Shown here: in pieces, positions 1 through 30,321 of the stretch
Layout of the letters: each line of letters opens with the position of its first letter
Position numbering within the stretch: the stretch's first letter is position 1
Source: a virus
Virus record (IMG/VR): IMGVR_UViG_3300042392_000335
Location: 1 to 30,321 of that record
Reading direction: 5' to 3' (one strand)
Length of the DNA stretch: 30,321 bases
Made by a program: the position numbers and the translations under genes
The notes under the pieces: model-generated
The model's database searches: none
Seen by the model: only the letters and a program-made list of their open reading frames with translations
What the model was told of the DNA's origin: nothing

Positions 1-99
1 AATGGTAGGGCTTGGGGCGGTAGATAATACAAGTGATTTAGATAAGCCTATCTCGACTGCTACACAAACGGCTTTAAATAACAAGCAACCTTTAGATGG
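1..99. repeat. Terminal direct repeat, left copy (contig circularity)
   Basis: These 99 bases are identical to 30223-30321; the match ends exactly at the contig end. The tail-fibre frame is continuous when the copies are superimposed. A perfect repeat of this size at both contig ends is the usual signature of a circular or circularly permuted phage genome closed by an assembler, so the unique length is 30,222 bp. A real short terminal repeat is possible but less likely, because it would fall inside a coding gene. Confidence 0.95.
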
Positions 100-3000
100 C
101 GATTTAACTTCTATTGCTGCCCTTAGTGGAACGTTTGGCTTGCTTAAAAAGACGGCAAACAATAGCTATACGATAGACACTAACACCTATTTGACTGGTA
201 TTACTTCTAGCGATGTGACTACGGCTTTAGGATACACACCAGAGAATGTAGCAAACAAAGGAGTTAATAACGGTTACGCTTCTTTGGGTGGCGATGGCAA
301 AGTTCCTAGCTCTCAATTACCTAGCTATGTGGACGATGTTATAGAAGTTTCTAGCTTTGGCACACTTCCTGCAACTGGCGAAACTGGTAAGATTTATATT
401 ACCTTAGACACGAATAAAATCTATCGTTGGAGCGGTAGTGTTTACGTTGAAGTTTCATCTTCGGCTGCGGTTTGGGGTGGAATTACCGGCACTCTTTCGG
501 CTCAAACAGACTTACAAAACGCATTAAATGCCAAAGAAAATACGATTACCGCTGGCACAACTGCACAATACTATCGAGGCGATAAAACGTTTCAGACTTT
601 AGATACTTCCGTAGTTCCTGAGGGTTCAAACTTATACTTTACAGATGCTCGTGTAAACGCAAACGGTAACGTAATTGCTAACACCGCAGCAAGACACAAC
701 GCTGTAACGCTTGGAACTGCTAACGGACTATCCTTATCTACTCAGGAATTATCGTTAGGAGTAGCAAGTGGTTCTACAACGGGTGCATTAAGTTCTACAG
801 ATTGGACTACATTTAATAATAAATATCCGGCATCAAATCCAAACGGCTACACCTCAAATCTAGGCACGGTTACTTCGGTAGCCTTAACGGTTCCAAGTGC
901 TTTTAGTGTTTCGGGTTCACCGATTACTAGCTCAGGAACTTTAGCCGTAACCGCTACTGGCGATACCACACAATACATTGCAGGTGATGGCTCTTTAGTT
1001 ACATTCCCTACAATGTCAACGGCTGGAACGTTAATTCGTGAAGTTAGAAATACAACGGGAGCGACTTTAACTAAGGGTACGGTAGTTTATATCTCGGGTG
1101 CAACTGGAAACAAACCTACGGTTTCTAAGGCAATTGCTACTGGGGATGCTACTTCTGCACAAACATTTGGAATAGTTCAGGCAAATATCGCACACAATGC
1201 AAATGGTAATGTAGTTTGTGTTGGTGATATAACAGGTTTGGATACTTCGGCATTTGATGAAGGAACTCAACTATATTTGTCATCAACTACGGCTGGAACT
1301 TATACAAGTACAAAGCAATTAGCTCCGAATCACTTAGTTTATATCGGTGTTGTAACTAGACAGCACAACACACAAGGACAAATAGAAGTTAACATCCAAA
1401 ATGGTTATGAACTTTATGAGCTTCATGATGTTTCGATAACTTCAGAGGCTAATAACCAAGGCTTATTCTACGAGGCATCTACTGACTTGTGGAAAAATAA
1501 AAGCATTGCAACGGTTCTAGGTTATACCCCTGCAAACGATGCAAACGTAGTTCATACAACTGGGAACGAATCTATATCGGGTACTAAGACTTTTACGACT
1601 TCCGTTTTAGCAAACTTATTAAAGTTTAACGAATCAGGCGGATTTAATAATATTCCTGGTTATACTCAAATCGGAGGTACTGCTGATAATTTTATTTTTA
1701 TAAACGGAGCTGGCACAAAACAAGCTCAATTTATTTATAATTCAGGCGGAGGAAATAATTATACTTTGCCTACTGGTAATGGAACTCTAGCCTTAACTAG
1801 CGACCTACACAATGCCGTTACAATTGGAACTGCAAACGGTCTTTCTTTAAGCACTCAGGTTTTATCTTTAGGTTTAGCATCTACAAGCACTACTGGAGCT
1901 TTAAGTTCTACGGATTGGAATACATTTAACAGCAAGCAAAACGCTTTAACTAACCCAGTCACTGGAACGGGAACAAGTAGCTATCTACCTAAATTTACAG
2001 GAACTACTACAATAGGCAATAGCCTACTCTATGACACGGGCAGTGTATTGCTAGTCGGTGCAACTTCAGCTTCAGATGCTTCTAGTAAATTAGAGCTAGT
2101 TAGCTCTTCAACCGTTGGCTTAAAAATTATTAGCTCAGGGGCAAACGGAAATAATACTTTCCTTTCTATTGAGTCATCTAAAGAATGGAGATTCTTAACT
2201 AATAGAGGCGATTTAATCGGAGGCAATCAGGGCGATTTAATTATTAGAAATAATACGGATGGCATAAATCATATTATTTTAAATCAGGGAGGTTCGACTA
2301 CTTTTGCAGGTAGTGTTACTGCTAATGGCGATATTATTGCAGGTAATGGTAGCGGTTCTGTTAGTATGGCAATCAATAGAGGTGCATCTAGTAACAGTAA
2401 TGGATTAAGATTTAGAACTGCTGGCACAAATAATTGGTATATAGGAAGCGGTGCAACTGGGACAAATACGGATTTAGAGATTTACAATCATAATACTGCT
2501 ACTTCTAATATTAGAATTGATTATTCTACTGGAAATGTAGGAATAGGAACTACATCTCCAAGTGCAAGATTAGATGTTGGTTATGTAGCTGGTGCTGTTG
2601 CATTGCGTGTACAGAGAGATGCAAATAACAGACTTGATTTTTATCAAGGGGGCGGTGTTTCATACATTGATTCATCACCAGCTAGTGCTCAATTAGCTTT
2701 TGCTACAGTAGGTTCCGAACGTATGAGGATTACTAGCGGGGGGAATGTAGGAATCGGAACGACTGCGCCAAGTAATATCTTAACAATTAAAAATAATAAT
2801 GCTGCGACAAATGGTATAGATTTTCAGAGTTACGCTTCAACATCTGTTCAAGGAAAAATTGTATTTGACCAAGGAGATGATACTTTTAATTTTACAAATA
2901 CATCAGCATATTCAGCTGGAGGTATAATTTTTAAAACTAATTCTACCGAACGTATGCGAATTTCTAGTTCTGGAAAAATAATTACTAGGGCTAATGATTC

Positions 3001-3469
3001 AGATTATTCATTAACTATGTATAATTCTGCATCTAATGCATATGGAATATATCTTAATTATTCAGGTTATTCTCCAAATTCTACAAACTACGAGTTCGCT
3101 TATTTTTCTGATTCTACCAATAGTAAATTTATCGTTTGGTCTAATGGTTCAGTAATTAATAGAACTGGCTCTTATGGTACCATTTCAGACATTAAATTCA
3201 AGGAAAACATCGTAGATGCTACACCTAAATTAGGAGATATTGCAAAACTTAAAGTAAGAAACTTTAATTTAAAGGGAGAATCTACAAAGCAAATAGGTTT
3301 TATTGCTCAAGAATTTGAAGAAGTTTTCCCTAATATGGTGGATGTATCAACGGAAAGAGGCGAAGATGGAGAAACTTACAAATCTATTAAGACTTCTGTT
3401 TTAATTCCTATGCTTGTAAAATCTATTCAAGAACTTAATGATAAAGTAAAAACTTTAGAAAATAAATAA
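1..3469 (+). CDS. Tail fibre with C-terminal intramolecular chaperone (3' part; begins at 29657)
   Basis: This is the larger part of a 1,344-residue fibre whose ATG is at 29657, before the contig junction; the frame enters at base 2. The middle is rich in Gly, Ser, Thr and Asn with repeated fibre modules such as TDLQNALN, TALGYTP, ALSSTDW and NVGIGTT. The end is a peptidase S74 (endosialidase-type) chaperone domain with SDIKFKENI at 3185-3211 and GFIAQEFEEVFP further on. In this family Ser and the Lys five residues later (here full-length S1251 and K1256) drive self-cleavage after trimer folding, which would release the last 94 residues. It ends with a short helix suited to trimerisation. Host-receptor contact at the tail tip is inferred. 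The following gene starts one base after the stop. Confidence 0.9.
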   Translation, partial: MVGLGAVDNTSDLDKPISTATQTALNNKQPLDGDLTSIAALSGTFGLLKKTANNSYTIDTNTYLTGITSSDVTTALGYTPENVANKGVNNGYASLGGDGKVPSSQLPSYVDDVIEVSSFGTLPATGETGKIYITLDTNKIYRWSGSVYVEVSSSAAVWGGITGTLSAQTDLQNALNAKENTITAGTTAQYYRGDKTFQTLDTSVVPEGSNLYFTDARVNANGNVIANTAARHNAVTLGTANGLSLSTQELSLGVASGSTTGALSSTDWTTFNNKYPASNPNGYTSNLGTVTSVALTVPSAFSVSGSPITSSGTLAVTATGDTTQYIAGDGSLVTFPTMSTAGTLIREVRNTTGATLTKGTVVYISGATGNKPTVSKAIATGDATSAQTFGIVQANIAHNANGNVVCVGDITGLDTSAFDEGTQLYLSSTTAGTYTSTKQLAPNHLVYIGVVTRQHNTQGQIEVNIQNGYELYELHDVSITSEANNQGLFYEASTDLWKNKSIATVLGYTPANDANVVHTTGNESISGTKTFTTSVLANLLKFNESGGFNNIPGYTQIGGTADNFIFINGAGTKQAQFIYNSGGGNNYTLPTGNGTLALTSDLHNAVTIGTANGLSLSTQVLSLGLASTSTTGALSSTDWNTFNSKQNALTNPVTGTGTSSYLPKFTGTTTIGNSLLYDTGSVLLVGATSASDASSKLELVSSSTVGLKIISSGANGNNTFLSIESSKEWRFLTNRGDLIGGNQGDLIIRNNTDGINHIILNQGGSTTFAGSVTANGDIIAGNGSGSVSMAINRGASSNSNGLRFRTAGTNNWYIGSGATGTNTDLEIYNHNTATSNIRIDYSTGNVGIGTTSPSARLDVGYVAGAVALRVQRDANNRLDFYQGGGVSYIDSSPASAQLAFATVGSERMRITSGGNVGIGTTAPSNILTIKNNNAATNGIDFQSYASTSVQGKIVFDQGDDTFNFTNTSAYSAGGIIFKTNSTERMRISSSGKIITRANDSDYSLTMYNSASNAYGIYLNYSGYSPNSTNYEFAYFSDSTNSKFIVWSNGSVINRTGSYGTISDIKFKENIVDATPKLGDIAKLKVRNFNLKGESTKQIGFIAQEFEEVFPNMVDVSTERGEDGETYKSIKTSVLIPMLVKSIQELNDKVKTLENK
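356..535 (+). repeat. Fibre module repeat A, copy 2
   Basis: This codes for a segment running from FGTLPATGETGKIYI through DTNKIYRWSGS to TDLQNALNAK. It is a diverged copy of 29978-30169, which has DTNKLYRWTGS and TDLQNALNLK in the same order. It is an internal duplication within the same fibre gene, the two copies lying on either side of the contig junction. Confidence 0.75.
701..823 (+). repeat. Fibre module repeat B, copy 1
   Basis: This 41-residue module (AVTLGTANGLSLSTQ, then ALSSTDWTTFNNK) reappears in frame and at the same length at 1814-1936, with several substitutions and many silent differences. That indicates an old duplication followed by drift. Confidence 0.85.
1814..1936 (+). 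repeat. Fibre module repeat B, copy 2
   Basis: This is the second copy of the module at 701-823 (AVTIGTANGLSLSTQ, then ALSSTDWNTFNSK). The length is identical, 123 bases, with no gap, and the copies are similar enough to allow recombination between fibre modules. Confidence 0.85.
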
Positions 3470-3470
3470 T

Positions 3471-3782
3471 ATGACATTAACTTGGGTAATTTCACAACTA
3501 GACTCTATCCCATCTCTTGATGGAATGGACAAAGTAATTTCTACAATTCATTATAGAGCGCAAAAGCAAGACGCAGATTTTACGGCTGACACTTACGGAG
3601 CTTTAGCAGTAGATGCACCACACGAAGCTAGCTTTACTCCTTACGATGAAGTGACGAAGGAAATGGTAGAAGGATGGCTTACGGCTGGTTTAGATAGCGA
3701 GGCAATAGAGGCGAACTTGGATGCACAAATAGAGAACTTTTTAAATCCTCCTATTGTGGCTTACCCTTTGCCTTGGTCGTAA
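3471..3782 (+). CDS. Small protein of the fibre/lysis junction (phage DUF7936-like)
   Basis: This 103-residue protein begins WVISQLDS and continues through VISTIHYRA, YGAL, FTPYDEVTKEMVEGWL to a Pro-rich end, PPIVAYPLPWS. The layout of an N-terminal strand pair, an FTPY segment followed by an amphipathic helix, and a terminal PxPW resembles small proteins coded after tail-fibre genes in many marine and freshwater phages; I recall these as DUF7936 but cannot confirm it. It starts one base after the fibre stop, so it is probably co-translated with the fibre. The function is unknown; a fibre-associated role is a guess from position. Confidence 0.75.
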   Translation: MTLTWVISQLDSIPSLDGMDKVISTIHYRAQKQDADFTADTYGALAVDAPHEASFTPYDEVTKEMVEGWLTAGLDSEAIEANLDAQIENFLNPPIVAYPLPWS

Positions 3783-3788
3783 TTAGAA

Positions 3789-3814
3789 ACAAAATAATCT
3801 GATTTTCGTTTATA
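3789..3814 (+). promoter_or_regulatory. Candidate phage late promoter (lysis module)
   Basis: ACAAAA at 3789-3794, a 12-base spacer, then CGTTTATA at 3807-3814. The same two boxes with 11-12 bases between them occur at 15300, 22832 and 26613, always in a gap before a late module. Here the ATG is further away (3836), so a transcript starting about 4 bases after the motif would carry a short A-rich leader. It does not match the host-type TAnnTTTG box. Confidence 0.55.
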
Positions 3815-3835
3815 GTGAAACAAACAACAAAAAAA

Positions 3836-4105
3836 ATGAAAATTGATTTAAACTTTGACCTAGTCGATTTAGACGGTAAGTCTATCGACAACGCAAACGC
3901 TGGTAAGCTAGTAGCTAACTCACTTGTTCAACAATCTAAAGGCGATGCTCTTAAATTTTGGGAGTGGGCTTTAGCTCTTAACAAAGGCGAGGCACTAGAT
4001 TTAGACTCTAGCGACCAAGAAACTTTTAAAAACTTTGTAAAGGATAACGAGAATTTCGCAATCATTGCAAAGGCGCAAATTTTACAAAAACTTAAAAAAG
4101 ACTAG
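3836..4105 (+). CDS. Hypothetical acidic phage protein
   Basis: This is an 89-residue protein if read from the ATG at 3836 (MKIDLNFDLVDLDGKSID). An upstream GTG at 3815 would add seven residues, MKQTTKK. I prefer 3836 because it has an A-rich leader like other genes here and because 3815 directly abuts the candidate late promoter. The protein has a short N-terminal beta segment, then helices (LKFWEWALALNKGEALDL, then a helix near the C-terminus ending LQKLKKD). No TM segment or catalytic motif is visible. Similar small proteins occur in Bacteroidota phages without known function. It heads the lysis transcription unit. Confidence 0.75.
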   Translation: MKIDLNFDLVDLDGKSIDNANAGKLVANSLVQQSKGDALKFWEWALALNKGEALDLDSSDQETFKNFVKDNENFAIIAKAQILQKLKKD

Positions 4106-4107
4106 CG

Positions 4108-4434
4108 GTGTTACACTCCCTTCCTGATTGGTTCACAAATATTTTAACGGCTTTAGTAGCTTCATTAGCGACATACTTTAGCACACGCAAGAAAGAAAAT
4201 GTAGACATTCAAGGAGGGGAGTTGTCGAATACAGAGGCAGCGATTAAAATCTGGCGAGAGATGGCTCAAGACATGACCGATAAGGTAAAAGAATTAAGCG
4301 AAAAGATTGACCATCTAACCGCTGAAGTACATAGCCTAAAGAGTGAAAATTCTACTCTTAAATCAAAACTAAATCTTTTAGATGAAAATATTGAAATTAA
4401 GCCAAAAAGGACTAGAGCTAATAAAGCAGTTTGA
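4108..4434 (+). CDS. Candidate holin or membrane protein of the lysis cassette
   Basis: This 108-residue protein starts at a GTG (4108) two bases after the previous stop. Residues about 8-26 (WFTNILTALVASLATYFST) form one hydrophobic membrane-spanning stretch, followed by RKK. Residues about 50-93 form a coiled coil (KVKELSEKIDHLTAEVHSLK and on), and the end is basic (KPKRTRANK). One TM segment with a cytoplasmic charged tail, overlapping the endolysin gene by 53 bases, fits a holin with one TM domain. No ATG precedes the TM segment, which supports the GTG. The role is inferred from topology and position, not from homology. Confidence 0.6.
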   Translation: MLHSLPDWFTNILTALVASLATYFSTRKKENVDIQGGELSNTEAAIKIWREMAQDMTDKVKELSEKIDHLTAEVHSLKSENSTLKSKLNLLDENIEIKPKRTRANKAV

Positions 4435-4837
4435 AGGCTTGAGCCTTACTCCTTATGTATGTGCTGGGGGTATAAATACGATTGGGTACGGGAACACGTA
4501 CTATACGAACGGTAAGAAAGTAACTCTTAAAGACCCAAAGATAACACCGCAACAAGCCGAAGAGCTTCTTAAACACTCACTTTCTACTTATGAAAAAGCG
4601 GTTGACTCGTTTTGCCGTGACGATATATCTCAAAGCCAATTTGATGCACTGGTTTCTTTTGCTTATAATCTAGGCACGGGTGCACTTCAAAAGTCTACCT
4701 TAATCAAAAAGGTAAACGCTAACCCTAAAGACGTTACAATAGCGGACGAGTTTCTTAAATGGAATAAGGCAGGCGGTCGAGTCCTAGTAGGATTAACTAG
4801 AAGACGTCAAGCGGAGGCTAACCTTTACTTCTCATAA
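4382..4837 (+). CDS. Endolysin, GH24 lysozyme (T4/P21 type)
   Basis: This 151-residue muramidase would cut the MurNAc-GlcNAc bond of peptidoglycan at lysis. The catalytic segment reads FEG at 17-19, PYVCAGG at 24-30 and TIGYG at 33-37, giving the E-x8-(D/C)-x5-T triad as E18, C27 and T33; the middle position is Cys where T4 lysozyme has Asp. SQFDALVSFAYNLG near 105-118 and GLTRRRQAEANLY at the end are standard family blocks. There is no signal peptide or SAR anchor (it starts MKILKLSQKG), so export would depend on the holin. It overlaps the upstream candidate holin gene and is followed two bases later by the spanin candidate. Confidence 0.95.
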   Translation: MKILKLSQKGLELIKQFEGLSLTPYVCAGGINTIGYGNTYYTNGKKVTLKDPKITPQQAEELLKHSLSTYEKAVDSFCRDDISQSQFDALVSFAYNLGTGALQKSTLIKKVNANPKDVTIADEFLKWNKAGGRVLVGLTRRRQAEANLYFS

Positions 4838-4839
4838 TC

Positions 4840-5295
4840 ATGCAAAAATTCCTTATTCTTTTGGCTTGTATTGCGTTCGTTTCGTGCAAGCCTAGTAAGA
4901 CTATAACCGAGTACAAAGAACTCGTTAGAATCGATACTATACAAACCGTGAAAACGATAGAGAAATACAAGGCTTTTCACGATACTTTAACAATCGTAAG
5001 CCCTTGCGATTCTACTGGACTTTTAACAAACTTTTATAGTAAGATAGCAACTCCACAGGGTCGGGTAATAATTCGCTCGGTAGGTGGCAATATTCAAGCT
5101 CAAATCGATTTAGATTCCATGCGTAATGAGATAGAGAATAATTATCGAAACTCAAAGGTTAAATGGATTGAGTATAGAGACAAAGAGGTTATAAAAGAGC
5201 GAGTACCTATGTGGGTAGTTTGGCTTTTGTTAATAGAGTTCCTAGCTTTAGTGGCTTGGGTATATCTTAAATTCGGACTGAATGCAATTAAATAA
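4840..5295 (+). CDS. Candidate unimolecular spanin (lipoprotein with C-terminal TM)
   Basis: This 151-residue protein has two membrane anchors. The N-terminus is a lipoprotein signal, MQKFLILLACIAFVSC, with the lipid-accepting Cys at residue 16. Residues about 122-144 form a C-terminal TM helix (MWVVWLLLIEFLALVAWVYL). Between them lies a periplasmic stretch with heptad-like character. An outer-membrane lipid anchor and an inner-membrane helix in one chain is the defining layout of a u-spanin (as in phage T1 gp11), which fuses the two membranes in the last step of lysis. Position straight after the endolysin agrees. Sequence homology was not tested; the call rests on topology and context. Confidence 0.75.
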   Translation: MQKFLILLACIAFVSCKPSKTITEYKELVRIDTIQTVKTIEKYKAFHDTLTIVSPCDSTGLLTNFYSKIATPQGRVIIRSVGGNIQAQIDLDSMRNEIENNYRNSKVKWIEYRDKEVIKERVPMWVVWLLLIEFLALVAWVYLKFGLNAIK

Positions 5296-6271
5296 AAAAG
5301 CGCAAGCGATTAAAGACCATTTCTACTCAGTCAATTTAACACGGGTAGACTTTGAAAGAGAAAACTTTGCAAGCTATGGCTTTGAATCTCAAGCTAACTT
5401 TCATCGACATTTAAGTAGAATGGGTATTTCGGTTAAATCTCGCTCCGAGCATTTTAAAAAGAATAGACCGAACGCTGTTATAGAATCGTTTGACTTTAGC
5501 GAGGTTGAAAACTTTGGCATTGAAGAAAGCTTAGGTAAAGAATATACTAGCTTTCGCATCACAGAAGACTTTAAAAAGGTTGGTGTACTATCCGACATTC
5601 ACGTACCATATCATTCAATGAGCGCAATTATATGCGCTATTAAACACCTAAGAGAAATAGGCATAGATTGCCTGATATTAAATGGAGATATTTTTGACTT
5701 CTACGCTATATCCAGACACGAAAAGGAAAAGGATTTGCGTGACTTTCCTAGAGAAATTGAGATGGGGCGTAACTTCTTGCAAAAGATTAGAGACTTATTT
5801 CCTTTGATTCCTATCTATTATAAGATGGGAAACCATGAGAATAGATGGCAAAGGTATTTAAACGAGCAGGCGGAGGAGTTTGCCCAGTTGCATGAGATGC
5901 AATTCGAGCAATTCTTTAGACTAGATAAGCTTGCAATGACTTACGTGCCCGATTGGCAAGGCATAGAGCTTGCAGATTTATTGATTCTTCACGGTCACGA
6001 AGTTATGGCTGGCGGAATGAACCCAAGCCAAAGCACGTTTAATAAGACGTTTTGTAATACTTTGATTGGTCACGTTCATAGAACGACTAGCACTACTAAA
6101 AAGAATGGGTTTAAAGAGTTCTTTCATACCTATTCCGCTGGATGTTTGACCCAATTAAGCCCCAAATACTATCCTTTTGCACAGCATAATAATGGGATGG
6201 CGGTAGTTTACATTGAAGACGGAAAAACTAGAGTAGATAATATTATGATAAAAGACGGAAAAATTGTGTAA
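5282..6271 (+). CDS. Calcineurin-like metallophosphoesterase
   Basis: This 329-residue protein carries all the metal-binding blocks of the superfamily: D105-x-H107 (SDIHVPYH), G135-D136-x-x-D139 (NGDIFDF), G183-N184-H185 (GNHENR), LHGHE near 236-240, and GHVH at 263-266. It should bind two metal ions and hydrolyse a phosphoester; whether the substrate is nucleic acid, nucleotide or protein is not visible. The first 60 residues form a helical extension with a possible helix-turn-helix (SQANFHRHLSRMGISVKSRS), which hints at nucleic acid. The gene overlaps the spanin candidate by 14 bases and is the last gene before the terminator at 6317, so it would be transcribed late. Confidence 0.93.
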   Translation: MQLNKKAQAIKDHFYSVNLTRVDFERENFASYGFESQANFHRHLSRMGISVKSRSEHFKKNRPNAVIESFDFSEVENFGIEESLGKEYTSFRITEDFKKVGVLSDIHVPYHSMSAIICAIKHLREIGIDCLILNGDIFDFYAISRHEKEKDLRDFPREIEMGRNFLQKIRDLFPLIPIYYKMGNHENRWQRYLNEQAEEFAQLHEMQFEQFFRLDKLAMTYVPDWQGIELADLLILHGHEVMAGGMNPSQSTFNKTFCNTLIGHVHRTTSTTKKNGFKEFFHTYSAGCLTQLSPKYYPFAQHNNGMAVVYIEDGKTRVDNIMIKDGKIV

Positions 6272-6316
6272 ATTAGATTGTTTTTCATAGTTAATAGGTT
6301 TAGAATTGTGTACTGA

Positions 6317-6347
6317 AAGCCTCTGGATATTGTCTAGGGGCTTTTTT
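6317..6347 (+). terminator. Intrinsic terminator after the lysis/phosphoesterase unit
   Basis: The stem is AAGCCTCT (6317-6324) with AGGGGCTT (6336-6343), eight pairs including one U-G, a loop of 11 bases, then a run of six T at 6342-6347. It lies 45 bases after the phosphoesterase stop and before the early promoter, so it separates late from early transcription. Confidence 0.85.
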
Positions 6348-6377
6348 GTTACCGTTAAATAAATAATTAAAAAAAAC

Positions 6378-6409
6378 TTTTTTTATTTGGGATAATTGTG
6401 TTATCTTTG
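6378..6409 (+). promoter_or_regulatory. Host-type (Bacteroidota) early promoter
   Basis: TATCTTTG at 6402-6409 matches the Bacteroidota -7 box TAnnTTTG. A T-run at 6378-6384 lies about 20 bases upstream in place of the -33 TTTG box, preceded by an A-tract that may act as an UP-like element. It follows the late terminator and precedes the first early gene (ATG 6451). Confidence 0.7.
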
Positions 6410-6429
6410 TTTCAACAAAAAGGGTAAAC

Positions 6430-6439
6430 AATTCTAAAC
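6430..6439 (+). repeat. AATTCTAAAC leader repeat, copy 1
   Basis: The ten-base motif lies 11 bases before the ATG at 6451. Exact copies are at 6687-6696 (11 bases before the ATG at 6708) and 6939-6948 (18 bases before the ATG at 6967). The first two copies sit in near-identical contexts ending in an A-run and ATG. Confidence 0.7.
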
Positions 6440-6450
6440 AACTTAAAAAA

Positions 6451-6654
6451 ATGACAATTACACGCTACACTTACAATTACAAAGGAAAAGAAATTACTCG
6501 TGAATTTTCTTCACTTGGTTCGGTTACTATTTATGTAAACGGTTTACACGCAAGATATTACGATTGCGGTTCATTCGGATTATTAATGGCTGAAAATCAA
6601 TTATTATTTCAACTTGCTGAACAAAAAGTAAATTATACTAAAGAAGTAAAATAA
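6451..6654 (+). CDS. Small early protein, unknown function
   Basis: This 67-residue protein (starts MTITRYTYNYKGKEI) is the first gene after the early promoter. It has alternating beta-like segments (TRYTYNYKG, SVTIYVNGLHARYYD) followed by a helix (LLMAENQLLFQLAEQKV). There is no membrane segment or recognised motif. The first gene after an early promoter in a lytic phage is often a host-takeover protein, but nothing in the sequence proves that. Its leader carries AATTCTAAAC and an A-run directly before the ATG, shared with the gene at 6708. Confidence 0.75.
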   Translation: MTITRYTYNYKGKEITREFSSLGSVTIYVNGLHARYYDCGSFGLLMAENQLLFQLAEQKVNYTKEVK

Positions 6655-6661
6655 AAATAAC

Positions 6662-6686
6662 GCCGAGCCGGAGCGGATTCTTCGGC
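6662..6686 (+). promoter_or_regulatory. GC-rich hairpin between early genes
   Basis: GCCGAG (6662-6667) pairs with TTCGGC (6681-6686), six pairs with one G-U, and GGA/TTC can extend the stem inside a two-base bulge. The element is strikingly GC-rich for this genome, lies 7 bases after the stop at 6654, and is not followed by a T-run, so it is not a standard terminator. Its outer stem resembles the first hairpin of the RNA at 8911-8940. It may stabilise or process the early mRNA. Confidence 0.5.
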
Positions 6687-6696
6687 AATTCTAAAC
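6687..6696 (+). repeat. AATTCTAAAC leader repeat, copy 2
   Basis: This is an exact copy of 6430-6439, again 11 bases before an ATG (6708) and followed by TTAAAAAAA. It directly follows the hairpin at 6662-6686. Confidence 0.7.
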
Positions 6697-6707
6697 TATT
6701 AAAAAAA

Positions 6708-6818
6708 ATGAGAGAACACTTAAAAAACCTCAATAAAAACGACATCGCTGGAGCTATCATAATTTCAGCATTCGCCTACCTTACCTTTTATATTATTTAC
6801 TTTATTCAAAACATCTAA
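6708..6818 (+). CDS. Tiny single-pass membrane protein (36 aa)
   Basis: The ATG after an eight-A run opens a 36-residue frame starting MREHLKNLNKNDIAGAI. Residues about 14-33 (AGAIIISAFAYLTFYIIYFI) form one TM helix, preceded by a basic and polar N-terminus. It is followed four bases later by the next ATG. Support is the repeated leader motif, the strong start context and the good TM segment. Function is unknown; an early membrane-acting peptide such as an exclusion or inhibitor factor is a guess. Confidence 0.6.
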   Translation: MREHLKNLNKNDIAGAIIISAFAYLTFYIIYFIQNI

Positions 6819-6821
6819 ACT

Positions 6822-6983
6822 ATGAGCATCTTAAAAGCACAATTCGAAGACTCGGCTGGAATCTACACTATGACTTGGTCGTACAATCCAGAGCTTTGGC
6901 AAGCACGAGATATTATCTCTCACGAATGCCACAAATCAAATTCTAAACTTGTAAACATTATCTCAAATGAAAAATTTAATTAA
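6822..6983 (+). CDS. Small hypothetical protein (53 aa)
   Basis: The ATG at 6822 opens a 53-residue frame, MSILKAQFEDSAGIYTMTWS onward, ending NEKFN. It has two aromatic-rich strands and a His/Cys pair (SHECHKS) in the second half. It overlaps the ERF gene by 17 bases, which suggests translational coupling. No known domain was recognised. Confidence 0.55.
   Translation: MSILKAQFEDSAGIYTMTWSYNPELWQARDIISHECHKSNSKLVNIISNEKFN
6939..6948 (+). repeat. AATTCTAAAC leader repeat, copy 3
   Basis: This exact copy of the early leader motif lies inside the end of the 53-residue gene, 18 bases before the ERF start at 6967. Unlike copies 1 and 2 it is not followed by an A-run. Confidence 0.5.
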
Positions 6984-7488
6984 AGCACTTAGCGACTTTC
7001 AAAACGAATGCCCAATTATACATAAGGATACTAAAGGGCATAACTATACTTACGCCGACCTACCTCAAATCTTTAGCGTAATTAATCCATTGCTAAAGAA
7101 ACACAAGCTTTGTTTTACTCAGCTATTGCAAGACAACGGGATTAAGACTATTCTTTTCCACGTAGAAAGCGGAGAGCAAATCGAAAGCCACACTCCGATA
7201 CCTTTAGTAAAGTTAGGGGCTATGAACGAATACCAAAGCTATGGTTCAGGTGTTACTTACTTCAGACGTTATGCTTTAAGCTCGATGCTTGGTTTAGTGA
7301 CCGATAAAGACACGGACGCAGCAGGCTCAAGTATGCCAGTAGCTCAATCTCCTAAGTTTCGTTTAGATATGTTAACAAATGTACACACCGAAGACGAACT
7401 AGGATTACTTTATAACACATTTAAAAGCTCACTAACTCCTAGCGACTTAGAAGCATTCAAAACTCGTAAACAACAAATCAATAAATAA
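6967..7488 (+). CDS. erf: ERF-family single-strand annealing recombinase
   Basis: This 173-residue protein has the ERF superfamily core: ALSDFQNECPIIHKD at the N-terminus, YTYADLPQIFSVINPLLKKH near 27-46, a strand region with LFHVESGEQIES, and the hallmark YQSYGSGVTYFRRYALSSML near 88-107 followed by GLVTDKDTDA. ERF proteins form rings on single-stranded DNA and anneal complementary strands for phage recombination and genome circularisation. The C-terminal 45 residues are a variable helical tail. It is followed one base later by a gene whose product ends like an SSB, which fits the usual pairing of annealase and single-strand binding protein. Confidence 0.9.
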   Translation: MKNLIKALSDFQNECPIIHKDTKGHNYTYADLPQIFSVINPLLKKHKLCFTQLLQDNGIKTILFHVESGEQIESHTPIPLVKLGAMNEYQSYGSGVTYFRRYALSSMLGLVTDKDTDAAGSSMPVAQSPKFRLDMLTNVHTEDELGLLYNTFKSSLTPSDLEAFKTRKQQINK

Positions 7489-7489
7489 A

Positions 7490-7768
7490 ATGGGAAAGCT
7501 AATTAACTCACAAATTAACAAGTCTAAACTACAAGGCTTAGTTCATTACACTAACAAACGCACAGGCGAGGAGTCGGTAAACATTACGATTTCGTTAAAC
7601 GACACTCCCGACCAGTACGGGAATAACGCATCGATTTGGATTTCACAAACTAAAGAAGAAAGAGACGCTAAGACTCCAAAGGTTTACATTGGTAACGGAA
7701 AAGTTATTTACGATTCCGACCTACCAAAACAAAACGTTAATCTACCTTTAAGCGACTTACCTTTTTAG
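7490..7768 (+). CDS. Candidate single-strand DNA-binding protein with SSB-like tip
   Basis: This 92-residue protein is beta-rich (LQGLVHYTNKRTGEESVNIT, ASIWISQT, PKVYIGNGKVIYDSD) and ends LPLSDLPF. An acidic C-terminus closing in D-x-P-F is the partner-binding tip of bacterial SSB proteins (DDIPF in E. coli). Together with the position one base after the ERF annealase this suggests an ssDNA-binding or recombination-partner protein. It is shorter than a standard OB-fold SSB, and no OB fold can be proven by eye, so this remains an inference. Confidence 0.6.
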   Translation: MGKLINSQINKSKLQGLVHYTNKRTGEESVNITISLNDTPDQYGNNASIWISQTKEERDAKTPKVYIGNGKVIYDSDLPKQNVNLPLSDLPF

Positions 7769-7770
7769 CC

Positions 7771-7992
7771 ATGTATAAATATCCGACAATTTTTACGCTA
7801 TCGATGGGTAACGGAAAGCAATCGAAGCACACACAGAGTTTTAGAACTAAGGAAGACTTTGAAGAGTGGGAAAATTACCAGCTAATGAACGGGTGGAAAA
7901 TTATAGATGAGTTTGATTTCAAGGAAGAGCTTAGAAATCATATTATAGAAAGATGGGGGCAAGAATATTTTGACAAAAATTTTAATGACTAA
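7771..7992 (+). CDS. Hypothetical protein of the early region (73 aa)
   Basis: This 73-residue protein starts two bases after the previous stop (MYKYPTIFTLSMGNGKQSKH). It contains an FRTKEDFEEWENYQLMNGWK block and an acidic C-terminus with RWGQEYFDKNF. It has no TM segment or recognised catalytic motif. It overlaps the next gene by 8 bases. Confidence 0.65.
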   Translation: MYKYPTIFTLSMGNGKQSKHTQSFRTKEDFEEWENYQLMNGWKIIDEFDFKEELRNHIIERWGQEYFDKNFND

Positions 7993-8170
7993 AATAGGAA
8001 AATTAGAAAGCTACAGATTAGTAGCCGAACGATTAAACGCCAAGGGTATTTTACCTTTTAGCGCTAGGCAATGGTCGCAAGCTTTAGTACAACAAACCGT
8101 TTATGGGAAGGTAAACTACCCAGAGGTAATGGAAGAACTTAAACAATTAATGAAAGAATATGAAAAATAG
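7985..8170 (+). CDS. Small HTH-like protein
   Basis: The ATG at 7985 gives 61 residues (MTKIGKLESYRLVAERLNAK onward); a TTG at 7970 would add five residues but is a poorer start. The chain is helical: ESYRLVAERLNAKG, then ARQWSQALVQQTVYG, then PEVMEELKQLMKEYEK. The middle helices, with VAERLNAKGILPFSARQWSQ, look like a small helix-turn-helix as found in Bacteroidota phage proteins. DNA binding is inferred only. It overlaps both neighbours by a few bases. Confidence 0.6.
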   Translation: MTKIGKLESYRLVAERLNAKGILPFSARQWSQALVQQTVYGKVNYPEVMEELKQLMKEYEK

Positions 8171-8420
8171 AGAAATAGTAGACGTATTAAAAGCAGATAG
8201 CGGACGTGAAATATTCATTTTTGAAACACGAAACTACAAGCTACACACCGGCTCAATGTACGAAGTCGAGTACAAATTAGGATTAGGTACACAGGTAATG
8301 GTTAGTCGTTTAGTAGATACAACCGAAAACGATAGGACGCTTATCTTTAACCATCCCGATATGCCTAATAAAACGATAGGTGTTCCAAATTGGAACATCT
8401 TAAATATAACTAGACTATGA
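8160..8420 (+). CDS. Hypothetical protein of the early region (86 aa)
   Basis: This 86-residue, mainly beta protein (MKNREIVDVLKADSGREIFI) has strands such as MYEVEYKLGLGTQVMVSRLV and ends in NWNILNITRL. It overlaps the upstream gene by 11 bases and the downstream one by 4 (ATGA), so all belong to one operon. No motif was recognised. Confidence 0.65.
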   Translation: MKNREIVDVLKADSGREIFIFETRNYKLHTGSMYEVEYKLGLGTQVMVSRLVDTTENDRTLIFNHPDMPNKTIGVPNWNILNITRL

Positions 8421-8605
8421 CCCCAAAGCAAAAATCCGATGAACTTATTAAGAAATTTAAGGATTCGCAGGTAAAAATTAAGCAAAGCAAAGAGGAGGCA
8501 ATAGCTAGTAGTATCTTATTTATAGAACTGCTTTTAAACTACTCAGAGATTAAAGAAGTAGACTATTGGCTCGAGGTTAAAGAGGCTCTTATTAATCATA
8601 ACTAA
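8417..8605 (+). CDS. Small helical phage protein (62 aa)
   Basis: This 62-residue protein starts MTPKQKSDELIKKFKD and continues through a helix with AIASSILFIELLLNYSE to VDYWLEVKEAL. The pattern TPKxKxxELxxKF, then a short Ala/Ile helix, then YWxEVK, is one I recall from many small unannotated Bacteroidota phage and prophage proteins. Function unknown. It overlaps the previous gene by ATGA. Confidence 0.7.
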   Translation: MTPKQKSDELIKKFKDSQVKIKQSKEEAIASSILFIELLLNYSEIKEVDYWLEVKEALINHN

Positions 8606-8606
8606 A

Positions 8607-8756
8607 ATGGAAATTATCCACTTAATAAATGAAACATATCAGGTAATTGATGCAAAAGGAAATGTTTTATTTCAAGGAAAATATCACGAATGTCAATTAT
8701 TTGAAATGAAAGACAATCCTTTTTTAAAAGAATTTATTAATCTTTTTAATTCTTAG
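8607..8756 (+). CDS. Tiny hypothetical protein (49 aa)
   Basis: The ATG one base after the previous stop opens a 49-residue frame, MEIIHLINETYQVIDAKGNV onward, with a beta hairpin (YQVIDAKGNVLFQGKYHE) and a C-terminal helix (NPFLKEFINLFNS). The operon position and compact spacing support it. No known family was recognised. Confidence 0.55.
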   Translation: MEIIHLINETYQVIDAKGNVLFQGKYHECQLFEMKDNPFLKEFINLFNS

Positions 8757-8757
8757 T

Positions 8758-8892
8758 ATGGAAAAATCTAAATTTAATCAATGGCAAGACCATTTAGCAA
8801 AAGAGCTAAATAAGGACTACAAAAAGCTTTACTATTCAGCTAAGTATCCTGCTAAAAAAGAGGTAAAAAAAGTTTTACTTTCTAAAAATTAG
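8758..8892 (+). CDS. Tiny basic protein (44 aa)
   Basis: The ATG one base after the previous stop gives a 44-residue Lys-rich protein (MEKSKFNQWQDHLAKELNKD, then KEVKKVLLSKN). It is the last gene of the early operon before the RNA element, and its stop overlaps the spacer of the promoter at 8873-8902. Function unknown; the high Lys content would suit nucleic-acid contact. Confidence 0.5.
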   Translation: MEKSKFNQWQDHLAKELNKDYKKLYYSAKYPAKKEVKKVLLSKN

Positions 8893-8902
8893 TTTATATT
8901 TG
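8873..8902 (+). promoter_or_regulatory. Host-type promoter before the structured RNA
   Basis: TATATTTG at 8895-8902 matches TAnnTTTG exactly. TTTT at 8873-8876 lies 18 bases upstream as a one-mismatch -33 box (consensus TTTG). The expected start of transcription, about 7 bases past the -7 box, is close to 8909, just before the first hairpin. Confidence 0.7.
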
Positions 8903-8908
8903 TATCAT

Positions 8909-9006
8909 AATAAGCCGAAGGGGTCAGAGTCTTCGGGTTATTTTAAGGGTTAAAACAACCTAAAGCCAGTTCTGTACTCTGACACAGACTGGCTTTTATT
9001 TTTTAT
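8909..9006 (+). ncRNA. Candidate kissing-loop small RNA with three hairpins
   Basis: The gap between the genes ending at 8892 and starting at 9011 holds three consecutive hairpins. H1 is CCGAAG/CTTCGG (8915-8920 with 8931-8936), extended by TAA/TTA beyond a G-G mismatch, with loop GGGTCAGAGT (8921-8930). H2 is GGGTT/AACCT (8947-8951 with 8957-8961), loop AAAAC. H3 is AAAGCCAGT/ACTGGCTTT (8962-8970 with 8988-8996), nine perfect pairs or eight plus CTGT/ACAG, with loop ACTCTGAC (8976-8983). The whole H3 loop is the reverse complement of GTCAGAGT (8923-8930) in the H1 loop. A host-type promoter ends 6 bases upstream and H3 is followed by a T-rich tail. No known RNA family was recognised. Roles considered are a trans-acting phage sRNA, a leader that controls read-through into the replication gene, and copy-number-like control. 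Confidence 0.65.
8962..9004 (+). terminator. Intrinsic terminator formed by the third hairpin
   Basis: The stem AAAGCCAGT/ACTGGCTTT, with further inner pairing CTGT/ACAG, is followed by TATTTTTT at 8997-9004. It lies only 6 bases before the ATG of the replication gene, so it should release the small RNA and limit transcription into 9011 unless its loop is engaged elsewhere. Confidence 0.75.
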
Positions 9007-9010
9007 TAAC

Positions 9011-9709
9011 ATGGCAGCATTTAGAAAAATATCAGTAACCTTTTGGGCTGATTCATTTGTAGGAGAGCTTACCCCAGAGCAAAAGTATTTTTACCTTTAC
9101 TTGATGACTAATGACAAGACTACCCAGTGTGGTATCTATGAGACATCGATAAGAAAAATATGTTTTGATACTGGGTACAATTCCGAAACCGTTCATAAGT
9201 TATTAGACTTCTTTCAGGAAAAGAATAAGATTAGATTCTCAAAAGAAACAAATGAGATAGCACTTTTAAACTGGGTTAAATTTAATGACTCAAATTCTCC
9301 TAAAGTTTTGGCTTGTGTAGAAAAAGAGCTAAAGAACGTTAAAAATAGAGTATTGATACAGTATCTATATAGTATGGATACACATCCACAAGAAGAAGAA
9401 GAAAAAGAAGAAGAACAAGAAGAAGAATACCAACAAGAAGAAATTTTGTCTTTTAGGGATGAGTTGTTTAATAGATGGTTTACTTATAAGAAAGAAAAAA
9501 AATCTAAATATACACATAGCGGAATTAAACAATTATATAGAACTTGGGAAAACAAAAGTGACCAAGAACTAGAGGAGGCTATAAATAATTCTATTGCAAA
9601 TAACTATCAAGGAATATTTGAACCTAAAAAACAATTCAATGGAGCTACAAACAACGAACCGAAACTCGGAACTAGCGCAGCAAGAATGGAAGCCATTAAA
9701 AACTGGTAA
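9011..9709 (+). CDS. Replisome-organiser-like replication initiation protein
   Basis: This 232-residue protein begins MAAFRKISVTFWADSFVGEL, then TPEQKYFYLYLMTNDKTTQC, the winged-helix pattern of phage replisome organisers and DnaD-like initiators, in which SFVGELTPEQKYFYLYLM is typical. Residues 60-110 complete a winged-helix domain. A Glu-rich linker at 128-144 separates it from a C-terminal helical domain (FNRWFTYKKEKKSKY, then a block with WENKSDQELEEAINNSIANN, resembling the DnaD C-terminal block). It probably binds the origin and recruits the host helicase. The position directly after the structured RNA suggests its dose is controlled. The next gene overlaps it. Confidence 0.75.
   Translation: MAAFRKISVTFWADSFVGELTPEQKYFYLYLMTNDKTTQCGIYETSIRKICFDTGYNSETVHKLLDFFQEKNKIRFSKETNEIALLNWVKFNDSNSPKVLACVEKELKNVKNRVLIQYLYSMDTHPQEEEEKEEEQEEEYQQEEILSFRDELFNRWFTYKKEKKSKYTHSGIKQLYRTWENKSDQELEEAINNSIANNYQGIFEPKKQFNGATNNEPKLGTSAARMEAIKNW
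9392..9442 (+). repeat. GAA-rich microsatellite-like tract
   Basis: This nearly all-purine stretch on the + strand is made mainly of GAA triplets and encodes the Glu-rich linker of the replication protein (residues 128-144). Such tracts can slip and change length, and purine-rich easily melted DNA inside an initiator gene is a feature of some phage origins. No iterons were found beside it. Confidence 0.6.
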
Positions 9710-10400
9710 CGTAACGGCAGATATTATAATACAAGCAAGAAGCACTCAGAGTTTACGTGTAAGACACGAAGAAGACCTTAAACAAGTCTTACGATATGCG
9801 ATGGTTTTAGTCGGCCTTAGAGGCAATAATATGCCAACCGAGGAAGAGAAATTTGTCTTACTAAATTTTATACGCTCAAACTTTGGAAACCAAACACCAG
9901 AGGAAATAAAACTAGCCTTTGATTGGGCAGTAAGTGGTAAGCTAAACGTAGACGCTAAATGTTACGAAAACTTTTCATGCGAATATTTTGGTCGAATAAT
10001 GAAAGCTTATATTGATTACGCTAGGCAAGAGACTATAACCGTGCCACAAATTGAGGAAGTGGTAAAGGAAATACCAAGCGACGCAGATTTAAAGATGGCA
10101 GCGATTAACTCAGCTAATATGTATGCTCAAGAAATGATAAGATGCCATGAAAAAAACATAAAAATGAACTGGATTGCTGGAGGCTTACACGTACTATACG
10201 ACTACATCGTAAAGTTTGGAATTTACGAGGCTAGTTTAGAAGACAAACAAAGAGTTTATAATAGTAATATAAACAAGTACAGCTCAAAGGATGAACTTGT
10301 AATGGCTTGCAAGGCTCAATGTTATCGGGAATTTATCGAAAACTTAGCAGACTTTAAAGCGTATCTTACCGAAGACGGACAAATTAAACCTATTGAATAA
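9639..10400 (+). CDS. Replication-region protein, possibly helicase-loader-like
   Basis: I choose the ATG at 9639 (MELQTTNRNSELAQQEWKPL), giving 253 residues and a 71-base overlap with the replication gene; an upstream ATG at 9594 would lengthen the overlap to 116 bases. The protein is mostly helical: LKQVLRYAMVLVGLRGNNMP, EEEKFVLLNFIRSNFGNQTP, EEIKLAFDWAVSGKLNVDAK and CYENFSCEYFGRIMKAYIDY. That arrangement, directly behind a replisome organiser, recurs in Bacteroidota phages and would suit a loader or primosome partner. No Walker motif is present, so it is not a DnaC-type ATPase. The function is inferred from position. Confidence 0.7.
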   Translation: MELQTTNRNSELAQQEWKPLKTGNVTADIIIQARSTQSLRVRHEEDLKQVLRYAMVLVGLRGNNMPTEEEKFVLLNFIRSNFGNQTPEEIKLAFDWAVSGKLNVDAKCYENFSCEYFGRIMKAYIDYARQETITVPQIEEVVKEIPSDADLKMAAINSANMYAQEMIRCHEKNIKMNWIAGGLHVLYDYIVKFGIYEASLEDKQRVYNSNINKYSSKDELVMACKAQCYREFIENLADFKAYLTEDGQIKPIE

Positions 10401-10747
10401 TGATAACTATACTAGGTCAAGTTCCAAGCAAATCAAACGGTTATAAAATTGGGAATAATCGGCTTTATAAATCTCGAGAGCTTAAAGAATATGAAGAGCG
10501 ATTTATTTGGCAATATGTTGTAGCAACTGGTCGACAAATTGAGACGATTAAAGAAAAATTTGCCATTGAAATTTTAGTATATTTTCAATCAAACCGAAGC
10601 GACCTTGACAATTCAGCAAAGATTATACTAGATTGTTTACAAGATTGCAAAGCAATTGAGAATGATAGGCTATGCCACAGGCTAACAATGCATAAATTTA
10701 TAGATAAGGGTAACCCTAGAATCGAATTTGAAATAAACAAACTATGA
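10400..10747 (+). CDS. rusA: RusA-family Holliday junction resolvase
   Basis: This 115-residue protein begins MITILGQVPSKSNGYKIGN (the PSKSN start typical of the family) and contains FQSNRSDLDNSAKIILDCLQ near 65-84, where the D-x-D-N-x-x-K core and the following Asp bind Mg2+. DLDN, the K in SAKII, and DCLQDCKAIENDRLC are the expected order. RusA dimers cut four-way junctions, which would resolve recombination intermediates made by ERF or clear branched DNA before packaging. Its ATG overlaps the previous stop (TAATG), and it overlaps the next gene by 4 bases. Confidence 0.92.
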   Translation: MITILGQVPSKSNGYKIGNNRLYKSRELKEYEERFIWQYVVATGRQIETIKEKFAIEILVYFQSNRSDLDNSAKIILDCLQDCKAIENDRLCHRLTMHKFIDKGNPRIEFEINKL

Positions 10748-11604
10748 AAACAATAAACTCGCTAAGCGGAGGCAAGACTTCAAGCTACATGGCTTTGCAT
10801 ACGGAAGCAGATTTTAATTTGTTCTCACTTGTTTGCATAAACGATAAAAATTCAGCTCCATACGATAAGAAAATCTCACAATTTGTAAACGATAAATTAC
10901 AAAAGTATTGCTCAGATAAACCAGAATTTATAGCAACTGCCGAAGACGATAAAACAATAAATGTAATTATTGACTTGGAGCAATTATTAGGAAAAGAAAT
11001 TATTTGGCTACGAGGCGATAGCTTTGATATAGTAAATAAAAAGCACGGCAAAACCGTACCTAATATGGCTATGAGATATTGCACTACTGACATGAAAATA
11101 AAACCAATAGCAGAATGGGTTTATAATAATATCGGTAATACAGAATGCGGAGATTTTCAGCCAGTATTTTCTAACGTAGGAATAAGATACGACGAAGACC
11201 ACCGAGCGAAGCATGGTAAGGACAGAGAATTAAACACTAAAATTGTAATAGGTAAAAGAGGTACCCAAAACAAATGGCTAGATTTTCACTGGGGTATAGC
11301 TAATTATCCGCTAATAAATCAGAAAGTCCATCACTATCAAGTAAGAAAATTTTGGGATACTAAGTCTATTATTTTTCCTGAAGACTCAAACTGCGTAGGC
11401 TGTTTCTGGAAAGATGTACAGCAACTTAGAAAAAACTGGGACGATAACTATAACAAAATGCGTTGGTTTTCTAATCAAGAAATCAATAGTAAGTATAATT
11501 ACAAGGCATCTATTAATTATGAGCAAATTAAAACGCTAGGTTTACAATTAGATTTTAATTTTGGCACTGGCTCAGGTTGTCAAGCTGGATTTTGTACTGA
11601 CTAG
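10744..11604 (+). CDS. PAPS-reductase-like PP-loop protein
   Basis: This 286-residue protein has an N-terminal PP-loop, SLSGGKTSSYMAL at residues 5-17, that binds ATP or PAPS pyrophosphate. It also has MRYCTTDMKIKPI near 114-126, a block found where PAPS reductases and DndC-like sulfur-transfer proteins hold their substrate, a CVGC pair near 218-221, and a Cys-rich C-terminus (GSGCQAGFC). Cys pairs with a PP-loop fit an iron-sulfur or thiol-transfer enzyme of the adenine nucleotide alpha hydrolase superfamily. Phage members are widespread but mostly uncharacterised; nucleic-acid thiolation or sulfur metabolism are candidate roles. It overlaps RusA by ATGA and is followed three bases later by a nuclease-like gene. 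Confidence 0.85.
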   Translation: MKTINSLSGGKTSSYMALHTEADFNLFSLVCINDKNSAPYDKKISQFVNDKLQKYCSDKPEFIATAEDDKTINVIIDLEQLLGKEIIWLRGDSFDIVNKKHGKTVPNMAMRYCTTDMKIKPIAEWVYNNIGNTECGDFQPVFSNVGIRYDEDHRAKHGKDRELNTKIVIGKRGTQNKWLDFHWGIANYPLINQKVHHYQVRKFWDTKSIIFPEDSNCVGCFWKDVQQLRKNWDDNYNKMRWFSNQEINSKYNYKASINYEQIKTLGLQLDFNFGTGSGCQAGFCTD

Positions 11605-11607
11605 GCT

Positions 11608-11970
11608 ATGAATTTTAACAACGATTTTAAGTTTGACTTAGAGTTTGGGCAGTTAGACGGCGAGACTTGGTTTCACGAGCTAGTCACTAATAAGAAAGTA
11701 GAGGTTAAAAGTGATAGAAGAACGGTAGAAACAGGAAACGTTTACATTGAATACTGGTCAAGAGGTAAGCCTAGCGGAATATCAACAAGCCAAGCAGACT
11801 TTTACGTTTACAAAGTGGCTGAAGACCAAGCTATTTTAATATCGACTAGCCAGCTAAAGCAAAAGATAAAGCAATTAGTTGAAGACGGCAAGGCAAGAAA
11901 GGATGTAAAAGGCGGAGACAATAACACAAGCCTAGGGATTTTATGTAAACTAAAAGATTTAATATGCTAA
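11608..11970 (+). CDS. PD-(D/E)xK nuclease-like protein
   Basis: This 120-residue protein has FDLEFGQLDGETWFHELV at the N-terminus, then KVEVKSDR at 30-37 giving the E-x-K active-site element, ETGNVYIEY with a further acidic residue, and SGISTSQADFYVYKV. The order acidic helix, ExK strand, GNxYIEY strand, then SGxxxxxADFYVY matches small restriction-endonuclease-fold proteins coded by many podo- and siphoviruses. It would be a metal-dependent nuclease or a resolvase-like factor. It sits three bases after the PP-loop gene and overlaps the next gene by 7 bases. The specific substrate is unknown. Confidence 0.75.
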   Translation: MNFNNDFKFDLEFGQLDGETWFHELVTNKKVEVKSDRRTVETGNVYIEYWSRGKPSGISTSQADFYVYKVAEDQAILISTSQLKQKIKQLVEDGKARKDVKGGDNNTSLGILCKLKDLIC

Positions 11971-12185
11971 CGACAAACGAGACTAAAGCTATCGAATGGA
12001 TAGACGCTCAATTACTTAAACCTAACGAAAGATTTATGCTTAAGGAAGGGATTTATATTAACGACTTACATTCGTGCCTTAAATCGCAAAAGGAAAGAAT
12101 TGTATTTGGCATAGACCCACTTAAAAGATTAGCATTCCTAAGAGTGCGAGAAATTAAAGAATATCTAAACCAAAAATATAAATGA
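11964..12185 (+). CDS. Hypothetical protein (73 aa)
   Basis: This 73-residue protein (MLTTNETKAIEWIDAQLLKP) ends in a basic helix (AFLRVREIKEYLNQKYK). It is helix-rich, without Cys motif or membrane segment. It overlaps the preceding gene by 7 bases and the following one by ATGA, so it is part of the replication operon. No family was recognised. Confidence 0.65.
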   Translation: MLTTNETKAIEWIDAQLLKPNERFMLKEGIYINDLHSCLKSQKERIVFGIDPLKRLAFLRVREIKEYLNQKYK

Positions 12186-12529
12186 CGCAAGAAGACAAAG
12201 ACAAAGCCCTAACCTATTTTACAATGTGCCAGGCTTTAATTCATATTATCGAAGATGAATGGAAAGGGAACCCAGCGAATAGGCAAAGGGTTAAGTCAAT
12301 AACTAATCAGCAACTAACCGAACTAAATAAGGTGGTAGAAATATTACTACCTCGTGGCGATTATAGTGAGGAAGGCATGAGAGCGACTGAGCAATTCGTA
12401 GACGCTGCGGAGGCAATGCTTTATTTTTACAAAATCGGAATTCAAATGGCAAGGTTAGACGATACTAAGAGAGAAACTTTGAATACTCAGATAAACATTT
12501 TACTAAAATCCTATGAAATAAATGTTTAA
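12182..12529 (+). CDS. Hypothetical helical protein (115 aa)
   Basis: This 115-residue, all-helical protein (MTQEDKDKALTYFTMCQALI) has TNQQLTELNKVVEILLPRGD and EQFVDAAEAMLYFYKIGIQM blocks. It closes the early operon; a 51-base A/T-rich gap with a host-type promoter follows. No known function. Confidence 0.65.
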   Translation: MTQEDKDKALTYFTMCQALIHIIEDEWKGNPANRQRVKSITNQQLTELNKVVEILLPRGDYSEEGMRATEQFVDAAEAMLYFYKIGIQMARLDDTKRETLNTQINILLKSYEINV

Positions 12530-12533
12530 AAAT

Positions 12534-12565
12534 TTTGTTTAATCATTTTTTTTCATTAAACTTTG
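12534..12565 (+). promoter_or_regulatory. Host-type promoter before the sigma/terminase operon
   Basis: TTTG at 12534-12537, a spacer of 19 bases, then TAAACTTTG at 12557-12565, one base longer than the exact TAnnTTTG box. It occupies the only gap between the early operon and the DUF3310-sigma-terminase genes. Initiation about 7 bases further on would leave a leader of only about 9 bases before the ATG at 12581. Confidence 0.55.
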
Positions 12566-12580
12566 CGAAACTAAAACGAA

Positions 12581-12805
12581 ATGAACTACGTAGAACCTCA
12601 CGAAAAACTTAGTTTAGTTAATCATCCTGAACACTATCAAGGAAAAGGAATCGAAGTAATAGATATTATAGATTCTTTCGAATTAAACTTTGCTTTAGGT
12701 AATGCAATCAAATACATTTTAAGAGCTGATAAGAAAGGCAATAGAAGACAAGACCTTGAGAAAGCTAGGTGGTATCTTAATAGGGAAATAAGCAAATCAA
12801 TATGA
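12581..12805 (+). CDS. DUF3310 (SaV-like) protein
   Basis: This 74-residue protein carries the family pattern NHPEHYQGKGIEVIDIIDSF followed by LNFALGNAIKYILRADKKG and DLEKARWYLNREI. DUF3310 proteins are common in phages; the His/Tyr motif and the helix ending in KYILRADKK are constant, but the biochemical role is not established. It is the first gene of the middle operon and overlaps the next gene by ATGA. Confidence 0.9.
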   Translation: MNYVEPHEKLSLVNHPEHYQGKGIEVIDIIDSFELNFALGNAIKYILRADKKGNRRQDLEKARWYLNREISKSI

Positions 12806-12978
12806 AACCAGACGAGAGAGCTGCATCGCTAATGAATAACGCTTATTACTTTACAGGTAATAAAATGTTTGCTAGGGAGCTTTGCCTTTATATGTGCGGA
12901 ATGATTAGCGAGTATTGCCAAAAAGCTGACGATAAGATTTACTGGAAATTAGTAGCCGAAAATATTTATCTACTCTAA
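12802..12978 (+). CDS. Small hypothetical protein (58 aa)
   Basis: The ATG at 12802 overlaps the DUF3310 stop (ATGA), and the frame runs 58 residues to a TAA that overlaps the sigma gene start (TAATG). It reads MKPDERAASLMNNAYYFTGN, then a Cys/Met-rich helix (CLYMCGMISEYCQKADD) and a final KIYWKLVAENIYLL. Perfect overlaps at both ends make it a real gene. Function unknown; coupling to the sigma gene may set its level. Confidence 0.7.
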   Translation: MKPDERAASLMNNAYYFTGNKMFARELCLYMCGMISEYCQKADDKIYWKLVAENIYLL

Positions 12979-13439
12979 TGGAGCATATCTACTCACGGCA
13001 TAAGCACTGGGTTTCAATTGTAAAAAAGTTTGGCGAAGTCAATTACGCCGAAGACGTAGTCCAAGAAGCATATATTAAAGTTTATGGCAAAGATATTAAC
13101 GAGGCTTATTTTTACTATACGCTTAGAAGCCTTACGATGGACTTACATTCTAAGAAAGTGGTTAAGGTAGAAGTAACTCAGGACATTGAGTATAGTTTAA
13201 GAGAAGATGAAAGCAACGAGCTTGCAGAAGAACTAGCCCAGCCGTTTATAGAGTTTATTGATACTTGGGACTGGTACGATAAAAAGCTGTTTATGCTTTG
13301 GGTAAATAATCGAATTTCAATACGTAAATTATCAAGAGAAACGAACATAGGGTTTATGAGCGTTTACAATACCATTAAAAAATGTAAATTAAAATTAAAG
13401 TTATGGCAAGAAAATCAAACAAAAAATCAATTGACGTAG
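12978..13439 (+). CDS. Phage sigma-70-family (ECF-like) sigma factor
   Basis: This 153-residue protein has a sigma region 2 (NYAEDVVQEAYIKVYGK near 23-39, then YFYYTLRSLTMDLHSKKVVK) and a C-terminal region 4-like helix-turn-helix (LWVNNRISIRKLSRETNIGF, then MSVYNTIKKCKLKLKL). AEDVVQEAY is the core-polymerase-binding signature of ECF sigma factors. An acidic linker joins the two domains. It probably redirects host RNA polymerase to phage promoters; the CGTTTATA motif before four late modules is the natural candidate target. It overlaps the following gene by 37 bases. Confidence 0.8.
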   Translation: MEHIYSRHKHWVSIVKKFGEVNYAEDVVQEAYIKVYGKDINEAYFYYTLRSLTMDLHSKKVVKVEVTQDIEYSLREDESNELAEELAQPFIEFIDTWDWYDKKLFMLWVNNRISIRKLSRETNIGFMSVYNTIKKCKLKLKLWQENQTKNQLT

Positions 13440-13834
13440 AGCCTAAAGAGGTCGCTACTTTTGCAAATGCTCAGGGGTTAGGTGATACCATTGAGGCGAT
13501 TACAACCGTTACAGGAATTAAAGCAGGCGTAGAGATGCTATCTAAAGCACTTGACTGGGACTGCGGATGCGATGAACGCAAAGAGAAATTAAACCAGCTA
13601 TGGTCTTATCGTAAGCCTCAGTGCTTAAATCAAGAAGACTACGAATATTTAAAGGAGTTTTTCTCGAAGCCACAGAATGAAATAGTTCCGCAAGTTCAAT
13701 GGGAGTTAGCAGATATTTACTTTAGAATATTCAATTTCCGTTTAGAGAATTCTAGTTGTGCTTCGTGCTGGAGAGATTATATTTCGCAAATTAGACAGGT
13801 TTACAACGTATTCGAAGACGAAAACAATGGATAA
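13403..13834 (+). CDS. Hypothetical pre-terminase protein with Cys pairs
   Basis: This 143-residue protein starts MARKSNKKSIDVEPKEVATF and contains GLGDTIEAITTVTGIKAGVE, then WDCGCDERKEKLNQL and later NSSCASCWRDYISQI. The GIK segment followed by DCGCDERK and a distal CxxC suggests a small zinc site. Similar proteins directly before the terminase are frequent in Bacteroidota phages, and I know of no assigned function. It overlaps the small terminase gene by 8 bases. A role in packaging is suggested by position only. Confidence 0.7.
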   Translation: MARKSNKKSIDVEPKEVATFANAQGLGDTIEAITTVTGIKAGVEMLSKALDWDCGCDERKEKLNQLWSYRKPQCLNQEDYEYLKEFFSKPQNEIVPQVQWELADIYFRIFNFRLENSSCASCWRDYISQIRQVYNVFEDENNG

Positions 13835-14090
13835 GATAGACAAAAGAGGAGGAGCAAGAGAGGGAGCTGGTCGTAAATCTAAAGCTGAGGAGCAATCCTT
13901 AGTAGAAAAATTAACACCATTAGAGCCTAAAGCCTTTGCGGTGCTAGCTCAAGCGTTAGAAGACCATAAAGACTGGGCAGTAAAACTATTCTTTCAATAC
14001 CAGTACGGAATGCCTAAGCAAGTGGTAGACCAAAACAATGTGCATACGATTAACGATTTCGACATAAAAGATATTGTTAAATTTAAGTGA
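13827..14090 (+). CDS. terS: Candidate terminase small subunit
   Basis: I choose the ATG at 13827, giving 87 residues (MDKIDKRGGAREGAGRKSKA); upstream ATGs only extend into the previous gene. RGGAREGAGRKSK is the basic N-terminus typical of small terminase subunits in these phages. It is followed by an Ala-rich helix with LEPKAFAVLAQALEDHKDWA and a final NDFDIKDIVKFK. It would recognise phage DNA and hand it to the large subunit. The stop overlaps the GTG of the large subunit (GTGA). Confidence 0.8.
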   Translation: MDKIDKRGGAREGAGRKSKAEEQSLVEKLTPLEPKAFAVLAQALEDHKDWAVKLFFQYQYGMPKQVVDQNNVHTINDFDIKDIVKFK

Positions 14091-15298
14091 TAGAACTAAA
14101 TAGTAAATACGTTCCGCTATTTGAAAGCGATTCTCGCTACTTTGTAATTACGGGAGGGAGGGGTTCGGGCAAATCATTTGCTTTAAACTCCTTCCTTTTG
14201 CTTTTAACGTACGAAGTCGGACACGTTATACTATTTACTCGCTACACATTGGTATCGGCTCACATATCAATCATTCCAGAGTTTGTTGAAAAAATAGAAA
14301 TGGCTGGACTTGAGAATGATTTTTCAATTACAAAAGATGAAATCATAAATCTTAAAACCAAGTCTAAAATTCTATTTAAAGGAATAAAGACTTCATCGGG
14401 AACTCAAACCGCTAATTTAAAATCATTATCAGGTGTGACTACATTTGTACTTGATGAAGCTGAAGAATTAGTTGATGAGGATGTATTTGATAAAATTGAT
14501 TTATCGGTAAGGCATAACACAAAGCAGAACAGGGTAATTTTAATTTTAAACCCAACGACAAAGGAGCATTTTATTTACCAAAGATTCTTTGAATCAAAAG
14601 GTGTAGAGGCAGGCGAATCAATTACAAAGCAAGACACAACTTACATACATACAACGTATCTAGATAACATTGAGAATCTAAGTGATTCATTCATCACGCA
14701 AATTGAATCGCTTAAAGAGCATAATAAAAAGAAATACCAGCACCAGATTTTAGGAGGCTGGTTAGACAAAGCAGAGGGAGTTGTATTTACTAACTGGAGC
14801 TTTGGACCATTTAATCCTGATAATTTGCAGACATCATTTGGTCAAGATTTTGGTTTCTCAATAGACCCGACTACCTTGGTAGAAGTAGCCATAGATAAGA
14901 ATAAAAAGCGCATCTATATTAAAGAGCATCTCTATAAACCTAAGCTAACAACTAGCGAGATAGGGCATATTAATAAGCGAATATGTGGCAAAGGCTTAAT
15001 CGTAGCGGATAGTGCTGAGCCTAGACTTATCGCAGAGCTTTCATCTCAAGGCTGTAACATAATAGCAACCGAGAAAGGAGCTGGAAGTATTACCGCTGGA
15101 CTTGCTCTTATGCAAGACTACGAGCTAATTATAGAACCTAACTCCCAAAACATTGGAAAAGAACTTAATAACTACATATACTCTGATAAGAAATCTGGAC
15201 TTGTGGTCGATAACTTTAACCACGCCATTGACGCAATACGTTACAACGTCTTCTATCAGCTATCTAATCCCAACAACGGCAAGTATTTCGTCTACTAA
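14087..15298 (+). CDS. terL: Terminase large subunit
   Basis: This 403-residue packaging motor starts at GTG 14087, overlapping the small subunit stop. The ATPase domain has Walker A GGRGSGKS (23-30), Walker B VLDEAEE (121-127) and a coupling motif ILNPT (153-157). The nuclease domain has GQDFGFSIDP (D254), IVADSAEP (D308) and DNFNHAIDAIRY (D375, D382), the three acidic clusters of the RNase-H-like fold. This is the Terminase_3/PBSX-like class. It cuts concatemers and pumps DNA into the prohead. The genome being circularly permuted would agree with headful packaging. Confidence 0.96.
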   Translation: MIELNSKYVPLFESDSRYFVITGGRGSGKSFALNSFLLLLTYEVGHVILFTRYTLVSAHISIIPEFVEKIEMAGLENDFSITKDEIINLKTKSKILFKGIKTSSGTQTANLKSLSGVTTFVLDEAEELVDEDVFDKIDLSVRHNTKQNRVILILNPTTKEHFIYQRFFESKGVEAGESITKQDTTYIHTTYLDNIENLSDSFITQIESLKEHNKKKYQHQILGGWLDKAEGVVFTNWSFGPFNPDNLQTSFGQDFGFSIDPTTLVEVAIDKNKKRIYIKEHLYKPKLTTSEIGHINKRICGKGLIVADSAEPRLIAELSSQGCNIIATEKGAGSITAGLALMQDYELIIEPNSQNIGKELNNYIYSDKKSGLVVDNFNHAIDAIRYNVFYQLSNPNNGKYFVY

Positions 15299-15299
15299 T

Positions 15300-15325
15300 A
15301 CAAAAAACAACAATTAACGTTTATA
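15300..15325 (+). promoter_or_regulatory. Candidate phage late promoter (tail module)
   Basis: ACAAAA at 15300-15305, a spacer of 12, then CGTTTATA at 15318-15325, ending exactly 4 bases before the ATG at 15330. It shares both boxes and spacing with 3789, 22832 and 26613. It heads the tail operon that runs to 22821. Confidence 0.55.
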
Positions 15326-15329
15326 CATT

Positions 15330-16007
15330 ATGAAGCTAGAACTGAATGTTCCTACAAGCCTAAATGAAATTTCTTTAGAAAAGTATCAGAAATTTTTAAA
15401 AATTGCTAAGGAAAACGAAGAAAGTGAATTTTTGCATCAAAAGATGGTGCAAATTTTTTGCGGTATTGAATTAAAGGAGGTTGCTAATATTAGGCATCGA
15501 GATGTAGTTGAAATAACAGCTCAACTTGGAGCATTATTTAAGGCAAAGCATAAATTTATTAACACGTTTAAAATGCGTGGAATTGAATATGGCTTTATTC
15601 CTAATCTCGATGAAATATCACAGGGGGAATATGTTGATATTGATACCTATGTTGGTAATTGGGATAATATGCACAGAGCTATGGCGGTACTTTATAGACC
15701 AATAACTCAAAAGCAATATAATAGATATTCGATAGAAGAATATAAAGGTTCCGATGTTTATGCAGAGGTAATGAAAGATGCACCAGTTGACGTAGTTCTT
15801 GGAGCGATGGTTTTTTTTTATCATTTAGGGAAAGAATTATTGAAAAATACCCTGACTTATTTGGAGGAGAACCCAGCGATAATGAATATAGTGAACAAGC
15901 ACAATTCGGAAAACGATGGGGGTGGTATAATTCCATCTATGCACTCGCTCAAGGAGACGTTAGAAGATTTAATGAAATTTCAAAACTTCCACTTAACCAG
16001 TGCTTAA
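15330..16007 (+). CDS. Tail assembly chaperone candidate, zero-frame product
   Basis: This 225-residue protein (MKLELNVPTSLNEISLEKYQ) has FIPNLDEISQGEYVDID and HRAMAVLYRPITQKQYNRYS blocks, seen in many Bacteroidota and marine phages. At 15811-15819 lies a run of nine T, read in frame as GTT TTT TTT TAT. The last 62 residues after it overlap another open frame. If ribosomes slip -1 there, the product switches to a 246-residue form. Two products with a shared N-terminus are the hallmark of the lambda G/GT-type chaperones that load the tape measure. Unusually, the gene follows the terminase rather than adjoining the tape measure, so the family call is inferred. Confidence 0.65.
   Translation: MKLELNVPTSLNEISLEKYQKFLKIAKENEESEFLHQKMVQIFCGIELKEVANIRHRDVVEITAQLGALFKAKHKFINTFKMRGIEYGFIPNLDEISQGEYVDIDTYVGNWDNMHRAMAVLYRPITQKQYNRYSIEEYKGSDVYAEVMKDAPVDVVLGAMVFFYHLGKELLKNTLTYLEENPAIMNIVNKHNSENDGGGIIPSMHSLKETLEDLMKFQNFHLTSA
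15812..15818 (+). promoter_or_regulatory. Predicted -1 frameshift slippery site (T TTT TTT)
   Basis: The heptamer TTTTTTT is phased correctly for tandem -1 slippage (codons 15813-15815 and 15816-15818) within a nine-T run. GGAG at 15801-15804 lies about 7 bases upstream and could act as an internal stimulator. A GGGAAAG that follows is out of phase. Polymerase slippage on the T-run could have the same effect. Confidence 0.65.
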
Positions 16008-16069
16008 CATTTTTAACGTTTGAAAAGCAAAAAACGAATTTGGAAATTAAAATGATAAATAAGAAATAA
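15818..16069 (+). CDS. -1 frame extension of the tail assembly chaperone
   Basis: After slippage at 15812-15818 the -1 frame is open for 83 residues, from LSFRERIIEKYPDLFGGEPS through FGKRWGWYNSIYALAQGD and LPLNQCLTFLTFEKQK to INKK, with its TAA overlapping the next ATG (TAATG). The Trp/Tyr-rich core with a helical end reads as true protein. The exact join to the next gene, a pattern used elsewhere in this genome, supports coding. It has no start codon of its own near its beginning, so expression needs the frameshift. Confidence 0.65.
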   Translation, partial: LSFRERIIEKYPDLFGGEPSDNEYSEQAQFGKRWGWYNSIYALAQGDVRRFNEISKLPLNQCLTFLTFEKQKTNLEIKMINKK

Positions 16070-16524
16070 TGAATGGATATTATTATGTCGTAAAAACTTT
16101 AAAGGATTATTTGAAGTCTAATGATTTCATTAATACTGTTAGCATTGGAGATATTTTTACTATTGATTTAAGCAAGCAAACTATTTATCCTTTAGCTCAT
16201 ATCATTGTAAATAGTGCGCAACTTACCGAAAATACTACGTCTTTAAATTTATCGATTCTATTTATGGATTTAGTGGACGAAAGTAAGGCTGAAATTACAG
16301 ATGTTTGGGAGGGCAATGACAATGAGCAAGATGTATTAAATACGCAACTTGCAATAGCCTCTAAGCTTACCGCTGATTTAGTAAGGGGTTATTTGTATTC
16401 TAATTTAATACAAGTAACTGGAGAGCCAAGCGCAGAGCCGTTCGTAGATAGATTCGAAAACAAAATAGCAGGATGGACACTAACGTTTGACGTTAGTATT
16501 CCTAATGACATGACATTATGTTAA
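16069..16524 (+). CDS. Putative tail completion/terminator-like protein
   Basis: This 151-residue protein (MNGYYYVVKTLKDYLKSNDF) has ISIGD-like beta segments, VWEGNDNEQDVLNTQLAIAS, PSAEPFVDRFENKIAGWTLT and a final SIPNDMTLC. The ENKIAGWTLTFDV strand and the position between the chaperone and an HK97-gp10-like protein suggest a tail terminator or neck role; the family could not be confirmed. The start overlaps the -1 frame stop and the end overlaps the next gene by 7 bases. Confidence 0.6.
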   Translation: MNGYYYVVKTLKDYLKSNDFINTVSIGDIFTIDLSKQTIYPLAHIIVNSAQLTENTTSLNLSILFMDLVDESKAEITDVWEGNDNEQDVLNTQLAIASKLTADLVRGYLYSNLIQVTGEPSAEPFVDRFENKIAGWTLTFDVSIPNDMTLC

Positions 16525-17072
16525 TAGAGTTAAAGAAAACTTCTGAGCTTTTAGAAAAATATAAAAATTATGTAGTTCAACAATCGAGGGCAAACCTAAG
16601 TAAGCTCAAGAAAAAAAATACATTAAAATTATACCAAAGCATAAAAGGCGAAATTTTAACTGAAGATAATTACTCTTTGATTGGGTTTACGATGGAAGAC
16701 TACGGATTCTATCAAGACCAAGGAGTAAAAGGAGTAAACGGCAAATTTCAAACTCGTAACGATTACAAAAAAGAAGGTTTTCAATTTGGCAAAAAACAAG
16801 GAGTAGAAGGAGGTTTAACAAAAGGAATTGAAAAATGGGTAGTACAAAAGGGAATACAATTTAGAGATAAAAAAACTGGAAGGTTTTTGACTTATAAATC
16901 TACTGCTTTTTTAATTATTAGGAGTATTTATCAAAAAGGAATAAAGCCTAGTTTATTTTTTACTAAACCATTTATTAGAGGCTATCAAAAATACATTGAA
17001 ACAGATTTGATGAAAGCTTATGCTCAAGATATTGAAACTTTAGTAGGATATAATTTAAAAAGAATAAAATGA
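16518..17072 (+). CDS. HK97 gp10-like neck/tail-completion protein
   Basis: This 184-residue, Lys-rich protein (MLIELKKTSELLEKYKNYVV) has helices at the N-terminus, then LYQSIKGEILTEDNYSLIGF and YGFYQDQGVKG, and ends KRIK. The pattern SIKGEI, then YGxYxDxGVKG, then a helix with STAFLIIRSIYQKGIKP and FFTKPF follows the HK97 gp10/minor tail layout in which an early helix is followed by YxxxxExG. It would link head and tail. It overlaps the next gene by ATGA. The confidence is moderate because the match is by pattern. Confidence 0.65.
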   Translation: MLIELKKTSELLEKYKNYVVQQSRANLSKLKKKNTLKLYQSIKGEILTEDNYSLIGFTMEDYGFYQDQGVKGVNGKFQTRNDYKKEGFQFGKKQGVEGGLTKGIEKWVVQKGIQFRDKKTGRFLTYKSTAFLIIRSIYQKGIKPSLFFTKPFIRGYQKYIETDLMKAYAQDIETLVGYNLKRIK

Positions 17073-18148
17073 TAATTAACGCTAGAAGCCCTTATTTTAT
17101 TACAGTAAACGAGGCTAGTCAAGTAGGTTCTAAAGTTGAACTGTTTTTATCTGCTGGAGGCTCTGCGCTTCCATCTACTGCGACTTATACACTATCAAAA
17201 TCAGTACCTTCGTCTTCTCAATTACGAACAGATTATAATATCTCTCAATATATTAAAGAATATATAGAAACTATATCTAGCGTAGATAGTGGAAATACGC
17301 TTTTTGCTAACGTAAGAGTAATTAGATACAAAGAAACAGCTCCAGGTTCTTACTCTACTTTAGATACTACCGACCATTTCGGGGTAAACGGTTACACTTT
17401 ATACACGGATGGATATAATGAAACAGACGCTAGTAGCTTATTTGTTTGTCTAGCAAATCCAAGTATAGAAATAACCTACCAAGAAGGAATTGACTCTTCG
17501 AAATATCCTTACATAAATGCGCTTGTAGATTTTACTGCTAACGGCTCAAGCAAAGTAGACGTATCTTATAAGGATTTGAACGGTCGTAATGAGGTAGTAG
17601 TTTCCTACGACACGAATGCTAAATCAGTTATTAAGGTTCCAGTTCGTACAACGTCTGCAAAATTTGACAATGGTAATACGGTTACTTTGAATTGGAAGCC
17701 AGCAGGGACTACGGTAAGCATCACTAAGACGTTTACCGTGTCTCCAATATGCGAGCCTAAATATACACCAGTACAATGTCAATTTGTTAATCGTTATGGT
17801 GGCTGGCAGTTCTTAACCTTTTTTAAGGCAAAGTCTAGCTCGATAAATGTAATGGGTACGCCTTACAATCTATTATCTGATTCGGTTGATTATAACCCAA
17901 AGAGACCACAAACTGCTTCTCTTAACGTAAACGGTAAGCAAAGTATTAAATTAAATACGGGTTGGGTTTCTGAAAATTATAGCGAACTAATACAAGACTT
18001 GCTATTATCGGAAACGGTTTTATTAGACGATGTACCTGTAGAAATTAAGACACAATCTAGCGATATTAAAACCTCGTTAAAAGATAGAAATATTAACTAC
18101 GAAATGGAGTTTGAGTACGCATTTAATCTTATTAATAATGTAATTTAA
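17069..18148 (+). CDS. Putative tail tip/baseplate protein, distal-tail-like
   Basis: This 359-residue, beta-rich protein begins MIINARSPYFITVNEASQVG and has repeated strands and a CEPKYTPVQCQFVNRYGGWQ segment near 228-247, followed by FLTFFKAKS. RSPYF starts and FVNRYGGWQFLTFFKA are shared by tail-tip proteins of Bacteroidota siphoviruses as I recall them. The position before the large tail protein at 18148 is where distal tail and hub proteins lie. It overlaps its neighbours by 4 bases upstream and 1 base downstream. Confidence 0.6.
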   Translation: MIINARSPYFITVNEASQVGSKVELFLSAGGSALPSTATYTLSKSVPSSSQLRTDYNISQYIKEYIETISSVDSGNTLFANVRVIRYKETAPGSYSTLDTTDHFGVNGYTLYTDGYNETDASSLFVCLANPSIEITYQEGIDSSKYPYINALVDFTANGSSKVDVSYKDLNGRNEVVVSYDTNAKSVIKVPVRTTSAKFDNGNTVTLNWKPAGTTVSITKTFTVSPICEPKYTPVQCQFVNRYGGWQFLTFFKAKSSSINVMGTPYNLLSDSVDYNPKRPQTASLNVNGKQSIKLNTGWVSENYSELIQDLLLSETVLLDDVPVEIKTQSSDIKTSLKDRNINYEMEFEYAFNLINNVI

Positions 18149-20199
18149 TGATAGTAGTAGGGTTATATATTTACGATGAGCAAGGTAAGGCAAGACGAAT
18201 CGAACTATTCAGCGATGAAAAGATAAGTGTTACGTCTAGCGTTCAAGATATTGCAGACATTTCTAAAGTCTTTACAGATTTTAGTCAGTCTTTTACCGTT
18301 CCTGCTACTCCTATAAATAACGCTATTTTTAAGCACTGGTACGAGAACGATGTAGAGAATGGATTCGATGCTAGAAAACGCAAGAACGCTTACATAGAGC
18401 TAGACACAATTCCCTTTAGAGTAGGTAAAATTCAGCTTGAGAAAGCTCAATTTAAGAACGGTAATTTAGATAACTATCAAATTACTTTCTTTGGCTCTAT
18501 CATATCATTAAAGGATTTATTTGATAATAAATCTTTAAGGGATTTAAGTTATTCAAGCTTAGGATTTAGCTATTCAGGAACTACGGTAAAAAATAGAGTT
18601 ACTTCACTTGTAGATTCAGACGTTAAGTTTCCATTAATAAGCTCTAAAAATGTATGGGAATATGATACCGCAATACCTGGAGCTTGGGATATTTCTAAAA
18701 GTGCTACGCCTATTAGGTTTAGTGACTTATTCCCAGCGGTTAGAGTTTCGGCTTTACTTTCGCAGATTGCTTCTAATTTAGATATTACTTTCTCTGGTAG
18801 TTTTTTAACAGATGACAGATTTAAAAGGTCTTTTTTGTGGCTAAAAAATGCTAATGAGTTTACGCCTAAATTCTTGCCGTCTAAACTTATATTTAATTCA
18901 GTAAGTTCTACTACTGGTAGCTCAAGTTTGTTTACAACCTATAATAGCACTTTAAATTATAACGAGCCTACTTATCCAGAGGTTTTAGAAAAGTCTAATA
19001 TAAGAATTACATTTAGTGACCCTTCAATAGGAGAAGATGCGGTAGAGTTTACTATTTACGTTTACAAGAACGGAGTTAAGTTAAATGAGCAGACGTATTT
19101 AACTCAGATAACCGAAATGTATATAGACCTTCCTTTAGATGGGACTGGACAATATACGTTTTATATTTCATCGCAATCTCCAGTAACTTTTACAAGCGTA
19201 TACTTCTTTCAAACGGTAAAATACACGCCGTCATATACAATAGTTAAAAACGTTACGGCTACACAAAGCACTGCACAAACATCTTCTTCAAGCATTACAA
19301 TAGCTGACTTTATGCCAGATATTAAGATAGAAGATTTCTTTAGCGGTATCTTAAAGGCGTTTAATTTAACGTGCTATTCTTACGATGGGGAAACCTATTT
19401 TTTAGAGCAGATAGATAACTGGTATTTGAATGGAACTATTAGAGACTTATCTAAATATATTATAAGCGATAATATTGAGATAAGTAAACCAGAGCTTTAT
19501 AAAAGCATTAGATTTAAGTTTGCAGAGGCTAAAAACTTCTTGGCGGTAGAATACCTATCTCGTAGCAAAACACCTTATGGGGACTTGCTTTACGATATGG
19601 ACATAGACGGAGGCGAATACACTATAGAGCTACCGTTTGAAACTATGCTTATGACCAAGTTTACAGACTCTAACCTTCAGGTCGGGTATTCTTTAGACTC
19701 AAATTTTAATCCATATATCCCTAACCCAGTATTTTTATACGATTACGGAACTATTCAAACGCAGAGCTTTTATTTTAACGATGGAAGCTCTACGACTCAG
19801 TTAAGTAGTTATAATTTATTTGGTCAGGATTCTAATATCGGAGGGAATAACTATACGATTAACTTCGGAACCGAGCAGTCTACTTATACTAATAGAATAG
19901 AACAAAATACACTATTTTATAATTACTATTTAAATTATCTAAATAACATTTTTAGCAAAAAATCTAGAATAGTAAAAGTAAAAGGTATTTTACCGATTAG
20001 CTTATTAACTATTTTAAAGCTAAATGATAGAATTATAATAAGAGATAAGCGCTATGTTATTAACAAATTTACAACCGACTTAACTACTGGCGAAGTAGAT
20101 TTTGAATTATTAACCGATTTTAGAATAGTAACCGAGCCAGCTCCAGAAACTGGCGATTACTCAAGTTTAGATTATTCCCCTTCAGATTATAACGCATAA
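18148..20199 (+). CDS. Large tail tip/baseplate hub protein
   Basis: This 683-residue, mostly beta protein begins MIVVGLYIYDEQGKARRIEL. Near 49-60 it has SQSFTVPATPIN, an SFTVPAT block frequent in phage tail hubs of Bacteroidota, and later FSGILKAFNLTCYSYDGETY and GEYTIELPFETMLMT. The end is acidic and Ser-rich (SSLDYSPSDYNA). It is the biggest tail gene besides the fibre and tape measure. It probably forms the hub through which DNA passes. No lysozyme or peptidase domain is evident. The start codon ATG shares a base with the previous stop. Confidence 0.65.
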   Translation: MIVVGLYIYDEQGKARRIELFSDEKISVTSSVQDIADISKVFTDFSQSFTVPATPINNAIFKHWYENDVENGFDARKRKNAYIELDTIPFRVGKIQLEKAQFKNGNLDNYQITFFGSIISLKDLFDNKSLRDLSYSSLGFSYSGTTVKNRVTSLVDSDVKFPLISSKNVWEYDTAIPGAWDISKSATPIRFSDLFPAVRVSALLSQIASNLDITFSGSFLTDDRFKRSFLWLKNANEFTPKFLPSKLIFNSVSSTTGSSSLFTTYNSTLNYNEPTYPEVLEKSNIRITFSDPSIGEDAVEFTIYVYKNGVKLNEQTYLTQITEMYIDLPLDGTGQYTFYISSQSPVTFTSVYFFQTVKYTPSYTIVKNVTATQSTAQTSSSSITIADFMPDIKIEDFFSGILKAFNLTCYSYDGETYFLEQIDNWYLNGTIRDLSKYIISDNIEISKPELYKSIRFKFAEAKNFLAVEYLSRSKTPYGDLLYDMDIDGGEYTIELPFETMLMTKFTDSNLQVGYSLDSNFNPYIPNPVFLYDYGTIQTQSFYFNDGSSTTQLSSYNLFGQDSNIGGNNYTINFGTEQSTYTNRIEQNTLFYNYYLNYLNNIFSKKSRIVKVKGILPISLLTILKLNDRIIIRDKRYVINKFTTDLTTGEVDFELLTDFRIVTEPAPETGDYSSLDYSPSDYNA

Positions 20200-20204
20200 A
20201 AAAA

Positions 20205-20660
20205 ATGACAAAGCAACAAGTTTTAGATTTAATTGCAGCAAATTTAGCTACTGGCTCAAATATAACGGCTTCAGAACACAGGGCAGTAGAAGAAGCAATA
20301 GTAGGCTTATTAGGGATTGAAACTGTGGCTTATGGTAGAATCGGCCCTATCGATATTGCAGATTCAACTACTAGCTGGGGTGTTAATGGTGATGTATATA
20401 GTGCTACAAGAGTAGGCTCCGTATCTGGTAAATATGTTCAGATAAGAGTTACAATTCCATCTGGTCGATTAACTTCTACAGATTTTAAAGTTAGAACTCA
20501 AGTAGAATCTGCAAGTGCATCCCCTAATTTAGATAATGATATGTTGGGTGTTTTGTTTAGAAAAGATGGCTCAAGTACTACTACCTTTGATATTTTATTA
20601 GAGGAAATAACTGCCCAGACAACCTCAATTTATATTCACGTAGAAGTAGTTCAATTATGA
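20205..20660 (+). CDS. Small tail-fibre-like protein
   Basis: This 151-residue protein begins MTKQQVLDLIAANLATGSNI and TASEHRAVEEAIVGLL, a helical start widely used by short fibres and tail-tip proteins. It is followed by a beta-rich C-terminus (YVQIRVTIPSGRLTSTDFKV, then SIYIHVEVVQL) that could be a receptor-binding head. It follows the hub candidate after a 5-base gap and overlaps the small gene at 20657 by ATGA. Host binding is a reasonable inference, not proven. Confidence 0.65.
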   Translation: MTKQQVLDLIAANLATGSNITASEHRAVEEAIVGLLGIETVAYGRIGPIDIADSTTSWGVNGDVYSATRVGSVSGKYVQIRVTIPSGRLTSTDFKVRTQVESASASPNLDNDMLGVLFRKDGSSTTTFDILLEEITAQTTSIYIHVEVVQL

Positions 20661-20806
20661 TAAGTCTAATTTTAAAAATGCTAATGATGCAAAATCATTA
20701 TAATTCAAGTGAAGAAATTGAAATAGCAAAAGGAAAATACGAATTACCTAAAACATTTACTGCAGCATTTCAACAAATTAGAAGGCAATGGAAAAAAAGA
20801 AAGTAG
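20657..20806 (+). CDS. Tiny protein before the tape measure (49 aa)
   Basis: The ATG overlaps the previous stop (ATGA) and the frame extends 49 residues (MISLILKMLMMQNHYNSSEE) to a TAG inside the start of the tape measure gene, ending in RRQWKKRK. It has a short hydrophobic N-terminus and a very basic C-terminus. The tight overlaps make it likely real. It sits where tail chaperones usually lie but is too short for the usual family. Confidence 0.6.
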   Translation: MISLILKMLMMQNHYNSSEEIEIAKGKYELPKTFTAAFQQIRRQWKKRK

Positions 20807-22821
20807 AAATTGAAATTAAGAATAACTTAGACTCAGTAAATGAGAAGTTAGACGATGTAGTAGGAAAAGTAGAAGAGGTAGCTCAAGCCAATAAGGAAGC
20901 AAATAAAAGTTTTAAAGAAGCCGAAAAATCAGCTAGCTCATTAGCCAAAGGTTTCTCTGGTATTGGTCTTGCCATTAAGGCAATGGGTATAGGCTTGCTA
21001 ATGAAAGGATTTGAATTACTTTCGGACGCATTTGCAAGAAATCAAAAAGTAGCCGATGCGCTATCTACTATATTCGAAACTATTTCAATTACTTTAAATC
21101 AGGTAACTAATATAGTTGTAGGGGTTATTGAAAAGGTTAGTAAATCGAGCAAAGGTTTCGAAGGATTAACTAATGTAATTAAAGGATTAATGACGCTTGC
21201 TTTGACTCCTTTAAAAGCTGCATTTTATGGCATAGGAGTAGCAATTTCAGAAATACAATTAGCTTGGGAACAATCACTTTTTGGAGATAAAGACCCAAAG
21301 CAAATTACTGTTTTAATTGATAGACTTAATTATTTTAAGGCTGGGTTAAGAGAAACGAGAGTTGATGCAGTTGAAGCAGGAAAAAATATAGCATCAAATT
21401 TAGGCAAAGCAGTATCTGAAATAGGACAAGTAGTTCAAGGCTCAATTGAAGGCATAAGCAAAATAGATATTGAGGCTAATAAAAAGCAAGCAGAAAATTT
21501 AGTTAAACTTAGAAAAGCAGCTCAGATAGCAGTTGCAGAACAACAAGGATTAGTAGAAAAATATGATAGAGAGGCTGAATTAAAAAGACAAATAAGAGAT
21601 GATGAATCTAAAAGTATTGCTGATAGAAAAAAAGCAAATACTGAATTAGGTCAAACATTAGAAAAACAAAGAATAGCAATGACTAAGCTTGCTGATTTGC
21701 AAGTTGAAGCTGCTGATGCTGAGGTAAAAGCTTTAAGAAATCAAGCTAATTTAGTTGCTTATCAAGAATCATTAAATAATCAAAAAGCAGTTGCAGCTCA
21801 AATTACAGGTTTAGAATCAGAGCAAAAAGTAAATGCTGTTGCACTAACTAAAGAAGAACTTGAACTTCAAAAATCTATAAATGACGGTAAGGTTGAAGCA
21901 TTAAATGTTCAAGAGCAGTTTAATGCAGATTCAATTAAGAACGACGAATCAAGACTTGCTTCACAAAGAAAAGCACTTGAAGAGCAAAGAGTAAGGGATT
22001 TAGCCAATATCCAGCAGACAATAGATTCTTATAATGAGGGGACTCAAGCTAGAGCGGATGCTGAAACTGCTTTCTTATTAAAGAAGACAGAAATTGATAA
22101 TGCCATTGCAGCAAAAGATGTTGAAATAAAAAATGAGGCTTTAAATAGACAATACGCTTTTAATGAATTAGTAATTAGTAATGAGCGGTCTGCATTTCAA
22201 GCACAGCTAGAGGCATTAGATTCTCAAAATGCAATTATTAGAGAAAGAGAATATGCAAATGAAGCTGAAAGAACTCAAGCTTTAAAAGATAATACAGATA
22301 AGCGTATAGCAATCGAAAGGTCATACAAAGATGCAAGAATTGCTGCTGAATTACAATTTGTTGATGCTAGTAGAGGAGCAATTAATGCTTTAGGTTCTTT
22401 ATTTGAACAAGGAACGGATGCAGCAAAAGCCGCAGCATTAGCTGATATTGCCATAGGTACTGCAACTGGATTTATTCAAGCATTAGATATTGCACAAAAA
22501 GGAGCTAAAGCATCGGGACCAGCAGCACCATTTGCATTCCCAATATTTTACGCATCACAGATTGCAGCGGTTCTTGGGGCAGCTGGAAGAGCAAAATCGG
22601 TTTTAGAATCAGGTAATTCAAATAGCGGAGGCGGTAGCAGTGCTCCTGCATCTGCTTCTATTGTTCCTAATTTTAATGTAGTAGGTTCTTCTGGTGTAAA
22701 TCAAATCGCTCAAACATTAGGCAGGGATTTGCCACCAGTTAAGGCTTATGTTGTCGCAAACGACGTAACTTCTGCTCAAAGTTTAAATCGTAATATAGTT
22801 TCAAGTGCAACTCTTGGATAA
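20788..22821 (+). CDS. Tape measure protein
   Basis: This 677-residue protein is dominated by coiled coil (residues about 225-530 rich in Ala, Lys, Glu, Gln). It carries hydrophobic segments near 50-75 (GLAIKAMGIGLLMKGFELLS), near 140-160 (LTPLKAAFYGIGVAISEIQL) and near the C-terminus (AAPFAFPIFYASQIAAVLGA). It ends in a Gly/Ser-rich linker and a short beta tail. Long alpha-helical chain plus embedded membrane-active segments is the tape-measure layout. Its length suggests a siphovirus-like tail of roughly 100 nm by the usual 1.5 A per residue rule. It is the last gene of the tail operon. Confidence 0.85.
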   Translation: MEKKKVEIEIKNNLDSVNEKLDDVVGKVEEVAQANKEANKSFKEAEKSASSLAKGFSGIGLAIKAMGIGLLMKGFELLSDAFARNQKVADALSTIFETISITLNQVTNIVVGVIEKVSKSSKGFEGLTNVIKGLMTLALTPLKAAFYGIGVAISEIQLAWEQSLFGDKDPKQITVLIDRLNYFKAGLRETRVDAVEAGKNIASNLGKAVSEIGQVVQGSIEGISKIDIEANKKQAENLVKLRKAAQIAVAEQQGLVEKYDREAELKRQIRDDESKSIADRKKANTELGQTLEKQRIAMTKLADLQVEAADAEVKALRNQANLVAYQESLNNQKAVAAQITGLESEQKVNAVALTKEELELQKSINDGKVEALNVQEQFNADSIKNDESRLASQRKALEEQRVRDLANIQQTIDSYNEGTQARADAETAFLLKKTEIDNAIAAKDVEIKNEALNRQYAFNELVISNERSAFQAQLEALDSQNAIIREREYANEAERTQALKDNTDKRIAIERSYKDARIAAELQFVDASRGAINALGSLFEQGTDAAKAAALADIAIGTATGFIQALDIAQKGAKASGPAAPFAFPIFYASQIAAVLGAAGRAKSVLESGNSNSGGGSSAPASASIVPNFNVVGSSGVNQIAQTLGRDLPPVKAYVVANDVTSAQSLNRNIVSSATLG

Positions 22822-22831
22822 TGAAAATGTA

Positions 22832-22856
22832 ACAAAAAAAAATATAAACGTTTATA
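22832..22856 (+). promoter_or_regulatory. Candidate phage late promoter (head module)
   Basis: ACAAAA at 22832-22837, a spacer of 11, then CGTTTATA at 22849-22856, ending 4 bases before the ATG at 22861. It is the same motif as 3789, 15300 and 26613. The whole gap (22822-22860) is made of this element and its A-rich surroundings. Confidence 0.55.
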
Positions 22857-22860
22857 GGCT

Positions 22861-23439
22861 ATGAGAATTGTCGAATTAGTTATCGAGAAAGATTTAGATG
22901 GGATTGATGCGGTTAGCTTAGTGGATTCACCAGCTATCGAAGAAAACTTCATCGCTTTAAATAAGGAATATAAAATAGAGTTTGCTGAGGTAGACTCGGA
23001 CAAGCGTATCCTTATGGGAGCTGCTCTTATTCCTAATAAGCAAATATATCGCAAGAATGGCAAAGACGAATTCTATGTATTCTTTAGCGAGGCTACGGTT
23101 AAGCAAGCTAGTGAGCTATTCTTAAAGAATGGTAACCAGTCAAACGCAACGCTAGAGCATAAGGCTAAATTTGACGGGGCTACGGTGGTAGAGTCTTGGA
23201 TTATTGACAACCCAGACATGGATAAGTCTAAGCAGTACGGGTTTAGCTTACCAAAAGGAACTTGGATGATATCTATGAAGATAGAAGACGAGAACGTTTG
23301 GAAGCAAGTTAAAGAGGGCAAGTATAAAGGATTTTCAATAGAAGGATATTTTGCAGACAAATTAGATATGTCTATAGAAAATTTAGAAGAAGAAGAGTTA
23401 ATCAATCAAATCATAAATATTTTAAACGATGGCAAATAA
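22861..23439 (+). CDS. Prohead protease, XkdF-like
   Basis: This 192-residue protein begins MRIVELVIEKDLDGIDAVSL with SPAIEENF. It continues through RILMGAALIPNKQIYRKNGK, EFYVFFSEATVKQASELF, LEHKAKF and WMISMKIEDENVWKQVKEGK, and ends near KGFSIEGYFADK. This is the XkdF-like serine-protease layout, in which His in LEHKA and Ser in GFSIEG would be catalytic. It would process capsid and scaffold during head maturation. It lies first in the head operon ahead of scaffold and capsid, as expected. It overlaps the next small gene by 11 bases. Confidence 0.85.
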   Translation: MRIVELVIEKDLDGIDAVSLVDSPAIEENFIALNKEYKIEFAEVDSDKRILMGAALIPNKQIYRKNGKDEFYVFFSEATVKQASELFLKNGNQSNATLEHKAKFDGATVVESWIIDNPDMDKSKQYGFSLPKGTWMISMKIEDENVWKQVKEGKYKGFSIEGYFADKLDMSIENLEEEELINQIINILNDGK

Positions 23440-23614
23440 AAATAATAGTCCACAAAACGCATCTCGTGGTTGTCTTTGCAAAGATGGAACTTATTCAAAA
23501 GAGTGTTGCGAAGGTGAATTAGCTAACCAAGGTATCGGTGCTTTAGTTTCACAAAATACTTCTACGGTTGTAAATACTAATCAGCCACGTGTAATAACAA
23601 GAGAAAACGCATAG
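23429..23614 (+). CDS. Small Cys-rich protein (61 aa)
   Basis: This 61-residue protein (MANKNNSPQNASRGCLCKDG) has Cys at 15, 17, 26 and 27 (RGCLCKDGTYSKECCEGELA), arranged like a small metal or disulfide knuckle, then a GIG turn and a disordered tail. Similar RGCLCKDGTYSxxCC proteins recur between head genes of Bacteroidota phages in my recollection. It is the only Cys-dense product in the head operon. Function unknown. Confidence 0.7.
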   Translation: MANKNNSPQNASRGCLCKDGTYSKECCEGELANQGIGALVSQNTSTVVNTNQPRVITRENA

Positions 23615-23616
23615 AT

Positions 23617-23976
23617 ATGAACACGGACAAAAAAGTATTTAACAAATTGTTCTCTAAAGATAAGCTTGAGCTATCTTCGGAAAAGTTCGAGTTTGGAGTT
23701 GTGCAAGATTTAATTAAAGTTAACAAAGATGCTAGCAGTTCATTTATTGCTGGATTTGATTTAGTTGCTAATGCAAGAGCTAAAGCAACCCCTTTAATTA
23801 AAAATTCAATTTCATTAGCAAATGATTTTCTTAGTCAACTTTCTGAAACACAAAAAATTGCAGATAATTTAGGTATTCAAATGCCAAAAGAATTTGATTC
23901 AGAAAAAAAGGCTGCAAATGAATTAATAATAGAAGCAAAATTGGCTCTTTCAATTTTAGATAAATTAAGTTTTTAA
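23617..23976 (+). CDS. Head-operon paralogue 1, unknown function
   Basis: This 119-residue, helical protein begins MNTDKKVFNKLFSKDKLELS. Its first 30 residues align with those of the next gene (MNTDKKVFEKLFSGEKVELE), including a shared aromatic pair before a Val/Ala helix. The rest is a long helical region ending in LALSILDKLSF. It starts two bases after the previous stop. It may be a decoration or scaffolding helper; this is not proven. Confidence 0.7.
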   Translation: MNTDKKVFNKLFSKDKLELSSEKFEFGVVQDLIKVNKDASSSFIAGFDLVANARAKATPLIKNSISLANDFLSQLSETQKIADNLGIQMPKEFDSEKKAANELIIEAKLALSILDKLSF

Positions 23977-23986
23977 TTATATATAT

Positions 23987-24367
23987 ATGAATACGGACAA
24001 AAAAGTATTTGAGAAATTATTCTCAGGGGAGAAAGTAGAGTTAGAATCTCAAGCTTACGAATTTGCTTTAGATATTAAAGGAGAATCTAAAAAAATAGAC
24101 GATTTGTTTTCTAAATCTTCTCAATTAAGAAGCCAAGTGTTAAAAGATGCTACATCTAAATTGAATACTTCTGTGAAATCAATGGTAGATATTAGAGCTT
24201 CTTTATCAAGAGAAATGTCTGATTTTAAAACAAAGTATAAAGAATTAACTGGGGATAATCCAGATTCTACTCAACAAGTAAAGAATTTTAATTTAGCAAT
24301 TCAAAGAGCTGATTCTCAAATTAATGAAATTAGTCAATCTATTGCTGAAATTTCAAGATTCATTTAA
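23987..24367 (+). CDS. Head-operon paralogue 2, unknown function
   Basis: This 126-residue protein has MNTDKKVFEKLFS at its start, a near-copy of paralogue 1 at protein and DNA level. It is then coiled-coil helical (SQLRSQVLKDATSKLNTSVK and IQRADSQINEISQSIAEISR). It is preceded by an AT repeat (tatatatat) directly at the ATG. The pair probably arose by tandem duplication. Function unknown. Confidence 0.7.
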   Translation: MNTDKKVFEKLFSGEKVELESQAYEFALDIKGESKKIDDLFSKSSQLRSQVLKDATSKLNTSVKSMVDIRASLSREMSDFKTKYKELTGDNPDSTQQVKNFNLAIQRADSQINEISQSIAEISRFI

Positions 24368-24390
24368 TTAGTAAATAAATTAATAAATAT

Positions 24391-24984
24391 ATGGAATACA
24401 AGAACAAGTTGAACAAGATTAAGGCTGTTCTTTCTATGGAGATTAAGCTTGCACAAATGAAGTTAGAAGACGGAATTACCGTTATCGAAGCTGAAGAGTT
24501 TGCACCTGATTTCTCTGTAGGAATTGTAACAGAAGATGGTATTGTACCGATGCCAGTAGGCGAGTACAAGTTAGAAGACGGAATGATTTTAGTCGTTGCC
24601 GTTGAGGGTGTTATTTCTGAAATCAAAGCAGAAGAGCCAGAAGCTGAAGTTGAAGTTGAAGTAGCACCTGAAGAGGTAGTTGCTCCAGAATTAGCTGAAG
24701 AAGCTCCAAAGGCTAAGCGTATTGTAGAATCAGTTTCAAAGGAGACTTTCTTTGCTGAGATTGAAAAATTACGTCAAGAGTTTTCATCTATTAAAGAAGA
24801 AAACGAAGCTTTAAAAGCTGAGAATGAGTCATTAAAAGTTGAGATGTCTTCTATCGAAGAAGGTGCTGAGCCTTTAGCTCATAACCCAGAAGCTGGAGTT
24901 GCTCCAAAACAATCATTTAAAATTAGTAAAAACAGAACTGCTTCTATTCAAGATTCAGTTTACAATAAAATCTTTTCAAAATAA
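24391..24984 (+). CDS. Candidate capsid scaffold protein
   Basis: This 197-residue acidic protein begins MEYKNKLNKIKAVLSMEIKL and has a beta hairpin region (GEYKLEDGMILVVAVEGVIS). It then has a Glu/Val/Pro-rich linker at about 79-108 and a coiled coil at about 123-155 (RQEFSSIKEENEALKAENES), and ends with a basic tail (FKISKNRTASIQDSVYNKIF). Scaffold proteins of HK97-like phages are acidic, coiled-coil-rich and sit directly before the capsid gene, as here, with a basic C-terminus that contacts capsid. No peptidase motif is present. Confidence 0.7.
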   Translation: MEYKNKLNKIKAVLSMEIKLAQMKLEDGITVIEAEEFAPDFSVGIVTEDGIVPMPVGEYKLEDGMILVVAVEGVISEIKAEEPEAEVEVEVAPEEVVAPELAEEAPKAKRIVESVSKETFFAEIEKLRQEFSSIKEENEALKAENESLKVEMSSIEEGAEPLAHNPEAGVAPKQSFKISKNRTASIQDSVYNKIFSK

Positions 24985-25004
24985 TTAACAAACAAATTTA
25001 AAAA

Positions 25005-25958
25005 ATGGCTACTACAACGTCGATTACCACAACTTACAGCGGTGAATTTAAAGACCAAATTATCGCTGCAGCATTATTATCTGCTCCAACTATTGAAGCA
25101 GGTGGTATTACTATTAAACCAAACATTAAGTACAAAGAAGTTATTAAGCGTTTATCTACAGACGATATTTTAAAGAACGCTACTTGTGATTTTGATGCAA
25201 CGTCTACGGTTACTTTAACTGAGCGTATTATCACTCCAGAAGAATTTCAGGTCAACCTCCAGTTGTGTAAAAAAGATTTTCATTCGGACTTTTTGAGCTC
25301 ACAACAAGGTTTTTCTTCATTTGATGTATTGCCAAAAACTTTCCAAGATTTCTTAGTTGCACACGTTGCTGCTAAAGTTGCTGCAAAGAATGAGACAAAC
25401 ATCTGGTCAGGTGTTAACGCTAACGCTGGTGAGTTTGATGGCTTCGCTACTTTATTAGCTGCGGACGCTGCTTTGCCAACTGCTAACGAAGTTGCTGGAA
25501 CTACGGTAACTGCTGCAAACGTAGTAGCTGAAATGGGTAAAATCGTTGATGCTATTCCTGCTGCTCTTTACGGACAAGATGACCTTTACATCTACGTATC
25601 TCAGAACATAGCTCGTGCTTACGTTCGTGCTTTAGGTGGTTTTGGTGCTTCAGGCTTAGGTGCTAACGGTACTAACGCAATGGGTACTCAATGGTATAAC
25701 AATGGTTCTCTTTCTTTTGATGGCGTTAAAATCTTTGTAGCAAACGGAATGGGTGCTAACAAAGCAATCGCTACAACTAAAGATAACTTATACTTTGGTA
25801 CTTCTTTATTGTCTGACCACACAGAAGTTAAGGTTATTGACTTAGCAGACATCGATGGTTCTCAGAATGTTCGTGTAATTATGCGTTTATCTGCTGGTGT
25901 TCAGTACGGTGTAGTTCAAGACATCGTAACATACGGAATTACAAATTCCGCAAATTAG
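25005..25958 (+). CDS. Major capsid protein
   Basis: This 317-residue protein begins MATTTSITTTYSGEFKDQII and contains IKPNIKYKEVIKRLSTDDIL, TLTERIITPEEFQVNLQLCK, KTFQDFLVAHVAAKVAAKNE, DLYIYVSQNIARAYVRALGG and VIDLADIDGSQNVRVIMRLS. Length, the N-arm/spine helix/domain order and the Gly/Ala-rich loop region fit a major capsid protein of the HK97 fold. It is the last gene before a strong terminator and follows the scaffold, and it uses preferred codons more strongly than its neighbours. It is the shell subunit by context; the fold was not modelled. Confidence 0.85.
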   Translation: MATTTSITTTYSGEFKDQIIAAALLSAPTIEAGGITIKPNIKYKEVIKRLSTDDILKNATCDFDATSTVTLTERIITPEEFQVNLQLCKKDFHSDFLSSQQGFSSFDVLPKTFQDFLVAHVAAKVAAKNETNIWSGVNANAGEFDGFATLLAADAALPTANEVAGTTVTAANVVAEMGKIVDAIPAALYGQDDLYIYVSQNIARAYVRALGGFGASGLGANGTNAMGTQWYNNGSLSFDGVKIFVANGMGANKAIATTKDNLYFGTSLLSDHTEVKVIDLADIDGSQNVRVIMRLSAGVQYGVVQDIVTYGITNSAN

Positions 25959-25969
25959 TAGAAATCAAT

Positions 25970-26000
25970 AGCACCTCGTTAATTCGGGGTGCTTATTTTT
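25970..26000 (+). terminator. Intrinsic terminator after the capsid gene
   Basis: GCACCTCG (25971-25978) pairs with CGGGGTGC (25985-25992), one U-G pair and an outer A-T, loop TTAATT, followed by TTATTTTT at 25993-26000. It closes the head operon. The next gene (26022) lies downstream without a CGTTTATA motif, so it probably depends on read-through. Confidence 0.85.
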
Positions 26001-26021
26001 AAACATTATAAATAAATAATT

Positions 26022-26546
26022 ATGTGCGATATTTCTTTAGGGAGAATTGAGCCTTGCAAAACGAGTAACGGTGGTTTAAAAGCTGTTTACTTTGTTAACT
26101 GGGGTGACGCTACTGGTTATACTTATGACGTTACGAATACCGACGCAATCTCTGCGGTTCTTGGTACTCCAATTGCATATAAGTACGACCTAAAAGGTAA
26201 TAGCTCTTTTGAGCAAACTATTACTTCTAGCCGTGAAAACGGAACTACATTTTTTGAGCAAACTGTTAACTTAACTTTAAAAAAGTTGTCAGTTGTAGAC
26301 CATAAGCAAATTAAACTTTTGTCTTACGGACGTCCTCAAGTTATTGTAGAAGATAACAATGGCAATTTCTTCTATTGTGGCGTTAAGCACGGTATGGAAG
26401 TATCTGGCGGTACTATCGTTACTGGCGCTGCAATGGGAGACTTAAGCGGTTATACTTTAGTATTATCTGGACAAGAACCAGTGCCTGCTAACTTCATAAC
26501 TACCTCTTTAACTACTGCAGGATTTACGGTAACTACTGGAGTTTAA
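26022..26546 (+). CDS. Major tail tube protein candidate
   Basis: This 174-residue, beta-rich protein begins MCDISLGRIEPCKTSNGGLK. It has YAxxYxLKG-like and TITSSRENGTTFFEQTVNLT strands, YCGVKHGMEVSGGTI, then GAAMGDLSGYTLVLSGQEPV. The pattern GMEVSGGTIxTGxAMGDLSGYTLxLxGxE is one I associate with abundant tail tube proteins of Bacteroidota phages. It lies between two terminators, one gene after the capsid, matching a very strongly expressed structural protein. No alternative family was recognised. Confidence 0.75.
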   Translation: MCDISLGRIEPCKTSNGGLKAVYFVNWGDATGYTYDVTNTDAISAVLGTPIAYKYDLKGNSSFEQTITSSRENGTTFFEQTVNLTLKKLSVVDHKQIKLLSYGRPQVIVEDNNGNFFYCGVKHGMEVSGGTIVTGAAMGDLSGYTLVLSGQEPVPANFITTSLTTAGFTVTTGV

Positions 26547-26576
26547 TTAGTTTTTTGTTGTTTACGGTTTGGAACT

Positions 26577-26608
26577 GGGTGGGCTGATGTCCCACCCTTT
26601 TCTATTTT
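26577..26608 (+). terminator. Intrinsic terminator after the tail tube gene
   Basis: GGGTGGG (26577-26583) pairs perfectly with CCCACCC (26591-26597), loop CTGATGT, followed by TTTTCTATTTT. It isolates the capsid and tube genes from the portal operon, whose late motif begins 5 bases further on. Confidence 0.9.
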
Positions 26609-26612
26609 AGAA

Positions 26613-26638
26613 ACAAAACATATTAAAAAACGTTTATA
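26613..26638 (+). promoter_or_regulatory. Candidate phage late promoter (portal/fibre module)
   Basis: ACAAAA at 26613-26618, a spacer of 12, then CGTTTATA at 26631-26638, ending 4 bases before the ATG at 26643. It lies directly behind a strong terminator, so the downstream portal operon needs a new promoter here. This context is the strongest argument that the motif is a promoter. Confidence 0.6.
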
Positions 26639-26642
26639 GGTT

Positions 26643-26996
26643 ATGGTAATTCTTAAAGAGAATAGTACGGTTCAGCGTTTCACGTTTATCCCCACAAGGC
26701 TAAACGATGCGAACTTTATGTATATCACAAACGAAACGACGAATGAAACAATTACTAAGTCAATTTACGTAAAGAAAAAATCCTTTCATTCTTACTTCGA
26801 TTTAGTTTTTGATTTCATTGAGCAAGGTCACTTTTATAGCGTAGAATTAAAATACTATGGTGTAATAGATGGCAAATTAGATTACTATTTAGTTCACCGT
26901 GACAAGATTTTCTGTACAAATCAAGAAATCGATACCTATTCGGTAAATAAAGATGTGTACAAACAAAACGACCAAAACATAATATTCTATGAGTAA
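26643..26996 (+). CDS. Hypothetical protein before the portal
   Basis: This 117-residue, beta-rich protein begins MVILKENSTVQRFTFIPTRL, followed by ITNETTNETITKS, VDLVF-like strands and a long DIQ-like region ending in DVYKQNDQNIIFYE. Its size and place at the start of the portal operon recur in Bacteroidota phages. It overlaps the portal gene by 8 bases. No function is assigned. Confidence 0.7.
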   Translation: MVILKENSTVQRFTFIPTRLNDANFMYITNETTNETITKSIYVKKKSFHSYFDLVFDFIEQGHFYSVELKYYGVIDGKLDYYLVHRDKIFCTNQEIDTYSVNKDVYKQNDQNIIFYE

Positions 26997-28758
26997 CGTT
27001 CATGTTTTCAATTTTGAATCGCATAAACCGCCTCAATCCAACGAATCTAATAGAGAAGCTTGGGTAGAGTTTGGCGATGATAACGACTACTTTCAGTACC
27101 TAATTGACAGATATAATAATTCGACTACAAATAACTCAGTTATTAACTCTATCAATAAGCTGATTTATGGACGTGGGTTAGACGCTACGGATTCAAATAA
27201 GAAGCCGAATGAATACGCTCAAATGAAAATGTTATTTAGACCAGAGGTTTTAAAGTGCGTAATTACGGACTACAAACTTTTAGGACAAGGATATTTTCAA
27301 CTTATCTATAATAAGGCAAAGGATTCTATTGTAAGAGTTGAACATGTTCCAGCTCAATTAATTAGAGCAGAAAAATGCAATGAGAAAGGCGAAATCACTG
27401 GGTATTATTATTCCGATAACTGGCAAGATGTTAAAAAGTTTATGCCTAAGCGTATTGGGGCTTTTGGTTATGGCGATAAAACGCTAGAAATTCTTTGCGT
27501 TCGTGATTATAGCGTAGGGCAAAAATACTATTCTAATGTAGATTACATTGGAGCTTTGCCATATACTCAATTAGAAGAAGAAATTGCGGATTACCTTATT
27601 AACGATGTCCAAAATGGATTTTCGCCTACTTCAGTTATTAACTTTAATAACGGAGTTCCAGACGAGGAGAAAATGTCATTGCAAGCGGCAGACGTTAAGC
27701 GTAAGCTAACAGGGGCAAGCGGTGCTAAGATTGTAGTTTCATTTAATAGCGATGAGACTAAAAAGACTACTATTGACAATGTACCTTTAAATGATGCGCC
27801 TGCACACTATACTTATTTAAGCGAAGAGTCTAGAGGTAAGATTTTGCTAGGTCACTCTATTACTAGCGGTTTACTTTTTGGAATACCTTCAAGTAATGGA
27901 TTTAGTTCAAATGCGGACGAGCTTAAAAATGCTTCTATCTTGTTTGACAATATGACAATCCGACCTAAGCAAGCAACGGTTTTAGATGCTATCGATAAGA
28001 TTTTAGCATTCAATGCTATTAGCTTAAATCTTTACTTTAAAACTTTACAACCGCTTGAATTTATTGACCAAAATCCAAAGATGGATTCTGCTACAATGGA
28101 AGAAGAAACAGGTGTAAAATTATCTAAGCATTTAGAAGAATTAGATGTAGAAGAATTTATCGCAGAACTTGACCCTAACGAGTGGGAGCTTGTAGATAGT
28201 CGACCAGTATCATACGAAGACGAAGAGCGCTTAGACGCAGAGCTAGAAGCCTTAAACAATCCCGATAAATCATTACTTGCTAAGATGTGGCAATTTGTTA
28301 CTACTGGAGTAGCAAGACCTGATTTAAAATCAGAGCAAGACGGCAAATTATTTGCATCTCGTTACAGATATAGTGGAGAAACTACGGATAAGTCTAGGGA
28401 GTTTTGTAAGAAAATGACGCAAGCAAATAAGCTATACCGTAAGGAAGACATTATGGCTATGAGTGAAAAGGCTAGCACTAACCCAGGTTGGGGTCCAAGA
28501 GGTACTAACACTTACGACATATTCCTTTACAAAGGAGGCGGAGCTTGTCATCACTTTTGGACTCGTGAAACTTACAAGCGTTTTACAGACCCTCGCAAAA
28601 GGGGAGCTGAAAAAATAACTCCAGCTGAAGCTCGTAAAGCAGGCGAAATTTTACCTAATCCGTTTAATAAATCGGATGGCAAGAATGCAAATAAAAATAG
28701 TAAACTGGTGTACACGAAACCAATCGATATGCCTAATCAAGGATTTTTACCAAAATAA
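26989..28758 (+). CDS. Portal protein with C-terminal minor-head-like domain
   Basis: This 589-residue protein begins MSNVHVFNFESHKPPQSNES with the portal N-terminal features VINSINKLIYGRGL near 53-66, FKVLGQG-like YKLLGQGYFQLIY near 93-105 and VEHVPAQLIRAEK. Later GHSITSGLLFGIPSSNGFSS and MTIRPKQATVLDAIDKILA match the portal stem/wing region. The last part (FASRYRYSGETTDKSREFCK, NPGWGPRGTNTYDIFLYKGG, GACHHFWTRE) resembles the C-terminal conserved part of minor head (MuF-like) proteins, with a Cys/His pair. A portal fused to such a domain is plausible. It would form the head vertex for DNA entry. It starts in the previous gene's last codons. Confidence 0.85.
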   Translation: MSNVHVFNFESHKPPQSNESNREAWVEFGDDNDYFQYLIDRYNNSTTNNSVINSINKLIYGRGLDATDSNKKPNEYAQMKMLFRPEVLKCVITDYKLLGQGYFQLIYNKAKDSIVRVEHVPAQLIRAEKCNEKGEITGYYYSDNWQDVKKFMPKRIGAFGYGDKTLEILCVRDYSVGQKYYSNVDYIGALPYTQLEEEIADYLINDVQNGFSPTSVINFNNGVPDEEKMSLQAADVKRKLTGASGAKIVVSFNSDETKKTTIDNVPLNDAPAHYTYLSEESRGKILLGHSITSGLLFGIPSSNGFSSNADELKNASILFDNMTIRPKQATVLDAIDKILAFNAISLNLYFKTLQPLEFIDQNPKMDSATMEEETGVKLSKHLEELDVEEFIAELDPNEWELVDSRPVSYEDEERLDAELEALNNPDKSLLAKMWQFVTTGVARPDLKSEQDGKLFASRYRYSGETTDKSREFCKKMTQANKLYRKEDIMAMSEKASTNPGWGPRGTNTYDIFLYKGGGACHHFWTRETYKRFTDPRKRGAEKITPAEARKAGEILPNPFNKSDGKNANKNSKLVYTKPIDMPNQGFLPK

Positions 28759-28761
28759 GAA

Positions 28762-29262
28762 ATGGCACAAGCATTATTTGTTAGTCGAGACGATATTGTA
28801 AAATTCACTGCCCTAAATGGCAACGTGGACGTAGATAAATTTATTCAGTGGGTTAAAGTTGCTCAGGATACTCACATTCAAGGGTACTTAGGAACTAAGC
28901 TATTTAATAAGATAAACGATGGCATAGTAGCTAGTAATTTAACTAGCCCTTATACAATGCTTTTAAACGTGTATATTAAGCCTATGGTTATTCATTGGTC
29001 TATGGTTGAGTTTTTACCTTTTGCAGCTTATACAATTGCTAATAAAGGCGTATTTAAACATAGTAGCGAAAATAGCACAAACGTTGAGAAAGGGGAAATA
29101 GATTACTTAGTTGAAAAAGAGCGTTCAATAGCCGAGCATTATACTCGTCGCTTTATTGATTACATGAGTTTTAATCAGTCGCAATTTCCAGAATATAACA
29201 CGAATAGCAATGCGGATATGTTCCCAGACAAAAAATCAGACTTCGGTGGCTGGTACTTATAA
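28762..29262 (+). CDS. Head-tail connector candidate
   Basis: This 166-residue, helical protein begins MAQALFVSRDDIVKFTALNG, with IQWVKVAQDTHIQGYLGTKL and a conserved-looking LVEKERSIAEHYTRRFIDYM helix; it ends NADMFPDKKSDFGGWYL. The IQWVKVAQDTHIQGYLG pattern (helices followed by a Gly hinge) is usual for head-tail connector proteins of Bacteroidota phages. Its position after the portal fits a head-completion protein. It is separated from the next gene by 53 A-rich bases. Confidence 0.75.
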   Translation: MAQALFVSRDDIVKFTALNGNVDVDKFIQWVKVAQDTHIQGYLGTKLFNKINDGIVASNLTSPYTMLLNVYIKPMVIHWSMVEFLPFAAYTIANKGVFKHSSENSTNVEKGEIDYLVEKERSIAEHYTRRFIDYMSFNQSQFPEYNTNSNADMFPDKKSDFGGWYL

Positions 29263-29315
29263 GCCTAAAAAGTCGAACGTAAAAAAGTTAAAAATATACT
29301 TAAACAAAATACAAA

Positions 29316-29654
29316 ATGAGTCTTAATTTCACGCATATAAAAGGCGATACTTTTGACGAGGTAGCTTTTGAATTAAAGATTAATAACGTAGCAGTAAATC
29401 TTACAGGTGCAGTTATTAGAATGCAGTTACGAAAGAGTGCTTCGGATGCGACTGCGGCTCTGTCTTTAACTTCCGCTTCTTCGGCTGGTATCACAATTAC
29501 AAACGCTGCCGCTGGGCAGTTTAAAATTAACAAACAAATTATTGATATTGAGGTGTTTAATTATTCCTACGACATTCAGTTTACGCTATCAGGCGGAGAC
29601 GTGAAGACTTACGTACAAGGAACATTTAACATTCTACCAGAAATAACTCGATAA
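29316..29654 (+). CDS. BppU-like baseplate upper protein N-terminal domain
   Basis: This 112-residue protein (MSLNFTHIKGDTFDEVAFEL) shows the KGDTFDEV, VNLTGAVIRMQLRKS, GITITNAAAGQFKI and YDIQFTLSGGDVKTYVQGTF steps of BppU-type baseplate domains, which anchor receptor-binding proteins to the tail. It ends NILPEITR just before the fibre gene (two bases). It is the probable adapter between the baseplate and the fibre. Confidence 0.75.
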   Translation: MSLNFTHIKGDTFDEVAFELKINNVAVNLTGAVIRMQLRKSASDATAALSLTSASSAGITITNAAAGQFKINKQIIDIEVFNYSYDIQFTLSGGDVKTYVQGTFNILPEITR

Positions 29655-29656
29655 CA

Positions 29657-30321
29657 ATGGATGATATTACAATCGGAGTGACCGAATTCGTTAATAATAT
29701 TCTCGTTTCGGCACAGCCTAATGACCAAATAATAGATATTGCGGTAACTGAAACCGTTGAAACCGTCTTACTAGATGTAAGCACTACGGTTCAGGAGGTT
29801 ACGGTCACGGCTACTCAGAACGTAATAGTAGAAAACATCACGGTAGACTACGTTAATAACGAGAATAACATCGATATAAACGTAACAGATGCGACGCAAG
29901 ACGTAACTCTTAACGTCACGCCTACCCTAGTTGAGATTAATATTCTACGCTCAGGCGGTGAGGTTAATATTTTGCAATTTAATACGCTTGCAGACTTCCC
30001 AGCGACTGGCTCAAGTGACTATTTCTACCTTGCAAAGGATACTAATAAACTATATCGCTGGACTGGTTCTGCTTATGCTGAGATTTCAGCTACTTCTAGT
30101 CCAGTATGGGGGCAGATTATAGGTACATTAAGCAATCAAACTGATTTACAAAATGCTTTAAATCTTAAAGCTCCTATTAATTCCCCTACGTTTACAGGAA
30201 CGGTTAGCGGTATTACTAAAACAATGGTAGGGCTTGGGGCGGTAGATAATACAAGTGATTTAGATAAGCCTATCTCGACTGCTACACAAACGGCTTTAAA
30301 TAACAAGCAACCTTTAGATGG
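29657..30321 (+). CDS. Tail fibre, 5' part (continues at base 2 of the window)
   Basis: The ATG at 29657 (MDDITIGVTEFVNNILVSAQ) opens the fibre gene, two bases after the previous stop. The frame passes through the 99-base repeat and continues at position 2, to the stop at 3469. The N-terminal 120 residues are rich in Val, Thr and Asn (VTETVETVLLDVSTTVQEVT), likely an extended beta strand that anchors the fibre to the BppU-like protein. Repeat module A (29978-30169) then begins. Confidence 0.92.
   Translation, partial: MDDITIGVTEFVNNILVSAQPNDQIIDIAVTETVETVLLDVSTTVQEVTVTATQNVIVENITVDYVNNENNIDINVTDATQDVTLNVTPTLVEINILRSGGEVNILQFNTLADFPATGSSDYFYLAKDTNKLYRWTGSAYAEISATSSPVWGQIIGTLSNQTDLQNALNLKAPINSPTFTGTVSGITKTMVGLGAVDNTSDLDKPISTATQTALNNKQPLD
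29978..30169 (+). repeat. Fibre module repeat A, copy 1
   Basis: This codes for FNTLADFPATG, then DTNKLYRWTGS and TDLQNALNLK, in the same order as copy 2 at 356-535. The copies share length and layout, but not enough DNA identity to confuse a short-read assembly. They probably arose by duplication within the gene. Confidence 0.75.
30223..30321. repeat. Terminal direct repeat, right copy (contig circularity)
   Basis: Exact copy of 1-99. The fibre gene reads through it in frame, with the ATG-like codon at 30224-30226 equal to the codon at 2-4. It marks where the circular sequence was cut. Confidence 0.95.

Follow-up and report, generated by a model that had tools for sequence, protein, structure and literature searches.

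A candidate leader RNA with kissing loops ahead of replication genes in phages, mostly of the Flavobacterium group

Why does a phage replication gene lie directly behind a row of small hairpins, two of which carry loops that are exactly complementary to one another? The question is raised by the window, the whole stretch of viral DNA analysed here (30,321 nt, IMG/VR record IMGVR_UViG_3300042392_000335), in which a gene for a replication initiator or replisome organizer starts with the ATG at 9011 and runs to 9709 on the + strand (phrog_6251, E 1.3e-45; phrog_1701, E 2.1e-29). The element ahead of it (8895–9005, + strand) comprises a TAnnTTTG promoter, three hairpins and a terminator-like U-tail, and has the look of a so far undescribed RNA switch that keeps down the amount of replication protein.

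The element in the window

The initial annotation had described a promoter box followed by three hairpins and a T-rich tail, and all of these are present in the sequence and in the predicted fold. The −7 box TATATTTG lies at 8895–8902 (+ strand) and conforms to the consensus TAnnTTTG, and inspection of the sequence found no clear TTG at −33 of this promoter. As the −7 box of Flavobacterium covers −12 to −5 (PMC6847099, PMC9723704), the predicted RNA would start at about 8907 and end at about 9000, giving a length of about 95 nt. Hairpin 1, the 5′ hairpin (8909–8942, + strand), would thus open at about +3, and it is supported by the fold and by compensatory changes. Hairpin 2 (8947–8961, + strand; GGGTT...AACC) is a small linker that appears in the fold and the alignments, but it is weak and is lost in some relatives. 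Hairpin 3 (8962–8996, + strand) has a nearly invariant AAGCCAG/CTGGCTT base and an upper stem that covaries; the U-rich tail (8994–9004, + strand), which reads TTTTATTTTTT after the hairpin, has a T-rich counterpart in all relatives. With its G+C-rich stem and directly adjoining U-tract, hairpin 3 is a predicted intrinsic terminator. The hairpin boundaries first proposed hold to within two bases, and only hairpin 1 had been drawn too short, at 8911–8940.

The complete 8-nt apical loop of hairpin 3, ACTCTGAC (8976–8983, + strand), is the exact reverse complement of GTCAGAGT (8923–8930, + strand) in the loop of hairpin 1, as had been claimed, and this match is kept in homologues. In the minimum free energy structure U8930 forms part of the G-U pair that closes hairpin 1. 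Each octamer occurs only once on the + strand of the window. The fold of 8903–9012 has an MFE of −34.2 kcal/mol (z = −5.4), and none of 200 shuffled sequences was equally stable.

Loop pairing and occurrence among relatives

Seventy-one viral loci were gathered by homology of the initiator protein, with the RNA playing no part in their selection, and 20 distinct type-A elements were located through the conserved terminator stem with the loops ignored. In these 20 elements the seven pairs of the kissing helix are paired in 100% of 140 cells, and three of the seven vary, always on both sides, which gives compensatory double changes in 20 cells. Shuffles averaged 5.8 such cells, none of 500 was as good in pairing or in covariation, and slid registers of the helix gave only 0–2 covarying cells. 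Hairpin 1 shows compensatory changes at eight of its 11 pairs in the type-A alignment, with 98.6% of cells paired. A type-A model built without the kissing pairs finds the element at 87–114 bits in 36 of 72 sources, nearly all of them upstream of an initiator, although the 20 training sequences among these 36 match by construction. A strict detector (two hairpins, complementary loops, U-run) fired in 35 of 62 initiator upstream regions as against 4 of 310 shuffled ones. This rate, together with kissing pairs that are fully kept through compensatory changes, excludes a chance match. Loops that drift independently in homologues had been named as the observation that would count against the proposal; what we find instead is that the two loops change together. 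With its loop pairing maintained by compensatory change, the element is by its predicted structure a kissing-loop RNA.

The carriers are mostly phages of the Flavobacterium group, as far as their hosts are known. A loop-pattern scan of viral contigs returned at least 120 stretches, and among the matches listed from the viral and genome-contig scans 116 pass the hairpin filters, and almost every one of these is viral. A second search, begun from an HTH_36 initiator that has no Pfam domain in common with the initiator of the window, again found the element upstream, among others with the loop pairs CTCACTAC/GTAGTGAG, GTTCTCAC/GTGAGAAC, CTTCTCAC/GTGAGAAG and GATCTCAC/GTGAGATC; a third pattern gave 45 stretches with CATCCTAC/GTAGGATG. 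There are also mirror-image types, the reverse of that in the window (L293–L337, L339, L342, L344, L359 and L019), in which hairpin 1 holds the C-rich strand, usually with ATTATA directly behind it, and the terminator loop holds the G-rich one. Loop pairs that have diverged further, at least 20 of them and some read by eye (phage 11b, L051), are all complementary, and the total comes to over 20 loop pairs of 6–10 bp. One strand of the kissing helix nearly always starts with GU and the other ends with AC.

Four cultured phages carry the element, in each case unannotated. In Tenacibaculum phage JQ it occupies 35967–36049 of MT002873 (loops AGCATCCTAC/GTAGGATGCT) and is followed by a small ORF, a relative of the initiator and a helicase. 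Flavobacterium phages hattifnatt9-1 and snusmum6-1 have GCTTCGAC/GTCGAAGC ahead of a helicase, and Flavobacterium phage 11b has CGGGCAGG/CCTGCCCG ahead of PHG11b_62, found by eye. A strict scan detected no element in phages P12024S, RAP44, B124-14 and P12002L or in the first half of crAss001; as the same scan misses the element of 11b, which is clear by eye, this absence is weak evidence. A few contigs of 50–55% G+C (L074, L178) lack a TAnnTTTG box but match the model at E < 1e-6, and the family may therefore extend beyond phages of Bacteroidota. Pattern matches in genome contigs were mostly chance inverted repeats, and only those in Ekhidna (L206) and in a member of the Saprospiraceae (L243, ahead of a DnaG-type primase) look real. 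The type-A model R1 was run on two samples of about 400 Bacteroidota genomes, 794 in all, and gave six weak matches, in none of which the scan detected kissing loops, which suggests that the RNA is not common in prophages, R1 being tuned to type A so that it would miss other types. A role in lysogenic immunity was considered and found no support, the 794 genomes having yielded no kissing element in that scan.

Conserved spacing and a possible attenuating leader

Fixed distances separate the promoter, hairpin 1, the terminator and the start codon that follows. In 51 of 101 non-redundant relatives found by pattern, a TAnnTTTG box ends 18–21 nt before the first kissing base, and a TTG starts 22–24 nt upstream of the box in 47 of the 54 relatives with a strict promoter. 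The start codon of an ORF of at least 40 aa follows the GGCTTTT by 10–16 nt in 92 of the 101, whereas an ATG lay at 9–19 nt from 56 of 1010 random positions. These start codons look genuine, since 78% have an A at −3, as in the translation start rule of Flavobacterium (PMC6847099). In several close relatives (L001, L002, L003, L007, L021, L022) the promoter reads TATATTGC in place of TATATTTG, which resembles the TAnnTTGY box of motif SM5 of F. psychrophilum, probably that of an alternative sigma factor (PMC9723704). An ORF at 12978–13439 of the window resembles a small ECF-type sigma factor by eye, with no Pfam or PHROG match at E < 0.001, and its product might act on the cassette promoters.

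The gene behind the RNA is most often one of replication, be it a replisome organizer, Lin1244_N, HTH_36, a BT4734/PriCT primase, a DnaG-type primase or a helicase, and the initiator families among these are unrelated to one another. In some loci it is instead a small ORF, an HNH endonuclease or a Bro-N antirepressor (Bro-N in L074, an antirepressor-like ORF in L137). Where small ORFs or HNH genes are inserted between RNA and initiator, the spacing to the RNA is unchanged. HNH/NUMOD4 endonuclease-type genes come first behind the RNA in seven loci (L097, L126, L098, L177, L158, L172, L293), as if they inserted at, or travelled with, the RNA. In L158 there are two kissing elements with different loops, at about 4330 and at 736 (minus strand): GTTGAG ahead of the replication operon and GTGAGAG ahead of a NUMOD4/HNH endonuclease gene.

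We favor the reading, to which we give a probability of about 60%, that the cassette is an attenuating leader of the phage replication operon, producing a short terminated RNA and a readthrough mRNA, with the loop contact tuning the choice between the two. RNA polymerase would start at the TAnnTTTG box, so that hairpin 1 comes almost at the very 5′ end of the RNA, and would then meet hairpin 3, the predicted intrinsic terminator, some 14–17 nt ahead of the start codon. Most transcripts would stop there and give the RNA of about 95 nt, and the fraction that reads through would serve as mRNA for the initiator, primase or helicase gene. Loop 1 would kiss the loop of the terminator hairpin over 6–10 bp, whether both loops belong to the same nascent RNA or one of them sits on a copy already released, and this contact would set how often transcription stops at hairpin 3 or would hinder access of the ribosome. 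The dose of the replication protein would thereby be limited, or tied to the copy number of the phage. The sign of the effect could go either way: within one molecule or between two, the contact might strengthen the terminator, hinder it or control entry of the ribosome.

In the window only 6 nt separate the terminator tail from the ATG, which leaves no room for a second promoter, and the upstream genes run in the same direction. The initiator would thus be expressed by readthrough, from this promoter or from the upstream genes; an initiator that needs readthrough points to a leader that attenuates transcription and frees a short RNA as well. Such a leader is favored over a free RNA by the constant spacing from GGCTTTT to start codon, and no long-range partner of the terminator loop other than hairpin 1 is conserved. 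On the other hand, no anti-terminator was found: in duplex energies for 20 sequences, the leader pairs with the 5′ arm of the terminator no better than shuffled leaders do, and the terminator arms bind each other far better than the leader binds that arm. This counts against an attenuating leader, as it leaves the way in which the loop contact would change termination unexplained, and so do the small ORF or HNH gene that stands between RNA and initiator in some relatives and the HNH gene that follows the second element of one contig. The loop contact may serve the stability of the RNA instead of attenuation.

Relation to known RNAs

The initial annotation had stated that no known RNA class has this layout in Bacteroidota phages. 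No Rfam family reached its gathering score in either the window or 11 loci related to it; at a relaxed threshold only PyrR (20 bits, gathering score 54) and a microRNA model appeared. A full-text literature search, for which most subscription journals were beyond reach, found no report of this RNA. Covariation, spacing and the Rfam result together support the proposal of a kissing-loop RNA, so far undescribed, that has a promoter and a terminator of its own beside a replication gene. Judged by its sequence, we take it to be a new RNA family, functionally nearest to the IsrK, P4 CI and pT181 leaders and a member of none of them. A widespread family with no match at gathering score in Rfam would join these three in the control of replication, and with the loop of the stop signal itself as one of the two partners its design would be the simplest among such leaders.

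The C4 antisense RNA of phage P1 (RF01695) comes from the leader of an antirepressor operon and uses short complementary sequences. The CI RNA of satellite phage P4 comes from the leader of its replication operon, where short complements (seqA–seqC) act on termination (PMC4825925). Our element shares with both the leader position and the short complementary sequences, and its location before an antirepressor or replication operon is theirs as well, with mostly replication genes in our case. It differs in that their targets lie outside the small RNA: among 102 elements the own loop sequences recur four times (K) and zero times (R) within 1.5 kb on each side, no more than other loop types, and targets of this kind near the elements were accordingly rejected. 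Furthermore, no lysogeny module was noticed in the window or in phage JQ. IsrK of the Salmonella prophage Gifsy-1 arises from one promoter as a short terminated RNA and a readthrough mRNA; the latter encodes a small ORF and an antirepressor, and the short form acts on it in trans (PMC4825925). A short terminated RNA plus a readthrough mRNA is also what we propose from sequence for the present element, and IsrK is a measured precedent for it. IsrK, however, pairs inside the downstream ORF by long helices, while here no complement was found except that between hairpin 1 and the loop of the terminator, and a replication gene usually follows. Membership of the C4 antisense RNA/IsrK group (RF01695 and relatives) was rejected, no covariance model having matched at its gathering score. 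The repC attenuator of plasmid pT181 likewise has a kissing hairpin and an intrinsic terminator in a leader upstream of the replication initiator, and it sets copy number (PMC4878617). It needs an antisense RNA from the opposite strand and an anti-terminator, and we found support for neither. Of 103 loci, 19 have an antisense TAnnTTTG in the 200 nt downstream, against a background of 15%, a count that covers promoters of the TAnnTTTG type only. Without a consistent antisense promoter of this type and without an anti-terminator, the classical pT181 switch probably does not apply.

The comparisons first offered, with ColE1 and with the put sites of HK022, are partial likenesses and weaker than those with IsrK, P4 CI and pT181. 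In ColE1 short, fully matched loop–loop contacts between RNA I and RNA II decide on replication, and the loop sequence sets their specificity; those loops lie on RNAs from opposite strands and act on a primer, whereas here both lie on one RNA. The put sites are a pair of hairpins directly after an early phage promoter and cause antitermination at distant terminators, whereas here one partner is the terminator itself; we know of no loop–loop covariation in put.

Loop alleles and rival readings

A further reading, possible though tentative, is that the released RNA acts in trans as a specificity RNA for incompatibility or superinfection: it would kiss the nascent leader of another phage of the same type and shut its replication gene, so that new alleles would be favored. 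In its favor, the promoters and initiators of near relatives may be almost identical while their RNAs fall into discrete alleles. In 40 pairs whose flanks are similar, RNAs of the same type are 83–100% identical and those of different type 69–78%, and 16 of the 40 pairs differ in type. L031 and L037, which have different loop types, are identical over the 80 nt upstream of hairpin 1 (100%) and 94% identical over the first 300 nt of the initiator, against 69% in the RNA; taking L031, L035 or L036 against L037, promoter regions are 92–100%, initiators 92–94% and RNAs 69–70% identical. The window and L003 are a similar case (98% upstream, 90% in the initiator, 74% in the RNA). In these alignments the RNA is replaced as a unit, as discrete alleles swapped between near-identical phages. 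On a tree of 32 initiator genes the loop type changes 13 times, close to the mean of 14.2 for random labels, with as low a count in 45 of 200 randomisations. The fully matched loops of 6–10 nt also resemble the kissing loops of plasmids, and the sole two-element contig bears two different loop types. Yet each molecule carries both halves, so an intramolecular contact should compete strongly. The exchange of loops fits such a role but is no proof of it, as these phage genomes are mosaic in any case and the exchange may be neutral.

At its widest, this reading would give lytic phages a natural set of more than 20 exchangeable, roughly orthogonal RNA alleles with which to gauge their own copy number and to shut out relatives that share their type, a speculative proposal to which we give only a minor weight. 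If it were true, the terminated leader of a resident phage would kiss the incoming nascent leader and halt its replication gene, and escape would be by a swap of the cassette. The many natural loop alleles on near-identical backgrounds are ready-made and possibly orthogonal parts, and offer a direct test of whether RNA loop types act as phage incompatibility groups; with the element present in four cultured phage genomes, this question can be tested now.

We consider it unlikely that the RNA acts in cis only, as a pseudoknot shielding the 5′ end of the replication mRNA or holding a compact fold for a protein of phage or host. That the predicted RNA begins nearly at hairpin 1, and that the kissing helix has a preferred form with its GU start and AC end, would suit such a structure, which by itself gives no reason why the loop partner should always be the terminator hairpin. 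Rather doubtful, too, is an independent small RNA whose targets in host or phage have nothing to do with the replication operon that it happens to precede. Its own promoter and terminator signals and the occasional small ORF or HNH gene before the initiator are what one would expect of it; but the next gene keeps the same short distance even where such a gene is inserted, the genomic context is overwhelmingly one of replication, and in the 3 kb around it copies of its loop sequences are no more frequent than background. A DNA element (origin hairpins) or a packaging RNA is suggested by the position next to the initiator gene and by paired loops that could bridge molecules, as in phi29 pRNA, but is very improbable given promoter and terminator signals at fixed spacing, the tight start-codon spacing, the helicase, primase and antirepressor genes that also follow the cassette, and compensatory pairs that agree with RNA folding.

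Some further features of the sequences may be mentioned. The window has a second regulatory gap at 6317–6409, where a terminator-like hairpin (GCCTC...GGGGC, T-run) and then TATCTTTG precede an operon with a small ORF, Erf and an ssDNA-binding-like gene; a scan of this gap found no kissing partner. The 59-kb contig of L087 (G797) holds two strong elements, at 21063 and 52164, which are 31.1 kb apart and differ in score, and it is possibly two related genomes joined in assembly. Positions 1–100 and 30220–30321 of the window encode the same peptide (MVGLGAVDNTSDLDKP...), and the 30.3-kb record is therefore probably an entire phage genome, either circular or with terminal redundancy.
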